Source of the DNA: Pseudorhodobacter sp. E13
Lineage (GTDB): Bacteria > Pseudomonadota > Alphaproteobacteria > Rhodobacterales > Rhodobacteraceae
Length of the DNA: 64,000 nucleotides
Assembly (NCBI RefSeq): GCF_003991405.1
Contig: NZ_RPEN01000159.1
Coordinates: 434,001-498,000, forward strand
Reading direction: 5' to 3'
Shown here: in pieces, positions 1-64,000 of the stretch
Numbering within the stretch: position 1 is the first letter of the stretch
How the letters are laid out: every line of letters starts with the position of its first letter
Made by a program: the position numbers and the translations under genes
The notes under the pieces: model-generated
The model's database searches: none
Told to the model about the DNA's origin: nothing
What the model saw: only the letters and a program-made list of their open reading frames with translations

Positions 1-816
<816 letters not shown>

Positions 817-1380
817 TTACCCGAGCTTGAGAGTTGATTCGTCGGTGAATTCAGCCACCGGGATATGCAGGTTCTGCGGGGCGGGGCCTTTGCGGATGCG
901 GCCCGCCGTATCATAGTGCGACCCGTGGCAAGGGCAGAACCAGCCGCCAAACTCACCCGCGCCGTCACCAATCGGCACGCAACCCAAATGGGTGCAAACA
1001 CCGATCATCACCAGCCATTCGCCCGCCTCGTCCATCGTGCGGTTCTGGTCAGACGCATCGGTTGCCGGCTTGTTGGGGTTCTGCGACAGCTTGTCGATCG
1101 CCAGCTCCTCGGCAGGAACAGCGCGCGCAGCCTCGATTTCCTCGGGCGTGCGGCGGCGAATGAAAACCGGCTTGCCCAGATATTTCACCGTCAGCTGGGT
1201 TCCCGGCTCAACCGCCGAGATATCAACGAAGATCGAGGACAAGGCCTGCACATCTGCCGATGGGTTCATCTGATTGGCGAGCGGCCAAACGGCAGCCCCG
1301 GTGGCTACAGCACCTGCGCCTGCGGTGGCGTAATACAGGAAATCCCTGCGGGTGCCTGCGTGTTCGTCTGCGTGGGACAC
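817..1380 (-). CDS. petA: Rieske iron-sulfur subunit of the bc1 complex
   Basis: Electron carrier that takes an electron from ubiquinol at the Qo site and hands it to cytochrome c1. The protein is 187 residues, the length I recall for the Rhodobacter form. It has a twin-arginine type N-terminus ([20 protein letters not shown]) that stays as the membrane anchor, and both cluster-binding boxes, CTHLGCVP and [13 protein letters not shown] start at 1380 is chosen because it gives the conserved N-terminus [14 protein letters not shown] and follows a purine-rich ribosome site (GAAGGGAG); upstream ATG codons in the same frame add about 43 residues that do not resemble the family. First gene of the petABC operon. 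Confidence 0.97.
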
Positions 1381-1590
1381 GAGAATTCTCCCTTCCGAAG
1401 GCCGCATGATACGGCCCATGTCATGACCGGGCCACGTGTGATGCGCAGCCTTACAAGCGGGGTATTTAGCGATGGATGCGGCCCACGTCCAGCGGACAAA
1501 GCGGCGCATGTGGGTGTTGCGCGACTGAAATGCAACGGCGAGCCTGTGAAAATGCGTGCAAATCGACGCAGGTCGCCAAAATCCGCAGAA

Positions 1591-2232
1591 TCAACCCCAG
1601 ACAAGCCGCGAAATCATGCCCGCCGCCAAGACCGCGAAAAACACGCCCGAGATCAGATAAATCACCCAACCCGCGCGCAAATAGAATCGCACCATCGGCC
1701 CGGTGGAAAACAGCGTGGCGTAAGTGCTGTGGAAAAACAGCCCGATAAGCGCCGACACTCCGGCCAGCAAAGCCACATCCGCCGCCCCGGCCCGCGCCAC
1801 CGGAAACAAGGTCGCAATCGACAACCATGTCGTCAGAACCTTGGGGTTGGTGGCACTGATCATCACTGCCCGCACCAGTGCCGCCCCATAAGACAACACC
1901 GCCGGGGCCTGCGGCAATCCGCGCTGCGCTTCGCGGTAATTGCGCCACGCAAAGCGCAGCGCCCGCAGCGCCAGCCAGCTCATCAGCGCCGCCGCCACCA
2001 CAGCCATGATCCGCTCGGCCAGCGGATAGGCCGAAAAGATCGCGGCAAACCCAAGGCTGGAGGCAAGGCACCACAGCGCGACCCCAATCGCCACACCCAT
2101 CGCCGCGCCCAGACCTGCGCGCCGCCCCGCCGACATCGCGGTCGCGATGGTGTTCACCACATTCGGCCCCGGCGTTGTGGTGTTCAAAGCCACAATCGAC
2201 CAGACCAAAAGGAAATTTGACAATGGTAACAT
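1591..2232 (-). CDS. LysE family amino-acid exporter
   Basis: Inner-membrane translocator of 213 residues with about six hydrophobic segments. The LysE/RhtB signature TTPGPNVVNT lies near residue 20, and the hydrophilic break after the third helix (FAWRNYREAQRGLPQ) is typical. Members export amino acids or homoserine lactones; the substrate cannot be read from sequence. It lies 19 bases after the glutathione S-transferase gene on the same strand and probably shares its transcript. There is no strong ribosome site before the ATG, consistent with translational coupling. Confidence 0.88.
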   Translation of the reverse strand: MLPLSNFLLVWSIVALNTTTPGPNVVNTIATAMSAGRRAGLGAAMGVAIGVALWCLASSLGFAAIFSAYPLAERIMAVVAAALMSWLALRALRFAWRNYREAQRGLPQAPAVLSYGAALVRAVMISATNPKVLTTWLSIATLFPVARAGAADVALLAGVSALIGLFFHSTYATLFSTGPMVRFYLRAGWVIYLISGVFFAVLAAGMISRLVWG

Positions 2233-2251
2233 AAGCTTGCGCCGCCGCGCC

Positions 2252-2866
2252 CTATGCGGGCGGCACCGTGGCCTTCATGCTGTCGCGCGCGGCAAACCCG
2301 GCCTCCCATGCCGCCAGCGCCGGGCGCCCCGCGCGCCAGTCGCGGTCGTCATGGCGGAAATCGAGATAGCCCAAAGCGCAACTAACCGCGATTTGCCCCA
2401 TATCCAACGGCCCTTGCAGATGGCTCATCCAGCGCGCTTCAATCGCGTCCAGCGCGCGGGCAATCTTGCCCCATTGCCCTTCAACCCAGGCCGGAAAGCG
2501 GTTCTCCTCGGGGCGCACGCGTTGCTCGTATACCATCAGGATCGCCGCATCCAGAATCCCGTCCGCCGTCGCCTCCAGCGTCAAAGTCTCCCACAGGCGC
2601 GCGCCTTGCGGATAGAACCCGGCCTTGAAGTGATCATCCAGATAACGGGTAATAACCCGGCTGTCATACAACGCGGGCCCATCGGCACGCTCCAGCGTCG
2701 GGATCTTGCCCAAAGGATTCTGCGCCAAAGGCGTCGTCCCCGGATCAAGCGGTGTGCCACTGGCCGGCACCATTTCCACCAGATCGGATTTCCCCGCCTC
2801 TGCCAGCAGAACCAGAACCTTGCGCGCATAGGGCGAGGTGTGGGAACAATAAAGCCGCATCGTCAT
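2252..2866 (-). CDS. Glutathione S-transferase family protein
   Basis: Cytosolic GST of 204 residues. The N-terminal thioredoxin-like domain (about 1-80) begins MRLYCSHTSPYARKV, with a Ser in the catalytic region (SHTSPYARK) and the cis-Pro and glutathione-contact segment KIPTLERADG followed by LYDSRVITRYL. An all-helical C-terminal half follows. Usual role: conjugation of glutathione to electrophiles or thiol-disulfide chemistry; the substrate is unknown. A clear ribosome site (AAGGAAG) precedes the ATG. The downstream LysE gene follows after 19 bases, and a copy of the dispersed intergenic motif lies just upstream. Confidence 0.9.
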   Translation of the reverse strand: MTMRLYCSHTSPYARKVLVLLAEAGKSDLVEMVPASGTPLDPGTTPLAQNPLGKIPTLERADGPALYDSRVITRYLDDHFKAGFYPQGARLWETLTLEATADGILDAAILMVYEQRVRPEENRFPAWVEGQWGKIARALDAIEARWMSHLQGPLDMGQIAVSCALGYLDFRHDDRDWRAGRPALAAWEAGFAARDSMKATVPPA

Positions 2867-2894
2867 CTTCCTTTTTCAGGCAGCGCAACCCGCT

Positions 2895-2917
2895 GCTTCA
2901 TCTTGGCCTAAATACCT
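2895..2917 (-). repeat. Dispersed intergenic motif, copy f (tail only)
   Basis: On the minus strand this reads AGGTATTTAGGCCAAGATGA followed by AGC. It fits the pattern AGGTATTTNNNCCAAGATGA shared with the copies near 17110 and 55759. It lies between the PaiB-like gene and the GST gene. Unlike the other copies it has no long GC-rich hairpin directly before it. A short inverted repeat (GCAGC...GCTGC) follows it. Confidence 0.7.
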
Positions 2918-3082
2918 AAATTCCACCGGGGCCACACAAACCAACAAACCGGGCCGCGCGCGACCCTATGCCAAACCGCGCCATCAATCTCGCTGCCTTG
3001 CCGCAGCAGCGGCGCAGGGGGCGGCGACGACCCGACGCGCGACTGGTATGGTAGGGCCGCGAGAGGGCAGAGTAAATCCCAT

Positions 3083-3688
3083 TCACAGCCCGTCCATCAA
3101 CCGCGCGATCTGCTGGGCCTCCATCCCGAACGCCGCTTCGCGCAGGCCCGCAACCGCCCCGGCCCGTTGATCGGCTGTCTTGTTCTGGCCCAGCTTGGCC
3201 GTGCTTTCCACCGCCTCGATCACAAAGCGGAACGGCAGGATCATCCGCTCCATCCGCATCAAGGCCTCCGCGCTCATCTTGCCAATCGTCCAGGGCTGCT
3301 TTGGGGCCAGGCGCGCCTCCATCTGCGCGCTCATGCGTTCCAGATGCGGGCGCAGCGCCTCTGGCGGCAACGGCTCCAACACCCCGCGCAGATGCACAGC
3401 GACGTAATTCCACGTCGGGACCTGATCCGCAGCACCATACCAATCGGGCGAGATATAGGCATCCGGCCCCAGAACCGCCAAAAGCGCTGGCGCGGGCAGC
3501 GTGGCCCGCGCAATGGCGTTGGACCGCGCCAGATGCAAATAGGCCGCGCCCTCCTGCATCTCAAAAGGAATATGCGCCGCCAAAGGCCCCGCTGCCCCGT
3601 TCACCGACAAGGTGCCAAAGCCGCGCCCGCGCGCGATGGCCAAGGCGTCGGCCGCGCTCGTGGTTCGAAAGACGGGGTTTGGATGCAT
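3083..3688 (-). CDS. PaiB-like FMN-binding protein
   Basis: Split-barrel flavin-binding protein of 201 residues, family of Bacillus PaiB (named a negative transcriptional regulator of sporulation and protease genes). The family core YISPDWYG...VPTWNYVAVHLRG is present at about residues 80-105, followed by the conserved helical region with LERMSAQMEARL and WTIGKMS. Despite the name, members have no DNA-binding helix and are probably flavin or heme-dependent enzymes; the role here is unknown. The start follows a strong ribosome site (GGAGGGAG). It is divergent from the peroxidase-related gene. Confidence 0.85.
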   Translation of the reverse strand: MHPNPVFRTTSAADALAIARGRGFGTLSVNGAAGPLAAHIPFEMQEGAAYLHLARSNAIARATLPAPALLAVLGPDAYISPDWYGAADQVPTWNYVAVHLRGVLEPLPPEALRPHLERMSAQMEARLAPKQPWTIGKMSAEALMRMERMILPFRFVIEAVESTAKLGQNKTADQRAGAVAGLREAAFGMEAQQIARLMDGL

Positions 3689-3761
3689 CGCTCCCTCCTA
3701 TGGGTTGCGTGATGCTGGGCAATCCCCCAGAAAGGTGCAACCCGTTGGAAGGATGTTTATT

Positions 3762-4325
3762 GTGACCGATACAACTGCCCTGAACCTGCCCCCCGCAGAC
3801 CCGCTGGACGATGATATTGCCGCCTATTTCGCCAAATGCACCGAAAAGCTGGGGCTTATTCCCAATGTGCTGCAAGCCTATAGCTTCGATCAGGCCAAAC
3901 TGCGCGCCTTCATGGAAATGTATAACGATCTGATGCTGGCCCCATCCGGTCTGTCCAAGATGGAGCGCGAGATGATCGCCGTTGCTGTCTCGGCCGAAAA
4001 TCGCTGCGTCTATTGCCTGACAGCCCATGGCGCGGCGCTGCGGCAGCTTTCGGCAGACCCGGCGCTGGCCGAGGTGGTTGCGCAGAACTGGCGGGCGGCC
4101 CCGTTGGACGCGCGGCAAAAGGCGATGCTGGGCTTTGCGGTCAAACTGACCAATACGCCCAAAGATATGGTCGAGGCAGATCGCCAATCCCTGCGCATGG
4201 CGGGATTTTCGGATCGTGACATCTGGGATATTTCGGCGGTGACATCGTTTTACAACATGTCAAACCGGCTTGCCGCCGCGACCGAGATGCAGCCAAACCC
4301 CGAATATCACGGCATGGCGCGCTGA
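3762..4325 (+). CDS. Peroxidase-related enzyme, carboxymuconolactone decarboxylase (AhpD-like) fold
   Basis: All-helical protein of about 187 residues with the AhpD-type redox centre ENRCVYCLTAHG (Cys-x-x-Cys with nearby His) and the start DPLDDDIAAYFAKCTEKLGLIPNVL typical of uncharacterised peroxidase-related enzymes. It is expected to reduce alkyl hydroperoxides or act as a thiol-dependent peroxidase. A GTG start at 3762 is preferred because GGAAGG at 3747-3752 sits about 9 bases before it; an in-frame ATG at 3753 touches that ribosome site directly and is less likely. The gene is divergent from the PaiB-like gene. Confidence 0.85.
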   Translation: MTDTTALNLPPADPLDDDIAAYFAKCTEKLGLIPNVLQAYSFDQAKLRAFMEMYNDLMLAPSGLSKMEREMIAVAVSAENRCVYCLTAHGAALRQLSADPALAEVVAQNWRAAPLDARQKAMLGFAVKLTNTPKDMVEADRQSLRMAGFSDRDIWDISAVTSFYNMSNRLAAATEMQPNPEYHGMAR

Positions 4326-4367
4326 CCAGCGCCCTGCCCCGCTGCCGGGGCAAGGCAGGCCGACCCT

Positions 4368-5423
4368 TCAGGCCGCCAGATACAGCGCATGCGCGCGGCG
4401 GAAGGACAACAGCTTCTTCTGGCTTTCATCCCACAGATGCAGGCGCGCGCAGGCGATGCTTTCGCGGATCGTCATGCGCTGGCTTTCCGCCAGAATGGGA
4501 TGATCCTTGATCACCTCGGTCAGCCGATAAAACGGGATGCGGCTGTAAAGGTGATGAACATGGTGAATACCGATATTCGCAGACAGCCATTGCAAGGGCT
4601 TGGGCAGCACATAATGCGATGACCCTTCCAGCGCGGCCTCGTGCAACTGCCATTCATCCGCCTTGCGCCAATGCGTATCCTCAAACTGGTGCTGCACATA
4701 GAACAGCCACACCCCGGTCGAGGCAGCAACGATCCATGTCGGCAGGATCACCAGCAACAAAGGGGCCCAGCCGCCGAAGTAAACCAGCGCCGCAACCCCG
4801 GCGATCAGGGCCGCATTGGTGCCCATCGCCGAAATCCAGAACGACGCGCCGGATTTCATCAACCCATAGGGAATCCGGTTCTGCACCAGAAAGATATAGG
4901 CCGGACCAATCAGGAACAGCGTCACCGGGCTGCGATAAAGCCGATACATGAAGCGACCAAAGCGCGAACGGGCCAGATATTCATCCACCGTCAGGGTGGT
5001 GACATCGCCAATACCGCGCATATCAAGATTGCCCGAGGCGGAATGATGGATCGCATGCTGGCGGCGCCAGACGTGATAGGGCGTCAGCGTCAACACGCCC
5101 AGACAACGCCCGACCCAATCACTGACCTGCCGGTTGGCGTAGAATGACGCATGCCCGCAATCATGCTGGATGCAGAACAGCCGCACCAGAAACAGGCCGT
5201 TCACCGCAGCCAAAGCAAAGGCGACAAGCCCGCTGTAGGGCAAAACCCAGATCGCAGCCACCCAGATCATAAGGAAGGGAACCAGCGTCACCAGCAATTC
5301 AAACGTGCTGCGCGTCGGGTCCGGATCACGGTATTTGGCAAGCACTTGCAGCCACTCACGCGCTGAACGCTGGTGGTCAGGCACGGGCATGAGCGTGGCA
5401 TCACGCAAATTCTGGATGTTCAT
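4368..5423 (-). CDS. Membrane fatty acid desaturase
   Basis: Di-iron acyl-lipid or acyl-CoA desaturase of 351 residues. It has the three histidine boxes of the family: HDCGH, HAIHH and HHVHH, with hydrophobic pairs between them (TLVPFLMIWVAAIWVL, AALIAGVAALVYF, LLLVILPTWIVAA). Family members add a cis double bond (delta-12/omega-6 type) using O2 and an electron donor; the position is not predictable here. The start at 5423 follows AGGGAAG. The gene is isolated, with its own upstream region and the rpmJ terminator behind it. Confidence 0.9.
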   Translation of the reverse strand: MNIQNLRDATLMPVPDHQRSAREWLQVLAKYRDPDPTRSTFELLVTLVPFLMIWVAAIWVLPYSGLVAFALAAVNGLFLVRLFCIQHDCGHASFYANRQVSDWVGRCLGVLTLTPYHVWRRQHAIHHSASGNLDMRGIGDVTTLTVDEYLARSRFGRFMYRLYRSPVTLFLIGPAYIFLVQNRIPYGLMKSGASFWISAMGTNAALIAGVAALVYFGGWAPLLLVILPTWIVAASTGVWLFYVQHQFEDTHWRKADEWQLHEAALEGSSHYVLPKPLQWLSANIGIHHVHHLYSRIPFYRLTEVIKDHPILAESQRMTIRESIACARLHLWDESQKKLLSFRRAHALYLAA

Positions 5424-5615
5424 GGACGAGATGTCTTCCCTGTAGTGATGGCCGGTTTTGACAAGGGTAACGTGGCCATGGCTACCCTATTTGGCATTAC
5501 CGATAAGTTAATCCAGGCCTTCTTGCAACCGATGCAACAAAAGCAGGCCCTTGTGTCGCAGGGCGCAGCCCTTCAAGCGCAAGGGCACAAAGACTACACC
5601 CCTGTTTCCCCTAAG

Positions 5616-5650
5616 AAAAAGCCGCCGCTGTTATCCAGCGACGGCTTTTT
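5616..5650. terminator. Bidirectional intrinsic terminator between rpmJ and the desaturase gene
   Basis: A5 and T5 runs flank a stem: AAAAAGCCGCCGCTG pairs with CAGCGACGGCTTTTT around a five-base loop, with one mismatch. It lies 38 bases after the rpmJ stop codon and would end minus-strand transcripts. Confidence 0.85.
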
Positions 5651-5688
5651 AGATTTTTTGCACGGCAAGGTGCAAATATCGGGCTGGC

Positions 5689-5814
5689 TTAGCCCTGACG
5701 CGCTTTGTAGCGCTTCTGCGTCTTGTTGATCACATAGACGCGGCCCTTGCGGCGCACGACCTGGCAGTCGCGGTGACGCAACTTCAGCGAGCGGAGCGAG
5801 TTCTTGACCTTCAT
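5689..5814 (-). CDS. rpmJ: 50S ribosomal protein L36 (single-Cys form)
   Basis: 41-residue large-subunit protein ([20 protein letters not shown]...), below the size cut of many gene finders. The zinc-ribbon form has a Cys-x-x-Cys pair and further ligands; here only one Cys (residue 17) remains and KLCRNC is replaced by KLRHRDC, so this is the form that cannot bind zinc. The ribosome site AAGGAG lies upstream and a bidirectional terminator follows. It is located downstream of tRNA-Val on the same strand. Confidence 0.96.
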
Positions 5815-5911
5815 GGGTCTTCTCCTTATCGCGGCGCGCGTGCGCCGATTAAAACTTGGTGCCTCCACCTACAGCGGGGGCGGTGAACCTGCAACCAAAA
5901 AGGTGGCAAGA

Positions 5912-5986
5912 TGGTGGGCGGTACTGGGATCGAACCAGTGGCCACTACGATGTCAACGTAGTGCTCTACCGCTGAGCTAACCGCCC
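5912..5986 (-). tRNA. tRNA-Val, anticodon GAC
   Basis: 75-base cloverleaf read on the minus strand: acceptor GGGCGGT, D arm with GCTCAGCGGTAGAGC, anticodon stem CTACG around loop TTGACAT (anticodon GAC), T arm with GGTTCGATCCC, closing acceptor strand and an encoded CCA end. It reads valine codon GTC. Confidence 0.97.
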
Positions 5987-6189
5987 ACATGCCCGCAGCG
6001 ATTCCGCCATGTCTTTGCTTTGGACCCAAGTTACCAAAGAAAAGGACGCGGGCGGAACCGCGTCGGTTGGCAGCGCTATAAAAGGAGTCGCGCCGGGGTT
6101 CAAGTGGTTTTGTTTTATCACGCGGCGCTTTGAGGTTTTGGCAAATGGCGATTGCGGGCTATACCTCTTGGCAAGAAGGAGTCTGTGAT

Positions 6190-7044
6190 TTGACCGAAAC
6201 GTTTGATCTTTTTCGTCCCGATGTGCAAACCGCGCCCTTTGTATTCTCGTCCCCGCACAGCGGGCGGGCCTATCCGCAGGCCTTTCGCGACCAAAGCCGC
6301 TTGGACGACGTGACCCTGCGCTCCTCCGAGGATGCCTATGTCGACCTGTTGTTCGCCGATGCCCCTGGTTTTGGGGCGCCTTTGCTGGCCGCCCGCGCGC
6401 CGCGCGCCTTTCTGGACCTGAACCGCGCCGCGGATGAGCTGGACCCGGCGCTGATCGACGGCGTGCCGCGTCTGCACCATAATCCGCGCATCAATTCCGG
6501 CTTGGGCGTTGTGCCGCGCGTGGTGTCAGGCGGGCGACATATCTATGGCGGGCGGCTGGACCGGGAGGAGGCCTTGGCCCGCGTCAACGGGTTCTGGCAC
6601 CCCTATCACAAGCAATTGCGCAACCTGATGTTTGAAACCACCGAACGATTCGGCCGGGCCGTGCTGGTGGATTGCCATTCCATGCCGCATGAGGCGATTG
6701 AAACCCATGCCCGCCCCGGCAGCCCAAGCCCGGATGTGGTTCTGGGTGATCGTTTCGGGGCATCGGCCAGCGGCGATGTGGTGGGCCGCATCGAAGCGGC
6801 CTTTGTCGATGCCGGCTTGCGGGTTGCGCGCAACACACCTTTTGCCGGGGCCTATATCACGCAGGCCTATGGCCGCCCGTCACGCGGCCAGCATGTGGTG
6901 CAGATCGAGATTGACCGCGCGCTCTATCTGGATGAGGCCCGCGTTGAACCCCGCGCCGATTTCGCTGCGTTTCAGGCGCTGATCTCGGGCGTCATCGCCC
7001 AGATTACAGGTGCGGCGCAGGGCAAACCGATGGCGGCGGAATAA
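6190..7044 (+). CDS. N-formylglutamate amidohydrolase family protein
   Basis: Zinc-dependent amidohydrolase of about 284 residues. Family marks are [10 protein letters not shown] near the N-terminus, [13 protein letters not shown], the metal/active-site segment [12 protein letters not shown], and the C-terminal [13 protein letters not shown]. The family hydrolyses N-formyl-L-glutamate, the last step of one histidine degradation route (HutG), but this gene has no hut neighbours, so another N-acyl amino acid is possible. A TTG start at 6190 is chosen because AAGAAGGAG lies 8 bases before it; in-frame ATG codons at 6130 and 6145 lack a ribosome site. Confidence 0.85.
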
Positions 7045-7136
7045 GGCTGCGCGCATTCGCGCAGGGGCAAGCTGACGCAGTGGCCTTGCGGCAGCCCCCC
7101 CCGGCGCGCAAATCTCCTGTCAAAAGGAGAAAAGCC

Positions 7137-7802
7137 ATGCTGAACACAGCACAGACACAGCCCACCCACCCCGCAGGCAGGCCCACAGGCAGGATTGACC
7201 TGACCGCGCATCGCCAACCGCAGGACCGGCGCGACCGGATCGCCTTGGGCGTGGTAAAATTCATGCGGGTTTTTGCGGATGCCTTCTTTTCCAGCCGCTA
7301 CGGCCACCGCGCCGTGGTGCTGGAAACCGTGGCCGCAGTGCCGGGGATGGTGGGTGGTTTGCTGCAACATCTGCGCGCCCTGCGCCATATCCGTGACGAT
7401 CAGGGCTGGATTCGCGAATTGCTGGACGAGGCCGAGAATGAGCGGATGCATCTGATGACCTTCATCAAGATCGCTGAACCCAGCCGCTTTGAACGCTTTT
7501 TGATCCTGATGGGGCAAGGGGTGTTCTTCAACCTGTATTTCCTGCTGTATCTGTTCGCCCCGCGCGTTGCGCATCGGGTCGTGGGGTATCTGGAGGAAGA
7601 AGCCGTGATCAGCTACACGCAATATCTGGAAAAGGTAGATGCCGGGGTGATCGAAAACGTGCCCGCGCCACAGCTTGCCATTGATTATTGGTCGCTTGGG
7701 GCCGATGCCCGCTTGCGCGATGTCATCATCGCAGTGCGGGCCGATGAGGCAGGCCATCGTGACAAAAACCACGAATTTGCCGATGCCCTGAAGGCGGGCT
7801 AA
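7137..7802 (+). CDS. aox: Cyanide-insensitive alternative oxidase
   Basis: Di-iron ubiquinol oxidase (221 residues) that passes electrons from ubiquinol straight to O2 without pumping protons. All diagnostic motifs are present: LET (62-64), NERMHL with Glu102 and His105, LEEEA (152-156) and RADEAGH with Glu204 and His207. These give the four Glu and two His iron ligands. Two hydrophobic segments ([20 protein letters not shown] and the [12 protein letters not shown] region) fit the interfacial membrane protein. The ribosome site AAAAGGAGA precedes the ATG at 7137. A run of eight C (7095-7102) lies just upstream. It would work beside the bc1 pathway under respiratory stress or low iron/copper. 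Confidence 0.95.
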
Positions 7803-7819
7803 GACGATCCGCTGCGGGA

Positions 7820-7891
7820 GAGGGGGCGCTGCCCCCTCGTTTGCATTGCCGGCAATGCAAACACCCCCGGGATATTTTTGAATAGATGAAA
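7820..7891 (+). repeat. Dispersed intergenic element, copy a (hairpin, palindrome, AT-rich tail)
   Basis: Three parts in order: hairpin GAGGGGGC-GCT-GCCCCCTC (7820-7838); a perfect 24-base palindrome (7839-7862, half-site GTTTGCATTGCC); then the tail GGGATATTTTTGAATAGATG (7868-7887) ending AAAG. It lies between the convergent aox and clpB genes. Confidence 0.75.
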
Positions 7892-7917
7892 GGGGCAGGG
7901 TTTTCAGGCCCTGCCCC
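7892..7917. terminator. Hairpin between convergent aox and clpB
   Basis: GGGGCAGGG (7892-7900) pairs perfectly with CCCTGCCCC (7909-7917) around TTTTCAGG. It sits 9 bases after the clpB stop codon; the minus-strand run after it (TTTCATC) is only weakly T-rich. Confidence 0.55.
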
Positions 7918-7925
7918 CTTCAATT

Positions 7926-10538
7926 TCAATGCACAACGGCAACATGCGGTTTGGGACGCTGCGAAGCACTGACGCGATCGCCGATCAGCAGGCCATCGGC
8001 GCTGGCCGACACTGCAATCGTGCTGCCGTCCATCACGTCACCGGCCAAGATCATCTCGGCCAGCGGATCTTGCAGGCTGCGCTGGATCACACGTTTCAAC
8101 GGGCGCGCGCCGAACACCGGGTCATAGCCTTCATCGGCCAGCCATTGCAGCGCATCCGCATCCAGTTCCAGCGTAATCTTGCGGCTTGCAAGGCGACGCT
8201 CCAGCCGCTTGAGCTGAATGGTCACGATGCCTGCCATATCCTCGCGTGCCAGACGGTCGAAGATGATCGTCTCATCCAGACGGTTCAGGAATTCGGGGCG
8301 GAAATGCGCCCGCACCGCTTCCATCACCTGTGCCCGTGCCGGGGCCGGATCGGCGCCATCGGGAAGCTGGCTAAGGGCCACCGCCCCAAGGTTGGACGTG
8401 AGGATGATCAGCGTTTGCTTGAAGTCCACGGTGCGGCCCTGACCATCGGTCAGCACACCATCATCCAGCACTTGCAGCAGCACGTTGAACACATCCGGAT
8501 GCGCCTTTTCCACCTCGTCGAACAGCACCACCTGATAGGGGCGGCGGCGCACGGCTTCGGTCAGCACCCCGCCTTCGTCATAACCGACATAGCCCGGAGG
8601 CGCGCCGATCAACCGGCTGACGGCGTGTTTCTCCATGAATTCGCTCATGTCGATCCGCACCATCGCCTGATCATCGTCGAACAGATATTCAGCGACCGCT
8701 TTGGTCAGTTCGGTTTTCCCCACGCCGGTTGGCCCAAGGAACAGGAAAGAGCCCAGAGGCCGGTTTTCATCATTCAGCCCGGCCCGCGCACGACGCACCG
8801 AATTGGCCACCGCTTTCAGCGCCTGCCGCTGCCCGATCACGCGCTTGCCCAGTTCCTCTTCCATCTTGAGCAGCTTTTCGCGTTCCCCTTCAAGCATCTT
8901 GGTCGTGGGAATACCGGTCCAGCGTTCCACCACCTCGGCGATCTGTTCGGGCCGCACGGCCTCGGACACCAGCGCATCCGATTCCAGACCTTCGCTTTCG
9001 GCAAGCTGCCGTTCAAGCTGCGGGATGATGCCATAGGAAAGCTCTCCGGCTTTGGCCAGATTGCCCTCGCGCTTGGCGGCATCCAGATCGGCGCGGGCGC
9101 GGTCCAGCTTTTCCTTCAGCGCGCGCCCCGATTCCAACTTGTCGCGTTCGGCCTGCCATTGCGCCGTCATGCTGTCGGACCGCTCCATCAGGTCGGCCAG
9201 TTCCTTTTCCAGCTTTTCCAGACGATCCTTCGACGCCGCGTCATCTTCTTTCTTCAACGCCTCGGCTTCGATCTGCAGCTGAAGGATCTGACGGTCCAAC
9301 TGGTCCAGTTCTTCGGGCTTGCTGTCGACCTCCATCCGCAAACGGCTGGCGGCTTCGTCCACAAGGTCGATGGCCTTATCGGGCAGGAAGCGATCGGTGA
9401 TATAGCGATGGCTGAGCGTGGCCGCCGCAACCAATGCCGAGTCGCTGATCCGCACGCCGTGGTGCAACTCATATTTTTCCTTGATCCCGCGCAGGATAGA
9501 GATCGTATCCTCCACCGTCGGTTCCTCGACCATCACAGGCTGGAAGCGGCGGGCAAGGGCGGCATCTTTTTCCACATATTTGCGGTATTCATCCAAGGTG
9601 GTGGCCCCGATGCAGTGCAATTCGCCCCGCGCCAAAGCCGGTTTGATCAGGTTGGCAGCATCCATCGCGCCGTCGCCTTTACCAGCGCCGACCAGCGTGT
9701 GCATCTCGTCGATGAACAGGATGATTTCACCGCTGGCGGCCTCAATTTCCTTGAGGATGGCTTTCAGACGTTCCTCAAACTCACCCCGATATTTCGCACC
9801 CGCAATCAGCGCGCCCATATCCAGCGCCATCAGCTTTTTGTTGCGCAGGGATTCCGGCACATCGCCATCCACGATGCGCAGGGCAAGCCCTTCGGCAATC
9901 GCGGTTTTACCGACACCGGGTTCCCCGATCAGCACCGGGTTGTTTTTCGTCCGGCGCGAAAGCACCTGCATCGCGCGGCGAATTTCCTCATCGCGGCCGA
10001 TAATCGGGTCAATCTTGCCCTGCTCGGCGGCCTCGGTCAGGTCGCGGGCGTATTTCGACAGTGCCTCGAACGTATCTTCGGCGCTGGCGCTATCGGCGGT
10101 GCGGCCTTTGCGAATGTCATTGATCGCGGCATTGAGGCTTTGGGCATTCACGTTGCCCGCAGCCAAAGCATCCTTGGCATTGGTGTTCGTCATCGCCAGC
10201 GCGACCAGAATCCGCTCCACCGGGACGAAACTGTCACCGGCTTTCTTGGCGACCTTTTCGGCCTCATCCAGCACCCGCGCGGTGGCGGGGTCCATATAGG
10301 GCTGTGCATCGCCCGACACTTTAGACATCTTGCCCATGGCCAGATCAAGCGCCTGGGTCACCAGCGCCGGGTCACCGCCCGCGCGGCGGATCAGATTGGC
10401 CGACATGCCCTGATCATCATCCATCAAGGCTTTCAGCAAATGTTCGGGGGCAAGGCGTTGGTGATTTTCACGCAGCGCGATGGTTTGGGCGGCTTGCAAG
10501 AAACCGCGCGACCGTTCCGTGAACTTCTCAAGGTTCAT
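7926..10538 (-). CDS. clpB: ATP-dependent disaggregase ClpB
   Basis: Hsp100 hexameric unfoldase (870 residues) that rescues aggregated proteins with DnaK/DnaJ. Order of domains: N-terminal Clp repeats (about 1-145), AAA domain 1 with Walker A GEPGVGKT (205-212) and [12 protein letters not shown], the long coiled-coil M domain (about 400-525, rich in Glu, Lys, Leu) that separates ClpB from ClpA/ClpC, and AAA domain 2 with GPTGVGKTE and the pore loop GYVGYDEGG. The ATG at 10538 is chosen over 10544 because AAGGAG is 7 bases before it. An RpoH-type promoter lies about 80 bases upstream. Confidence 0.98.
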
Positions 10539-10618
10539 CGGCATTCTCCTTTTCTGTTAAGCTCCCGCTGTGTGGAATGCCCTGTTGCGGCACATCCCAT
10601 CTTCGGGCCTCAGGGTAA

Positions 10619-10647
10619 ATCTGGGGATGCACCCCAAAGCTTTCAAG
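10619..10647 (-). promoter_or_regulatory. RpoH (sigma-32) type promoter of clpB
   Basis: On the minus strand: -35 CTTGAAA (10647-10641), 14-base spacer, -10 CCCCAGAT (10626-10619). This resembles the heat-shock consensus CTTGAAA / CCCCATNT. It points at clpB, a classic RpoH target. Confidence 0.7.
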
Positions 10648-10754
10648 CATTTGTGAAGGCCAATCCCCTAAAAAAGTGGAAACCAAATCTTCATTTCTAC
10701 GTTGTTAAATCACCGGGCCGAGCATTCGGCGGTTTGATTGGAAAGGGTTCGCGC

Positions 10755-10955
10755 ATGGCCACCACAGCCACCAGAATTGCCTATGTCGTCTATGATGCCG
10801 CCCGCCGCCACTTTGAAGCGGCGGTGGAATTCTTTGCCCCCGGCCTGCCGGTGCCCCTACGCATCGGTGTGACCATGCCCGCCGCGCAAAGCATCGGGCA
10901 TCAAGCCTTGGTCAAAGGGCTGGTGCGCGCAGCGGAACGGCAGATCCTGCGCTAA
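10755..10955 (+). CDS. Small hypothetical protein
   Basis: 66 residues, starting MATTATRIAYVVYDAARRH, with a mixed aliphatic/basic composition and no motif or membrane segment that I recognise. The ribosome site GAAAGGG is 7 bases before the ATG. It lies divergent to clpB behind an AT-rich stretch (10660-10740) and convergent to the TPR methyltransferase, so it has its own promoter region. Third-position G/C usage fits its neighbours, so I think it is real, but no function can be given. Confidence 0.55.
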   Translation: MATTATRIAYVVYDAARRHFEAAVEFFAPGLPVPLRIGVTMPAAQSIGHQALVKGLVRAAERQILR

Positions 10956-10961
10956 GGCCGC

Positions 10962-11909
10962 TCAGGCCAGTTCGCATTCCGCCTCGCCGCTGCGGTCGCG
11001 CAATGTGTGGTTGACCTGCGCCACCACCATCACGCCTGCAACATCCTCACCCCGGTCCCGGCGCAGGGCGATGGGGCTGACAACCCCACCCGGCACGCCT
11101 GCGGCTTGCAGCAAATCTGTCAGATAGCCAACACTATGCGCATAGCGGCGCGACGGGCGCAGCAAAATGGGCTCTGGCCCGTCATGGCTCTCGCAGGAAT
11201 AGGCCAGCACGCCACCGGGGCGCAGGGCTTGCACGGCCCAGCTTATCACCGTTTCCAAGGCACCCAGATACATGAACACATCTGCCGCGACGATCAGATC
11301 ATAGCGCCCCTGCGCGGGGGCCAGCGTGTTCAGGTCATGGCAGGCCAGCGCGTCATAAATGCCTTTCGCCTGCGCTTCGGCCAACATGCCTTCGGAAATA
11401 TCCCAGCCGGTCAGATGCGCGGCCCGCCCGCGCAGTTCCGCCCCCATCAATCCGGTGCCACAGCCAAGGTCCAACACCGCGTCAAACGGGCGGTCGGGCA
11501 AGGCGGCGGCCAGTTTCTGTGGCACCCGGTAATTCAGCCGATCCACCAGACTGGCATCGAAATCCGGCGCGTATTGGTCAAACAGGGCCGCCACAAAGGC
11601 AGCAGGCATACCTTCGGTCAAGGGCACCTTGCGCAACAGGTCAAGCCGCAGCGTTGCCCCCAGACGATCTGCCGGGTCCAGCGCCAAGGCCTGCGCAAAG
11701 GCATCCTGCGCCGCCGTGTCGCGCCCTGCCGCCTCGGCCAATTCCCCCAGATGGAACCAGCCTGCGGCCCAGCCCGGCACCAGCGCCAAGGCATCGGCCA
11801 TCAGATCGGCGGCGGCGGCCAGATCGCCAGAGGCGGCCAGCATATCAGCATACCCAACGCGACGATCTGCCAACAGATCGCCTGACGAACACAGGATCGG
11901 AGTCATCAT
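10962..11909 (-). CDS. TPR-containing SAM-dependent methyltransferase
   Basis: 315-residue fusion of a short TPR-like helical N-terminus (about 20-90, with repeated patterns such as AADLMADALALVPGWAAGWF and AQDAFAQALALDP) and a class I methyltransferase domain (about 120-315) with motif I AVLDLGCGTGLMG, GWDISEGML, and YDLIVAADVFMYLG. This layout occurs in uncharacterised methyltransferases that probably act on a protein or small molecule; the substrate is unknown. Two ATG codons are adjacent (11909, 11906), and no clear ribosome site precedes them. A terminator hairpin of the upstream gene ends 10 bases before the start. Confidence 0.85.
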   Translation of the reverse strand: MMTPILCSSGDLLADRRVGYADMLAASGDLAAAADLMADALALVPGWAAGWFHLGELAEAAGRDTAAQDAFAQALALDPADRLGATLRLDLLRKVPLTEGMPAAFVAALFDQYAPDFDASLVDRLNYRVPQKLAAALPDRPFDAVLDLGCGTGLMGAELRGRAAHLTGWDISEGMLAEAQAKGIYDALACHDLNTLAPAQGRYDLIVAADVFMYLGALETVISWAVQALRPGGVLAYSCESHDGPEPILLRPSRRYAHSVGYLTDLLQAAGVPGGVVSPIALRRDRGEDVAGVMVVAQVNHTLRDRSGEAECELA

Positions 11910-11918
11910 GCACCAATG

Positions 11919-11951
11919 AAAAAAGCACGCGCCGCCCGAAATCAGGCGGCG
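11919..11951 (-). terminator. Intrinsic terminator behind the 12.0-12.8 kb hypothetical gene
   Basis: On the minus strand CGCCGCC-TGATTTC-GGGCGGC/G is followed by CGTGC and six T. It lies 60 bases after the stop of the upstream gene and directly before the methyltransferase start. A consensus -35 hexamer TTGACA (complement 11986-11991) lies upstream, so the hairpin may instead sit in the methyltransferase leader. Confidence 0.6.
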
Positions 11952-12010
11952 ACAGAGCGCAGCACATCGGGTGAAATCACCGCAGTGTCAAGGGGGGCTT
12001 TGGGCCAGCG

Positions 12011-12784
12011 TCATTCCCGCTTTTTCGGGGTCAGCAGTTTGGCGGGGCGCACTGATTCCGCCGCTTTGAACAGGCTGAAGGTCTGGTTCACATAGTTCAC
12101 CGCCCCGGCGATCTTTTCCATGTATTCTTCCAGTGCCGGGGTGCGCTCTGCCTCGACCAATTGCACCGGGCGGTCGGGGCTGTTCGCCTCAAACTGGCAA
12201 TAAAACAGCGGCTCGCCCCGGCGCAGGATCAGGTCTTTACTGGTATCGTGCCATTCAAACGCCCACATCAACCCGCGCGGCCACAGGTTCACCGGAAAGC
12301 GCCCGCCAAAGATGGTGCCGGGCAGCGGGTCGGGGCGGTAATGTGCAAAGGTGCCAAGCTGGGTCAGATAAACGGTTTCATCCGCGATGAAGCAATAGGG
12401 CAAGATCAACTGCACCGTCGGGCGGTCGGGAAAGCGCCACTCTGCCTCATTCACCAGCACCAGCGCCTCTGACAGCTTGCTGGCCCGGATCGGCGAGGCG
12501 TTTCCGGCCCGATTGATCAGATGCGGCTTGCCCTTTTCATCCCGGCCAAAGCCGATATGCATGTCAAACGGGCATTTCACCACAAAATAGCGGCTTTCCA
12601 TCTGGATCACCGCCGGGCAACGGCTGGCCGATTTCGCGTGGGTCTTGTTGGTTTGGCGCACCGTCAACCGCTCTGGCGGGTCAAACAGAATGGACCCTTT
12701 GTCCTTGGTCAGAAACCATCCCACCGTCACCGGACCAGAGGCGGGGCCCTCATCCGGGCGCTCAAACTCAATATTAATCTGCAT
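12011..12784 (-). CDS. Conserved-looking protein of unknown function
   Basis: 257 residues (MQINIEFERPDEGPASG...). No signal peptide, no membrane segment and no motif that I recognise. It is rich in aromatic and Pro residues (FAHYRPDPLPGTIFGGRFPVNLWPRG, as separate short runs), contains ESRYFVVKCPFDMHIGFGRD, which looks like a beta-rich core, and ends in a helical, basic tail (AKLLTPKKRE). It reads as a soluble globular protein. It is divergent from pyrF and followed by an intrinsic terminator, so probably monocistronic. I cannot assign a function. Confidence 0.75.
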   Translation of the reverse strand: MQINIEFERPDEGPASGPVTVGWFLTKDKGSILFDPPERLTVRQTNKTHAKSASRCPAVIQMESRYFVVKCPFDMHIGFGRDEKGKPHLINRAGNASPIRASKLSEALVLVNEAEWRFPDRPTVQLILPYCFIADETVYLTQLGTFAHYRPDPLPGTIFGGRFPVNLWPRGLMWAFEWHDTSKDLILRRGEPLFYCQFEANSPDRPVQLVEAERTPALEEYMEKIAGAVNYVNQTFSLFKAAESVRPAKLLTPKKRE

Positions 12785-12929
12785 TTGCGGCCCCTTACGA
12801 CTTGCGCTGCCCGTTTTTACCTGCCGCGATTGAATCCTGCCCCATGCGCCCTGTCAATCCGCCACGCTTGACAGGGCAGGCAGAAGCGCCCATCACGCAG
12901 CGGTTTTCGCAGCGAACAGGGGTTGAAGA

Positions 12930-13625
12930 ATGGCAGATGATCGTTTGATCGTGGCACTGGACGTGCCGAACGTGGTGCAGGGCCTGGAGCTGACGCGCAA
13001 AATCGGTGATGCCGTTTCCTTCTACAAGATCGGGCTGGGCATGCTGACAGGCGGTGGCCTTGCACTGGCGAATGAGCTGAAGCAGGAACACGGCAAGCGC
13101 ATTTTTCTGGATATGAAATTCTTTGACATCGGCGCCACGGTCGAAGCCGCCGTGCGCGGCATTGCCCAGTTCGATCTGGATTTCCTGACCGTTCACGGCG
13201 ACCCGCAAGTGGTGCGCGCCGCGAAGCAAGGGGCTGCGGGCAGCAATCTGAAAATTCTGGGGGTCACGGTGCTGACCTCGCTGGACCGGGCCGATCTGGA
13301 TGCGAACCTGATCAAACCCGGTGATCTGGCCGAAATTACGCTGGAACGGGCCCATAACGCACTGGAAGCCGGGGCCGATGGCGTGATCGCCAGCCCGCAT
13401 GAGGCCACGATGATCCGTGCCCTGCCGATTGCCGAAGGGCGCCTGATCATCACCCCCGGCGTGCGCCCCACAGGATCGCCCAGCGATGACCAAAAGCGCA
13501 TCGCCACCCCTGCCAGCGCGATTGCCGCAGGCGCGGACCATATCGTCATCGGTCGCCCGATCTGGCAGCACGCCGACCCACGGCTTGCCGCACAGGTGGT
13601 CACGGGCGAATTGCCGCCCCGCTGA
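12930..13625 (+). CDS. pyrF: Orotidine-5'-phosphate decarboxylase
   Basis: Last step of UMP synthesis: decarboxylates OMP to UMP in a TIM barrel. 231 residues, normal for the bacterial form. The start MADDRLIVALDVPN and the catalytic D-x-K-x-x-D motif in LDMKFFDIGAT (Asp61, Lys63, Asp66) are clear, with the phosphate-binding end TPGVRPTGSPSDDQKR and VIGRPIW. Followed by a hairpin at 13639-13675 and then the dnaK promoter. Confidence 0.97.
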   Translation: MADDRLIVALDVPNVVQGLELTRKIGDAVSFYKIGLGMLTGGGLALANELKQEHGKRIFLDMKFFDIGATVEAAVRGIAQFDLDFLTVHGDPQVVRAAKQGAAGSNLKILGVTVLTSLDRADLDANLIKPGDLAEITLERAHNALEAGADGVIASPHEATMIRALPIAEGRLIITPGVRPTGSPSDDQKRIATPASAIAAGADHIVIGRPIWQHADPRLAAQVVTGELPPR

Positions 13626-13638
13626 TCCGGCTTTGTCC

Positions 13639-13675
13639 GGCTTGGCGCAGGTTTTTTTGCCATTTGCGCCAAGCC
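13639..13675. terminator. Hairpin after pyrF
   Basis: GGCTTGGCGCA (13639-13649) pairs perfectly with TGCGCCAAGCC (13665-13675). The seven-T run is in the loop and there is no T run after the stem, so termination strength is uncertain. Confidence 0.5.
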
Positions 13676-13731
13676 TTGAAGGATCGCTAAGAAAATACGG
13701 CGATTCTGGTGAAAAACCACCGCGTCAGATG

Positions 13732-13763
13732 CTTGCAGGGTGCGGTTCGGCTCCTTATATACG
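13732..13763 (+). promoter_or_regulatory. RpoH-type promoter of dnaK
   Basis: CTTG (13732-13735), 18 bases, then CTTATATACG (13754-13763). This matches every fixed position of the alphaproteobacterial heat-shock -10 pattern CYTATNTNNG. It implies a leader of about 105 bases before the dnaK ATG at 13877. Confidence 0.8.
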
Positions 13764-13876
13764 CCCGGTAGCCGGAAAAGGCGGCCGTGCCTAGCCGTCT
13801 ACAACTGGGATCGGGGATCAGGGGCCATAACGGGCCTGACCCCCATAACATCGCCGAATATGAAGAGGTATTTATC

Positions 13877-15781
13877 ATGGCCAAAGTCATCGGGATCGAC
13901 CTCGGGACAACCAACTCTTGCGTCGCCATCATGGATGGTTCGCAGCCCCGAGTCATTGAAAACGCAGAAGGCGCGCGCACCACGCCGTCTATCGTTGGTT
14001 TCACAGAAACAGAACGTCTGGTCGGCCAGCCCGCCAAGCGTCAGGCTGTCACCAACCCCTCCAACACCGTCTTTGCAGTGAAGCGCCTGATCGGTCGTCC
14101 GATCAATGACAGCCACGTTGCCAAAGACAAGAAAAACCTGCCCTACGAATTGGTCGACGGTGGCAATGGCGACGCATGGGTCAAAGTGCGTGGCGAGAAA
14201 TATTCGCCCAGCCAGATCTCGGCCTTCATTCTGGGCAAGATGAAAGAAACCGCCGAAAGCTATTTGGGCGAGGATGTGACGCAGGCCGTTATCACGGTTC
14301 CGGCGTATTTCAACGACGCCCAGCGTCAGGCCACCAAGGACGCGGGCAAGATTGCCGGTCTGGAAGTGCTGCGCATCATCAACGAGCCGACAGCGGCAGC
14401 GCTGGCTTATGGCCTTGATAAAAAAGACGCCCGCACCATCGCAGTTTATGACCTTGGCGGCGGCACTTTCGATATCACCATTCTGGAAATCGACGACGGC
14501 CTGTTCGAAGTGAAATCGACCAACGGCGACACCTTCCTTGGCGGTGAAGATTTCGACATGCGGATCGTGAATTACCTCGCCGAGGAGTTCAAGAAAGAGC
14601 ATGGCGTTGATCTGACCCAAGACAAGATGGCGTTGCAGCGTTTGAAAGAGGCCGCTGAAAAGGCCAAGATTGAGCTGTCCTCCAGCCAGCAGACCGAGAT
14701 CAACCAGCCGTTCATCTCGATGGGCTCCTCGGGCACACCGCTGCACCTGGTCATGAAACTGACCCGCGCCAAGCTGGAAAGCCTTGTTGGCGATCTGATC
14801 AAGGCGTCGATCAAGCCGTGCCAGGCTGCGCTGAAAGATGCTGGTCTGACCACATCTGACATCGACGAAGTGGTTCTGGTCGGTGGTATGACCCGCATGC
14901 CGCGCGTTGTCGAAGAAGTGACCAAGTTCTTTGGCAAAGAGCCGCACAAAGGCGTGAACCCGGATGAGGTTGTGGCCCTTGGTGCCGCTATTCAGGCCGG
15001 TGTTCTGCAAGGCGACGTGAAAGACGTTGTTCTGCTGGACGTGACGCCGCTGTCCTTGGGCATTGAAACCCTTGGGGGCGTGTTCACCCGCCTGATCGAC
15101 CGCAACACCACGATCCCGACCAAGAAGTCTCAGGTGTTCTCCACCGCCGAAGACAACCAGAACGCCGTGACGATCCGGGTGTTCCAGGGCGAGCGGGAAA
15201 TGGCTGCCGATAACAAGATCCTCGGCCAGTTCAACCTCGAAGACATTCCGCCCGCTCCGCGTGGGATGCCGCAGATCGAAGTGACGTTTGACATTGATGC
15301 CAACGGTATCGTGTCGGTCGGCGCAAAGGACAAAGGCACCAACAAAGAGCAAAAGATCACCATTCAGGCCTCGGGCGGTCTGTCGGATGAAGACATCGAA
15401 AAGATGGTGAAGGACGCAGAAGCAAACGCCGAAGCCGACAAGGAACGCCGCGAATTGGTGGAAACCCGCAACCAGGCCGAAAGCCTGCTGCATTCCACCC
15501 GCAAATCGCTGGACGAGCATGGCGACAAGGTGGACCCGTCCACCGTGGAAGCCATCGAATTCGCGATGCAGCCTTTGGAAGAAGCCTTGAAGGCCGAAGA
15601 CGCAGGCAAGATCAAGTCGGGTATCCAGAACCTGACCGAAGCCGCGATGAAGCTGGGCGAAGCCATCTACAAGGCAAGCCAGGCCGAAGCGGAAGGCAAG
15701 GACGAAGATGCACCGCGTTCGGTGGATGACGATATCGTCGATGCCGACTTCGAAGATCTTGGCGACAGCAAGCGCAAGTAA
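13877..15781 (+). CDS. dnaK: Chaperone protein DnaK (Hsp70)
   Basis: ATP-driven chaperone, 634 residues. The ATPase domain has the phosphate loops [12 protein letters not shown] and [14 protein letters not shown] and the adenosine motif [11 protein letters not shown]. The substrate domain follows from about residue 390 ([17 protein letters not shown]), and the acidic C-terminus ends in [16 protein letters not shown]. The start at 13877 gives the conserved [13 protein letters not shown] and has GAAGAGG 8 bases upstream. Works with DnaJ, encoded next, and ClpB nearby; a GC hairpin lies between dnaK and dnaJ. Confidence 0.99.
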
Positions 15782-15800
15782 CAGCGCGGGATCGGAAAAA

Positions 15801-15827
15801 GGGGCGGCCTTGATGAGGGGCCGCCCC
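15801..15827 (+). terminator. Hairpin between dnaK and dnaJ
   Basis: GGGGCGGCC (15801-15809) pairs with GGCCGCCCC (15819-15827). There is no strong T run, so it may partly attenuate or protect the dnaK transcript instead of ending it. Confidence 0.5.
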
Positions 15828-15858
15828 GTTCCCGTTCTGACAAGCAGAGGTTTGCTCT

Positions 15859-17007
15859 ATGGCAAAACGCGATTACTATGAGGTGTTGGGGGCCACGCGC
15901 GGCGCTTCGGCGGATGAGCTGAAGAAAGCCTATCGCACCAAAGCGAAAGAGCTGCACCCAGACCGCAACTCTGACAACCCCAAGGCCGAAGAACAGTTCA
16001 AAGAAGTGAACGAGGCCTATGAGGTCTTGAAAGATGCCGACAAGAAGGCCGCCTATGACCGCTATGGCCATGCCGCGTTTGAAGGTGGCATGGGTGGCGG
16101 GCACCGGGGCGGGCATCCCGGCGGGCAAGGCGATTTCGCCTCGGCTTTCTCGGATGTGTTCGAGGACCTGTTTGGCGATTTCATGGGCGGCCAGCGCGGT
16201 GGCGGCGGCCGGTCGCGCGCGCAGCGTGGCTCTGACCTGCGCTATAACTTGCGGGTGACGCTGGAGGAAGCCTTTGCGGGCATCCAGAAAACCATCAATG
16301 TGCCGACCTCGGTGGCCTGCGAATCCTGTCGCGGGTCGGGTGCCGAAGGCGGTGCCGAACCGATGACCTGCCCGACCTGTTCGGGCATGGGCAAAGTGCG
16401 CGCCCAGCAAGGCTTTTTCACGGTGGAGCGGACCTGCCCCACCTGTAACGGCATGGGCCAGACCATCAAGAACCCTTGCAAGAAATGCGCAGGTGCAGGC
16501 CGGGTGGAGCAAGAGCGCTCGCTCTCGGTGAATATCCCGGCAGGGGTGGAAACCGGCACCCGCATCCGCTTGGCCGGTGAAGGCGAGGCGGGTTTGCGCG
16601 GTGGGCCGGCGGGCGATCTGTATATCTTCATCGAAGTGCGCGAGCATGCGATCTTTCAACGCGAAGGCGCGCATCTGTTCTGCCGTGTGCCGGTGACGAT
16701 GGCGACCGCAGCCCTTGGTGGTGAGGTGGAAGTGCCCACGATCGACGGCGGCAAAAGCCGGGTGAAAGTGCCCGCCGGAAGCCAGACCGGCAAGCAAATG
16801 CGCCTGCGGTCCAAGGGCATGCCCGCGCTGCGGGGCGGCGGAGTTGGCGATATGCTGATCGAGCTGGCGGTAGAGACGCCCGTGAACCTGACCTCGCGGC
16901 AAAAAGAGATGCTGCGAGAGTTTGAAAAGCTGTCGGAAGACAATAACCCCGAAGGCCGCAGCTTCTTTTCCAAGGTGAAAACCTTTTGGGAAGGGATGAA
17001 AGGCTAA
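15859..17007 (+). CDS. dnaJ: Chaperone protein DnaJ (Hsp40)
   Basis: Type I J-protein, 382 residues, which stimulates DnaK ATPase and delivers substrates. J domain with HPD (33-35), Gly-rich linker (about 75-130), and four C-x-x-C-x-G-x-G zinc repeats ([32 protein letters not shown]), then the client-binding C-terminal domains. Follows dnaK after 77 bases with its own ribosome site; part of the RpoH-driven dnaKJ unit. Confidence 0.98.
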
Positions 17008-17015
17008 AGGGGGGA

Positions 17016-17131
17016 GCCAAAGGCGGGGGCATCGAACCCCCGCCTTTGGCGCTGCCGCCACACAGCCCCCGACTGCGGATCTTGTGGGGCGTGTTGATGC
17101 CTGCGGCGCAGGTATTTTTGCCAAGATGAAG
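17016..17131 (+). repeat. Dispersed intergenic element, copy b (perfect hairpin plus AT-rich tail)
   Basis: A 14-base perfect stem, GCCAAAGGCGGGGG (17016-17029) with CCCCCGCCTTTGGC (17037-17050), and loop CATCGAA lies 8 bases after the dnaJ stop. The tail AGGTATTTTTGCCAAGATGA begins at 17110. The hairpin core, five G, CATCGAA, five C, is identical to that of the copy at 55.66 kb. Confidence 0.8.
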
Positions 17132-17186
17132 ATCAGGCGCGATTTCTTTAACGCTTCTTTTACCAAGCCTGTGGCAGCGTTGCGGC

Positions 17187-17951
17187 ATGAGCCAGAACAA
17201 CGCCTTTCAGGAAGCTGCCTTGCCGCTGTTTGCGGATGCCGATGAGGCGGCCGTGGTGGCCGTGCCCTCGGGCAAGTTGCCGTCTTATATCGCGGATCAT
17301 CGTAAGCGGTTGCGGGCCCGGTTCATGGAAGGCGGCGCTGCGGCAATGCCGGACTATGAGTTGCTGGAACTGGTTCTGTTCCGCGCGATTCCGCGGCAGG
17401 ATGTAAAGCCGCTTGCGCGGCGATTGCTGGACATATTTGGCGATTTTAACCGGGTGGTCACAGCACCTGCGCCGCGTTTGGTCGCGGTGCAGGGTGTGGG
17501 CGATGCCGTGGTGCAGGAATTGAAGATCGTCGAGGCTGCTGCTCAGCGCATGATGCGGGCGCGGGTGATGAATCGGGCGGTTTTGTCCTCATGGGATGCT
17601 TTGCTGGATTATTGTCACACGGCCATGGCCCATCGCGAGACGGAACAGTTTCGCATTCTTTACCTCGACCGCAAGAATGTGCTGATCGCGGATGAGGAGC
17701 AGGCACGGGGCACGGTGGATCATGTGCCTGTCTATCCGCGAGAGGTGGTGAAACGGGCGTTGGAATTGAACGCCAGTGCCTTGATTTTGGTGCATAATCA
17801 CCCCTCAGGCGATCCGACCCCTTCGGATGCCGACATTACCATGACGGGGCAAGTGCAGGATGCCGCAGCGGTGTTGGGTATCACGCTTCATGATCACCTG
17901 ATCATCGGAAAGGAGCGGGAGTTGAGTTTCCGCGCGCAAGGCTATTTGTAG
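17187..17951 (+). CDS. radC: RadC/JAB-domain protein
   Basis: 254 residues. An N-terminal helix-hairpin-helix region (DYELLELVLFRAIPRQDVKPLARRLL, given in two parts, and LVAVQGVGDAVVQELK) is followed by a JAB metalloprotease-like domain with the metal motif HNHPSGDPTPSDAD at about 202-215. It was named for a supposed DNA-repair role, but the biochemical function of the family is not settled. It is transcribed with dnaJ but separated by a repeat element, so it probably has its own promoter. Confidence 0.92.
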   Translation: MSQNNAFQEAALPLFADADEAAVVAVPSGKLPSYIADHRKRLRARFMEGGAAAMPDYELLELVLFRAIPRQDVKPLARRLLDIFGDFNRVVTAPAPRLVAVQGVGDAVVQELKIVEAAAQRMMRARVMNRAVLSSWDALLDYCHTAMAHRETEQFRILYLDRKNVLIADEEQARGTVDHVPVYPREVVKRALELNASALILVHNHPSGDPTPSDADITMTGQVQDAAAVLGITLHDHLIIGKERELSFRAQGYL

Positions 17952-17960
17952 CCCTGCCGC

Positions 17961-19454
17961 TTAGGGTGCGGCATTTGCCAGCGGATGCGCCCAAAGCTCT
18001 ACCCGGCGGTTGATCTGGCGGCCCGTGGCAGTGGTGTCGCAAGCCATTGGCAGCGCCTCGCCAAAGGCCAGAACCTTTGGCAGTTGCGCCTCGGTCAGGT
18101 CGGGGGCCAGCGTGCGCAAGGCGCTGCGCACGGCATCGGCGCGGGTTTTGGACAGGTCAAGGTTCACATCGGCATTGCCCGTGCCATCAGAAAACCCGGC
18201 CAGCACCAGTTCGGCCCCGGCAAAGCGCCCCGCCGCGATATGACGTGCGAGGTCTTCCAAATTCTCGCGGGAATGGGCGTCAAGCTGGGCCGAGCCATCC
18301 TGAAAACGGAACGTCAGCGACAGGCGCTGCCCGCCTGTCATCGCTGCCGCAAGCCGTTGCAATTCGGGCAAGGAAATCTCTGGCCCGGCATTGCGGATCG
18401 CCCCCAGCAGGCGTTGGCCATCCTCGGTCAGCGGGGCGGTGCCAAGCCTGCGATCCACATAGCCGGCTTCGGCCACCGCCGCTTGGGCCGCGTCTGTGGC
18501 GAGATATTCCAGAAACTCGCGCAGCAGCAGCGGTTGGCGGTGACGCGCCGCGCCGAGAAACAGGGGCAGCGTCAGCGGGTAATCTTCGGCCTTTACGTTC
18601 AGCGTGCTGGCAAGCAGCGGGAAATCACAGGAATCGGTCAGGGGCAGCGCGCGGGCGGGGCCAAGGTCGGACTGGCCGATCACGGCCAAGGCCCAAGGGT
18701 CGCGGGCCACTGCCGCTGCCAAAGCCGCAGCATCCGCGTGGCGCGGGCCATCGGCCAGTTTGCCCAAGCGGGCGCTGATGGCTGCGGCGAGCGCTGTGCC
18801 CTGCGCCAAACCATGCACAACGATGGGCATTTCGGGGCCGCCCAACTCTTGCCAATTCGTCACCCCGCCGGAAAGCGCCGCTGCAAGATCGGTGCTGCGA
18901 ATGGCGGGAAACCCATTTTCGGCGGCGACAATCGGGACCAACGGTTCCAACCCCACAGCGCGATTACGCAGGTTGCCAGCGGCTTCAAACCCCAGCACAA
19001 GCGTGGCTTTGCGGGCCAAAACTTCGGTTTTGGCCATATCTGGCGGCATCGCGGCAAAGCTGATCTTGGCGAGGGTCTGCCCGGTGGCGGGGTCAGAAAT
19101 TTCGGCCTCCCCCCCCTGCCCCGCAACAAACCGCAGGCCCCGCCCTGCCGCGAACCCCTGGAACAGCGGGTGAAGCAGCCGCGCGGCGGCATCCCCGGCG
19201 CCCACAACGCGGATCACGGCCAAAGGCGCGGACAGGTCCGGGCAGGCAGGGCCAGAGCAGATGACCCCTTCGGCGGCAACCGTCAGCCCGCCATAAACTG
19301 TGTCGATCCGGTAAAACTCTCCGTCATAGCTGATCAATTGCCCATCAAGCACCAGCCCGCCATCGCGCGCCGTCAAAGAGACGTCTTGCGCCCCCGCAGA
19401 AACTGCAAAAAGGAGCGCCGCGATAAACGCAGCGCCCCCGGTGATCCACCGCAT
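17961..19454 (-). CDS. Exported chimera: PstS-like solute-binding domain plus OmpA peptidoglycan-binding domain
   Basis: 497 residues with a Sec signal peptide (MRWITGGAAFIAALLFAVSAGAQ). After a short N-terminal region, residues about 75-345 look like a phosphate-ABC type solute-binding domain (LAAALSGGVTNWQELGG; LLLREFLEYLATDAAQAAVAEAGYVDR). Residues about 375-490 are an OmpA C-terminal domain (FQDGSAQLDAHSRENLEDLA; LVLAGFSDGTGNADVNLDLS; RQINRRVELW). It should sit in the periplasm attached to peptidoglycan. No Pst transporter genes are adjacent, so a role in phosphate uptake is not implied. It follows the unknown exported-protein gene by 18 bases on the same transcript. Confidence 0.85.
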   Translation of the reverse strand: MRWITGGAAFIAALLFAVSAGAQDVSLTARDGGLVLDGQLISYDGEFYRIDTVYGGLTVAAEGVICSGPACPDLSAPLAVIRVVGAGDAAARLLHPLFQGFAAGRGLRFVAGQGGEAEISDPATGQTLAKISFAAMPPDMAKTEVLARKATLVLGFEAAGNLRNRAVGLEPLVPIVAAENGFPAIRSTDLAAALSGGVTNWQELGGPEMPIVVHGLAQGTALAAAISARLGKLADGPRHADAAALAAAVARDPWALAVIGQSDLGPARALPLTDSCDFPLLASTLNVKAEDYPLTLPLFLGAARHRQPLLLREFLEYLATDAAQAAVAEAGYVDRRLGTAPLTEDGQRLLGAIRNAGPEISLPELQRLAAAMTGGQRLSLTFRFQDGSAQLDAHSRENLEDLARHIAAGRFAGAELVLAGFSDGTGNADVNLDLSKTRADAVRSALRTLAPDLTEAQLPKVLAFGEALPMACDTTATGRQINRRVELWAHPLANAAP

Positions 19455-19472
19455 ATAAGCCCGCCTGAAACC

Positions 19473-20471
19473 TTAGTTCGCTGCGGCGAGTTTCAGGTCA
19501 GGAAGCGGATTATTCAACACCAGAACGTCACCAATTGCATCACAACTGGGCGTTGCCATCGTCAAATCGGTCTTTGTCACGGTTCCGCCTTCGCTCAGCA
19601 GCACTTCGCCCAGCAATTCGCGGTCACAGGTGGCCTCGGTCACGCTGGCTTCGATCGTCAGATCGACGGGCTGGGCCGGATCAAGCGGGAAGGTATAGAC
19701 CTCGGCCAGCATCGGCAAAGGCGCGTTGGAATCGCCCAGAAGGCTCAGGTAGCCGCCCTGCATCGGGACGTTTTGCAAGCGCCGCGCCGGGTTGGTGGCC
19801 GAAACATGGCCCGGCTCGCCATAGCTGGCCCCGGATTCAAACGCATGCAACTGGAAGGCATCCTCGGCCACCCATTGCACCGCAAAGCGACGATAAAGCG
19901 GCAGATCGGGCAGGGATTCAGCGGCGCTGACCTCGACCCCATCGTTGAAATAAACAGCGACATCGCCCGTGGGTTCCATCCCTGGAACAGACGCAAACAG
20001 CGTGCCTGTCAATGAGGTCACGCCCGTCACAGTCAACCCGCCATGACGAATCACAACCCGTTCCGAAGCGCGGCATGGGGCGACGAGGGTCAGATCCAAT
20101 GTGGCCTGCGCGCTTGCAATCAGGTCCAGCGTGATCGGACAATTGATACTATCGCCCGACAGAACCATATCCGGCGCATCCTCGACCAATTCGGGGGCGG
20201 GGGCGGGCAAGTCGGCGGTTTCGCGTGGCGCGTCTTGCGCAGGCGTTGGGGCGAATGCGGTTTCGGGCAGAACGGGTGCGCCAGGGGCAGGGGCCTCCAC
20301 CGCAGGTCCGGTGCTGACGCCCGCCGCCAACGGCGTGATCGCCTGCGGTGTTTCGCCTTGCAGGGCGGCGGTTTGCGTTGCACCACCAAACCCGTTTTGC
20401 ATCAGATGCCCTGCGCCCAGTGCGACCGAGAGCGTCGCTGCGGCCATCGCAACTTTGCGTTTCAATTCCAT
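19473..20471 (-). CDS. Exported or anchored protein of unknown function
   Basis: 332 residues. The N-terminus MELKRKVAMAAATLSVALGA is a signal peptide or anchor, followed by a long Pro/Ala-rich low-complexity linker (about 35-105) and a C-terminal domain of about 220 residues with four Cys in short contexts (INCPITLD, VAPCRAS, EATCDREL, PSCDAIG), which could form disulfides in the periplasm. I do not recognise the domain. The start at 20471 is fixed by AAGGAGG six bases upstream; a longer in-frame reading to 20639 has no ribosome site. Forms a two-gene unit with the PstS/OmpA chimera. Confidence 0.8.
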   Translation of the reverse strand: MELKRKVAMAAATLSVALGAGHLMQNGFGGATQTAALQGETPQAITPLAAGVSTGPAVEAPAPGAPVLPETAFAPTPAQDAPRETADLPAPAPELVEDAPDMVLSGDSINCPITLDLIASAQATLDLTLVAPCRASERVVIRHGGLTVTGVTSLTGTLFASVPGMEPTGDVAVYFNDGVEVSAAESLPDLPLYRRFAVQWVAEDAFQLHAFESGASYGEPGHVSATNPARRLQNVPMQGGYLSLLGDSNAPLPMLAEVYTFPLDPAQPVDLTIEASVTEATCDRELLGEVLLSEGGTVTKTDLTMATPSCDAIGDVLVLNNPLPDLKLAAAN

Positions 20472-20591
20472 CACATGCCTCCTTGGCATCGAGCTAACGC
20501 CAAAGAGATAGGCGGGCAGAAAGGCAGGGGCGTGGCAAGAATGGGGAATGTTTCCATCAATTGCGGCCAATGCCGCCTTATCTGCGCCGCA

Positions 20592-20623
20592 AAGCAAAAC
20601 GGGGGCGCAGCCTGCACCCCCGT
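20592..20623 (-). terminator. Intrinsic terminator of secA
   Basis: On the minus strand ACGGGGG pairs with CCCCCGT around TGCAGGCTGCG and is followed by TTTGCTTTG. It lies about 35 bases after the secA stop. Confidence 0.75.
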
Positions 20624-20657
20624 TCCCCATGTTTTTCATCGTCCGGTCTGTTGCGCC

Positions 20658-23369
20658 TTAGGCGATTCGACCGTGGCAATGCTTGAATTTGTTTCCAGAA
20701 CCGCAGGGGCAAGGATCATTCCGGCCCGGATCGCCCCAGGTTTCAGGGTTGTTTTCATCAAAGCCGCTGTCTGCTTCGGCCTCGGCCTCACCCTCCGGCG
20801 CGGCATCGGGGTGAACCGCTGTTGCACCGCCCGCCGCCGCGCGTTGTTGGGCCAGATACTGCTCCATCATCGCCTTTTGCTCGGCTTCGGTAAGCGGCCG
20901 CACCTGCGCCAGCTTTTGTGTCACATCCTGCCGCAGAGAGTTGAGCAGCGATTCAAACAGCGCAAAGCCTTCGGTCTTGTATTCCGACAGCGGGTCACGC
21001 TGCGCATAGCCACGGAACCCCACGACAGAGCGCAGATGTTCCAGCGTCAGCAGATGCTCGCGCCATTTGGTGTCGATGGTCTGCAACAACACCTGCTTTT
21101 CGATGTTGCGCATGGTTTCGGGGCCAAAGGCCTCCATCTTCTCGGCCATCTTCTTGTCAGAGGCCTCGCAAATGCGTTCGCGCATCAACTCTTGATCGAC
21201 GCCTTCTTCCTTGGCCCAGTCGATGATCGGGATATCCAGCCCCAGCTTTTCCAGCACCGAGGCATAAAGCCCATCGGCGTTCCACTGATCGGCATAGGAT
21301 TTCGCGGGCAGGTAAAGTTCAATCAGATCGTCGATAACCTGATGCCGCATGTCTTCAGTGATCTCGGAAACATCTTTGGCTTCCATGATCTCCAGCCGTT
21401 GACCAAAGATCGCCTTGCGCTGGTCGTTCATCACATCGTCGAACTTCAGCAATTGCTTGCGGATATCGAAGTTGCGGCCTTCCACCTTGGCCTGCGCTTT
21501 TTCAAGGCTTTTGTTGACCCACGGGTGAACGATGGCCTCGCCTTCCTTCATGCCCAGCTTGGACAGAACGGAATCCAGACGCTCGGACCCGAAAATCCGC
21601 ATCAGGTCATCCTCAAGGCTCAGGAAGAACGACGACCGCCCCGGATCGCCCTGACGGCCAGAGCGGCCGCGCAACTGGTTATCAATCCGGCGGGATTCGT
21701 GGCGTTCCGTGCCCAGAACGAACAAGCCGCCCGCAGCCTTGACGCGTTCTTTTTCCTCGGCATGTTCCGCCTCGATCCGCTGGCGGATTTCGTCGGGATG
21801 GGCTTCGGGATCGGCGGCCAACGCCTCCAGCACCTTCATCTCGACGTTACCGCCAAGCTGAATATCGGTGCCGCGCCCGGCCATGTTGGTGGCAATCGTC
21901 ACCGCGCCGAATTTGCCTGCATCGGCAACGATCTGGGCTTCTTGTTCATGCTGACGGGCGTTCAGCACATTATGCGGGACGCCTTCCTTTTTCAGCATTT
22001 CCGACAGCGCCTCAGACTTCTCAATCGAGGTGGTGCCCACAAGGATCGGCTGCCCCTTGGCATGCGCTTCCTTGATCGAGGCGACGACGCCTTCGAATTT
22101 TTCCCGCGCGGTGCGGTAAACCTGATCGTGGTCATCAACACGGGCGATGGGGCGGTTGGTGGGCACTTCCACCACGCCCAGCCCATAGATTTCCATGAAT
22201 TCCTCGGCCTCGGTCTTGGCCGTGCCGGTCATCCCGGCCAGCTTTTCATACAGCCGGAAATAGTTCTGGAACGTCACCGAAGCCAGCGTGATGTTCTCGG
22301 GCTGAATCGCCACGCCTTCCTTGGCCTCAATCGCCTGATGCAAGCCGTCCGACAACCGCCGCCCGCGCATCATCCGTCCGGTGAATTCGTCAATCAGCAT
22401 CACCTCGCCGTCCCGCACCATATATTGCTGGTCACGATGGAACAGCTTGTGGGCGCGCAGAGCCTGGGTGACGTGATGTACCAAAGTCGTGCTTTCGGGA
22501 TCATAGAGGTTCTGACCCTCCGGCAACAAACCCGCCGCCCGCAGACGTTGTTCGATGAACTCATTGCCATCGTCGGTATAGGTCACGTTGCGGGTCTTTT
22601 CGTCCAGCGTGAAATGCTCGGGCAAAATCTCGGGGATCAGCGCATCGATCTTGGTATAAAGATCGCTGCGATCCTGCGAAGGGCCCGAAATGATCAACGG
22701 CGTCCGCGCCTCGTCGATCAGGATACTGTCCACCTCATCGACAATCGCAAAGAAATGCCCGCGCTGCGACATATCCTCGATCGAGGCTTTCATGTTGTCG
22801 CGCAGATAGTCAAAGCCCAACTCGTTATTGGTCGCATAGGTGATATCGGCGCGGTAGGCTTCGCGCTTTTCCTCATCGGGCTGATAGGGGTAAACCACCC
22901 CGGTCGTCAGGCCCAAGGCACCGTAAACCTTGCTCATCCATTCCGCATCGCGCTTGGCCAGATAGTCGTTGACCGTGACGATATGCACGCCCTTGCCCGC
23001 CAACGCATTCAGATAGGCCGGGAAAGTCGCCATCAGCGTCTTGCCTTCACCGGTTTTCATTTCCGCGATATTGCCCTGATGCAGGAAAATCCCGCCCTTC
23101 AACTGCACGTCAAAGGCCCGCAGCCCCAAAGCGCGGCGCGCGGCTTCACGGCAATTGGCAAAAGCCTCGGGCAGCAAGGCGTCAAGGCTTTCCCCCTGTT
23201 GCGCCCGCATCGCAAGGTTTTCCGTCTTTGCTTTGATTTCATCGTCCGTCAGGGCTTTGAAGTCCGGCTCCAGCGCGTTGATCTTTGCGACCAGCGGGCG
23301 AACCGATTTAACCTTGCGGTCATTTGGCGTTCCAAAGACCTTTTTGGCAAGTGTTCCGAGACCCAGCAT
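20658..23369 (-). CDS. secA: Preprotein translocase ATPase SecA
   Basis: Motor that pushes unfolded preproteins through SecYEG. 903 residues. Walker A MKTGEGKT (104-111), [20 protein letters not shown] (Walker B region), the second helicase domain [13 protein letters not shown] and [11 protein letters not shown], a long acidic linker, and a C-terminal zinc site [14 protein letters not shown] for SecB and ribosome contact. The ATG at 23369 follows GGAG by six bases and gives the conserved [13 protein letters not shown]; the open frame extends much further upstream, but that part is not SecA. A small hairpin (TCAGG-ATGC-CCTGA) lies about 30 bases before the start. Confidence 0.98.
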
Positions 23370-23573
23370 GTTTTCTCCGTGGCGCGTTCCTGCCATATCA
23401 GGGCATCCTGACATGATCGTGCGAGCGTCTGGCCTTGCCCGCCCCTCCTCCCTTCCATAGATAGGGGAAGAAGCATTTGGTGGCCCGCTGCACACGACCT
23501 TCGCGATGTAAGCGGCGCTGCCGGGCAAGTCAACGTTGCGCAACAGCGCAGCCCCAGCCTGAGGATAATAAAG

Positions 23574-24452
23574 ATGGGTCATTCTGCAACTTTCGGGGCA
23601 ATCTGCGCCTTTGCCATGGCATTGGCGGCAGCCCCCCTTGCCGCACAAGACACCGCAACCACAGCCGCAAAGGTGCCGGAAGGCGGGGCAAGCGCGGTTG
23701 TGGCCACGGTCAACGGCACGCCCATCACGCTGGGTCACATGATCGTGCTGCGCGCCAATTTGCCCGCACAATACCAATCGCTGCCCGATGAAATCCTGTT
23801 CAAAGGCATTCTGGACCAATTGGTGCAACAGGCCGCACTGGCGCAAAGCGTCGAAGGCAAGACCACCCTGCGCGACACATTGGCGATGGAAAATGACCAG
23901 CGCGGCTATTTGTCCGGCGTGGCGCTGCAATCGGTTGCGGGTGGCGCTGTCACCGATGAAGCGCTGCAAAAAGCCTATGACGCCAAATTCGCCAATGCCG
24001 CTGAAACCAAGGAATACAACGCCGCCCATATCCTCGTGAAAACCGAGGAAGAGGCGAAAGAGCTGAAAACCCAGATCGACGCGGGCGCAGATTTTGCCGA
24101 TATGGCAAAGCAGCATTCCTCGGATGGGGCCGCAGCCAATGGTGGCGATCTGGGCTGGTTTTCCGAAGGCATGATGGTCAAACCCTTTCAGGACGCGGTC
24201 TTTGCGATGGAGGTCGGCAAGGTCTCCGACCCGGTGGAAACCCAATTCGGCTGGCACCTGATCCAGCTCAAGGAAACCCGGATCAAATCCGCCCCCAGCC
24301 TCGATGACATGCGCGAAGAACTCGCCGCCGAAATCGAACAGGCGGCCGTTGAAGCCCATATCAAATCCATCACCGATGCGGCAAAGATTGAACGTCCCGG
24401 CGAAGGATTCGACCCCGCTGTGCTGCGGGATCAATCGCTGCTCGATAAATAA
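23574..24452 (+). CDS. Periplasmic parvulin-type peptidyl-prolyl isomerase
   Basis: 292 residues with a signal peptide ending AAAPLAAQ. A SurA/PrsA-like N-terminal helical region is followed by a rotamase domain at about 145-235 ([46 protein letters not shown]). It catalyses cis-trans proline isomerisation and assists folding of exported proteins. It is divergent from secA, sharing a 204-base promoter region, which makes functional sense because its clients are Sec-exported. The ribosome site GAGGAT lies before the ATG. Confidence 0.93.
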
Positions 24453-24474
24453 CTGACCCAAAGGGGGGCATGAC

Positions 24475-25848
24475 ATGGCCAAGACCGACTGGAAATCCAA
24501 AGCCAAGAAGCTGAAAAAGAAGTTCAACGCGTTGAAGGGCGAAATGGAACTGCGTATCCATGACGCTGCCGTCAGCGTTGCGGCCACTACTGCCCCCCCA
24601 AAAACCAAGGCGGCCAAAACCGTCTCTCCGCTGGCCCCCAAGGGCGGCTTCCCCAAATTGCCGCACATCGCCGGGGCGGAATTCGCCGCGATTGAAGCAG
24701 GCGTGAAATACAAGAACCGCAAGGATGTGATGCTGGTGCGCCTTGCACCGGGCACCGCGATTGCGGGCGTTTTCACCAAATCCACCACCCGCGCCGCCTG
24801 CGTGTTGGATTGTCAGGCCAAACTCGCCCTCAAGGCCCCTGCCGATGCGGGCGCTGCGATCATCGTGAACTCCGGCAATTCCAACGCCTTCACCGGGGCT
24901 TTGGGCCAGCAATCGGTTGATGCCGTAACCGGCGGCGTGGCCGAGGCGCTCGGCATCCCCGCCACCCGCGTCTTTTCCTCCTCCACCGGTGTGATCGGTG
25001 AACCCCTGCCGCACGACCGTATCCTTGCCGTGATCGGCGATCTTGCCGCCGGGCTGAAAACCGATGCCGTCGATATGGCCGCCCAAGCCATCATGACCAC
25101 CGACACCTTCCCCAAAGGTGCTGCGGCCACCGTGCAAGGCGATGGCGGCACCATCCACATCTCTGGCATCGCCAAAGGCTCGGGCATGATCGCGCCCGAT
25201 ATGGCGACCATGCTGGTCTATATCTTCACCGATGCCAAAATCACCCCCGCCGCCTTGCAACGCATGCTCTCGCGCAACGTCGACAGCACGTTCAACGCCA
25301 TCACCGTCGACAGTGACACCTCCACCTCCGACGCGCTCTTGCTCTGCGCCACCGGCCAAAGCGCCGCCGCCCCTGTCAAAGGGCCTGTCGCCAAAGCGTT
25401 TGAGACAGCGCTGCACGGCGTCATGCTCGACCTCGCCAAACAAGTCACCCGTGACGGCGAAGGGGCCACCAAATTGGTCGAGGTGCAGATCACCGGTGCC
25501 GCAAGCGACCGCGACGCCCATCTCGCCGCCATGGCCATCGCCAATTCGCCCTTGGTGAAAACCGCCGTCGCGGGCGAAGATGCCAATTGGGGCCGCGTCG
25601 TCATGGCCATCGGCAAATCCGGCGCCAAAGCCGAACGCGACAAGCTTTCCATCCGCTTCGGCGATCTGGTGGTGGCCGAAAACGGCTGGCGCAGCCCCGG
25701 CTACTCCGAAGAGGCCACCTCCGCCTATATGAAAAACGATGAACTCGTGATCGGCGTCGATATGGGCCTCGGCCGCGCCAAGAAAACCGTCTGGACCTGC
25801 GATCTGACCCACGGCTATATCGACATCAACGCCGATTACCGCTCCTGA
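24475..25848 (+). CDS. argJ: Bifunctional glutamate N-acetyltransferase/N-acetylglutamate synthase, with N-terminal extension
   Basis: Arginine biosynthesis: moves the acetyl group from N-acetylornithine to glutamate and, in bifunctional members, also uses acetyl-CoA. The precursor cleaves itself before Thr245 in DMATML, the N-terminal nucleophile of the beta chain; upstream [10 protein letters not shown] and downstream [14 protein letters not shown] are conserved. The catalytic core starts near residue 50 ([13 protein letters not shown]); the first 49 residues are Lys-rich ([19 protein letters not shown]) and not part of the usual enzyme. An internal ATG at 24544 behind GAAGGGC could be an alternative start. 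Follows the parvulin gene by 22 bases. Confidence 0.95.
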
Positions 25849-25852
25849 TCCC

Positions 25853-25908
25853 GCTTTCTTTTCGGCACAAATATCCTCGGGGGGTCCGGGGGGCAGACAG
25901 CCCCCCGG
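25853..25908 (-). repeat. Dispersed intergenic element, copy e (hairpin plus AT-rich tail)
   Basis: On the minus strand: hairpin CCGGGGGGC-TGTCT-GCCCCCCGG, then the tail GGATATTTGTGCCGAAAAGA ending AAGC. The tail is identical over 24 bases to that of the copy at 46.4 kb. It lies between argJ and mutT, in the opposite orientation to both genes. Confidence 0.8.
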
Positions 25909-25929
25909 CGCTGCCCCATAAGGCGCATC

Positions 25930-26328
25930 ATGAAAATTATACTCGTCTCCGCCGTCGCCCTGATTGATCCCGATGGCCGCATCCTTCTCGCCCAACGTCC
26001 CGAAGGTAAATCCCTCGCCGGTCTGTGGGAATTCCCGGGCGGCAAGGTCGACGCCGGAGAAACGCCGGAAACCGCCCTGATCCGCGAGTTGCAGGAAGAA
26101 CTGGGCATCGACACATGGGCCTCCTGCCTCGCCCCGCTGACCTTCGCCAGCCACAGCTACCCCGATTTCCACCTGCTGATGCCCCTCTTTGCCTGCCGCA
26201 AATGGCAGGGAATCGTTCAGGGCCGCGAAGGGCAAAAACTGGCCTGGGTCCGCCCGGAAAACCTGCGGGACTACCCAATGCCCCCGGCAGACCTGCCGCT
26301 GATCCCGATTCTGCGCGATTGGCTTTGA
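25930..26328 (+). CDS. mutT: 8-oxo-dGTP diphosphatase (MutT-type NUDIX)
   Basis: 132 residues. The Nudix box spans 38-60, with Gly38, Glu44, Arg52-Glu53, Glu56-Glu57 and Gly59 in the required spacing (GGKVDAGETPETAL then IRELQEELGI). The opening MKIILVSAVALIDPDGRILLAQRP and GLWEFPGGK are typical of MutT proper, which removes 8-oxo-dGTP from the nucleotide pool and prevents A:T to C:G mutations. Downstream of argJ with a repeat element between. Confidence 0.92.
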   Translation: MKIILVSAVALIDPDGRILLAQRPEGKSLAGLWEFPGGKVDAGETPETALIRELQEELGIDTWASCLAPLTFASHSYPDFHLLMPLFACRKWQGIVQGREGQKLAWVRPENLRDYPMPPADLPLIPILRDWL

Positions 26329-26422
26329 AACACGCGACAATCCTGGGCGTTTCATGAAAATTGTAACTGGATTTTAATCTTTTTCCGACTATCTTAGAGC
26401 AATGCTAGTTGGGGGATTGGCA

Positions 26423-26590
26423 ATGCTGCGAACAATTACAATCGGAAGCTGCGTTTCGGTGCAGGGGCTGCAAGTCGGCCAGTTGCCGGATGGCAAAATC
26501 ATCGTGCGGGTGGATGAAAAGAACTTCGTCGGCACGCCGATCATGCCAAGCCGCAAGGTTGAACCGCAAGCTGTCGCTGTGGCCTATTAA
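26423..26590 (+). CDS. Small hypothetical protein
   Basis: 55 residues (MLRTITIGSCVSVQGLQVGQ...), beta-rich in appearance, single Cys, no membrane segment. The start at 26423 is preferred because GGGGGA lies seven bases upstream; an in-frame ATG at 26402 would add seven residues. It has an AT-rich upstream region (26340-26400) and is closed by a strong bidirectional terminator, which supports a real transcript. No family recognised. Confidence 0.5.
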   Translation: MLRTITIGSCVSVQGLQVGQLPDGKIIVRVDEKNFVGTPIMPSRKVEPQAVAVAY

Positions 26591-26641
26591 CCTTCGTCGC
26601 AGCCTGCTCACGGCGCGGCCAAAGCGTTTACAGAAGCAAAC

Positions 26642-26672
26642 AAAAAGGCCGGGCATCTGCCCGGCCCTTTTT
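26642..26672. terminator. Bidirectional intrinsic terminator before infB 3' end
   Basis: A5, then GGCCGGGC-ATCT-GCCCGGCC, then CTTTTT. It serves the small plus-strand gene and the minus-strand infB operon, whose stop is 18 bases away. Confidence 0.88.
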
Positions 26673-26689
26673 CGTTTCACGCGGTCACA

Positions 26690-29221
26690 TCAAGCCAGCT
26701 TGCGCTCGATCTCTTCCCGCTCAAAGATTTCGATCACATCACCCTGACGAATATCCTCATAGCGTTCAAACGCCATGCCACATTCTTGGCCAGAGGTGAC
26801 TTCCTTCACTTCATCCTTGTAGCGCTTCAACGTCTTCAGCGTGCCCTCATGGATTACCACATCATCCCGCAGCAAGCGCACCCCGGCCGAGCGGCGCGCA
26901 ACGCCTTCGGTCACGATACAACCCGCCACATGGCCAACGCCGGTAACCTTGAACACTTCTTTGATCTGCGCATAACCGATGAAGGTTTCGCGCACTTCGG
27001 CTTTCAACAGGCCCGAAGCGGCGTCTTTGATGTCATCCACCAGATCATAAATGATCGAGTAATAGCGGATTTCGACACCCTTCTGGTTCGCGGACTGACG
27101 GGCCGATGCATTGGCCCGCACGTTGAACCCGATGATCGGCGCATTCGACGCTTCGGCCAAGCCGACATCGCTGTCGGTGATCGCGCCCACGCCATAATGC
27201 AGCACGCGCACGCGCACCTCATCATTGCCAATCTTCTCCATCGCCTGAACGATTGCCTCGGCAGAGCCCTGCACATCGGCTTTCACAATGATCGGCAGCT
27301 CGGCCACATCTTTGTCAGCCTTGGCCTTCGCCATCAACTGCTCCAGCGTGGTGGCCGCACCGATGGCCGCGCGCTTGTCCTTGGCGGCTTTCTCACGATA
27401 GGTCGCGATTTCGCGCGCCTGCGCTTCGGTTTCCACCACGTTCAGCACATCACCGGCAGCCGGCGTGCCCGACAGGCCCAGCACTTCGACCGGGGTCGAC
27501 GGGCCAGCCTCCTCGACGCGCTCACCCTGATCGTTGATCAAGGCCCGCACTTTGCCCCACTGCTCGCCCACAACGAAGATATCGCCACGGCGCAGCGTCC
27601 CGCTGCTGACCAGAACGGTCGCAACCGGGCCACGGCCCACGTCCAGCTTGGCTTCGATCACGGCAGCGGCGGCGGCCCGGTTCGGGTTCGCCTTCAGCTC
27701 CAGAATCTCGGCTTGCAAGGCAATCGCTTCCAGCAGCTTGTCGATCCCCTGGCCCGTCTTGGCCGAAAGTTCCACATCCTGCACATCGCCCGACATCGCC
27801 TCGACCACAACTTCGTGCTGCAACAGATCGGTGCGCACTTTGGTCGGGTTGGCATCATGCTTGTCGATCTTGTTGATCGCCACGATCATCGGCACACCAG
27901 CGGCTTTGGCGTGTTTGATCGCCTCTACCGTTTGCGGCATCACCGCGTCATCGGCAGCCACCACCAGCACCACGATATCCGTCACCTGCGCGCCACGGGC
28001 CCGCATCGAGGTAAAGGCCGCGTGGCCGGGCGTATCAAGGAAGGTCAGCAACGCGCCGCCATCGGTTTTCACCTGATAAGCACCGATATGCTGGGTAATC
28101 CCCCCCGCTTCGCCCGAAACAACCTTGGCCGAGCGGATCGCATCCAACAGGCTGGTCTTGCCGTGGTCGACATGGCCCATGATCGTCACGATCGGCGGGC
28201 GCGTCTGCAAATCTTTCGGATCGTCATCGACCGATTCGATCACCTGTTCCACGTCCGAATCCGACACGCGCACAATCTTGTGGCCGAATTCTTCGATCAC
28301 CAGTTCGGCGGTATCGGCGTCGATCGCCTCGTTCATCGTGACCATCATGCCCATTTTCATCAGGCTTTTGACCACATCGGCGGCACGTTCGGCCATACGG
28401 TTGGCAAGTTCCGAAACCACGATGGTTTCCGGCACTTTCACATCGCGCACCTGCTTTTCCGGGCGCGCTTGCTGGCCAAGCGCCTTTTGACGGGCCTTTT
28501 CCTGCTTGCGCTTCATCGCCGCCATTGAACGTGTGCGCCCGCCTTCACCGGCCAGCGCATCATTCAGCGACAAACGACCCGTGCGGCGGTTGTCATCGCC
28601 CTTGACCTTGCCACGGCCACCATCATCGGCGCGGCTGTCACGGTCGCGGTCATTCTTGCTGCGGGCCGGGGTCAGGCCGGGCTTGGCACCCATCGGGCCA
28701 CGCTCATCCACCGCCGGGGCGGCTGCCGTTGCCGAAGGCTTGGGCCGGGGCGCAGCTTTCGCAGCTTCGATGCGCTTGGCATCTTCTTCGGCCAGCGCTT
28801 TGGCGCGGGCTTCTTCTTCGGCCTTGGCGCGCAGGGCTTCTTCGCGTTCGCGATCCTCGCGTTCCTTGGCTTCCATTTCTTCACGCTTGCGCGCACGCTC
28901 TTCTTCGCGCGCAGCCTCTTCGGCGGCGCGGCGCTCTGCATCCTCGGCTTCGCGGGCCTTGGCCGCGCGCAACGCCGAAAGACGACGCTCCATTTCCGCA
29001 TCCGAGATGCCCGCAGGCCGCTTCGAAGGATCCCCCAGATGGGCGTTACCGCCCGCTGCGGCGGCGCTGCCGGGCGCACCCGGTTTCGGTACGACCACGC
29101 GTTTGCGTTTCGTTTCCACCACTACACTTTTCGTGCGGCCATGGCTGAAGCTTTGCTTCACCTGCCCCGAACGGGGGGTGCCACCAAGGCCGAGGGGTTT
29201 TTTACCGTCTGTATCGCTCAT
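26690..29221 (-). CDS. infB: Translation initiation factor IF-2
   Basis: GTPase that places initiator tRNA on the 30S subunit and promotes subunit joining. 843 residues. The N-terminal region is long, charged and coiled (Glu/Arg/Ala-rich at about 85-160), followed by the G domain with GHVDHGKTS (about residue 349), DTPGHAAF and NKIDKHDAN, then the C-terminal tRNA-binding domains ([32 protein letters not shown]). Start overlaps the stop of the YlxR-type gene by four bases, so the two are translationally coupled in the rimP-nusA operon. Confidence 0.98.
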
Positions 29222-29853
29222 GCGTCTTGTCTATCCTCATCGGCGGTCGTCCCGCCTGCTTGCTCACGGAAACCCGCAAGCCTTGCCGCTTCCTCTACAA
29301 CACGAAGACCGAGTCCACCAGCGGCAAGCGCGCCGTGTATTGCATGTTCCCGCCCGAATGCCAAACCCATTTCCTGAGCCGACAAACAACCGATAAACCC
29401 GTTCTTGCGTTCGGGCGGGCGCAGTTTCGATTTTCCGCGCTCCGACCCATCGCTGGCCTGTATCAAGGCAATCGCTTGCCCTTTCACCAACCAGTCCTTC
29501 ACCTTCTCATAGCCCGTCACGGCCTGCCCTGCCTTTCGGGCAAGGCTCAGCAATTCGATCACCCGCCGCGCCAGCAAAGCTTCAACCTGCTCGGCCAGCC
29601 CGTCCGGCGCCTTGACAGCCTGTCGCGCCGCCCGGGAAAACAACCCTTTGGTCGCCGCCTTGGCAACCGCGGCCCGATCCGCCGCCACATAGATGCCGCG
29701 ACCGGGAAGCCGCCCCAAAAGATCAGGGACAACCTGCGCGTCCGGCCCGACCACGAAGCGGATCAAACCGCCCCGTGGCTGGCTGACGCCCGTGACAATG
29801 CACCGGCGCTCCGGCCCATCCTCTCGGTCTTTTTCCCGGCCTCCGCGTGTCAT
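29218..29853 (-). CDS. RNA-binding protein, YlxR domain plus L7Ae-like domain
   Basis: 211 residues. N-terminal YlxR (DUF448) domain with [19 protein letters not shown] and GRGIYVAA (about 15-75). The C-terminal half ([20 protein letters not shown]) is an L7Ae/L30e-like RNA-binding fold. Found between nusA and infB in most alphaproteobacteria; proposed to act in transcription or ribosome assembly, but not firmly defined. Confidence 0.9.
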
Positions 29854-29867
29854 GGGTTCTGGGGCCC

Positions 29868-31481
29868 TTAGGCCTCGTCCTCCTCATGGTCGTCTGCGTC
29901 ATCCTCTTCATCGCTTTCCAGCTCTGTCGGGTCGACCCAGCCCAGCATGACACGCGCGGTCATGACCAGATTTTGCGCCTCTTCAAGGCTGACGTCAAAT
30001 TTTTCCAACACGCCTTCATCCTTGACGCGCACGCCTTTTTCCGTGGTCCAGCCACCGGCCAGTTCCCAATCGGCACAGGTCGCGAAATCTTCCAGCGTCT
30101 TGATGCCGTCTTTGGCCAGCGCTTCCAGCATCTGCGGGGTCAAGCCTTCAAAGTTCATCAGGCTGTCTTCGATGCCCAATGCCTTTGCCGCCTCAATCGC
30201 CTTCAGATTGGCCGCTTCCAGATATTCCCGCGCGCGGGTCTGCAATTCGCCTGCCGTCGCCTCGTCGAAACCATCAATCGACAGCAACTCATCCGCATCG
30301 ACATAGGCCACCTCTTCCAAGGTGACAAACCCTTCGGCCACCAAAAGCTGCGCCATCATTTCGTCGATGTCCAAGGTTTCCATGAACAGCCCGGTCCGCT
30401 CGGCAAACTCTGCCTGACGGCGCGCCGATTCGTCGGTTTCGGTCACGATATCAATGTCCAGGCCCGTCAACTGGCTGGCCAGACGCACGTTCTGACCGCG
30501 GCGACCAATCGCCAGCGACAGTTGCTCATCCGGCACCACCACTTCGATCTTGCCGGCCTCCTCGTCGATCACAACCTTGGAAACTTCCGCCGGCTGCAAC
30601 GCGTTCACAAGGAAAGTCGCCTGATCTTCGTTCCACGGAATGATGTCGATCTTTTCGCCCTGCAATTCGTTCACAACAGCCTGCACGCGGCTGCCGCGCA
30701 TACCTACGCAGGCGCCCACCGGGTCAATCGAGTTGTCATAGGAAATCACGGCAATCTTGGCGCGGCTCCCCGGATCACGGGCCACAGCCTTGATCTCGAT
30801 GATATTGTCGTAAATCTCCGGCACTTCCATCTTGAACAGCTCTGCCATGAACTGCGGATCGGTCCGGCTCAGGAACACCTGCGGCCCCCGCGCCTCGCGC
30901 CGCACATCCTTGATATAGCAGCGGATACGGTCATTCGGGCGATAGCTTTCGCGCCCAATCTTCTCATTCCGGCGCAGAATCGCCTCACCCCGGCCAATGT
31001 CCACGATGATATTGCCATATTCCTCGCGCTTGACCTGACCATTGATGATCGTGCCCTTGCGGTCCTTGAATTCTTCATACTGGCGGTCACGCTCCGCCTC
31101 GCGCACCTTCTGCAAGATCACCTGCTTGGCCGATTGCGCCGCGATCCGGCCCAGATCCACCGGGGGCACCTCGTCGATGATCTCATCCCCGATCTTCGGG
31201 TCCGCCAGATGCGCCTTCGCATCCTTGACGTTCATCTGCGCCTGATAGTTTTCCACCTCATCATCCGCGACCACGGTGCGCACACGCGTAAACGTCGCGC
31301 GGCCCGTGCGGCGATCAATTGCCACGCGGATGTCCAGCTCTGCGCCGTAACGGCTTTTCGCCGCCCGTGCGAGGCTTTCTTCCATCGCCTGGATCACCAG
31401 ATCCGGGTCAATCATCTTTTCCCGCGCCACCGCTTCGGCGGTTTGCAACAGTTCAAGCTGGTTTGCTGAGGTAATTGCCAT
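29868..31481 (-). CDS. nusA: Transcription termination/antitermination factor NusA
   Basis: 537 residues. N-terminal RNA polymerase-binding domain (1-130), S1 domain and two KH domains (NDRIRCYIKDVRREARGPQ; VGACVGMRGSRVQAVVNELQ), then two acidic C-terminal repeats typical of proteobacteria (LLVAEGFVTLEEVAYV; LEALAKDGIKTLEDFATCAD) and a Glu/Asp-rich tail. Modulates pausing, intrinsic termination and antitermination of rRNA. A terminator in the operon leader could let it control its own synthesis. Confidence 0.98.
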   Translation of the reverse strand: MAITSANQLELLQTAEAVAREKMIDPDLVIQAMEESLARAAKSRYGAELDIRVAIDRRTGRATFTRVRTVVADDEVENYQAQMNVKDAKAHLADPKIGDEIIDEVPPVDLGRIAAQSAKQVILQKVREAERDRQYEEFKDRKGTIINGQVKREEYGNIIVDIGRGEAILRRNEKIGRESYRPNDRIRCYIKDVRREARGPQVFLSRTDPQFMAELFKMEVPEIYDNIIEIKAVARDPGSRAKIAVISYDNSIDPVGACVGMRGSRVQAVVNELQGEKIDIIPWNEDQATFLVNALQPAEVSKVVIDEEAGKIEVVVPDEQLSLAIGRRGQNVRLASQLTGLDIDIVTETDESARRQAEFAERTGLFMETLDIDEMMAQLLVAEGFVTLEEVAYVDADELLSIDGFDEATAGELQTRAREYLEAANLKAIEAAKALGIEDSLMNFEGLTPQMLEALAKDGIKTLEDFATCADWELAGGWTTEKGVRVKDEGVLEKFDVSLEEAQNLVMTARVMLGWVDPTELESDEEDDADDHEEDEA

Positions 31482-31512
31482 TGGTTCTCTCCCAGAGGGT
31501 CGGCTGTTGCCG

Positions 31513-32127
31513 TTAGTGTTTCGTCACAGGGGTTTCATCGGCCACATCGGCCTCATCCCCTTCGGTTTCTTCAATCTCATCAAAGGCGCTGGCATCAAAC
31601 GCCGGGTCCGCCTTTTTCTGCCGCAGCATCTCGGCAATCAATTCATCCGTCAGGATCAGCTTGGCATCCGACAACCAGTCGAACTGCAAGCCGATGGTCA
31701 CGGTTTCCTTGCCTTCCTGCAATTCGATCAACACCTCATCACCTTCGGTGCCGCGCAGCATCCCCTTGAAACGCCGCCGCCCGTCGATCAGCTCGGTCGT
31801 CTCGATCCGCGCTTCATAATCGACCCACATCTCAAAATCCTTGAGCCGGGTCAGCGGGCGGTCAATCCCGGGCGAGGAAACTTCAAGCGTGTAATTATCC
31901 TCAATCGGGTCTTCCACATCCAGAATGGCCGAAACCGCCGTGGAAATCTTGGCGCAATCATCCACCACGATGCCGCCTTCGGGACGGTCCGCCATGATCT
32001 GCAACACCTTGGTCTTGCCGCTCATCAGCCGGATGCGCACCAGTTCAAACCCCAAATCCTCGATGGCGGGGGTCACAATCTCGGCAAGGCGGCGATCAAT
32101 GGCGGTTTTGGCGATCAGGTCAGACAT
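31513..32127 (-). CDS. rimP: Ribosome maturation factor RimP
   Basis: 204 residues; needed for 30S subunit assembly. Typical features are [20 protein letters not shown], the [18 protein letters not shown] signature and an acidic C-terminus longer than in E. coli ([15 protein letters not shown]). First gene of the rimP-nusA-ylxR-infB operon. The start codon lies 28 bases downstream of an intrinsic-terminator structure on the same strand. Confidence 0.95.
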
Positions 32128-32154
32128 GGGGCATCCATTGGCAAAAGGTATCCC

Positions 32155-32217
32155 AAAACAAAAAACGGGCCCACAGGCCCGCGTCAGGTTCCGGTAGCTT
32201 CAGGTTTGGACCCTGAA
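32155..32217 (-). promoter_or_regulatory. Leader with intrinsic terminator upstream of rimP (candidate attenuator)
   Basis: Read on the minus strand: a first hairpin TTCAGG-GTCCAAA-CCTGAA (32217-32199), then CGGGCC-TGTG-GGCCCG (32181-32166), immediately followed by TTTTTTGTTTT. No minus-strand gene lies upstream that it could serve; the neighbouring gene is divergent. It must therefore act inside the leader of the rimP operon. I recall an Rfam family for rimP leaders in other proteobacteria, but cannot test a match. Confidence 0.7.
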
Positions 32218-32419
32218 ACAGCTGTTGAGGAGGATATAGGCGAAGCGCCGCATGATTGCAAGCTGAGTCTCTCCGCCGCCAATCGGGGTTCACCCGCCCT
32301 CCCCCAACACCCCACCCGCCTGTAGGTCGGGGTTCACCCCGACTCCCCCACCCTCCCAGCCAATTGCAAGCCCACCCCAATTGTGCTTCGATCCGCCCAT
32401 TCATCCTTAGCGAGTATCC

Positions 32420-34150
32420 ATGCCCATCTATCTTCAAGCCATCGCCGCCAAATTCTACCGCGGCATCGGCCCCGAGCCCCAATACATCACCGGCTTTTCC
32501 GAGATGAACTTTTTCATCGGCCCGAACAACGCGGGCAAATCGGTGGTGCTGAACCTGATCCATGATCGGTTGCCGTTTGGGGAGAAGGAAAACAATGCTA
32601 ACATTGAACCGAACTCCGCCGAGGCATATCGCGGCACAGAATCGGGGCTGTTCTCGGTTGCCGTGGGAAGCCCACTCTCGGAATTTGAGAACGTCGTCGA
32701 AGATAAAATCAAGGGTGAGTATTTTCCAAATTCGAACCCCACAGAGTCCTTTGCGACGGTTTTAGAGAAATTAAACAGCAAAGGTCATATTTGGCGAAAA
32801 TATAGCGTTCCCAATCAAAACGCAGAGTATTTCCATACGCCGAACCTCGAAGGTGCCGAAAATTGGATGGGGAAATACGCTTGGGCGGATTTAGCGAACG
32901 CTGTCGATGGATACAGAGGGGGAAACACCAGCAATCAGATTAAGTCTGTCGTTGACGCCATCAAAAGATTGGCTATCCCCACCTTTCCAAAATGCCTCAA
33001 GATCCTCGCCAAACGCAAACTCGGCCCGAAGGATGAAACCTTTGATGATCTATCCGGCAAAGGCCTCATCAACCACCTCGCCGCGATACAAAATCCCGAT
33101 CACTTTGAATACGCTGAAAAACGAAAGGTCTTCGACCAGATCAACGAATTTGTCCGCGCCGTCACGGGCAAGCCTGATGCCCGACTCGACGTGCCGGATA
33201 ACAAAAAAGACCTTCTCATCCACATGGATAACAAGGTGCTACCCTTGGACTCCCTCGGCACCGGCATCCATGAGGTGATCCTCATCGCCGCCTTTTGCAC
33301 CATCCATCAGCACAAGATCATGTGTATCGAGGAACCGGAAATCCACCTCCACCCCGTTCTGCAACGCAAGCTGATCCGCTATCTGCAAGACAAAACCGAA
33401 AACCAGTATTTCATCGCCACCCATTCGGCGGCCTTCATTGATACGCCAAACGCCTCCGTCTACCGCGTCTGGAATGACAGCGTGCAGACCCGTGTTTCCC
33501 CTGCCCTGCGGCGCGGTGACAAGCGCCAGATTTGTGATGATCTGGGCTACAAAGCCTCGGATATCATGCAGGCTAATGCCGTGATCTGGGTCGAAGGCCC
33601 GTCAGATCGCATCTATATCCGGCATTGGATCAACGCCGTTGATCCCAGCCTGATCGAAGGCGTGCATTACAGCATCCTGTTCTATGGCGGCGCGCTGATC
33701 AAACACCTTAGCGCCGATGACGCCGCGATTGCGGATTTCATCAAACTGCGAGAGTTGAACCGCAATTTTGCTGTTGTGCTGGACAGTGACAAAGAGTCAC
33801 CGCGCGCCAAGCTGAAACCCGCCTCCGCGCGGATCAGGGATGAAATGGCAACCGGCCCCGGCATCGTCTGGATCACCAAAGGCCGCGAGATTGAGAATTA
33901 CGTCAATCCCGAAGAGCTGCAAACGGCGCTGCAATCGATTCACCCGATAATCTACCAAGCACCAAGCGCCGTTGGCCCCTATGACCACGCCTTTTACTTC
34001 ATGCGCAAAGACGGAAAGATGGAAATCAAAGGCGACAAAGTCGGCGCGGCGCTGAAAGTCTGCGAACAGCCCGCCGATCTTTCGATCCTTGATCTGAAGG
34101 CACAAATCATAATTCTCGTCGCGATGATCAAGGCGGCAAACGGCCCGTAG
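32420..34150 (+). CDS. OLD-family ATPase/TOPRIM nuclease
   Basis: 576 residues. ABC-type ATPase half: Walker A GPNNAGKS (34-41), signature-like LDSLGTGIHEVILIA (about 270), Walker B MCIEEPEIHLHP (about 300-311) and ATHSAAF. TOPRIM half from about 385: VIWVEGPSDRIYI (catalytic Glu), VVLDSDKES, and GREIENYV. This is the layout of OLD (overcoming lysogenization defect) nucleases, many of which defend against phage. No helicase (GajB), reverse transcriptase or second defence gene is next to it, so it is a stand-alone type. The 5' half (32580-33000) is clearly more AT-rich than its surroundings, pointing to transfer. Confidence 0.88.
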   Translation: MPIYLQAIAAKFYRGIGPEPQYITGFSEMNFFIGPNNAGKSVVLNLIHDRLPFGEKENNANIEPNSAEAYRGTESGLFSVAVGSPLSEFENVVEDKIKGEYFPNSNPTESFATVLEKLNSKGHIWRKYSVPNQNAEYFHTPNLEGAENWMGKYAWADLANAVDGYRGGNTSNQIKSVVDAIKRLAIPTFPKCLKILAKRKLGPKDETFDDLSGKGLINHLAAIQNPDHFEYAEKRKVFDQINEFVRAVTGKPDARLDVPDNKKDLLIHMDNKVLPLDSLGTGIHEVILIAAFCTIHQHKIMCIEEPEIHLHPVLQRKLIRYLQDKTENQYFIATHSAAFIDTPNASVYRVWNDSVQTRVSPALRRGDKRQICDDLGYKASDIMQANAVIWVEGPSDRIYIRHWINAVDPSLIEGVHYSILFYGGALIKHLSADDAAIADFIKLRELNRNFAVVLDSDKESPRAKLKPASARIRDEMATGPGIVWITKGREIENYVNPEELQTALQSIHPIIYQAPSAVGPYDHAFYFMRKDGKMEIKGDKVGAALKVCEQPADLSILDLKAQIIILVAMIKAANGP

Positions 34151-34221
34151 AGGCCGCGCACTCAGATTAAAATTCAGTTAACAAAACAAAGAAAAACCAG
34201 CAATTTCAATATGCTGTCATT

Positions 34222-34239
34222 TGAATCGCGCGCGATTCA
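34222..34239. promoter_or_regulatory. 18-base perfect palindrome upstream of the LysR gene
   Basis: TGAATCGCGCGCGATTCA, centred 57 bases before the LysR-type ATG at 34288. Its place and symmetry suit an operator, perhaps for autoregulation. Confidence 0.45.
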
Positions 34240-34287
34240 TTGCGCGCCCTCTTGCTTTCCCCGCCCCTCTCACGTCAAATCCCGTGC

Positions 34288-35169
34288 ATGGACCTGAACC
34301 TGATCCGCACCTTCATGGAAGTCTCGGCGACCGGCTCTTTCGCGGCGGCCTCGGACCGGCTTTTCGTCACCCAATCCGCCGTCTCGCTGCGGATTCAGCG
34401 GCTGGAGGATCAGTTGGGCCGCCCACTCTTTACCCGCTCCAAGGCGGGGGCAGAGCTGACGCCGGCGGGGGTGGAATTTGAACCATTCGCCCAGCTTCTC
34501 CTGCGAAACTGGGAACAGGCCCGCCAGCACGTCGCCATCCCCGAAGGCTTCACCCGATCCCTGACCATCGGCGCGCAAACCGCGCTTTGGCCCCGCCTCG
34601 GCTTTCGCTGGATCGACGCCCTGCGCGCCGAAATCCCCGACCTCGCGATCCACGGCGAACTCGGCATGCCCGCCAGCCTGACCCGTGCCATGTCCGAGGG
34701 GGTCATGCAAATCGCGCTCTCATATCAGCCCACCCTGCGCAATGGCCTGCGCATCGAAAAGGTCACGGATGAGGAGTTGATCCTCGTCGCCTCATGGGCC
34801 GACCCCACGCTGGACCAGCTTGTCGGGCATTACGCTTACGTTGACTGGTCGCCCGAATTCCTGACCTTTCACCAACTCCACCTGCCCCACCTCACCAACC
34901 CCGGCCTGACGCTGGATATGGGCGTGCTTTCGGCGCTCTATATCATCAACCGCCGCTGCGCCGCCTACCTGCCCGCCCGCTACGTCAAGCGATTCATTGA
35001 CGAAGGCACGCTACATCTGGTGCCTGATGCCCCTGTTTTCGGCTACCCGATCTGGTCCGTCTGGCGCGAAGATCTGGATCAAGACATCGTGGATGTTGCC
35101 CAAAGAACACTGAAAATCCTTGTCGATCACTTCGATGACGGCGTGGCCGAAGTGATCGAGAAAATCTGA
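34288..35169 (+). CDS. LysR-family transcriptional regulator
   Basis: 293 residues. N-terminal winged helix (MDLNLIRTFMEVSATGSFAA; SDRLFVTQSAVSLRIQRLE) followed by a periplasmic-binding-like effector domain (ALWPRLGFRWIDALRAEIPD; IALSYQPTLRNGL). The start at 34288 gives the standard LysR N-terminus; a longer reading adds 16 unrelated residues. The typical divergent target gene is absent: the upstream OLD gene runs in the same direction, so the regulon may be the downstream outer-membrane protein or lie elsewhere. Followed by an intrinsic terminator. Confidence 0.92.
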   Translation: MDLNLIRTFMEVSATGSFAAASDRLFVTQSAVSLRIQRLEDQLGRPLFTRSKAGAELTPAGVEFEPFAQLLLRNWEQARQHVAIPEGFTRSLTIGAQTALWPRLGFRWIDALRAEIPDLAIHGELGMPASLTRAMSEGVMQIALSYQPTLRNGLRIEKVTDEELILVASWADPTLDQLVGHYAYVDWSPEFLTFHQLHLPHLTNPGLTLDMGVLSALYIINRRCAAYLPARYVKRFIDEGTLHLVPDAPVFGYPIWSVWREDLDQDIVDVAQRTLKILVDHFDDGVAEVIEKI

Positions 35170-35211
35170 ACGATCGCAAGCAGGCACAAACCACAATAAT
35201 TTCAAATACTT

Positions 35212-35243
35212 AAACGGAACTCCGCAAGCAGTGCCGTTTTTTT
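35212..35243 (+). terminator. Intrinsic terminator of the LysR gene
   Basis: AAACGGAAC...GTGCCGTT with one mismatch, followed by a run of seven T (35237-35243). Confidence 0.75.
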
Positions 35244-35406
35244 GCATCGGAAATGGCGTTTCAAGGGCTCATTACACGAGTAATTCTCACTACAAACCCA
35301 ATTATTACGAATTTTCCTATTGGATACCCCGACACTAAAACCGTCTCACAGGCAAATGAAACCCCGGCCACCTTGTCGGGATCCTGAACCTTGAAAGGGA
35401 AATGCC

Positions 35407-36237
35407 ATGAAAAACGAAATGAAAACCGGCACGATCGCAGCCTTTGCACTGGCTCTCGCAACCTCGGGCGCCTTTGCGCAAGACCTGACCGGCACCAAAG
35501 ACCTGAACGACCGTCTGGACGACATCGACACCGCTGTCGCAGAAGACATGGCGCGCTCCAACGATGCGGCCCGTTTTGGCAACCCGGAGTTCCGCCCCGG
35601 CCTGTCCGGCTCGGCCTCGCTGTCCTACTCGGGCAAGACCGGCAACAACAAGTCGCAAGACCTGACCATCGGCACCCGCCTGCGCTATGCAGCCGGCCCC
35701 ATGGTGCAGACCCTTGGCGTTGCGGTTGATTTCCAGGAAGCAGCCGGCGCGTCGACCAAAGAAGATATCTTCATGGTCTATGATGCGAACTACTACTTCA
35801 ACGACCAGTTCTATGCCTTCGCCTTGGCGCGCGTGCAGACCGATGGCCTTGCGACTGCGGCAACCGATGTGAAGAAAGACGCCTTCCTTGGCTTTGGTCC
35901 GGGCTACCGCGTCGTCAACACCGAGCAGATGACCTGGCGTGTGCAGGCTGGTGTTGGCCAGAGCTACATCAAATACGGCACGGGCGCTTCTGTGACCGAA
36001 GCCGCGGGCATTGTTTCGTCGCGCTTCTTCTATGGCTTCAACGACAACCTGTTCGTGACCATGGATACCGATGTGCTGAAGTCGAAATCCGCCCTGCGCG
36101 TGAACAACGATCTGGGCCTGAACGTCAAGATGACGGATGCGTTCTCCACCCGCATCAGCTACCTGACGGAATACAACGACAGCCGCGCAATCCGCTCGGA
36201 CAACAAACTGGGCGTTTCGCTGGTTTACGGCTTCTGA
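35407..36237 (+). CDS. DUF481-type outer-membrane beta-barrel protein
   Basis: 276 residues with a signal peptide ending SGAFAQD, a short coiled segment (LNDRLDDIDTAVAEDMARS), and then alternating beta-strands with Gly/aromatic pattern (LSGSASLSYSGKTGN; GYRVVNTEQMTWRVQAGVGQ) ending in Phe, the outer-membrane sorting signal. Resembles DUF481 (YdiY) proteins, of unknown function, linked in some species to acid or salt stress. Own ribosome site (GAAAGGG); codon choice is strongly optimised (C-ending codons), suggesting high expression. Confidence 0.82.
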   Translation: MKNEMKTGTIAAFALALATSGAFAQDLTGTKDLNDRLDDIDTAVAEDMARSNDAARFGNPEFRPGLSGSASLSYSGKTGNNKSQDLTIGTRLRYAAGPMVQTLGVAVDFQEAAGASTKEDIFMVYDANYYFNDQFYAFALARVQTDGLATAATDVKKDAFLGFGPGYRVVNTEQMTWRVQAGVGQSYIKYGTGASVTEAAGIVSSRFFYGFNDNLFVTMDTDVLKSKSALRVNNDLGLNVKMTDAFSTRISYLTEYNDSRAIRSDNKLGVSLVYGF

Positions 36238-36327
36238 TCTGACGGTGCGTCCCGGCGCGGTGGGTTTTCGGGAAATAGGAAACCCACCTAACCGCCGGGG
36301 CGCGCTGCCCTCGTGATTTTTCAAACT

Positions 36328-36353
36328 GGCGCGGGGAAACCTGCGCCTTTTTT
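36328..36353 (+). terminator. Intrinsic terminator of the outer-membrane protein gene
   Basis: GGCGC (36328-36332) pairs with GCGCC (36343-36347), then six T. A second, longer inverted repeat (GGTGGGTTT...AAACCCACC, near 36260-36290) lies just before it. Confidence 0.7.
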
Positions 36354-36379
36354 CGTAACCTGCGACGGGTTAATCCGCT

Positions 36380-37351
36380 TTACCGCGGGCGCAGCCTGTC
36401 CATCACGGCCACCAATGCCTCGGATATTCCCGGCTCTGACAGGGCGTGCCCGGCCAGCGGAATCAAGTTCATCCGCGCATTCGCCCAGCCCTGCGCGAGG
36501 TCTGTGGCTGCGGCGGGCGGGCACACCATATCATAGCGCCCCTGCACGATATCGGCACCGATCGTTTCGATCCGGTTGCGGTTTTTCAGGATCCAGCGAT
36601 CTTCGCCCAGAAACCCCCTGTTGACGAAGTAATGATTCTCCAACCGGGAAAAGGCGCGCGCGTAATCCGAAGGCCCCTCGCCCGCGCTGACCTGTGCGTC
36701 GATGGTGGCCAGCGAGTTTTCCCAATTTGCCCAAAGCCGGGCAAAGCGCATTTCTTCCATCAGGTGGCCGGAAAACAGCCTGCGGTGATAGGCGGTGATC
36801 AGGTCGCCCCGTTCTGCCTCGGGGATAGCGGATTGGAATCGCGCCCATAGTTCAGGGAAAAACCGCCCGGCCCCGCCCCCGTAGAACCACTGCAATTCCG
36901 CCTCGGTCATGGTGAAAACGCCGCGCAGGACCAGATGGGCAGCGCGGTCGGGGTGGGTGATGGCGTAAATCAGCGCCAGCGTGGCCCCCCAACTGCCGCC
37001 AAACAGGATCATCCGGTCGATCCCCAGCGCGGTGCGGATCGCCTCCATATCCGCGACCAGATGCCAAGTGGTGTTTTCGTCAATCGAGGCATGCGGGCGC
37101 GAGCGGCCGCAGCCGCGCTGATCGAACAGAATGATACGATAGGTTTCCGGGTCGAAATAGCGCCGCATCGCCGGGCTGCACCCGCCCCCCGGCCCGCCAT
37201 GAACCACCATCACGGGCAGCCCGTCGGGCCTGCCGCATTGCTCCACATAGATGCTGTGCCCGCCGCCCACATCCATCATCCGTTGATCGAAAGGGTCCAG
37301 CGGGGGGTATAAATACTGAGCTGCGCTCTTTTGGCCTGATCTATGGTCCAT
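36380..37351 (-). CDS. pip: Prolyl iminopeptidase
   Basis: Alpha/beta-hydrolase (peptidase S33) of 323 residues that removes N-terminal proline from peptides. [10 protein letters not shown] (51-60) forms the oxyanion hole and GGSWGA (118-123) holds nucleophile Ser120; the acid (GRYDMVCP, about 274) and His (LAGHALSEP, about 302) complete the triad. The start at 37351 follows TAGGG and gives the family N-terminus [20 protein letters not shown]. Divergent from ubiG with a short shared promoter region that holds CTATATAG. Confidence 0.94.
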
Positions 37352-37427
37352 GATTGCCCTATATAGTCCCCCAAGCCTGCCTGTCCGGGCAAGAAACTGC
37401 AAGGCCCGAAACCGCGAGGAGAGACTG

Positions 37428-38171
37428 ATGAGTTTGAACACGATTGACCCCGCCGAAGTTGCGAAATTCGAAGCGATGGCGGCGGATTGGTGGGACCCGA
37501 CGGGGAAATTCAAGCCGCTGCACATGCTCAACCCATGCCGGTTGGATTATATCACGACCCAGATCGCGGCAGAGTTTGACCGCGACCTGACCGCGCCGCT
37601 GCCGTTCAAAGGGCTGCGGCTGCTGGATATCGGCTGTGGCGGCGGATTGCTTTCAGAACCGATGGCGCGGCTGGGGGCCGAAGTGGTGGGCGCGGATGCC
37701 GCTGCCCGCAATATTCCGGTGGCCAAGCTGCATGCCGAGCAGATGGGCCTGACCATAGATTACCGCCATTGTGCGGCCGAGGATCTGGCGCGGGCGGGAG
37801 AACAGTTCGATGTGGTTCTGAATATGGAAGTGGTCGAACATGTCGCGGACCCGCAGGAATATCTGACGGCGTGCCAGGACCTGCTGAAACCGGGCGGGCT
37901 GATGATCTGTTCCACCCTGAACCGCAATCCGAAAAGCTTTGTGATGGGGATTGTCGGGGCGGAATGGGTGATGCGTTGGCTGCCGAAAGGCACCCATGAC
38001 TGGCGCAAATTCATCACCCCGGAGGAGCTGTTCTCGATGCTGGAAAAAGCCGGGCTGCGGCCCGTGGATCGCAAGGGGATGGTGTTCAATCCGATCAGTT
38101 GGAGCTGGTCCCTGTCGGCCCGCGATTTATCGGTGAATTATGTGACGGCGAGTGTGAAACCGCTGGATTGA
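37428..38171 (+). CDS. ubiG: Ubiquinone biosynthesis O-methyltransferase
   Basis: 247 residues; performs both O-methylations in ubiquinone synthesis. N-terminal [20 protein letters not shown] and motif [15 protein letters not shown] (65-78) are characteristic, as are [17 protein letters not shown] and [11 protein letters not shown]. The ribosome site GAGGAGAG lies five bases before the ATG at 37428. It supplies the quinone used by bc1 and the alternative oxidase. Confidence 0.97.
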
Positions 38172-38204
38172 ATCGCGCGCGGTGAGGTCGGCAAACCACT
38201 GACT

Positions 38205-38225
38205 AAAAACGATAAAACGTTTTTT
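38205..38225. terminator. AT-type hairpin between ubiG and the DUF2934 gene
   Basis: AAAAACG-ATAAAA-CGTTTTTT. The stem is weak in GC but flanked by A and T runs in both directions. It abuts a second inverted repeat, TGTTAAC-CATAT-GTTAACA (38225-38243). Confidence 0.5.
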
Positions 38226-38301
38226 GTTAACCATATGTTAACATCTGCTGCGCGGTTGGATGCGGCGGCGGGTCAAAAGCCCGCCGCGCCGGTTGCAGCG
38301 A

Positions 38302-38538
38302 TTAGCTGTCGGCAGCTTTGCGTGACTTTGCGGCCGGTTTGGCCTTGGCCGCAGGCTTTGCGTCAGCTTTGGGGGCGGCTTTGGCCTTGCGCGGCGCTTT
38401 GGGCTTGGCGGCGGCGGTCAGCGACTCGATGGCTTGCAACCAATGCGCCTCGTCGCGGCCTTCGGGCTGGCCTTCGGCTTCCCAGATCGCATAGGCGGCT
38501 TCGCGGATTTTCGTTTCTTCCAATACGGCTTTTGGCAT
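38302..38538 (-). CDS. DUF2934 protein with histone-H1-like tail
   Basis: 78 residues. DUF2934 core (KIREAAYAIWEAEGQPEGRD then EAHWLQA) at about 10-45, followed by a tail of Lys/Ala/Pro repeats (KAKAAPKADAKPAAKAK) typical of histone H1-like or nucleoid-associated tails. The start at 38538 has AGGAAC upstream; the longer open frame to 38619 has no ribosome site. Function unknown; a DNA-binding role is suggested by the tail only. Confidence 0.85.
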   Translation of the reverse strand: MPKAVLEETKIREAAYAIWEAEGQPEGRDEAHWLQAIESLTAAAKPKAPRKAKAAPKADAKPAAKAKPAAKSRKAADS

Positions 38539-38715
38539 TGTCTGTTCCTGTGATTTTGCTGTGACCTTTGAAATGATAGCGCTAACAATAACAGAAATGC
38601 TGCAACTGCACAATAGCAAGGCATATTCATGCCGCAGCGCAGCAAAAGGGCCAAAAACTCAATTGCTTAAGGGGTCCGCCCGCACATGCGGGCGATGCTG
38701 CGTTGGGAAATTGGC

Positions 38716-39150
38716 TCAGTTCACCTTGCGCGGCGGCAGGAAGGGCAGCGGCATCACGGGAATCCCATCCTCGACCAGCTTTTTCGCCTCATCCAGCCGG
38801 GCCTCGCCATGGATGGCGCGGGGGGTGGCGGCGCCTTCGTGCATCTTGCGCGCTTCGGCCACGAAATTCTTGCCGACGTAATCGGAATTGGCCTCTACCT
38901 CGGCGCGCAAGGCAGCCAGCGCCTTTTCCTGCGGGTTTTCCGGGGTCGACAGCGGCTTGTCCGGCAGGGTTGCCGCCTCGGACCGGGTCAGGCTGACGGC
39001 GGGGGCCATGAGCGATTTGCTGATCTCGGCGCTGCCGCATTGCGGGCAGGTCACATGGCCCGCATCAGCCAGCGCATCAAAGGCGGCAGCCGATTGGAAC
39101 CAGCTTTCAAAGCTGTGATCGGCAGCACATTTGAGCGAGTATCGGATCAT
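38716..39150 (-). CDS. DUF1178 zinc-ribbon-like protein
   Basis: 144 residues (MIRYSLKCAADHSFESWFQS). Cys7 plus a CPQCG pair near residue 35 form the likely zinc ribbon; the rest is helical with a conserved C-terminus (GIPVMPLPFLPPRKVN). Widespread in Rhodobacterales and unrelated to any known enzyme. Encoded next to a NUDIX gene on the same strand. Confidence 0.9.
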   Translation of the reverse strand: MIRYSLKCAADHSFESWFQSAAAFDALADAGHVTCPQCGSAEISKSLMAPAVSLTRSEAATLPDKPLSTPENPQEKALAALRAEVEANSDYVGKNFVAEARKMHEGAATPRAIHGEARLDEAKKLVEDGIPVMPLPFLPPRKVN

Positions 39151-39238
39151 GGTTCGCCTGTATCGAGGAAACGGGAAAGGCCGGATCAGTGACCCGCTAC
39201 CTAAGCTATTTGGTCGCAGAAGCAAGACGGCATCAGCC

Positions 39239-39730
39239 TTAGGCCTTGCTGCCCTTGTCCGGTGGGTTTGCGGCTGCCGAAGCAGGCGGGTTGAACAGGG
39301 CGAGCAGCGATTTCAGCTCTGGCTCTGCCACTTTACGGGCGGCATCGGCGGGGGCGAACCATTTGCGGCGGCGCTGGCGCTGTTCGGGAAATTCCGGGGC
39401 CAGCTTGGCCACCTCCAACGGGTAAACATCGACGATGCACGGCTTGGCGCGTTCTTTCTTGCTGTCGCGGTTCAGGATCTTGTCATAGGTGAAATGGCCC
39501 AGCCGATCCTCGGCAATCTGGCCTTTGACCCCGGCTTCTTCCCATGCCTCGATCGCCGCAGCTTCATGCCCGGCGCGGCCTTTCATCGGCCAGCCCTTCG
39601 GGATCACCCAGCGCCCGGTTTCCCGGCTGGAGATGAGCAGAACCTCTGCCCCCTTTTTGCCGATACGCCAGCACAGCGCGCCGAACTGAATATGCAAACC
39701 CTCCGCCGGGGAGGTGTTATCCTTGGGCAT
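39239..39730 (-). CDS. NUDIX hydrolase, diphosphoinositol/diadenosine polyphosphate type
   Basis: 163 residues. FGALCWRIGKKGAEVLLISS, then WVIPKGWPMKGRAGHEAAAI and EAWEEAGV, which supply the Nudix box (Gly-x5-Glu-x7-Arg/Ala-Glu-x-x-Glu-Glu) in the variant seen in DIPP and Ap4A hydrolases. Likely substrate: dinucleoside polyphosphates or related diphosphates. The start at 39730 has AAGGAAA upstream. Next to the DUF1178 gene, probably on one transcript. Confidence 0.85.
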   Translation of the reverse strand: MPKDNTSPAEGLHIQFGALCWRIGKKGAEVLLISSRETGRWVIPKGWPMKGRAGHEAAAIEAWEEAGVKGQIAEDRLGHFTYDKILNRDSKKERAKPCIVDVYPLEVAKLAPEFPEQRQRRRKWFAPADAARKVAEPELKSLLALFNPPASAAANPPDKGSKA

Positions 39731-39894
39731 GGATTTCCTTATACCTGCCTGTGTTGCCGGGCCTGCCCGTGTGGCGGCCAATTTGCGGCTTATGGATTAA
39801 CATATAGCGAAAAATCCCGAAAATTCAAGGTTTATGCCCTTGCAGCCCCGCCTTTGCGCAAGCAGTTTGGGTGCGTAAGGCGGGTTTGGGTGCC

Positions 39895-40992
39895 ATGGAG
39901 CCAGTGTTCATCGGGTCAGAGATTTACCGCGGCTCGTCCTATGGGGCGGGGCATCCGTTGCGGGTGCCGCGTGTGTCGACGGTGATGGATCTGTGTCGGG
40001 CAATGGGGTGGCTGGAGGGGTGCTATGTCACCAGCCCGCGCGCCAAGCCCGAGGCGCTGCATCTGTGGCATGACCCCGGCTATATCGCCGCCTTGCAAGG
40101 GGCCGAGGCCATGGGCACCGTCAGCGCGGAGGTGCGCGCGCGCTATCATCTGGGCACGGTATCCAACCCGGTTTACCCAGAGGTGTTTCGCCGCCCTGCC
40201 ACCGGGGCCGGGGGGGTGATGCTGGCCGCCGAGATGCTGCGGGCGGGGGGTGTGGTGCATGTGCCGGGGGGTGGCACGCATCACGGGTTGCCCGACCGCG
40301 CGAATGGGTTTTGCTACCTGAATGATGTGGTTCTGGGGATGAAGGTGTTGCGCCTGAACGGTGTGCGGCGCATCGCCTATATCGACATTGATGCCCATCA
40401 TTGCGACGGGGTGGAGGCCGGGTTTGCCGGTGATCCCGATGCCTTGCTGATATCGGTGCATGAGGAAAAGCGCTGGCCCTTTACCGGGGCGCTTGGCGAT
40501 ACCGGGGGCGGGAACTGCTTTAACCTGCCGGTGCCGCGCGGGTTCAATGACAGTGAAATGCGGGTGGTGTTGGAGCGGCTGATCCTGCCGCGTGTGGCAG
40601 CGTTTGCCCCGGATGCGGTGGTGTTGCAATGCGGGGCCGACGCGTTGGAGGAGGACCCGCTGGCGCGCTTGGCGCTGTCGAACAATGCGCATGTGGCGGT
40701 GGTGAAGGCGTTGCGCCCGCTGTCGCCGCGCTTTCTGGTCTTGGGGGGTGGCGGCTATAACCCATGGAGCGTGGGGCGCTGCTGGACGCGGGTTTGGGCG
40801 GCACTGCGCGGGGTGGAGGAGCCTGACCGTTTACCCCCCGAGGCCGAAGCGGTGTTGCGTGGCCTGTCATGGCGCGGGGCGGGCCGCCCCCCTGCCGAGG
40901 TCTTGATGACCACGTTGAAAGACCCCGCGCGCGAAGGCCCGGTGCGGGCCGAGATTCTGGACCGTTTGGGCCTGTTGGAGGCACGCTTATGA
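39895..40992 (+). CDS. Histone deacetylase-family (AcuC-like) deacetylase
   Basis: 365 residues of the zinc-dependent arginase/deacetylase fold. Motifs in order: GAGHPLRVPRVSTV, HVPGGGTHHGLPDRANGFCY (charge relay His pair), AYIDIDAHHCDGV (zinc Asp and His), VLQCGADAL (zinc Asp) and VLGGGGYNPWSVGR (catalytic Tyr). Bacterial members deacetylate acetyl-lysine (AcuC on acetyl-CoA synthetase) or acetylpolyamines; the target is unknown. The ATG at 39895 is chosen as the first residue before conserved sequence; an ATG at 39871 is also in frame. Overlaps thpR by four bases. Confidence 0.9.
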   Translation: MEPVFIGSEIYRGSSYGAGHPLRVPRVSTVMDLCRAMGWLEGCYVTSPRAKPEALHLWHDPGYIAALQGAEAMGTVSAEVRARYHLGTVSNPVYPEVFRRPATGAGGVMLAAEMLRAGGVVHVPGGGTHHGLPDRANGFCYLNDVVLGMKVLRLNGVRRIAYIDIDAHHCDGVEAGFAGDPDALLISVHEEKRWPFTGALGDTGGGNCFNLPVPRGFNDSEMRVVLERLILPRVAAFAPDAVVLQCGADALEEDPLARLALSNNAHVAVVKALRPLSPRFLVLGGGGYNPWSVGRCWTRVWAALRGVEEPDRLPPEAEAVLRGLSWRGAGRPPAEVLMTTLKDPAREGPVRAEILDRLGLLEARL

Positions 40993-41534
40993 TCCGCGCA
41001 TTTGTGGCTTTGGACATCCCCGGCGATGTGGAAAGCCAGTTGGCGGTGCAGCAATTCCTGCTGCCCATCCCGCGCAAGGTGGCGCGGGATCAGTTCCACA
41101 TCACGCTGGCCTTTCTGGGCGAGGTTCGCGATGAGGTGCTGGAGGCGCTGCATGACGATTTGTTGTCGCTGCGGATGCCACCGTTTGATCTGTCGCTGTC
41201 AGGGTTCGGGATTTTCGGCAAGGCCAAGCCGACCTCGGTTTACGCGGCACTGGCCCCCAGTGCCGCGTTGGATCGGCTTCAGGCCAAGGTGGAACGGGTG
41301 GCGCGGGTGGCCGGGGCGGATGTGCCCTCGCGCCGCTTTTTGCCGCATATCACCCTGGGCCGCTTTCCCGCGCTGCTGCCCGAGGATGCGGTGCGGCTGG
41401 AACGCGCGGTGATCAACGGGGCGGGGTTTCGCGCGGGGCCGTGGCAGGTGGCCGAGATGGTGCTGTATCAATCCACGCTGACGCAGGACGGCCCGCGCTA
41501 TGACGTGCTGGCCCGCTATCCTTTGCGCGGCTAA
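40989..41534 (+). CDS. thpR: RNA 2',3'-cyclic phosphodiesterase (2H family)
   Basis: 181 residues. Two H-x-T motifs, FHITLAFLG (His37, Thr39) and PHITLGRF (His120, Thr122), define the 2H/LigT fold. Opens 2',3'-cyclic phosphates to 2'-phosphates in vitro; the physiological RNA is unknown. Coupled to the deacetylase gene by an ATGA overlap. Confidence 0.93.
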   Translation: MIRAFVALDIPGDVESQLAVQQFLLPIPRKVARDQFHITLAFLGEVRDEVLEALHDDLLSLRMPPFDLSLSGFGIFGKAKPTSVYAALAPSAALDRLQAKVERVARVAGADVPSRRFLPHITLGRFPALLPEDAVRLERAVINGAGFRAGPWQVAEMVLYQSTLTQDGPRYDVLARYPLRG

Positions 41535-41615
41535 GGCCCCCCGTGCCGTCACGGAACGCTGGTTTTGCGGGCAATCCCCGGCCATGATCGCGTGGTGACA
41601 CAAAGGACATGCGCC

Positions 41616-42449
41616 ATGACAGACCCGCTTGCCAGCAGCTTTTTCGCTTGCACCATCCAAGACGGCATCGCCCATCTGGAGATGAACCGCCCCGATAAGG
41701 CCAATGCCATGAGCCCTGATTTCTGGGCGGATTTGCCCCGGCTGATGGTCGCCCTTGGCGCAGACCCTGCGGTGCGGGTGGTGGTGCTGTCGGGGCGGGG
41801 CAAGCATTTCAGCGGCGGCATGGACCTTGCGGCCTTTCAGGGGTTGATGGGGCTTGCGCAGGCCGAACCCGCGCGCGGGGCCTATGCCTTGCGCGATGTG
41901 ATCCTGCGCTATCAGGCGGCGCTGACCAGTCTGGAAACCTGCCGAGTGCCTGTCATCGCGGCGGTGCAGGGCATGTGCCTTGGCGGCGGGATCGACCTGA
42001 TCTCGGCCTGCGATATCCGATTGGCGAGTGCGGATGCCACCTTCGGCATCGAGGAGATTCATATCGGCATGGCCGCCGATGTTGGCACCTTGCAGCGCCT
42101 GCCCAAGCTGATGGCCCCCGGCATCCTGCGCGAACTGGCCTATACCGGGCGCAGGTTTTCGGCGGAGGAGGCGCGCGGCTGGGGTGTGGTGAATGCCGTG
42201 CATCCCGATGCTGCGGCCACGGTCACGGCGGCGCAGGCGATGGCGGCCGAGATCGCCGCCAAATCCCCGCTGGCGATTGCCGGGATCAAGCAAGCCGTCA
42301 CCTATGCCCGCGACCATTCGGTTGCCGAAGGGCTGGACCAGATTGCGACATGGAACGCAGGCATGCTGCGGGCCGAGGATTTGATGAAAGCGGTGCAGGC
42401 CAAGATGACCAGAGCAACCGCGACATTCGACGACCTGCTGGACGGGTGA
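41616..42449 (+). CDS. Delta3,5-delta2,4-dienoyl-CoA isomerase (ECH1-like)
   Basis: 277-residue crotonase-fold enzyme. It is closer to eukaryotic ECH1 than to plain enoyl-CoA hydratases: the catalytic set Asp127 (GGGIDL), Glu147 (GIEEIHIG) and Asp155 (ADVGTLQRLPK) has the same 20 and 28 residue spacing as rat ECH1 Asp176, Glu196, Asp204, and the C-terminus RDHSVAEGLDQIATWNAGML matches that family. It moves double bonds in odd-position unsaturated fatty acyl-CoA during beta-oxidation. Ribosome site AAAGGA upstream. No other beta-oxidation gene is adjacent. Confidence 0.9.
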   Translation: MTDPLASSFFACTIQDGIAHLEMNRPDKANAMSPDFWADLPRLMVALGADPAVRVVVLSGRGKHFSGGMDLAAFQGLMGLAQAEPARGAYALRDVILRYQAALTSLETCRVPVIAAVQGMCLGGGIDLISACDIRLASADATFGIEEIHIGMAADVGTLQRLPKLMAPGILRELAYTGRRFSAEEARGWGVVNAVHPDAAATVTAAQAMAAEIAAKSPLAIAGIKQAVTYARDHSVAEGLDQIATWNAGMLRAEDLMKAVQAKMTRATATFDDLLDG

Positions 42450-42464
42450 TCCGGGCTTGCGCCA

Positions 42465-43457
42465 TCAACCAAGGGTAAAGGCAAACTGACTGTGCTGGCG
42501 ATAAACCTCGCCGGGGCGCAGCACCGGTTGCGCCCAGTCGGGATGGTTGATCGCATCGGGCCAGACCTGCGGTTCCATCGCGATACCGGCATAGGGGCCA
42601 AGCGGGCCATTGAGGCCGGGCACCGCAACCGACATCCGCGCGGCGTCATAGATTTGCAAGCCCGGCTCTGTCGTTGACAGCTCCATGCTCAGCCTTCCGC
42701 AAGACAACACCGCCACAGGGCGCAGCGCACGGCGTTGCGGCGAAAGGCAGAAGTTATGGTCCAGCGCCAGCCCTTGCAACGCCGCGCGCAGCAGGCGGGG
42801 TTGGTGGAAATCAAACGGGCTGCCCGCCGTTTCGGCAACCTCCCCCGTTGGGATCAAACCTGCATCCACGGGCAGATAGTGCGCGGCATCGACCTTCAGG
42901 CTGTGCGACAGGATATCCGGCCCGCCAAGGGTGAAGTAACTGTGATGCGCCAGATTGCACAGGGTCGGCGCTTGGGCGTGGCCTTCCATCACGATATCCA
43001 TCACCCCACCGGGCAAAAGCGCATAGGTCACAGACACCGCCAGCGCACCGGGATAGCCCATATCACCATCGGCCGAGGCAAGCGTCAGCGTCACGCGATC
43101 GGCCTGCACATCGGCGATCTGCCAAAGCTGTTGCGAAAACCCTGCCGCCCCGCCGTGCAGATGGTTCGGCCCGTTGTTGATATCCAATTGAAAGCGCTGC
43201 CCGTCCAGCACCCCTGCCCCGCCCGCGATGCGATTGGCACAGCGGCCCACGGTTGCGCCGAAATAGCCGGGCACCTGAGAATAGGGCGCGAGGCTGTCAA
43301 ACCCCAGAACCAGCGCCGGCGCATGGCCCGCCAGCCGCAAATCGCGCAGGCTGGCCCCAAGGGTCAGCACCTGCGCGGTCAGCCCGCCCCCGGACAAGGT
43401 GATCTGCTGCACGGCGCGGCCATCTGGCAGGGTGCCGAAAAGGGTGATTTGGGGCAT
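42465..43457 (-). CDS. galM: Aldose 1-epimerase (galactose mutarotase)
   Basis: 330 residues. Interconverts alpha and beta anomers of aldoses. Substrate-binding NRIAGGAGVLDG and NHLHGGAAGF, catalytic His in NLAHHSYF, and the catalytic base Glu in IAMEPQVWPDA are all present. Convergent with the dienoyl-CoA isomerase and divergent from the acyltransferase gene. Confidence 0.93.
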   Translation of the reverse strand: MPQITLFGTLPDGRAVQQITLSGGGLTAQVLTLGASLRDLRLAGHAPALVLGFDSLAPYSQVPGYFGATVGRCANRIAGGAGVLDGQRFQLDINNGPNHLHGGAAGFSQQLWQIADVQADRVTLTLASADGDMGYPGALAVSVTYALLPGGVMDIVMEGHAQAPTLCNLAHHSYFTLGGPDILSHSLKVDAAHYLPVDAGLIPTGEVAETAGSPFDFHQPRLLRAALQGLALDHNFCLSPQRRALRPVAVLSCGRLSMELSTTEPGLQIYDAARMSVAVPGLNGPLGPYAGIAMEPQVWPDAINHPDWAQPVLRPGEVYRQHSQFAFTLG

Positions 43458-43606
43458 TGGCGAAGGGTCCTTTGGCTGCGGCTTCGGCGCAGCTTTGCGC
43501 GCAGGCGCGGGAATGGCAAGCGCCCCGAGGAAAGCTGCGTTTTTTGCATCGGCTTTTGCGCGAGGCTCGGCTATGGCTGGGGGAAGGCAAGCTGAGAAGG
43601 CAACAG

Positions 43607-44335
43607 ATGGCAGAGGCAGAGGCCCCGCGCGGGCGGATCATTGGCTTGGACGTGGCGCGTGCGCTGGCTGTGGTGGGAATGGTGATTTACCATTTCACCT
43701 TTGATCTTGGGCTGTTCGGCTTTACCCCGCCCAATTACGCCGTCACCGGGTTTTGGGCGATGTTCGCGCGTGCCGTGGCGGGCAGCTTTTTGCTGCTGGC
43801 GGGCGCAGGCCTTGTGTTGGCGCATGGGCGCGGGATTGTCTGGCCCCGGTTCTGGCGCAGGTTTGGCATCATTGCCGGGGCGGCGCTGCTGGTCACGCTG
43901 GCCACGCGTTTTGTGATGCCCGAGCAATTCGTCTTTTACGGAATTCTGCATTCGATTGCGGTGTCATCGCTGCTGGGGCTTGCGATGCTGCGGCTGCCAT
44001 TTGCGGCGCTGCTGGGCTTGGCCGCGGTCTTTCTGGCGCTGCCGCAGATGTTCCGCCATGCAGCGTTTGACACGCCGATGCTGTGGTGGCTGGGCCTGTC
44101 GCCCAGCACGCCCGCGTCGATGGATTTTGAGCCGCTGTTCCCGTGGTTCGGGGCATTTTTACTGGGCATGGCACTGGCCAAGATTTTGGCCAAGCAGGGA
44201 CTTTTGGTGCCGCATCCGGTGCCGCGCTGGCTGTGGCGCGCGACATGGATCGGGCGGCACAGTCTGGTGATTTACCTGCTGCACCAGCCGGTGCTGATGG
44301 GTCTGTTTATCGCCTATATCCGGCTAAACGGGTAG
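43607..44335 (+). CDS. DUF1624 (HGSNAT-like) membrane protein
   Basis: 242 residues, about seven hydrophobic segments (ALAVVGMVIYHFTFDLGLF; FGIIAGAALLVTLATRFV; LGLAMLRLPFAALLGLAAVF). The N-terminal RIIGLDVARALAVVGMVIYH, with His, and the C-terminal HSLVIYLLHQPVLMG belong to the family of lysosomal heparan-alpha-glucosaminide acetyltransferase, which transfers acetyl groups across a membrane. The bacterial substrate is unknown. The start at 43607 follows AGAAGG; a reading from 43457 would start on the galM ATG and is not credible. The 3' end overlaps the convergent Lrp gene by 12 bases. Confidence 0.85.
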   Translation: MAEAEAPRGRIIGLDVARALAVVGMVIYHFTFDLGLFGFTPPNYAVTGFWAMFARAVAGSFLLLAGAGLVLAHGRGIVWPRFWRRFGIIAGAALLVTLATRFVMPEQFVFYGILHSIAVSSLLGLAMLRLPFAALLGLAAVFLALPQMFRHAAFDTPMLWWLGLSPSTPASMDFEPLFPWFGAFLLGMALAKILAKQGLLVPHPVPRWLWRATWIGRHSLVIYLLHQPVLMGLFIAYIRLNG

Positions 44336-44788
44336 ATCGCGGGCATCGGCTATCGCCTCCATCGTGATATAGGAGGTGACGGTTTCCAATTCGACCTTGG
44401 CGGTCAGGCGTTGGTAAATCTGGTCAAAGGCGTTCATATCCTCGGCCACGATTTTCAGCATGTAATCATAATCGCCCGCGATGCGGTAAAAGTCGATGAC
44501 ATGCGGGATGTTCAGCACCTCACGCCGGAAAATCGCCAGCCAGTCCTTGCTGTGATGGCGGGTGCGGACCATCACAAAGACGGTCAGGCCAAGGCCAAGC
44601 TGTTTGGCATGCAGCCGCAGGGTTTGGCCTGCGATCAGCCCACCCTCTTGCAGATTTTTCAAGCGCCGCCAGCAGGCGTTTTGCGACAGGCCGACGGTTT
44701 CCGCCAATTCGCGCTGGGATTGGGCGGCGTCGCGTTGCAGGGCGCGCAGGATGGCGCGATCTATCTGATCTAATGAAACTGGTTTCAT
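44324..44788 (-). CDS. Lrp/AsnC-family transcriptional regulator
   Basis: 154 residues: winged helix (LDQIDRAILRALQRDAAQSQ; LAETVGLSQNACWRRLKNLQ) at 6-55, then the RAM effector domain (VLNIPHVIDFYRIAGDYDYM; IYQRLTAKVELETVTSYITM). Amino-acid-responsive regulator. Divergent from the PLP enzyme gene at 44896, its most likely target; an inverted repeat GGTAA-GGT-TTACC sits between them. Confidence 0.92.
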   Translation of the reverse strand: MKPVSLDQIDRAILRALQRDAAQSQRELAETVGLSQNACWRRLKNLQEGGLIAGQTLRLHAKQLGLGLTVFVMVRTRHHSKDWLAIFRREVLNIPHVIDFYRIAGDYDYMLKIVAEDMNAFDQIYQRLTAKVELETVTSYITMEAIADARDLPV

Positions 44789-44831
44789 GTGGTCATTTGA
44801 CCCAAGATAAAGGGGCATTTCAATATAAAAA

Positions 44832-44844
44832 GGTAAGGTTTACC
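44832..44844. promoter_or_regulatory. Inverted repeat between Lrp and the PLP-enzyme gene
   Basis: GGTAA-GGT-TTACC, centred 50 bases before the Lrp start and 58 before the divergent ATG. A possible -10 (TATGAT, near 44860) for the PLP gene follows. Suits an Lrp-type operator; no binding data. Confidence 0.4.
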
Positions 44845-44895
44845 ACGTTCGCCTTACGCTATGATCGGGAACAGCTTGACCCCCGGAGATGCCCG

Positions 44896-46335
44896 ATGCC
44901 CAGCGCGATTGAAACCTTTGCAGCCAGCCTTGCCGTGCCGGAGGTGATTGCGCAGTTGCGGGATGGTGTGATTGGCGAAGGGGCGGAATTTGATGGGCCC
45001 TTTGGGGTGCAAACGCTGCTTTACGCCGATTATGTCGCCTCGGGTCGCGCGCTGCGGCAGGTGGAGGCCTTTGTGATGGAACAGGTGCTGCCCTTCTATG
45101 CCAACAGCCATACCGAGGCGTCCTATTGCGGCGGGTTGATAACGCGGATGCGGCGCGAGGCGCGGGCCGTTATTGCCGCGCAATGCGGCGCGACGGAGGC
45201 CTTTGCCACGGTGTTTGCCGGTGCTGGGGCCACGGCGGGTTTGAACCGTCTGGTGCATTTGCTGGGCGTGTCCGAAGCGGTGGCGCGCGGCGAGGCCCCC
45301 TTGGTGCTGATCGGGCCCTATGAACATCATTCCAACATTCTGCCATGGCGCGAAAGCGGGGCCGAAGTGCTGGAGATTTCTGAGGCCCCCAACGGCGGGC
45401 CGGATATGGCGATGCTGGAGGCGGCCTTGATCGCGGCACGCGGGCGGCGGATTGTGGGGGCGTTTTCGGCGGCCTCTAACGTCACTGGCATTGTGACGGA
45501 TGCCGATGCGGTGACGCGGATGCTCAAGCGCCATGGTGCCTTGGCTGTGTGGGATTATGCGGGCGGCGGGCCGTATCTGCCCATCGACATGCGGGCAGGC
45601 AGCGATGCCGAGAAGGATGCGGTTGTGGTTTCGGCGCATAAATTCATCGGCGGGCCGGGGGCCTCGGGGGTGATGATCCTGCGCAAGGCGGCTGTTTGTT
45701 CGCGCAGGGTGTTTCAACCCGGCGGCGGCACGGTGAAGTTCGTGTCGCCCAGCGCGCATGACTACAGCAGCGATATTGCCACGCGAGAGGAGGCCGGGAC
45801 GCCGAATGTGGTGGGCGATATTCGCGCGGCCTTGGTGTTTCTGGTCAAGGCGGCGATTGGACAGGCGCGGATGGAGGCGCGGCATGCAGCCTTGCGCGCG
45901 CGGGCGCTGGCGGTCTGGCAGGCAAATCCCAATATCGTGCTGATGGGCAATAGCGCAGCGCAGGCCTTGCCAATCTTTTCGTTCCGGGTGCGGGACGCGG
46001 CACGGGGTGGGTTTTTGCATCACCAGCTTTTCACGCGGCTGTTGTCGGATGTGCATGGTATTCAGGCGCGGGGTGGCTGTGCCTGCGCTGGCCCCTATGC
46101 GCATCGGCTGTTGGGGATTGGTGCGGCGGAATCAGAGGCGATCCGCAGCGCTATTCTGAGTGGGGCGGAAATGGAAAAACCGGGATGGACGCGGCTGAAC
46201 CTGTCGGTGCTGATGGATGATGCGAAAGCCGACCGGGTGATTGCCGCTGTCGACAGCCTTGCCCGCAGCCCCTATCCGATGGCCGATGCCTATTGCTGCG
46301 AAGCCGCAACGGCAAGGTTCCGGCCTGCTGCTTGA
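44896..46335 (+). CDS. Class V aminotransferase/cysteine-desulfurase-like PLP enzyme
   Basis: 479 residues. PLP-binding Lys249 in VVSAHKFIGGPGASG; N-terminal YADYVASGRAL and NSHTEASYCG resemble selenocysteine lyase/NifS-like proteins; the C-terminal RGGCACAGPYAHRLLG holds a Cys pair that could be the persulfide site. The enzyme could be a cysteine desulfurase, an isopenicillin-N-epimerase-like enzyme, or a lyase; it is not IscS or SufS itself. The start at 44896 follows GGAG. Paired with the divergent Lrp gene, which suggests an amino acid substrate. Confidence 0.83.
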   Translation: MPSAIETFAASLAVPEVIAQLRDGVIGEGAEFDGPFGVQTLLYADYVASGRALRQVEAFVMEQVLPFYANSHTEASYCGGLITRMRREARAVIAAQCGATEAFATVFAGAGATAGLNRLVHLLGVSEAVARGEAPLVLIGPYEHHSNILPWRESGAEVLEISEAPNGGPDMAMLEAALIAARGRRIVGAFSAASNVTGIVTDADAVTRMLKRHGALAVWDYAGGGPYLPIDMRAGSDAEKDAVVVSAHKFIGGPGASGVMILRKAAVCSRRVFQPGGGTVKFVSPSAHDYSSDIATREEAGTPNVVGDIRAALVFLVKAAIGQARMEARHAALRARALAVWQANPNIVLMGNSAAQALPIFSFRVRDAARGGFLHHQLFTRLLSDVHGIQARGGCACAGPYAHRLLGIGAAESEAIRSAILSGAEMEKPGWTRLNLSVLMDDAKADRVIAAVDSLARSPYPMADAYCCEAATARFRPAA

Positions 46336-46357
46336 GCCATCGGGATTTTGGCACGCG

Positions 46358-46422
46358 CCGGGAGGGGGCTGACTGCCCCCTCCCGGACCCACCCCCGTGG
46401 ATATTTGTGCCGAAAAGAAAGC
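46358..46422 (+). repeat. Dispersed intergenic element, copy d (perfect hairpin plus AT-rich tail)
   Basis: Hairpin CCGGGAGGGGGC-TGACT-GCCCCCTCCCGG (46358-46386), 12 perfect pairs, then the tail GGATATTTGTGCCGAAAAGA ending AAGC (46399-46422). The tail equals the minus-strand copy at 25.85 kb over 24 bases. Located 22 bases after the PLP-enzyme stop. Confidence 0.82.
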
Positions 46423-46487
46423 AGGGTGGGTTTCGCCGACGCGGACACTCGGGCATGGTGCGAGGCATATGACAGGAGCAGAGCACT

Positions 46488-47075
46488 ATGGCAGTTTTGG
46501 ACGACTTGCCGCCCTTCAAGGCTTTGATCTTTGATTGTGACGGCACGCTGGTGCTGAGCGCGGGGTTGCATTTTGCTGCGTTTTCGCAGGCTTTGGCGCG
46601 GCAGGGTGCCGCGATGGACGCGGGTTGGTATGCTGCGCGCACCGGGCTTGCGCGGCGGGATTTGCTGACAGAGCTGCGCGACAGTGCCTGTCGGGGGCTG
46701 GATGTGCCCCGCGCCGTGCGGGACAGCATTGCGGCGACGGCAGGGCTTGCGGCAACCTGCCGGGCCAATCCGCCGGTGTTGGCGTTGGCGCGGCACTGGT
46801 TTGGGCGGGTGCCGATGGCGGTTGCGTCAAACGCGGAGGCCGAAGTGGTGCAGGCGATGCTGGGGGCCTGTGGGATTGCGGCGCTGTTCGATCCGGTCAT
46901 CAGCCTGACCGAGGCAGGGGTGGCCAAGCCGGACCCTGCGATGTTTCTGATGGCGGCGGCGCAAATGGGGGTGCCCCACAGCGATTGCCTTGTTCTGGAG
47001 GACAGTGATCAAGGCCTGCAAGCGGCGGCGGCGGCAGGGATGCCGGCGGTAGATGTGCGCGTTGAGAAGCCCTAG
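46488..47075 (+). CDS. HAD-superfamily phosphatase, phosphoglycolate/beta-phosphoglucomutase type
   Basis: 195 residues. Nucleophile and acid/base Asp16 and Asp18 in ALIFDCDGTLV, Ser in AVASNAEAEVVQ, Lys in GVAKPDPAMF, and the metal Asp pair in CLVLEDSDQGLQAA. A helical cap between 20 and 85 places it with the subfamily I HADs that act on sugar phosphates or phosphoglycolate; the exact substrate is unknown. Confidence 0.88.
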   Translation: MAVLDDLPPFKALIFDCDGTLVLSAGLHFAAFSQALARQGAAMDAGWYAARTGLARRDLLTELRDSACRGLDVPRAVRDSIAATAGLAATCRANPPVLALARHWFGRVPMAVASNAEAEVVQAMLGACGIAALFDPVISLTEAGVAKPDPAMFLMAAAQMGVPHSDCLVLEDSDQGLQAAAAAGMPAVDVRVEKP

Positions 47076-47133
47076 CGCGATGAGGTGAAAACTGGCACTC
47101 TGCGCGGATTGGATTTGAAAATTGGATCATGCC

Positions 47134-47730
47134 ATGCCGTTGTTAAGCCGCCGTCGGGTGATTGCCGCAGGGATCGCCGCCACGCTGCCTTTGCCCGCCT
47201 TTGCGGACCCTTCGGTCGGGGCGACCGTTCAGGTTCGGGGTGAGGCGGTATTGATGCGCGCGCAGGCCGCCGAGATGCTGAAACGGGATGACCCGCTGTT
47301 TGAAGGTGATCTGGTGCGCACCGGGGCGGCCGGATTTGCCGAGTTGTTGCTGATCACGCAGACGCGGATCAACCTTGGCCCGGAGAGCGAAATCGGGATT
47401 GACCGGTTCATCGCAGAGCTTGGTGGCGAAATCTCCATCGGCGGCCAGATGCTGTTTGACCGGCCCGACGATTTGCCAAAGCTGGACCTGACCTTCCGCA
47501 ATGCCTTTGCCCAGATCGGGGTGCGTGGAACCCGGTTTTTTGCCGGGCAAAGCAAGGGTGTCTTTGCCGTGTTTGTGGACAGGGGCGAGGTTGCCGTGAC
47601 CGCTGCCGGTGTGGCGCAGATCGTGGCTGCCGGGGCCGGGGTGGATGTGGTCGAAGGGGCCGCGCCCACCGCCCCCGTGCAATGGGGGCAGGCGCGGATT
47701 GACGCGGCCTTTGCCAGCGTTGGGCTGTGA
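47134..47730 (+). CDS. Exported FecR-domain protein
   Basis: 198 residues. Signal peptide MPLLSRRRVIAAGIAATLPL with a twin-arginine-like RRR. FecR-type beta-rich domain from about 45 (DPLFEGDLVRTGAAGFAELL) to 165 (GVRGTRFFAGQSKGVFAVFV). Stand-alone FecR domains of this kind are periplasmic and often lie beside CHASE2 cyclases, as here, and may act as sensor or modulator. The start at 47134 uses ATG; a TTG four codons earlier is also possible. Confidence 0.85.
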   Translation: MPLLSRRRVIAAGIAATLPLPAFADPSVGATVQVRGEAVLMRAQAAEMLKRDDPLFEGDLVRTGAAGFAELLLITQTRINLGPESEIGIDRFIAELGGEISIGGQMLFDRPDDLPKLDLTFRNAFAQIGVRGTRFFAGQSKGVFAVFVDRGEVAVTAAGVAQIVAAGAGVDVVEGAAPTAPVQWGQARIDAAFASVGL

Positions 47731-47741
47731 CGAAGGCGTTT

Positions 47742-47793
47742 CGCGTTGAATCTGGATCCCCCAAAATTGCCTGAAACCAAAGATTTCAACGCG
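47742..47793. terminator. Inverted repeat between convergent FecR and cyclase genes
   Basis: CGCGTTGAA (47742-47750) and TTCAACGCG (47785-47793) pair perfectly; an outer pair, GGCGTTTCGC (47736-47745) and GCGAAACGCC (47824-47833), competes with it. There is no T run. Confidence 0.35.
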
Positions 47794-47812
47794 GTGGATG
47801 ATGCGCGATGGA

Positions 47813-49666
47813 TCAGGTGAAAGGCGAAACGCCCTCGTCCGGCAGGGTAAACAGTTCCATCATGCCAAAGCTGCGAACCTGATGCGTGCCGAGGCTGCGC
47901 AAGGGGCCTTGCGCCTGAGCTGCGGCATTGGGGCCGATGCAAAGGCTTGTGCCGAGGCTCTTGTTCATTGCTTCCAGACGCGCCGACAGGTTCACCGCAT
48001 CGCCATGCGCGGTATAGTCGATCCGCAGGCCAGAGCCGACATCGCCCAGCACCGCCATTCCGGTTTCCATCCCGATCCGCGTGCGCCCCAAGCCTGCGGC
48101 CTGCATTTGGGGACGCTGGCGCAGCGCCTCGGTTTCGCGCAGCAGTTCGGCGGCGCAGGCAAGCGCGGCATCGACATGGCCGGGCTGATCCAGCGGTGCG
48201 TTGAACAGGGCATGCACAGAATCGCCCACCATTTTGTCGATCATGCCGCCGTGGCGCAGGACAATTGCGCAGGTGGTTGCGAAATATTGGTCGAGCAGGG
48301 CCACCAGCGCCTCTGGCCCGATGGCGCGGGTGGTTTCGGAGAAGCCTTCGATATCGGTCATCAGGGCCGTAATCTCGCGCCGTTCGCCGCGCAGATGAAA
48401 GCGGCGCGGATCATCGGCCAGTTGGCGCACCACGGCGGCGGGCAAAAGCTGGGCCAGTTTGCGGCGCAGGGTGCGTTCGGCGCGGGCGCTGCTGTTAGCC
48501 CTGCCGACAAGCGCAATCGCCCCCGCTATCAGCGCAGCCAGCAAGGGCGTTACCGGGTCCAGTAAGCTGCCCGTGGTGGCAAACCACAGCGCGGTGCCCA
48601 GCGCCCAGACCGCGCCAAGCCCCAGCGCGGCGCCGACCCCTGCGCCAACCGGGGCAAGCAGCAGCAAGGCGATGCTGGCAAGCCCGAGGGTGGTGGCGGC
48701 GGCGGCCTCCCACAGAGGGGCGGCGGCGGTGCGCTGGGGCAAGTGGCCCGTCAGCAGGCCTTGGGCCAGATCGGCTTGTATCTGGACCGAAGGCGCAATC
48801 GGGCTGCTGGCCGTGGCGCGCAAGCCGCCGCGTTGCGGCAGGCTGGAGCCGATGAAGACCACCGCGCCTTGAAAGCGCGACAGATCGGCATCAGGGGCCA
48901 AAAGCGAGGCGGCATCGCTGGTGCGCGCGGCCCAAACCTGCGGCTGCGAGGGCGCAAAGCGTAGCTGTGCGGCAGCATCGGTGGCAAAGATCGCAGACCC
49001 GACGCGCAGGCGGTTCCCCTGCGCCGCAGCGGCCAGAACGGGCGAGGCGGCACCGGGTTGCGCCAGACGCACCGCCTCAAGCGCCAAGGACGGATGCACG
49101 ACCCCCGCCGCGCGCACCGCTGCCGGAATCCGGCGCACAAGGCCATCCGCATCGGCCAAAAGCGCGGTTACGCCCAAGCCTGCCGCCGCATCGGCAAACC
49201 CCGTGCAGGGACCTTCGGCGCCTGCTGCCTCCCACAGGGTGGGGGTGCCGCTGACGGCCAGCCGGGGGCCGGGGCGCAGCGGCAAGGTGGTGCGGGCCGA
49301 CATCAGAAAGCCCAGCACGGTCGGGTTTTGCCCGATGGCATGGGCCAGAGCGTCATTGGCCGGGCCGGGGCCACAATCGCTGGAAAACACGATATCCAGC
49401 GCCACCACTTGCGGGCCAGCCGTGGCAAGCGCCGCCAGCAGACGCGCGGTGGCGGCGCGGCCCCATGGCAGGCCTTGGTCGTCCACCTCGGCGATATCAA
49501 TGACCTGCACGCGAGGCGTCGCCTTGGCCGAGGCCAGCCGCAGAACGGCGTCAAACACCCGCTCTTGCAGCAGCAGGAACGTCGGGGGCGAACGGGCAAG
49601 AAGTGCTGCAAACCCCGCAAGGCACAGAAGGGCCGCCAGTGCGATGGGCAACCGCTGCCGCATCAT
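47813..49666 (-). CDS. CHASE2-domain adenylate cyclase
   Basis: 617 residues. An N-terminal membrane helix (LPIALAALLCLAGFAALLA) leads into an extracytoplasmic CHASE2 sensor domain (about 30-310), then three closely spaced helices (about 320-395) and a class III cyclase catalytic domain (about 430-600). ALMTDIEGFS and MIDKMVGDSVHALF supply the two metal-binding Asp residues, and IDYTAHGDAVNLSARLE the purine and ribose contacts. Makes cAMP in response to a periplasmic signal. Overlaps the crp-like gene by four bases; the FecR-like gene is convergent at its 3' end. Confidence 0.92.
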   Translation of the reverse strand: MMRQRLPIALAALLCLAGFAALLARSPPTFLLLQERVFDAVLRLASAKATPRVQVIDIAEVDDQGLPWGRAATARLLAALATAGPQVVALDIVFSSDCGPGPANDALAHAIGQNPTVLGFLMSARTTLPLRPGPRLAVSGTPTLWEAAGAEGPCTGFADAAAGLGVTALLADADGLVRRIPAAVRAAGVVHPSLALEAVRLAQPGAASPVLAAAAQGNRLRVGSAIFATDAAAQLRFAPSQPQVWAARTSDAASLLAPDADLSRFQGAVVFIGSSLPQRGGLRATASSPIAPSVQIQADLAQGLLTGHLPQRTAAAPLWEAAAATTLGLASIALLLLAPVGAGVGAALGLGAVWALGTALWFATTGSLLDPVTPLLAALIAGAIALVGRANSSARAERTLRRKLAQLLPAAVVRQLADDPRRFHLRGERREITALMTDIEGFSETTRAIGPEALVALLDQYFATTCAIVLRHGGMIDKMVGDSVHALFNAPLDQPGHVDAALACAAELLRETEALRQRPQMQAAGLGRTRIGMETGMAVLGDVGSGLRIDYTAHGDAVNLSARLEAMNKSLGTSLCIGPNAAAQAQGPLRSLGTHQVRSFGMMELFTLPDEGVSPFT

Positions 49667-50376
49667 TCCGGCTGTGGTTCCGCAAGGCGGATCAAGGCGG
49701 CGGTGTCACATTCCATCGCCTCGCCCCGGCGCTGCACAGCACCCGTGTCGCGCAGGGCTTGCAGCGCGCGGTTGACCTTGGGGCGGCTGGCCCCCAGAAC
49801 CGCTGCCAGGTCGGATTGGTTGATCTCTAGCCGCAGCAGCGGGTTGGGCGGCAGGTCATCGCCATGGATCTGGCGCAGGGTGAACAGCAAGAACCGCGCC
49901 ACCCGCGCCTCTAGCGTATAAAGCGCGATGCCTTCCAGCTGTTCCGTGGTGTCGCGCAGCATCCGGCAAAGGTAAAGCGTGGCCGCGTCACGCAGGCTGG
50001 GATGGCGGGCCGCGATCTGGTCAAAATCGCGCCTGTTCAGCACATAGCCCGCGCTGGCGACCAGTGCTGTCGCCTCGGCAGAGCGGGGGGCGCCGTCGAA
50101 CAGCGACAGCTCGCCGAACAGATCGCCCGGCTCGGCGTGGCGCAGCACCAATTCGCGGCCCTGCGCAGTGCCAAGCGCCAGACGGATACGGCCAGTAAGC
50201 AGCGCCACAAGGTAATCGCCGGGATCGCCGCGCTGAAACAGGGTTGCCCCCGCCGCCCATTCGCGCCGATGCGCGGCGGCGGCCACCTCGGCCAGAACAT
50301 CCGCGCCCAACGGCTCAAACAGCCGGAACGATCGCCACGCCGCCAGATGCCCGGTTGGTTTTGTCATGTCTGGCAT
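49663..50376 (-). CDS. Crp/Fnr-family transcriptional regulator
   Basis: 237 residues. N-terminal cyclic-nucleotide-binding barrel with the phosphate cassette DLFGELSLFDGAPRSAEATA, which keeps Glu and Arg needed to bind cAMP, then a C-terminal winged helix (INQSDLAAVLGASRPKVNRA). No Cys cluster, so not an oxygen-sensing Fnr. Translationally coupled to the CHASE2 cyclase, making it the likely receptor of its cAMP. Confidence 0.92.
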   Translation of the reverse strand: MPDMTKPTGHLAAWRSFRLFEPLGADVLAEVAAAAHRREWAAGATLFQRGDPGDYLVALLTGRIRLALGTAQGRELVLRHAEPGDLFGELSLFDGAPRSAEATALVASAGYVLNRRDFDQIAARHPSLRDAATLYLCRMLRDTTEQLEGIALYTLEARVARFLLFTLRQIHGDDLPPNPLLRLEINQSDLAAVLGASRPKVNRALQALRDTGAVQRRGEAMECDTAALIRLAEPQPE

Positions 50377-50464
50377 TCACCCGCATTACCCTGCGGAAAG
50401 CTTAGCCCGCAGCCGGGACACAGGAAAGCCGTTTGTCGCGTGCGGGCTGTGCCGGGGGTCTACA

Positions 50465-50507
50465 TATCCTTGGACAAGGATAAGCACCCGGCATATACTT
50501 TCGTATA
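50465..50507 (+). promoter_or_regulatory. Candidate promoter with operator palindromes for the 50.5 kb RNA
   Basis: -35 TTGGAC (50470-50475), 18-base spacer, -10 TATACT (50494-50499). A perfect inverted repeat TATCCTT-GGAC-AAGGATA (50465-50482) covers the -35, and TATAC-TTTC-GTATA (50494-50507) covers the -10. Both suit repressor binding. Confidence 0.45.
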
Positions 50508-50636
50508 GACAAGCCGACTATTCTAAAGTATAGTTTAGAAAGTTAGAGCGGACGAAGCCTTTTTAGAATGAACCGCCGGTATTGACGGCACAACGCCCCT
50601 TCGACGCCTTGGTGTCGAAGGGGCGATTTTCATTTC
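50506..50636 (+). ncRNA. Candidate small RNA
   Basis: About 130 bases between a promoter-like sequence and a strong intrinsic terminator, with no plus-strand gene inside or downstream (the next gene, fdsA, is on the minus strand). It contains a hairpin TTCTAAA-GTATAG-TTTAGAA (50521-50540), a short one GCCG...CGGC, and the terminator stem. Only a five-codon ATG frame (MNRRY) lies within. I do not recognise an Rfam family; a leader or a degraded gene is the alternative. Confidence 0.45.
50594..50632 (+). terminator. Intrinsic terminator on the plus strand
   Basis: CGCCCCTTCGAC (50594-50605) pairs perfectly with GTCGAAGGGGCG (50614-50625), then ATTTTCATTT. The minus strand has no T run after the stem, so it works for plus-strand transcription. 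Confidence 0.8.
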
Positions 50637-50790
50637 AGCGACAAGGATTTGAAGGGGGCAAACCCTTGATTCACCCGCCACGGCGGCTTGCCATGGGGCA
50701 GAATGCCATTGGGGGCCAAGCCATCGGCCCAGCCCCCAGAGAATAGCCCCAGATCAACCTGCGATTCGTTTTGGTGCAGCGGCGGCGCGG
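50637..50790. other. Intergenic region between candidate RNA and fdsA, no gene found
   Basis: 154 bases behind the fdsA stop. A minus-strand frame without stops runs through it but has no credible start codon or ribosome site. The delta subunit gene (fdsD) often found near this place in fds operons is not here. Confidence 0.6.
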
Positions 50791-53556
50791 TTATTCCGCC
50801 GCGACCGCGCTTTCGGCTTTTTCCACCTTCACCGCAGAGAACTTGAATTCCGGGATTTTGCCGTAGGGGTCCACCGCCGGGTTGGTCAGAATGTTCGCCG
50901 CCGCCTCGACATAGGCAAAGGGCAGGAACACCATATCCTCGGCCACCGCCCGGTCCGCCCGCGCCATGATGGTGATGCTGCCGCGCCGCGTTGACAGCCG
51001 CACATGACCACCCGGTTCCACGCCCAAGGCCCGCAGGGTTTTCGGGTTGAGCGAGCAATTCGCCTCTGGCTCCACCGCGTCCAGCACCTTTGATCGGCGG
51101 GTCATCGACCCTGTGTGCCAATGTTCCAACTGCCGCCCCGTGGTCAGGATCATCGGATAGTCGGTATCGGGCACCTCATCCGGGGCGATCACCGATGCGG
51201 GCGTAAACTTGGCCCGTCCCCCGGCGCGCGGGAAGCCATCTGCGAACACAATCGGCTGGCCGGGGTCCGTTTCCGACAGGCTGGGATAGGTGACGCAGCT
51301 TTCCCGCTCCAACCGGTCCCATGTGATGTTGGACAGCGATTTCATGTTCAGCTTCATCTCGGCAAAGACCTGCGACGGGTGGGTATAGGTCCAGCCCAGG
51401 CCCAGCCGTCTTGCCAGTTCGGTCGTGATCGCCCAATCTTCGCGCGCCTCGCCCGGCGGTTTCACGGCAGGGCGGCCCATTTGCACCTGACGGTTGGTGT
51501 TCGTCACCGTGCCGGATTTTTCATAAAACGCGGCGGCGGGCAGGATGACATCGGCGTAATTGGCGGTTTCTGTCAGGAAGATATCCTGCACCACCAAATG
51601 CTCCAGCTTGGCCAGCGCCTCGCGCGCGTGGGTGACATCGGGGTCAGACATCGCCGGGTTTTCGCCCAGAATATACATGCCCTTGATATGGCCTTCATGC
51701 ACGGCATCAAGGATTTCGGTGACGGTCAGGCCCTTTTCATTGGAAAAGTCACCAGAGCCCCAGACCTCGGTAAAGGCGTTGCGGATATTGTCGGAAGTAA
51801 CGGTTTGGTAATCGGGCAGGAACATCGGGATCAGGCCCGCGTCAGAGGCACCTTGCACGTTGTTCTGGCCGCGCAGCGGGTGCAGGCCCGCGCCGGGGCG
51901 GCCCACCTGGCCCGTCATCAAGGCAAGCGAGATCAGGCAGCGGGAATTATCGGTGCCGTGGATATGCTGCGACACGCCCATGCCCCAGAAGATCATCGCG
52001 GCCTTGGCCCCGGCAAAGGTGCGGGCCACATCGCGCAGGGTATCGGCGGGGATGCCGCAGATACCTTCCATCTTTTCAGGCGCGAAATTGGCAAGATGCG
52101 CCTTTTCGGCTTCCCAATTTTCGGTATAGGCCTCGATATACTGTTGATCATACAGCTTTTCTTCGACGATCACATGCATGATCGCATTCAGCATCGACAC
52201 GTCAGAGCCGGGGCGGAATTGCAGCATATGGCTGGCGAAACGGCGCAGGCCAACGCCGCGCGGGTCCATCACGATCAGCTTGCCGCCGCGTTTGGTGAAT
52301 TGCTTGAAATAGGTCGCGGCAACGGGGTGGTTTTCCACCGGGTTCGCGCCGATCACAATCGCCACATCGGCATTTTCGATCTGGTTGAACGTGGCCGTCA
52401 CCGCCGCCGAGCCCACGTTTTCCATCAGCGCCGCCACGGAGGAGGCGTGGCACAGCCGGGTGCAATGGTCGACGTTATTGTGCTGAAAGCCTTGGCGGAT
52501 CAGCTTTTGGAAAAGATACGCTTCCTCATTGGAGCATTTGGCCGAGCCAAAGCCCGCAACCGCGCGGCCACCATCGCTGCCGCGCAGCCGCGCCATGCCA
52601 CCTGCGGCGAAATCCAGCGCCTCATCCCATGTCGCCTCGCGGAAATGGGTGAGCAGATTGCCGGGGTCGATATTCAGCCCCTTGGGCATATCCGGCTTGC
52701 GGATCAGCGGTTTGGTCAGGCGGTGGGGGTGGTGGATATAGTCAAACCCAAACCGCCCCTTGACGCAAAGCCGCCCTTCATTCGCGGGGCCGTTGATCCC
52801 TTCGACGAACTTCACCTTGCCGTCCTTGACCTTCAGGGAAACCTGACAGCCGACGCCGCAGAAGGGGCAGATGGATTTGACCTCCTCGTCGAAATCCTTG
52901 CTGTCGCCGCGCTGCTGATCGTCCAGCACGGTGGCGGGCATCAGGGCACCTGTGGGGCAGGCCTGCACACATTCACCGCAAGCGACGCAGGTGCTGGCCC
53001 CCATCGGGTCGGCCATATCAAAGGTGGGATAGCTGTCTTGCCCGCGGCCCGACATGCCGATCACGTCATTCACCTGCACCTCGCGGCAGGCGCGGACGCA
53101 CAACCCGCAGGAAATGCAGGCGTCAAGGTTCACGCGCATGGCGACATGGCTGTCATCCAGAAGCGGAATGCGGGATTTTTCCAGCTTGGGCAGGCGGTTG
53201 CCCTTGGCCCCGGTGGCCGCAACCATATCGGCCATATGGGAGGATGCATCATGCGCCGCCTCGGGTTGATCCGTCACCAGCATTTCCACCACCATCTTAC
53301 GGGCGGCAAGCGCGCGGGCGGATTTGGTATGCACCACCATCCCTTGCACCGGTTCGCGGATGCAAGAGGCGGCAAGCGTGCGTTCGCCCTCTACCTCCAC
53401 CACGCAGGCGCGGCAGTTGCCATCGGGGCGATAGCCGGGGCTTGGTTTGTGGCACAGATGCGGGATGATAAGCCCGCGACCATTGGCGACCTCCCAGATC
53501 GTCTGGCCAGTTTCGGCGGTGACTTCGCGGCCATCGAGGGTGAATGTAACCGACAT
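50791..53556 (-). CDS. fdsA: NAD-dependent formate dehydrogenase, molybdenum alpha subunit
   Basis: 921 residues; oxidises formate to CO2 at a bis-MGD molybdenum centre and passes electrons through iron-sulfur clusters to the fused beta/gamma subunit. N-terminal [2Fe-2S] ligands Cys35, Cys48, Cys51, Cys65; two ferredoxin-type clusters in CISCGLCVRACREV and CVACGECVQACPTGAL; the Mo-domain cluster in CPFCGVGCQV; and the active-site Cys in CTRLCHASSVAAL (about 367), not selenocysteine. C-terminal MGD-binding domain (VLTTGRQ-like ILTTGRQLEHWHTGSMTR). Start overlaps the stop of the fused subunit gene by one base (TGATG). Confidence 0.96.
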   Translation of the reverse strand: MSVTFTLDGREVTAETGQTIWEVANGRGLIIPHLCHKPSPGYRPDGNCRACVVEVEGERTLAASCIREPVQGMVVHTKSARALAARKMVVEMLVTDQPEAAHDASSHMADMVAATGAKGNRLPKLEKSRIPLLDDSHVAMRVNLDACISCGLCVRACREVQVNDVIGMSGRGQDSYPTFDMADPMGASTCVACGECVQACPTGALMPATVLDDQQRGDSKDFDEEVKSICPFCGVGCQVSLKVKDGKVKFVEGINGPANEGRLCVKGRFGFDYIHHPHRLTKPLIRKPDMPKGLNIDPGNLLTHFREATWDEALDFAAGGMARLRGSDGGRAVAGFGSAKCSNEEAYLFQKLIRQGFQHNNVDHCTRLCHASSVAALMENVGSAAVTATFNQIENADVAIVIGANPVENHPVAATYFKQFTKRGGKLIVMDPRGVGLRRFASHMLQFRPGSDVSMLNAIMHVIVEEKLYDQQYIEAYTENWEAEKAHLANFAPEKMEGICGIPADTLRDVARTFAGAKAAMIFWGMGVSQHIHGTDNSRCLISLALMTGQVGRPGAGLHPLRGQNNVQGASDAGLIPMFLPDYQTVTSDNIRNAFTEVWGSGDFSNEKGLTVTEILDAVHEGHIKGMYILGENPAMSDPDVTHAREALAKLEHLVVQDIFLTETANYADVILPAAAFYEKSGTVTNTNRQVQMGRPAVKPPGEAREDWAITTELARRLGLGWTYTHPSQVFAEMKLNMKSLSNITWDRLERESCVTYPSLSETDPGQPIVFADGFPRAGGRAKFTPASVIAPDEVPDTDYPMILTTGRQLEHWHTGSMTRRSKVLDAVEPEANCSLNPKTLRALGVEPGGHVRLSTRRGSITIMARADRAVAEDMVFLPFAYVEAAANILTNPAVDPYGKIPEFKFSAVKVEKAESAVAAE

Positions 53557-55241
53557 CAGATTTCCTCCGCGAAATGTTTCATCACCAGCTTGATCGGGTT
53601 GGGGGCGGCTTGGCCCAGACCGCAGATCGAGGCATCGACCATGACATTGGACAATTCGGTCAGCAGGGCCTGATTCCATTTCGGTGCTTGCATCAGCTTG
53701 ACCGCCTTTTCGCAACCGACGCGGCAAGGGGTGCATTGACCGCAGGATTCCGCCTCGAAGAATTTCAGCATGTTCAGTGCGGCATCGCGGGCGCTGTCTT
53801 GATGGCCCAGCACCACCACAGCGGCAGAGCCGATGAAAGTGCCATGCGGTTGCAGCGTGTCGAAATCCAGCGGGATATCATGCATCGAGGCAGGCAACAG
53901 GCCCGAGGATGGCCCGCCCGGTTGATAGGCCTTGAAACTGTGGCCTGCGGCCATGCCCCCTGCGGCCTTGATCACATCGGTGATGGTGGAGCCTGCGGGC
54001 AGAAGGTAGACCCCCGGTTTGGCCACGCGCCCCGACACGGAATAGGACCGCAGGCCACTGCGCCCGTTCAGCGCGGTGGTGTTCAACACCTCTGGCCCTT
54101 CCCGCACGATCCGCGCCACCCATTTCAGGGTTTCGACGTTATGCACCAGCGTGGGGCGATCAAAGATGCCGACCTGCGCCACAAAGGGCGGGCGGTGGCG
54201 GGGCAGACCGCGCTTGCCTTCGATGCTTTCGATCATCGCGGATTCTTCGCCGCAGATATAGGCCCCTGCCCCGCGCCGCAGGTCGATATAACCGGGGGCC
54301 ACGATGCCCGCCTGTTCAAGTGCCGCAATTTCATGGGCGAGGATATGCAGCACGGCGGGGTATTCGTCGCGCATATAGATGAAGCATTTATCCGCCTCGA
54401 CCGCCCAAGCGGCGATCAGCATACCTTCAAGGAACAGATGCGGCGTGCGTTCAAGGTAATGACGATCCTTGAAAGTGCCGGGTTCGCCTTCATCCCCGTT
54501 CACGGCCAGATAGCGGGGGCCGGGATTGGCGCGCACAAAGCCCCATTTCTTGCCCGAGGGAAAGCCAGCGCCGCCAAGGCCGCGCAGGCCGGAGGCCATG
54601 ACCATATCCTGCACCGCCTCCCAGTTGCCGCCCGCGCGCAACGCGGCCAGCTTTTTGTAGCCGCCTGCATGCTGATAGGCCGCGAGGGGTTCATAAAGCG
54701 GGATTTTCGGGGAAAATGCACGGGCCGCAATCGCTGCTTCGACCTTTGCAGGGGTGGCGTGGTCGATATGGTTATGGCCGATTTCCAAGGTGGGGGCGGT
54801 ATCGCACCGCCCCATGCAGGGCGCGCGCAGCACCCGCACCTTGGCCGGGTCATGGCCGTTTGACAGCGCCTCGAACAGCGCCTCGGACCCTGCGAGTTCG
54901 CAAGACAGGCTGTCACAGACGCGGATGGTCAGATCGGGGGGGGAGGCCTCTCCTTCGCGGACCGGGTCGAAATGGGCGTAGAAGGTGGCCACTTCCCAGA
55001 CCTCGGCCATGGAAAGGCGCATTTCTTCGGCCAAGGCCCGCAGATGGGCCGCTGAAAGATGGCCGTATTCATCTTGGATCAGATGCAGGAATTCGATCAG
55101 CAGATCGCGACGGCGCGGGCGGTCGCCCAGCAATGCCTTGACCTGATCCCATGCGGCATCGTCCAACTGGCGGCCCTTGGTCGCGCGGCGGCCTTTGCCC
55201 TTGCCGGATTTCCAGATGCCCTCTTGTTGATCCAGTGCCAT
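53556..55241 (-). CDS. fdsB: NAD-dependent formate dehydrogenase, fused gamma-beta subunit
   Basis: 561 residues joining two proteins that are usually separate. Residues 1-175 are FdsG (NuoE-like): [2Fe-2S] ligands Cys109, Cys114, Cys142, Cys146. Residues about 180-561 are FdsB (NuoF-like): FMN/NAD-binding GLRGLGGAGFPSG (218-230) and NGDEGEPGTFKDR, and a [4Fe-4S] cluster with Cys500, Cys503, Cys506 and Cys540. It moves electrons from FdsA to NAD+. The start at 55241 gives a charged N-terminus and excludes an unrelated 39-codon extension; no strong ribosome site is visible. First gene of the fds operon. Confidence 0.95.
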   Translation of the reverse strand: MALDQQEGIWKSGKGKGRRATKGRQLDDAAWDQVKALLGDRPRRRDLLIEFLHLIQDEYGHLSAAHLRALAEEMRLSMAEVWEVATFYAHFDPVREGEASPPDLTIRVCDSLSCELAGSEALFEALSNGHDPAKVRVLRAPCMGRCDTAPTLEIGHNHIDHATPAKVEAAIAARAFSPKIPLYEPLAAYQHAGGYKKLAALRAGGNWEAVQDMVMASGLRGLGGAGFPSGKKWGFVRANPGPRYLAVNGDEGEPGTFKDRHYLERTPHLFLEGMLIAAWAVEADKCFIYMRDEYPAVLHILAHEIAALEQAGIVAPGYIDLRRGAGAYICGEESAMIESIEGKRGLPRHRPPFVAQVGIFDRPTLVHNVETLKWVARIVREGPEVLNTTALNGRSGLRSYSVSGRVAKPGVYLLPAGSTITDVIKAAGGMAAGHSFKAYQPGGPSSGLLPASMHDIPLDFDTLQPHGTFIGSAAVVVLGHQDSARDAALNMLKFFEAESCGQCTPCRVGCEKAVKLMQAPKWNQALLTELSNVMVDASICGLGQAAPNPIKLVMKHFAEEI

Positions 55242-55323
55242 TGGCTTGCTCCTATATCGCGCGCGGTCTAGGCGCGGGTGTAGCGATCTGCCCGCGCAGG
55301 GTCGATGCGGCTGTTCCGTGCCG

Positions 55324-55342
55324 TGATAGATAACATCTATCA
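55324..55342. promoter_or_regulatory. LysR-type operator candidate in the fds/tusA divergent region
   Basis: Perfect inverted repeat TGATAGAT-AAC-ATCTATCA. Its core fits the LysR/OxyR half-site pattern ATAGNTNNNANCTAT at every fixed base. It lies 83 bases before the fdsG-fdsB start and 87 before the tusA-like ATG. LysR-type FdsR proteins control fds operons in other bacteria; no fdsR gene is seen nearby. Confidence 0.6.
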
Positions 55343-55428
55343 AAGCCTGCCGCTTCAAATGCTATCTTCTGTCATCCCTGCGTTCAAAAGGATGGACAGG
55401 CCCCGGCATTTCTCCTATCGAAAGCGGC

Positions 55429-55656
55429 ATGGAATGGGATGATGAATTGGATGCGCAGGGCCTGCTTTGCCCCTTGCCGGTGCTCAAGGCCCGCAAGCGG
55501 TTGAAGGCCATGGCAGCGGGGCAAGTGCTGCGGGTTCTGGCGACGGACCCGGCGGCGGTGATCGACATTCCGCATTTCTGCATCGAGGCGGGTCACACGC
55601 TGATCGGATCGGGCGAGGTGGGCGCGGCCCAGTATTACATGATCCGCAAAGGGTGA
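55429..55656 (+). CDS. TusA/SirA-family sulfur carrier protein
   Basis: 75 residues: LDAQGLLCPLPVLKARKRLK with the conserved Cys14 in the CPLPVLK motif and a two-layer alpha/beta pattern. These proteins carry persulfide sulfur. Divergent from the formate dehydrogenase genes and near fdhD, so it may hand sulfur to the Mo cofactor sulfuration step; that link is inference from context. Confidence 0.92.
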   Translation: MEWDDELDAQGLLCPLPVLKARKRLKAMAAGQVLRVLATDPAAVIDIPHFCIEAGHTLIGSGEVGAAQYYMIRKG

Positions 55657-55780
55657 GCCGCCCGCGGGGGCATCGAACCCCCTTGGGCGGCATTGCCATG
55701 GACGCGTGACGCGGTTGGTCTGCGGTGGGATGGCGTTTGTCTGGTGGCTGTCGTTTTCAGGTATTTGAACCAAGATGAAA
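55657..55780 (+). repeat. Dispersed intergenic element, copy c (hairpin plus AT-rich tail)
   Basis: Starts directly after the tusA-like stop. Stem GCCGCCC (55657-55663) with GGGCGGC (55685-55691), inner stem of five G and five C, loop CATCGAA. Tail AGGTATTTGAACCAAGATGA begins at 55759. The hairpin core and loop equal those of the copy at 17.0 kb. It ends 14 bases before the convergent MoeA-fusion stop. Confidence 0.8.
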
Positions 55781-55793
55781 TTGGCGCTGTGAA

Positions 55794-57920
55794 TTAGTCG
55801 AACAAAGCGGCGTAGGGCAGAAAGCGGACGGGATCGCCGGGTTGGATGGTCAGGGCGTGATCGGGGAGTTCGACCAGCCCTTCGGCCCATGACAGGCCCG
55901 AAATGCGGCCCGAACCTTCGGAGGCGAACACTTCGACCCGGCCTTCGGCAGTCAATCGGGCGCGCAGATATTCGCGCCGCCCTGCCTTTTTGGATTTCGC
56001 GAAGGCGGCGGGCAGTGTCATCGCTTGCGGTATTGCCCAGCCCGCCCCCGACAATGCGGCCAGCGCCGGGCGGGCGAGGATGACCGCGCAGGTGAGTGCG
56101 GCGACGGGGTTGCCGGGCAGGCCGAACACCGGGACGCCTTGCCACAGCGCCAGCGCCAAGGGCCGCCCCGGTTTCATCGCAATGCGCCAGCTTGAGAGCG
56201 CCCCTTCGGCTGACAAAAGCCGCGAGACATGGTCTTCATCGCCGGCAGAGGCCCCGCCCGAGGTCAGGATAGCATCGCATTGCGTGGCGGCGCGGTTTAG
56301 CCTGTCACGGATCAGGGCGGTATCGTCGGGGCAGTGGCCAAGATCCACAGGCTTCATCCCCCAGCCTTGGGCAAGGGCCAGCAGCATCGGGCGGTTTGCG
56401 TCATAAATCTGATGCGGGGCGGCATTCTGGCTGACGATTTCATCCCCGGTGGACAGGACGCCGACCCGCAGGCGGCGATAAACCGGAACAGAGGCACGCC
56501 CGATGGCCGCGAGCAAGGCAAGATCTGGCGGGCGGAGCTTTTGGCCTGCCCGCAGCGCGGTATCACCTGCGCCGATATCTTCGCCTGCGCGGCGAGTGTT
56601 GGCGCGCGGCTTGATCGGGCCGTCAAAGGCGACATGGCGGGCGGTGGTGGCGCAATCTTCTTCCAGCACCACGGTGTCGACGCCTTCGGGCAGGATCGCC
56701 CCTGTCAGGATACGGATGGCCTGACCATGGGGCACCGCGCCTGCAAAGGGTTGGCCCGCGGCGGCACGCCCCTGCACCAAGGGCATCTGGCACAGGCCCG
56801 CGCCTGTGCTGGCATGGGCGAAGCCATAGCCATCCACCGCCGAATTGGCCTGCGACGGGTTGGCGCGCGCGGCCGTCATATCAGCGGCGAGAACACGGCC
56901 AAGCGCTTGGGCCAGGGAAATGGTTTCGGTGGTGGTGATGGGGTGCAGCGTTTCGCGCAGGCGCGTCAGCGCGGTATCCACCGGCACCCAATCCACCCCT
57001 TGCGGCATGGCAAAGCAATCGTTGCGCAGGCGCGGCGGGGTCAATGCGGGGGCAGGCGCGGCTGTCACCGCCGCTGCATTGCCCGCCCCCAGATACCAGC
57101 CTTCGGCCTCCAGCAGGTCTGTTGGCTCTGCGATCGTCATCAGCGCGTCAAGCCCGCCATTTTGTGCCATGGCAAGGAACGCCTCGGCATGGGTGCGGGT
57201 TTGCGCCTCATCCGGGGTCATGCCTGTGGCGACGAGGGCCGCGACCTCGGGTTTCAGAAGCGAGAGATAGGCCTCGGCGATCACCACGGGGGCTGCGGCA
57301 TGCGGTTCCAGCGGCCAGACCGCCACCACGCCGGGATGGGCGGCACGCAGGCGGTGCAGCATGGGAATTCCGGTCAGGGATTGCGCGCCCACGGCCCCGG
57401 CACCCGCCAGTTGCCACAAGGTCTTGGGTTGGAGCCCGTTTTCATGGCCCGCCGTCTCGGCCCGCCGAAAGGGAGAGATGCCCTTGGGCAGCGCAGGCTT
57501 GGTGCGCGGCAGGTCCGCAGTTTCCAGCTTTTGGCCGTTGCCCCAGAACGGGCCTTCGCCGGGGAAATGGCGGTTCATTTCGGCGGCGATGGCGCGGTAA
57601 TTGGTGCCGTTTTGCGGCGTGTCGGTGATGCGGGCGGCAAGCCAATCCCACAGGGCCAGCGCCTTTGGGCTGCCTGTCAACCGTTCGGCCAGACCGCGCG
57701 GCGCACCAAAGGCAAAATCGCAGGCCAGAAGCAGCCGCGCGCCGCTGCCCAGCGCCTCTGCGATATGGGTGGCCAGACGCGCCTCGGCGGCGTGGCGTGT
57801 GGCGATGTTTTCGGCCTGTGTGCCTTGTGGCGTGGCGCAGGCAATCCAGATCGAATCCTTTTGTGTGGTCGGCTTTCCGGCCGCCGACCAATCCACCACG
57901 ATCACCCGGTCAAAGCTCAT
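55794..57920 (-). CDS. moeA: Fusion of an unknown N-terminal domain with molybdopterin molybdenumtransferase MoeA
   Basis: 708 residues; usual MoeA is about 400. Residues about 300-708 are MoeA: NSAVDGYGFA, LTGAILPEGVDTVV, GVLSTGDEIV, TSGGASAGDEDHV and GLPGNPVAALTC. It inserts molybdate into adenylylated molybdopterin. Residues 1-295 (MSFDRVIVVDWSAAGKPTTQ; LLLACDFAFGAPRGLAERL; WPLEPHAAAPVVIAEAYLSL) are an extra domain that I do not recognise. The first 100 residues have Asp in the pattern of RNase H/DUF429-like folds (VVDWSA, CDFAFG), which is only a guess. Overlaps mobB by four bases. Confidence 0.9.
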   Translation of the reverse strand: MSFDRVIVVDWSAAGKPTTQKDSIWIACATPQGTQAENIATRHAAEARLATHIAEALGSGARLLLACDFAFGAPRGLAERLTGSPKALALWDWLAARITDTPQNGTNYRAIAAEMNRHFPGEGPFWGNGQKLETADLPRTKPALPKGISPFRRAETAGHENGLQPKTLWQLAGAGAVGAQSLTGIPMLHRLRAAHPGVVAVWPLEPHAAAPVVIAEAYLSLLKPEVAALVATGMTPDEAQTRTHAEAFLAMAQNGGLDALMTIAEPTDLLEAEGWYLGAGNAAAVTAAPAPALTPPRLRNDCFAMPQGVDWVPVDTALTRLRETLHPITTTETISLAQALGRVLAADMTAARANPSQANSAVDGYGFAHASTGAGLCQMPLVQGRAAAGQPFAGAVPHGQAIRILTGAILPEGVDTVVLEEDCATTARHVAFDGPIKPRANTRRAGEDIGAGDTALRAGQKLRPPDLALLAAIGRASVPVYRRLRVGVLSTGDEIVSQNAAPHQIYDANRPMLLALAQGWGMKPVDLGHCPDDTALIRDRLNRAATQCDAILTSGGASAGDEDHVSRLLSAEGALSSWRIAMKPGRPLALALWQGVPVFGLPGNPVAALTCAVILARPALAALSGAGWAIPQAMTLPAAFAKSKKAGRREYLRARLTAEGRVEVFASEGSGRISGLSWAEGLVELPDHALTIQPGDPVRFLPYAALFD

Positions 57921-58408
57921 AGGCCAACCTCGGCCAGGATGAAATCCGCGATGGCGGTTGTATCGTCCAGATCGAACAGCGGCACCGGCACATCGGGCTG
58001 CGTGTTGGAGGCCACGGCCCGGATGGTCGGGTTCTGCGGGCACAGCAAGGGGCGGCCGGTTTCGTGCCGATGCGCCTCGATCTTGGGGTGGGGCGCGGAT
58101 TTATAGCCTTCGATCAGGATCAGATCGACGGGGGACATACGGGCCAGCAGATCATCGAGCGTGGGTTCATCCGCCCCGCGCAGTTCCGTCATCAAGGCCC
58201 AGCGCACCGGCGAGGACACAAGCACCTGCGCCGCCCCCGCCTGACGGTGGCGGAAACTGTCGCGCCCCGGATGATCAATATCGGTGGCGTGATGCGCGTG
58301 TTTGAGGGTGGACACCGTAAAACCGCGACCCGTGATTTCGGCCACCAGCCGTTCCATCAACCCGGTTTTGCCTGCGTTCTTGTAGCCGGTGACGCCGTAA
58401 ATCTTCAT
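57917..58408 (-). CDS. mobB: Molybdopterin-guanine dinucleotide biosynthesis adaptor MobB
   Basis: 163 residues. P-loop GYKNAGKT (8-15), STLKHAHHATDIDHPGRDSF, and LILIEGYKSAPHPKIEAHR are the family signatures. GTP-binding helper that assists MobA or MoeA in cofactor delivery. Lies between mobA and the MoeA fusion with four-base overlaps on both sides. Confidence 0.95.
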   Translation of the reverse strand: MKIYGVTGYKNAGKTGLMERLVAEITGRGFTVSTLKHAHHATDIDHPGRDSFRHRQAGAAQVLVSSPVRWALMTELRGADEPTLDDLLARMSPVDLILIEGYKSAPHPKIEAHRHETGRPLLCPQNPTIRAVASNTQPDVPVPLFDLDDTTAIADFILAEVGL

Positions 58409-59016
58409 GCTTGCCTCAGGAGTGTTTCGGCGGCCTCGATATCTTCGGGCGTGTTGATATTGAAGAACGGATCGAACGGGGTGCTGGCAAAGGCGGCAAG
58501 GCCCGCGTCATGGCTTTGGGTCCAGATCACGATTTTGCGCAAGCCGCCTTGCAAGGCTGTGCGCAGATCATCGCGCAGCGCCACGGGCCAGAGGCCGAAG
58601 GTTGGTTGCCGCTGCATGCGCCCGGTTTCATCCGGGCTGGCAGCAAGGCACAGGCCGGACGGGCCTGCATGGGCCTGAAGCCGGGTGGCAAGATCCAAGG
58701 GAAAGAAAGGTGTATCGGCAGCGGCGGTGATGATGGCGGGGGCGCCAAGGCTTGCTGCCCAATCCAGCCCCGCCAGCACGCCTGCCAAGGGGCCGGGGTG
58801 ATCTGGCAGGCTGTCGGGCAGCACGGGTAAGCCGAATTCGGCCAGACGCGCGGCATCGCCATTGGCGTTGATGGCCAGCGGCGCGCATTGCGTTGACAGC
58901 CGCGCGATCACCCGGTCCAGCAACCGCTGCCCCGCCACCACGCGCAGGCCTTTGTCGCCGCCGCCCATGCGGGTGGCGCGCCCGCCTGCCAGTATGACGC
59001 CGGGAAGCCTAACCAT
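58405..59016 (-). CDS. mobA: Molybdenum cofactor guanylyltransferase MobA
   Basis: 203 residues. Nucleotide-binding LAGGRATRMGGGDKGL (9-24), ADTPFFPLDLATRL (metal Asp) and INTPEDIEAAETL. Attaches GMP to molybdopterin to make the MGD cofactor used by FdsA. Translationally coupled to mobB; its start overlaps the preceding membrane-protein gene by eight bases. Confidence 0.95.
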   Translation of the reverse strand: MVRLPGVILAGGRATRMGGGDKGLRVVAGQRLLDRVIARLSTQCAPLAINANGDAARLAEFGLPVLPDSLPDHPGPLAGVLAGLDWAASLGAPAIITAAADTPFFPLDLATRLQAHAGPSGLCLAASPDETGRMQRQPTFGLWPVALRDDLRTALQGGLRKIVIWTQSHDAGLAAFASTPFDPFFNINTPEDIEAAETLLRQA

Positions 59017-59548
59017 GCGCAGATTTCCAATCCATCAGCCGGGCACGAAAGCCTGCGCCGTCAAGGTCAGCGGGCAAGCAGTGATCGGGGATCACCAAGC
59101 GGCTGGCCCCGAACAACAGCGCCGTGCCACCCGCAACCGCATCAATCGCGGTGATGACCGGCCAGCCCAGCGTGCTGGACGCGTTGGCAGAGCGCATCGA
59201 AACCCCCGCCGTGTCGATGGTGGCATTGGTCACACCTTCCTGCGCTTCGAGTGCGGCAAGCAGGCCCAATATCTGAGCCATGAACCTGTGTCGATGCCAT
59301 TGCCAAAACGCGTTGATCGCCCAGCCCCCCAGCACCGCCGCGATCAGATAGGCAAGCGCGTCTTGCAAGCCAAAGCCAAGGCGCAGGACCACAATCGCCA
59401 ATCCCCCGAACACCCCCCCGCCCAGAAGCCCCAGACCCAGCTTTTGCCACGCGGGGCGACGCGGGCCTGCGCCAAGCGGCAAGGACAGTGCCGCGCGGGT
59501 AACATCCGCGTCAAAGACAAGCTCTAGCCGAAGTGGCGTGTCAGTCAT
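59009..59548 (-). CDS. YcxB-like membrane protein
   Basis: 179 residues with two adjacent membrane helices (LGLGLLGGGVFGGLAIVVL; AYLIAAVLGGWAINAFWQW) and a C-terminal YcxB-type beta-rich part (STLGWPVITAIDAVAGGTAL; SRLVIPDHCLP). Function unknown. Its start overlaps the fdhD stop by eight bases and it overlaps mobA at the other end, so it sits in the middle of the cofactor operon; whether it takes part in molybdenum use is open. Confidence 0.75.
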   Translation of the reverse strand: MTDTPLRLELVFDADVTRAALSLPLGAGPRRPAWQKLGLGLLGGGVFGGLAIVVLRLGFGLQDALAYLIAAVLGGWAINAFWQWHRHRFMAQILGLLAALEAQEGVTNATIDTAGVSMRSANASSTLGWPVITAIDAVAGGTALLFGASRLVIPDHCLPADLDGAGFRARLMDWKSAHG

Positions 59549-60413
59549 CCCCTGCCCCTTTGCGGCCATGTTTGCGGCCCTCATCGGGTTGCGCGTTGGG
59601 GTCGGCATCGCGGATCAGGCGGTCTTCTCCGCTCAGGCAGATGAACCGCTGCCCGCGCATCCGGCCGATCAGCGTCAGACCCACTTGCCGCGCAATCTCG
59701 ACCCCCCAAGCGGTGAAACCGGACCGAGAGGCCAGCACGGGAATACCCATCAGCGCGGTTTTGATCACCATTTCCGAGGTCAGACGCCCGGTGGTATAGA
59801 GGATTTTATCCGCCGCCGGGATGCCATGCTGAAACATGAAACCGCTGATCTTATCCACCGCGTTATGGCGGCCCACATCTTCCATATAGACCAGCGGCGT
59901 ATCGCCTTGGCACAGGGTCGTGCCATGGATCGCCCCCGCCTCCAGATAAAGCGAGGGGGTGGTGTTGATCTTATGCGCCAGCGCATAAAGCCAAGAGCTG
60001 CGGACCGGGGTGGCAGGCAGGGTCAACCCCTCCAGCCCTTCCATCATATCGCCGAACACCGTGCCCACCGCACAGCCCGAGGTGCGGGTTTTCTTTTTCA
60101 CCTTGTCTTCATAGCTGGTCTGGCGCTGCGTGCGCACGACCACGGTTTCAATCTCATCATCGTAGTCCACGCCCGTCACCACATCATCGGGGCGCAACAT
60201 GCCCTGATTGCGCAGAAAGCCAAGCGCAAGATATTCCGGGTAATCGCCGATGGTCATCGCGGTCACGATTTCCTGCGCGTTCAGATAGATGGTCAGCGGG
60301 CGTTCCTCGACCACGGAAATCACGGTTTGCGCCCCGGTGTGGTCTGTCCCGGTGATGGCGCGGGTCAGGCGCGGATCGGTGGGATTTGGCAGGATCGGGA
60401 AATCAGGCATCAT
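59541..60413 (-). CDS. fdhD: Formate dehydrogenase sulfurtransferase/accessory protein FdhD
   Basis: 290 residues. Needed to make formate dehydrogenase active: takes sulfur from a cysteine desulfurase and sulfurates the bis-MGD cofactor. Conserved EERPLTIYLNAQEIVT, EYLALGFLRNQGML, TSGCAVG (Cys114), GAIHGTTLC, VYMEDVGRHNAVDKI, GRLTSEMVIK. The E. coli protein has a Cys-x-x-Cys in the loop; here only the first Cys remains, which fits my recollection of FdsC-type homologues. First gene of the minus-strand cofactor operon. Confidence 0.95.
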   Translation of the reverse strand: MMPDFPILPNPTDPRLTRAITGTDHTGAQTVISVVEERPLTIYLNAQEIVTAMTIGDYPEYLALGFLRNQGMLRPDDVVTGVDYDDEIETVVVRTQRQTSYEDKVKKKTRTSGCAVGTVFGDMMEGLEGLTLPATPVRSSWLYALAHKINTTPSLYLEAGAIHGTTLCQGDTPLVYMEDVGRHNAVDKISGFMFQHGIPAADKILYTTGRLTSEMVIKTALMGIPVLASRSGFTAWGVEIARQVGLTLIGRMRGQRFICLSGEDRLIRDADPNAQPDEGRKHGRKGAGDD

Positions 60414-60476
60414 CGGGTGCTTTCATCGGCTTGCCGCATCTTGTATGCCAGTGGCAGCAGTTGCAAGAGGGCGGCG

Positions 60477-61004
60477 ATGCTCGGCTATGTCACAGGTGGG
60501 GAACGGGGGCAGATGGATCTTCTGCTGGCCGATACAGCGGCGCGGCTTCGGGCCGAGGGCTGCGCACTGGCGGGCGTGGTGCAGGTGAATGAGGAATTCG
60601 ACCCCGCGCGCCCCTGCCACATGGATTTGCATGTGCTTAACGGCACCAGCGTCATCCGCATCAGCCAAGACCTTGGCACCCTGTCCAAAGGCTGCCGCCT
60701 TGACCCGTCGGCGCTGGAGCAAGCGGTGGGGTTGGTGGCGCAGGCGCTGGAGGCCGGGCCTGCCTTGCTGATCATCAACAAATTCGGCCGGCAAGAGGCC
60801 GAAGGGCGCGGTTTTCGCCCGTTGATCGGGCAGGCACTGGCCGCAGCAGTGCCGGTGCTGACAGCGGTAAGCGCAGGCTACCTTGACGCATTCGAACGCT
60901 TTGCCGAAGGCATGGGCACCGCCCTGCCCTGCGAGACAGACGCGGTTTTGGCGTTTTGCCATGCCCAGATACGGCACCAGATACGGGCCCAGACAGAGGA
61001 ATAA
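60477..61004 (+). CDS. DUF2478 protein
   Basis: 175 residues (MLGYVTGGERGQMDLLLADT). P-loop-like N-terminus in a NTPase-like fold, ARPCHMDLHVLNGTSVIRIS, and a conserved LLIINKFGRQEAEGRGFRPL. The family is often found next to molybdenum uptake or nitrogenase genes. Here it is divergent from fdhD, so a role in molybdenum handling is likely but not shown. The ATG at 60477 follows AGAGG. KDG kinase follows after three bases. Confidence 0.85.
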   Translation: MLGYVTGGERGQMDLLLADTAARLRAEGCALAGVVQVNEEFDPARPCHMDLHVLNGTSVIRISQDLGTLSKGCRLDPSALEQAVGLVAQALEAGPALLIINKFGRQEAEGRGFRPLIGQALAAAVPVLTAVSAGYLDAFERFAEGMGTALPCETDAVLAFCHAQIRHQIRAQTEE

Positions 61005-61007
61005 GAC

Positions 61008-61931
61008 ATGACGGTGACACCCCCCCAGATGAAGCGGCTGGTCGCGATTGGCGAAGCGATGGTTGAAATGGCCCCCGGCGCGGCGGTGGGCGATTACCGG
61101 ATGGGCTTTGCCGGGGATACGCTGAACACCGCATGGTATGCCCGCAAGGTCATGCCCACCGATTGGCAGGTGGATTACCTGACCGCCTTGGGCGATGATG
61201 CGGTTTCGGGCCGGATGGTCGACTTCATCGCCGAGGCTGGGGTGGGCACCGACCATATCGCGCGGCTGTCGGGGCGGACGGTCGGCCTCTATCTGATCGA
61301 GCTGAAAGACGGCGAACGCAGCTTTGCCTATTGGCGCGGCCAGTCGGCGGCGCGGTTGCTGGCACAGGATGCGGCGCGGCTGGCGGCGGGCATGGCCGGG
61401 GCGGGGGTTGTGTATCTGTCGGGGATCACGCTGGCCATTCTGGAAGGGTCGGGGCGTGACACGCTTTACACCGCCCTGCGCACGGCGCGGGCGGCAGGCG
61501 CGCGGGTGGTGTTTGACCCCAATCTGCGCCCCCGGCTTTGGCCCGATACCGAAACCATGTGCCGCGTGATCATGGAAGCGGCGGCGCTGTCGGATGTCGT
61601 GCTGCCCTCGCATGAGGATGAGGCCACCTTTTTCGGCGATGCCGACCTTGCGGCCACGGCCAAACGCTATGGCGATGCCGGTGCGGGGCTGGTGGTGGTG
61701 AAAAACGGTGGCGGCGAGATGTTGACGTTGGAGGGCGGCGCAACCGCGATGCACGCCCCCGAAACCGTGGCGCAGATCGTGGATACCACCGCAGCGGGCG
61801 ACAGTTTCAACGCCGGGTTTCTGGCCGATTGGCTGACCGGGGGCAGCGTGGCAAGCGCGGTGCGCGCCGGGGCGAAACTGGCGGCCTATGTGATCGGCAA
61901 GCGGGGCGCTTTGTGTGAATTGGGCCAATAG
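61008..61931 (+). CDS. PfkB-family sugar kinase, 2-keto-3-deoxygluconate kinase type
   Basis: 307 residues. Ribokinase fold with MGFAGDTLNTAWYARK (substrate loop), DPNLRPRLWPD, and the ATP/catalytic end DTTAAGDSFNAGFLADWL, where Asp is the base. Closest in pattern to KdgK, which phosphorylates 2-keto-3-deoxygluconate in sugar-acid catabolism. No KDPG aldolase is adjacent, and its operon partner is the DUF2478 gene. Confidence 0.88.
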   Translation: MTVTPPQMKRLVAIGEAMVEMAPGAAVGDYRMGFAGDTLNTAWYARKVMPTDWQVDYLTALGDDAVSGRMVDFIAEAGVGTDHIARLSGRTVGLYLIELKDGERSFAYWRGQSAARLLAQDAARLAAGMAGAGVVYLSGITLAILEGSGRDTLYTALRTARAAGARVVFDPNLRPRLWPDTETMCRVIMEAAALSDVVLPSHEDEATFFGDADLAATAKRYGDAGAGLVVVKNGGGEMLTLEGGATAMHAPETVAQIVDTTAAGDSFNAGFLADWLTGGSVASAVRAGAKLAAYVIGKRGALCELGQ

Positions 61932-61952
61932 ACGCAGCGCCGGGGCTGTGCC

Positions 61953-62687
61953 ATGCGCCTGATCGCCAACCGCCAAGCCTATGTGCAGGGCATGAAGGAT
62001 TGCAGCCCGTTTATTGTGATCGTGGTGCCTTTCTCGGCACTGTTCGGGATGGTGGCCACCGATGCCGGGCTGAACATTCTGCAAGTGGTCGCCATGTCGG
62101 CCATTGTGATCGCCGGATCGGCCCAGTTCACCGCGCTCAGCCTGTTGCAAGAGGGCGCGCCGGTGTTCGTGGTCCTGCTGGCCTCGCTTGCGGTCAACAT
62201 GCGGATGGCGATGTATTCGGCCGCCTTGGTGCCGCATATTGGTGGCGCATCGCTGGGGCTGCGGATGCTGATGGCCTATGTGATGGTCGACCAGACCTAT
62301 GCCGTCTCGGTGCAAACCTATGAGGCGAACCCGGCGATGCCGCAGGACGCAAAGATCAGCTATTATTTCGGCTGTATCACAGTTGTCTGCCTGCCTTGGT
62401 ATATCTGCACCTTCCTTGGGGCCTTGCTGGGCCAAGCGGTGCCTGCCTCGCTGTCGCCGGATTTCGCGGTGCCGGTTTGTTTCATCGCGCTGTTCGCGCC
62501 GATGCTGCGCAGCTTGCCGCATCTGGTGGCGGCGGGTGTGTCCATCGCGGCGGCGGTGGTCTTTTCCGGGCTGCCGTGGAATTTCGGCCTGATCGTTGCG
62601 GCGCTGCTGGCCATGGTTGCGGGCGCGCAGGTCGAATTCTGGCAGCGGCGGCGGGCTGCACGGGCAGCGCAGGTGTCGCATGATTGA
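61953..62687 (+). CDS. azlC: Branched-chain amino acid exporter, large subunit AzlC
   Basis: 244 residues with six to seven membrane helices; the family signature KDCSPF-like MKDCSPFIVIVVPFSALFG and IAGSAQFTALSLLQEG, then ASLAVNMRMAMYSAALVPH, are clear. Works with AzlD to export branched-chain amino acids or analogues. Follows the KDG kinase by 21 bases; weak ribosome site. Overlaps azlD by eight bases. Confidence 0.94.
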   Translation: MRLIANRQAYVQGMKDCSPFIVIVVPFSALFGMVATDAGLNILQVVAMSAIVIAGSAQFTALSLLQEGAPVFVVLLASLAVNMRMAMYSAALVPHIGGASLGLRMLMAYVMVDQTYAVSVQTYEANPAMPQDAKISYYFGCITVVCLPWYICTFLGALLGQAVPASLSPDFAVPVCFIALFAPMLRSLPHLVAAGVSIAAAVVFSGLPWNFGLIVAALLAMVAGAQVEFWQRRRAARAAQVSHD

Positions 62688-63009
62688 CAATGGCACCTTC
62701 TGGCTGGTGACGCTGGTGCTGGGCATTGGCACCTATCTGATCCGGTTTTCCTTTCTGGGGCTGCTGGGCGGGCGGCAGTTGCCGGATTGGCTGCTGACCC
62801 ATCTGCGCTATGTCGGGGTGGCCGTATTGCCTGCGATGGTCACACCCATGATCCTTTGGCCTGCCGCCCATGGCGGCGCGTTTGACCCGTTGCGCATGCT
62901 GGCGGCCATGGCGGCGCTGGCCGCAGGTTGGCGGCTGGGCGTGATGTGGGCGATTTTCATCGGCATGGGCAGCTTGTGGGCGCTGCAATGGCTTGTGGGC
63001 TTTGCCTGA
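62680..63009 (+). CDS. azlD: Branched-chain amino acid exporter, small subunit AzlD
   Basis: 109 residues, about four membrane helices (FWLVTLVLGIGTYLIRFSFL; YVGVAVLPAMVTPMIL). Companion of AzlC; the start at 62680 overlaps the azlC end, indicating coupled translation. Followed by an intrinsic terminator. Confidence 0.92.
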   Translation: MIDNGTFWLVTLVLGIGTYLIRFSFLGLLGGRQLPDWLLTHLRYVGVAVLPAMVTPMILWPAAHGGAFDPLRMLAAMAALAAGWRLGVMWAIFIGMGSLWALQWLVGFA

Positions 63010-63034
63010 CATGCGCTAACATAGACGCCTTGGC

Positions 63035-63070
63035 ATCAGGTATTATTGAACCTGATTCTCCTTTTTCAAC
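63035..63070 (+). terminator. Intrinsic terminator of azlCD
   Basis: ATCAGGT (63035-63041) pairs with ACCTGAT (63050-63056) and is followed by TCTCCTTTTTC. Confidence 0.65.
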
Positions 63071-63147
63071 ACAACCTTTTGATTACACCCCAGAACCCTT
63101 ACGGACCGATTGAGTCCACCTCATTTTGCACGAAATTGAGCGGAAAC

Positions 63148-63273
63148 ATGACCACAAAGGCACGATTAACCTTGTCCTGCTTGTTTGCGACACGTCCTTC
63201 GGCTAAGGAGCCTTGTCCCAAGTTGTCTTGGGCTGGTGCTTTGGGCGGTGTGATTACAGGTGATCGAGGTTAG
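63148..63273 (+). CDS. Possible short leader ORF upstream of the polysaccharide gene
   Basis: 41 codons (MTTKARLTLSCLFATRPSAK...), stopping TAG at 63271-63273, two bases before the ATG at 63276, a spacing that would couple translation. A perfect hairpin CCCAAG-TTGT-CTTGGG (63217-63232) lies within. The composition is not clearly protein-like, so this may be only untranslated leader. Confidence 0.25.
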   Translation: MTTKARLTLSCLFATRPSAKEPCPKLSWAGALGGVITGDRG

Positions 63274-63275
63274 AC

Positions 63276-64000
63276 ATGTTGTTCTTGAGAACACTGCTCT
63301 TTAAATTGGTTGACCGGCTGACCCGGGCCCAGAAAAAGGCCTTGCTGGCCTCTGTCGATGCCTTGCTTGCGCCTTGCGCCTTCCTGATCTCTACCGGCAT
63401 CCTTTACAATGCCTTTCCCAGTATCGAGTTCATTCAACGGCATTTTCTGATCATCCTGCTGCTGACAGGTTTGGCAGGGGCGCTGTCTGTTCTGCTGAAA
63501 ATGCCGAATATCAAGCTGAATTCCTATGAGGCCCGCGGCATCTTGCGCACTGGCTTGATGGCCCTTCTGGTCACGCTGGCCTTTGCCGCGCTGGTCAATC
63601 AGTTGCCGCTGTATTTTTCGCGGCTTGGGATCATCTTGTTTGGCATGGTGTTTTTCCTGCTCGCGGTCAGCGCGCGGTTCAGCATGCTGCATATGTTGCT
63701 TTGGATCTTGCGGGCGGGCCGTCCGCACAAGCGGGTCTTGATCTATGGTGCCGGGCACACGGGGATGCAACTGGTCGCGGCCCTGCGCGAACATGCCACG
63801 ATTTTGCCTGTCGCCTTTGTTGACGACAATCCGTCGCTGCAATCCATGACCTCGGGCGGGCTGCGGATTTACAGCCCCGACCGCATCCTGGAGCTGTCGA
63901 AACGGCTGGAGGTGGATCGCATCTTGTTGGCCATGCCATCGGTGCCCGGCCCGAAACTGTCGCAGATCGCGCGCAGGCTTCAGGATCTGGGGCTGGTGGT
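63276..64000 (+). CDS. Polysaccharide biosynthesis protein, FlaA1/CapD-type (partial)
   Basis: 241 visible codons; continues past the window. Four membrane helices (ASVDALLAPCAFLISTGILY; FLIILLLTGLAGALSVLL; GLMALLVTLAFAALVNQL; LGIILFGMVFFLLAVSARF) precede a Rossmann domain starting KRVLIYGAGHTGMQLVAAL. This is the layout of NDP-sugar dehydratases/epimerases that begin capsule or O-antigen sugar synthesis. The ribosome site GAGG lies before the ATG. Probably opens a polysaccharide gene cluster to the right. Confidence 0.9.
   Translation, partial: MLFLRTLLFKLVDRLTRAQKKALLASVDALLAPCAFLISTGILYNAFPSIEFIQRHFLIILLLTGLAGALSVLLKMPNIKLNSYEARGILRTGLMALLVTLAFAALVNQLPLYFSRLGIILFGMVFFLLAVSARFSMLHMLLWILRAGRPHKRVLIYGAGHTGMQLVAALREHATILPVAFVDDNPSLQSMTSGGLRIYSPDRILELSKRLEVDRILLAMPSVPGPKLSQIARRLQDLGLV

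What the first reader, a model, noticed from the sequence alone, without database searches (positions are those of the whole stretch)
55794..57920. MoeA fused to a 295-residue domain that I cannot identify
The extra N-terminal domain is nearly as large as MoeA itself, is encoded in the same frame without a low-complexity break, and sits in a mobAB operon. A domain recruited to the molybdate insertion step could bind nucleotide, a sulfur donor, or the Mo supply. The DUF429/RNase H-like hint (VVDWSA, CDFAFG) is weak.
Basis: partly seen in the sequence, partly recalled or inferred. Interest (0 to 1): 0.55.

Follow-up and report, generated by a model that had tools for sequence, protein, structure and literature searches.

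The report
RNase H-like domain on cofactor enzyme
An enzyme that puts molybdenum (or tungsten) into its cofactor carries an extra domain that looks like an ancient nucleic-acid-cutting enzyme, and related bacteria have attached the same unstudied domain to molybdenum- and vitamin-B12-making proteins again and again, so it may do an unknown step in building such cofactors.

Summary
Window 55794-57920 (minus strand) encodes one 708-residue protein. Residues 312-702 are a complete MoeA. Residues 1 to about 290 match no Pfam family at E up to 1, but match the "unknown domain" half of NCBIfam NF011066 (MobB/unknown fusion, E 3e-56). I call it X.

X is very probably an RNase H-like domain, distantly related to DUF429: strand and helix order of a medium-confidence model, invariant acidic residues at the expected places, weak fold matches of that kind, and bridging sequences. 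No single test is decisive.

X occurs in 177 of 295 genomes of the host's family. It is fused to MoeA, MobB or precorrin-8X methylmutase, or lies beside mobA, mobB, moeA, coxL, cobU, cbiC or rarA, or stands alone. So it is not a molybdenum-only domain. The MoeA it joins is a second MoeA paralogue bearing two residues tied to tungsten preference in Methylorubrum MoeA1.

Best reading: an accessory domain of metal-dependent-hydrolase type recruited to late cofactor assembly; substrate unknown. My searches found no paper giving a function.

The parts
57051..57920 (-). Domain X, residues 1 to about 290: RNase H-like domain, DUF429-related, 'unknown domain' of NF011066; candidate active-site residues D10, D68, E216, D237, E273
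55797..57029 (-). MoeA part, residues 298-708, MoeA1-type (KPGR ... GNPVA); stop codon at 55794-55796
57917..58408 (-). mobB; its stop overlaps the X~moeA start (ATGA)
58405..59016 (-). mobA, MobA-like NTP transferase
59541..60413 (-). fdhD, formate dehydrogenase accessory sulfurtransferase
53556..55358 (-). fused FdsG-FdsB-type beta subunit of a formate dehydrogenase (start codon uncertain); context of X~moeA in 13 of 26 loci
50791..53736 (-). FdsA-type molybdopterin alpha subunit; by sequence the likely start is near 53556 (MSVTFTLDG)

Best explanation
Identity (about 0.9): residues 1 to about 290 are an RNase H-like domain, an uncharacterised relative of DUF429, fused to the N-terminus of a second MoeA paralogue that, by its operon, works with MobB, MobA and FdhD to build the metal-bis-MGD cofactor of formate dehydrogenase. 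Mechanism (inferred, about 0.35): X keeps a carboxylate, metal-binding active site (D10 on strand 1, D68 at the end of strand 4, E216 at the end of strand 5, D237 at the start of the last core helix, plus E273) and hydrolyses a phosphate ester or phosphoanhydride of a nucleotide-bearing intermediate at the hand-over between MobB/MobA and MoeA; an example would be clearing wrongly loaded or unmetalated nucleotidylated pterin. In B12 operons it would do an equivalent clearing job. Shown: conservation, recurrent fusion and adjacency, and (at medium confidence) the fold order. Not shown: any activity, substrate or metal.
For: Model strand and helix order b-b-b-a-b-...-a-b-a, mean pLDDT 66.8, pTM 0.73. 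Solved-structure matches are mostly RNase H-like (RuvC, terminase nucleases, MutS, YqgF, RNase HI, integrases), the rest largely the related actin-like ATPases and polymerase exonuclease domains (fold classes recalled). Ten columns are invariant in 73 diverse members, among them D10, D68, E216, E273. In 111 of the 128 tree members (12 of the rarA clade and five distant or long rows left out) D68, E216, D237 and E273 are 111/111 and D10 110/111. Profile link to one DUF429 member (L126) scores 32.05 against a maximum of 22.4 in 100 shuffles and 24.97 in 97 natural controls. L153 and L156 match both the X profile (1.5e-14, 6.6e-9) and DUF429 (0.0035, 0.0029, below the cut-off). Of 130 loci, 83 are beside or fused to mobA, mobB, moeA or coxL and 10 to cbiC or cobU. 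X takes the place between MobB and MoeA, which in 9 of 9 examined X-free loci with a long mobB frame are fused directly. 23 of 23 X~MoeA genomes tested hold another MoeA.
Against: Pfam DUF429 is not matched by the window protein or listed for any of 73 members. Profile-profile comparison with a 14-row DUF429 alignment is weak (3%), and of the 13 DUF429 members other than L126 only two score above the best natural control, barely. Fold matches have Foldseek E at best 0.21 with poor superposition and Z at most 6.8, under the tool's own caution line of 8; residues 127-177 of the model are unreliable. A nucleotide-related substrate fits MobA and CobU but not CbiC. 28 of 130 loci show no such neighbour (21 of them with at least 2.5 kb of flank) and 9 lie beside rarA. 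X is dispensable to the pathway as such: 25 of 40 genomes without an X match hold MobB.
Confidence: 0.4

Rival explanations
1. X is a non-catalytic scaffold or nucleotide-sensing domain that holds MobB, MobA and MoeA together in the late assembly relay; the conserved carboxylates bind a ligand or metal but do not hydrolyse.
For: X sits between MobB and MoeA as MobB~X, X~MoeA or separate genes; X-free relatives fuse MobB directly to MoeA; in Methylorubrum MoeA1 and MobB interact by two-hybrid assay (PMC13197769, passages). RNase H-like proteins for which nuclease activity had not been corroborated exist (YqgF, Tex: PMC3985635, passages).
Against: The acidic residues are more strictly conserved than a scaffold would seem to need, and X pairs with CbiC, CobU or nothing where there is no MobB-MoeA pair to bridge.
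Confidence: 0.3
2. X is a true nuclease acting on DNA or RNA; its operon places reflect regulation of these genes (for example on a cofactor riboswitch) or chance placement.
For: RNase H-like fold order and acidic residues; the distant clade lies after rarA, a replication-associated recombination gene (9 of 130 loci; Azospirillum); PMC3985635 predicts DUF429 proteins to be active nucleases (passages).
Against: Repeated in-frame fusion to soluble cofactor enzymes (MoeA, MobB, CbiC) is hard to explain by gene regulation; no phage record matched X.
Confidence: 0.15
3. X helps the MoeA1-type branch choose tungstate over molybdate or handle the tungsten form of the pterin.
For: All 37 X~MoeA proteins with a readable motif (of 38) and 13 of 13 MoeA in a locus with a separate X carry the Arg and Ala that bias Methylorubrum MoeA1 to tungsten; fused-beta formate dehydrogenase downstream in 13 of 26 loci.
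Against: 9 of 9 X-free MobB~MoeA fusions carry the same residues, so they mark the MoeA branch, not X; X also lies in B12 operons, beside CoxL or alone.
Confidence: 0.1
4. X supplies the missing MPT adenylyltransferase (Mog/MoaB) activity for its MoeA.
For: Fusions of adenylyltransferase and insertase domains exist in eukaryotes (Cnx1, gephyrin; recalled).
Against: MoaB is present above the curated cut-off in the window's own genome and in 30 of 32 X-bearing genomes tested, that one included; X has no MoCF_biosynth match.
Confidence: 0.03

Closest known systems
NCBIfam NF011066 / PRK14495, MobB/unknown domain fusion protein
   Same: The unknown half (profile 166-447) matches residues 2-285 of X, E 3e-56; 66 of 73 X domains match it
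   Different: There X is joined to MobB, here to MoeA; the whole-protein cut-off (596 bits) is not reached (188 bits)
DUF429 (PF04250), RNase H-like superfamily, clade D with RuvC, YqgF and terminases (PMC3985635)
   Same: Order of strands and helices, acidic residues on strands 1 and 4, EGW motif near the C-terminus in one member (L126), bridging sequences
   Different: No DUF429 match listed for any of 73 X; X has an extra stretch with GPFWGN and an invariant Arg152
Methylorubrum extorquens MoeA1-MobB-FdhD tungsten branch (PMC13197769)
   Same: A MoeA paralogue with the same Arg/Ala pair; here mobB, mobA, fdhD and a formate dehydrogenase beside it
   Different: No such extra domain in the sections and passages I read (the word 'domain' occurs 0 times in its main text); tungsten use in the window organism is untested
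MobB~MoeA fusion (NF011060 / PRK14491)
   Same: The MoeA part scores best against this model (412 bits, under its cut-off of 532); X-free genomes of the host's family carry such fusions
   Different: In the window MobB is separate and X takes its place at the MoeA N-terminus

Membership tests
RNase H-like superfamily | Core order beta1-2-3, helix, beta4, helix, beta5, helix | tested here: met
   Model elements E5-12, E23-30, E33-39, H42-59, E63-67, H179-194, E199-202/E212-216, H238-253; medium confidence, pLDDT 66.8, pTM 0.73
RNase H-like superfamily | Acidic residues at the ends of strand 1 and strand 4 and in the last core helix | tested here: met
   D10 and D68 invariant in 73; D237, at the helix start, in 66 of 73 and in 111 of 111 of the non-rarA set, but in only 5 of 12 of the rarA clade
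RNase H-like superfamily | Significant structural match to a member | tested here: inconclusive
   Best Foldseek E 0.21; best Z 6.8 over 129 residues, rmsd 4.3; matches mostly of this superfamily
RNase H-like superfamily | Metal-dependent phosphodiester hydrolysis | not testable with these tools
   needs purified protein
DUF429 (PF04250) | Score above the Pfam cut-off | tested here: not met
   No match at E up to 1 in the window protein; DUF429 not among the families listed for 73 members
DUF429 (PF04250) | Common ancestry by profile comparison | tested here: inconclusive
   L126 score 32.05 against control maxima 22.4 and 24.97, but 14-row profile comparison 3% and most other members no better than controls; two bridging sequences match both, DUF429 below cut-off
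NF011066 (MobB/unknown fusion) | Whole-protein score over 596 bits, with MobB and X in one chain | tested here: not met
   188 bits; only the X half is present
MoeA molybdotransferase | MoeA_N, MoCF_biosynth and MoeA_C domains above cut-off | tested here: met
   134.9, 97.2 and 46.7 bits
MoeA1-type (tungsten-biased) insertase | Arg and Ala at the M. extorquens Arg291 and Ala312 places | tested here: met
   AMKPGRPLALALWQGVPVFGLPGNPVAA in the window protein; spacing of 21 residues as in MoeA1; placed by motif and spacing, the MoeA1 sequence itself was not aligned
MoeA1-type (tungsten-biased) insertase | Inserts tungstate | not testable with these tools
   needs metal analysis

The most novel reading that the evidence does not exclude
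X is a new enzyme class of cofactor assembly: an RNase H-fold, metal-dependent hydrolase turned from nucleic acids to a small-molecule cofactor intermediate, serving as a clearing or proofreading module shared by the molybdenum/tungsten and the cobalamin pathways and plugged onto whichever enzyme hands the intermediate on (MoeA, MobB, MobA, CbiC, CobU).
Probability: 0.2. Interest if true: 0.75.

Novelty: new variant of a known kind. Interest (0 to 1): 0.45.

Why it matters
Late molybdenum/tungsten cofactor assembly has a short, well-known parts list (MogA/MoaB, MoeA, MobA, MobB, FdhD). Yet 177 of 295 genomes tested of one large bacterial family carry X, many of them at exactly that step, where the records seen label it 'Glp' or 'hypothetical protein'. 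The same domain in cobalamin operons suggests a chemical problem shared by two unrelated cofactors. Point mutants of four residues in a tractable Rhodobacterales strain would test this directly, and the outcome also bears on making tungsten formate dehydrogenases for CO2 reduction.

Tried and rejected
Separate translation of X in the window: one uninterrupted frame with no sign of it; in relatives X is often a separate gene. Mobile or phage origin: no phage record matched and the viral-contig scans that ran found no relative. X as a substitute for MoaB/Mog: disfavoured. X as a molybdenum-only domain: rejected by CbiC fusions, CobU and rarA neighbours, and G599, which has X but no MoeA_N and no CbiC match. 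X as the determinant of the tungsten-type residues: rejected, because X-free MobB~MoeA has them too. One origin of the CbiC link: only weakly rejected (8 rows, AU p 0.043, rows chosen after seeing the tree; the long row L202 was left out). PHROGs gave two stray single-member matches and the PDB sequence searches nothing useful. The full-length fusion model was unusable (pLDDT 37).

Mended counts: a first context count had a parsing fault with negative distances, corrected. One search counted distinct motif strings, not proteins; one search repeats it per distinct protein (22 copies held in two loci dropped) and is the one quoted. The position numbers printed are 3 too high and are corrected here. 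Two of 130 X rows were too short for the tree.

The absence of a published function rests on these searches of an open-licence library only; one search was too loose to inform. Papers used: PMC13197769 (outline, passages, and the sections on maturation genes, tungstate preference and discussion), PMC3985635 (passages), PMC8123684 (passages; not used further).

Full report
What is there. The open frame at window 55794-57920 (minus strand) encodes 708 residues in one piece, starting at an ATG that overlaps the stop of mobB. Residues 312-702 are a full MoeA. Residues 1 to about 290 (here 'X') match no Pfam model at E up to 1, but match the second half of NF011066, 'MobB/unknown domain fusion', over residues 2-285 (E 3e-56). 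So the domain was already catalogued, as an unknown partner of MobB. On the same strand lie fdhD, a small hypothetical gene, mobA, mobB, X~moeA, and then a formate dehydrogenase with a fused beta subunit. Three of seven plasmid records with X are annotated 'gephyrin-like molybdotransferase Glp' and a separate X in Ruegeria 'hypothetical protein', so the domain is hidden in annotation.

Distribution. The nearest named relatives are Pseudorhodobacter species. X was found in 24 of 61 relatives, in 177 of 295 genomes of the host's family, and in 29 of 299 genomes drawn from the phylum (28 of 249 with a profile); each count includes the window's own genome. Seven plasmid records carry it, one of them Azospirillum; no phage record matched. 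In the capped family list, 79 of 150 rows run to query residue 304, that is, into MoeA (counted by eye).

What fold. An alignment of 73 X domains has ten invariant columns: D10, W11, D68, P74, R152, V177, G178, P203, E216, E273. This is the RNase H-like order. Foldseek found no significant match (best E 0.21, a glucokinase with poor superposition), but most of its list is RNase HI, retroviral integrase and Argonaute structures. VIA-align put a terminase nuclease and RuvC first at Z 6.8 and 6.6, with MutS, Spt6, YqgF, Cas nucleases and some actin-like ATPases and polymerases below. The tool warns that Z under 8 may mean only a common arrangement, so the fold rests on the agreement of topology, active-site placement and kind of matches.

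Relation to DUF429. Pfam's DUF429 is not among the families listed for the 73 members, and comparison with an alignment of 14 DUF429 proteins is weak (3%). One DUF429 protein with an EGW ending (L126) aligns with the X profile with a score of 32.05, against a maximum of 22.36 in 100 shuffles of itself and 24.97 in 97 unrelated proteins of similar length; of the other 13 DUF429 proteins, two score 25.8 and the rest below 23. Two distant X proteins, L153 and L156, match the X profile at 1.5e-14 and 6.6e-9 and DUF429 at 0.0035 and 0.0029, below its cut-off. A 2014 survey placed DUF429 in the RNase H-like superfamily beside RuvC, terminases and YqgF and predicted nuclease activity from residues on strands 1 and 4 (PMC3985635, passages). 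X is best called a DUF429-related RNase H-like family, not a DUF429 member.

Neighbours. In 130 genomes, one locus each, I classed the nearest relevant gene on the same strand. The sample is not random: I fetched loci that were not fused to MoeA on purpose, and outgroups. X~MoeA 32, MobA beside X 21, MobB beside X 14, MobB-X-MoeA as separate genes 11, MobB~X 4, CoxL beside X 1; that is 83 linked to molybdenum cofactor genes. X~CbiC 7, CbiC beside X 2, CobU beside X 1; that is 10 linked to cobalamin. RarA beside X 9. None of these 28, of which 21 have at least 2.5 kb of flank on both sides. The domain calls for CbiC, CobU, CoxL and MobA-like partners rest on Pfam for the examples scanned, the rest on BLAST against marker proteins. 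On a quick tree of 128 domains the contexts are mixed: X~MoeA needs 18 changes (at least 9 forced by strong branches), X~CbiC 5 (at least 3). The rarA-linked clade is separate and lacks D237 in 7 of 12 members, while in 111 members outside it (five distant or long rows also left out) D68, R152, E216, D237 and E273 are all 111 of 111 and D10 is 110 of 111. G599 has X but neither a MoeA_N nor a CbiC match. X is therefore a portable domain with a strictly kept set of acidic residues, drawn most often, in this sample, to late molybdenum cofactor assembly.

Which MoeA. All 23 X~MoeA genomes tested (of 32) hold at least one further MoeA_N protein; the window's genome has one on another contig. In M. 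extorquens, MoeA1 with MobB and FdhD is needed for the tungsten formate dehydrogenase, while MoeA2 serves molybdenum, and Arg291 and Ala312 of MoeA1 bias it to tungsten (PMC13197769, sections read). Counted per distinct protein, the same Arg/Ala pair occurs in 37 of 38 X~MoeA proteins (the 38th, L007, is a fragment without the motif), in 13 of 13 MoeA in a locus with a separate X and in 9 of 9 X-free MobB~MoeA. Of 32 other MoeA proteins fetched, 21 have Lys/Ser, 4 Lys/Ala, 3 Arg/Ala, 1 Arg/Ser and 3 gave no motif; by the coordinates, two of the three Arg/Ala ones (L273, L274) also lie beside mobB. So X joined the MobB-linked, MoeA1-like branch; the residues mark that branch and not X. Whether these organisms use tungsten is not known. 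Formate dehydrogenase genes follow in 13 of 26 X~MoeA loci; in 20 of the 26 about 14 kb downstream was held, in six only 5.5-8 kb.

How it may work. MobB and MoeA are fused directly in X-free relatives; where X is present it takes the place between them or rides on one of them. An RNase H-like domain with an intact carboxylate set, placed where nucleotidylated pterin is handed over, most plausibly hydrolyses a phosphate bond there. MobA and CobU, both guanylyltransferases, as further partners fit; CbiC, which handles no nucleotide, does not. I hold this at about 0.35, a scaffold or sensor role at 0.3 and a nucleic-acid role at 0.15. X is not needed for the pathway as such: 25 of 40 genomes taken as X-free (one search lists no match for them) have MobB, against 35 of 40 X-bearing ones. 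It does not replace MoaB, which is present above cut-off in 30 of 32 X-bearing genomes, the window's own included, and in 24 of 31 X-free ones.

Verdict. The domain is catalogued but uncharacterised, its place across two cofactor pathways seems unreported in the papers I could search (calls named in Tried and rejected), and its activity is open.

Noticed in passing
window 61953-62687 (+), and 25 of 73 X loci with at least 2.5 kb of flank: An azlC gene (amino-acid exporter family), in several loci followed by what looks like azlD, lies divergent and close upstream of X or its operon, even where X stands alone (L086, L170, L192, L194). Among 26 X~MoeA loci, azlC was found in 9 without formate dehydrogenase genes and in none with them, but the window itself has both.
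   Followed up: partly
window 60414-61004 (+): A DUF2478 gene sits divergent to fdhD; the same family lies upstream of fdhD in Salipiger.
   Followed up: no
window 59009-59608 (-): A small hypothetical gene (weak YcxB-like hit, E 0.18) between fdhD and mobA, overlapping fdhD; Ruegeria TM1040 also has a hypothetical gene at that place.
   Followed up: no
L202 (G483), L155: A very divergent X is fused to precorrin-8X methylmutase behind cbiX in another family of the class, so the cobalamin link is old or repeated.
   Followed up: partly
G011, G021, G068, G077, G103 and G028, G070, G075, G080, G081, G087, G097, G099: moaB lies about 10-18 kb from mobB or X in these genomes of the family, by the coordinates: a wider conserved cofactor neighbourhood.
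   Followed up: no
L092, L102, L103, L205, L207, L108: A distant X clade follows rarA (replication-associated recombination protein A) in Azospirillum and other alphaproteobacteria; it may be a nuclease of a different role.
   Followed up: partly
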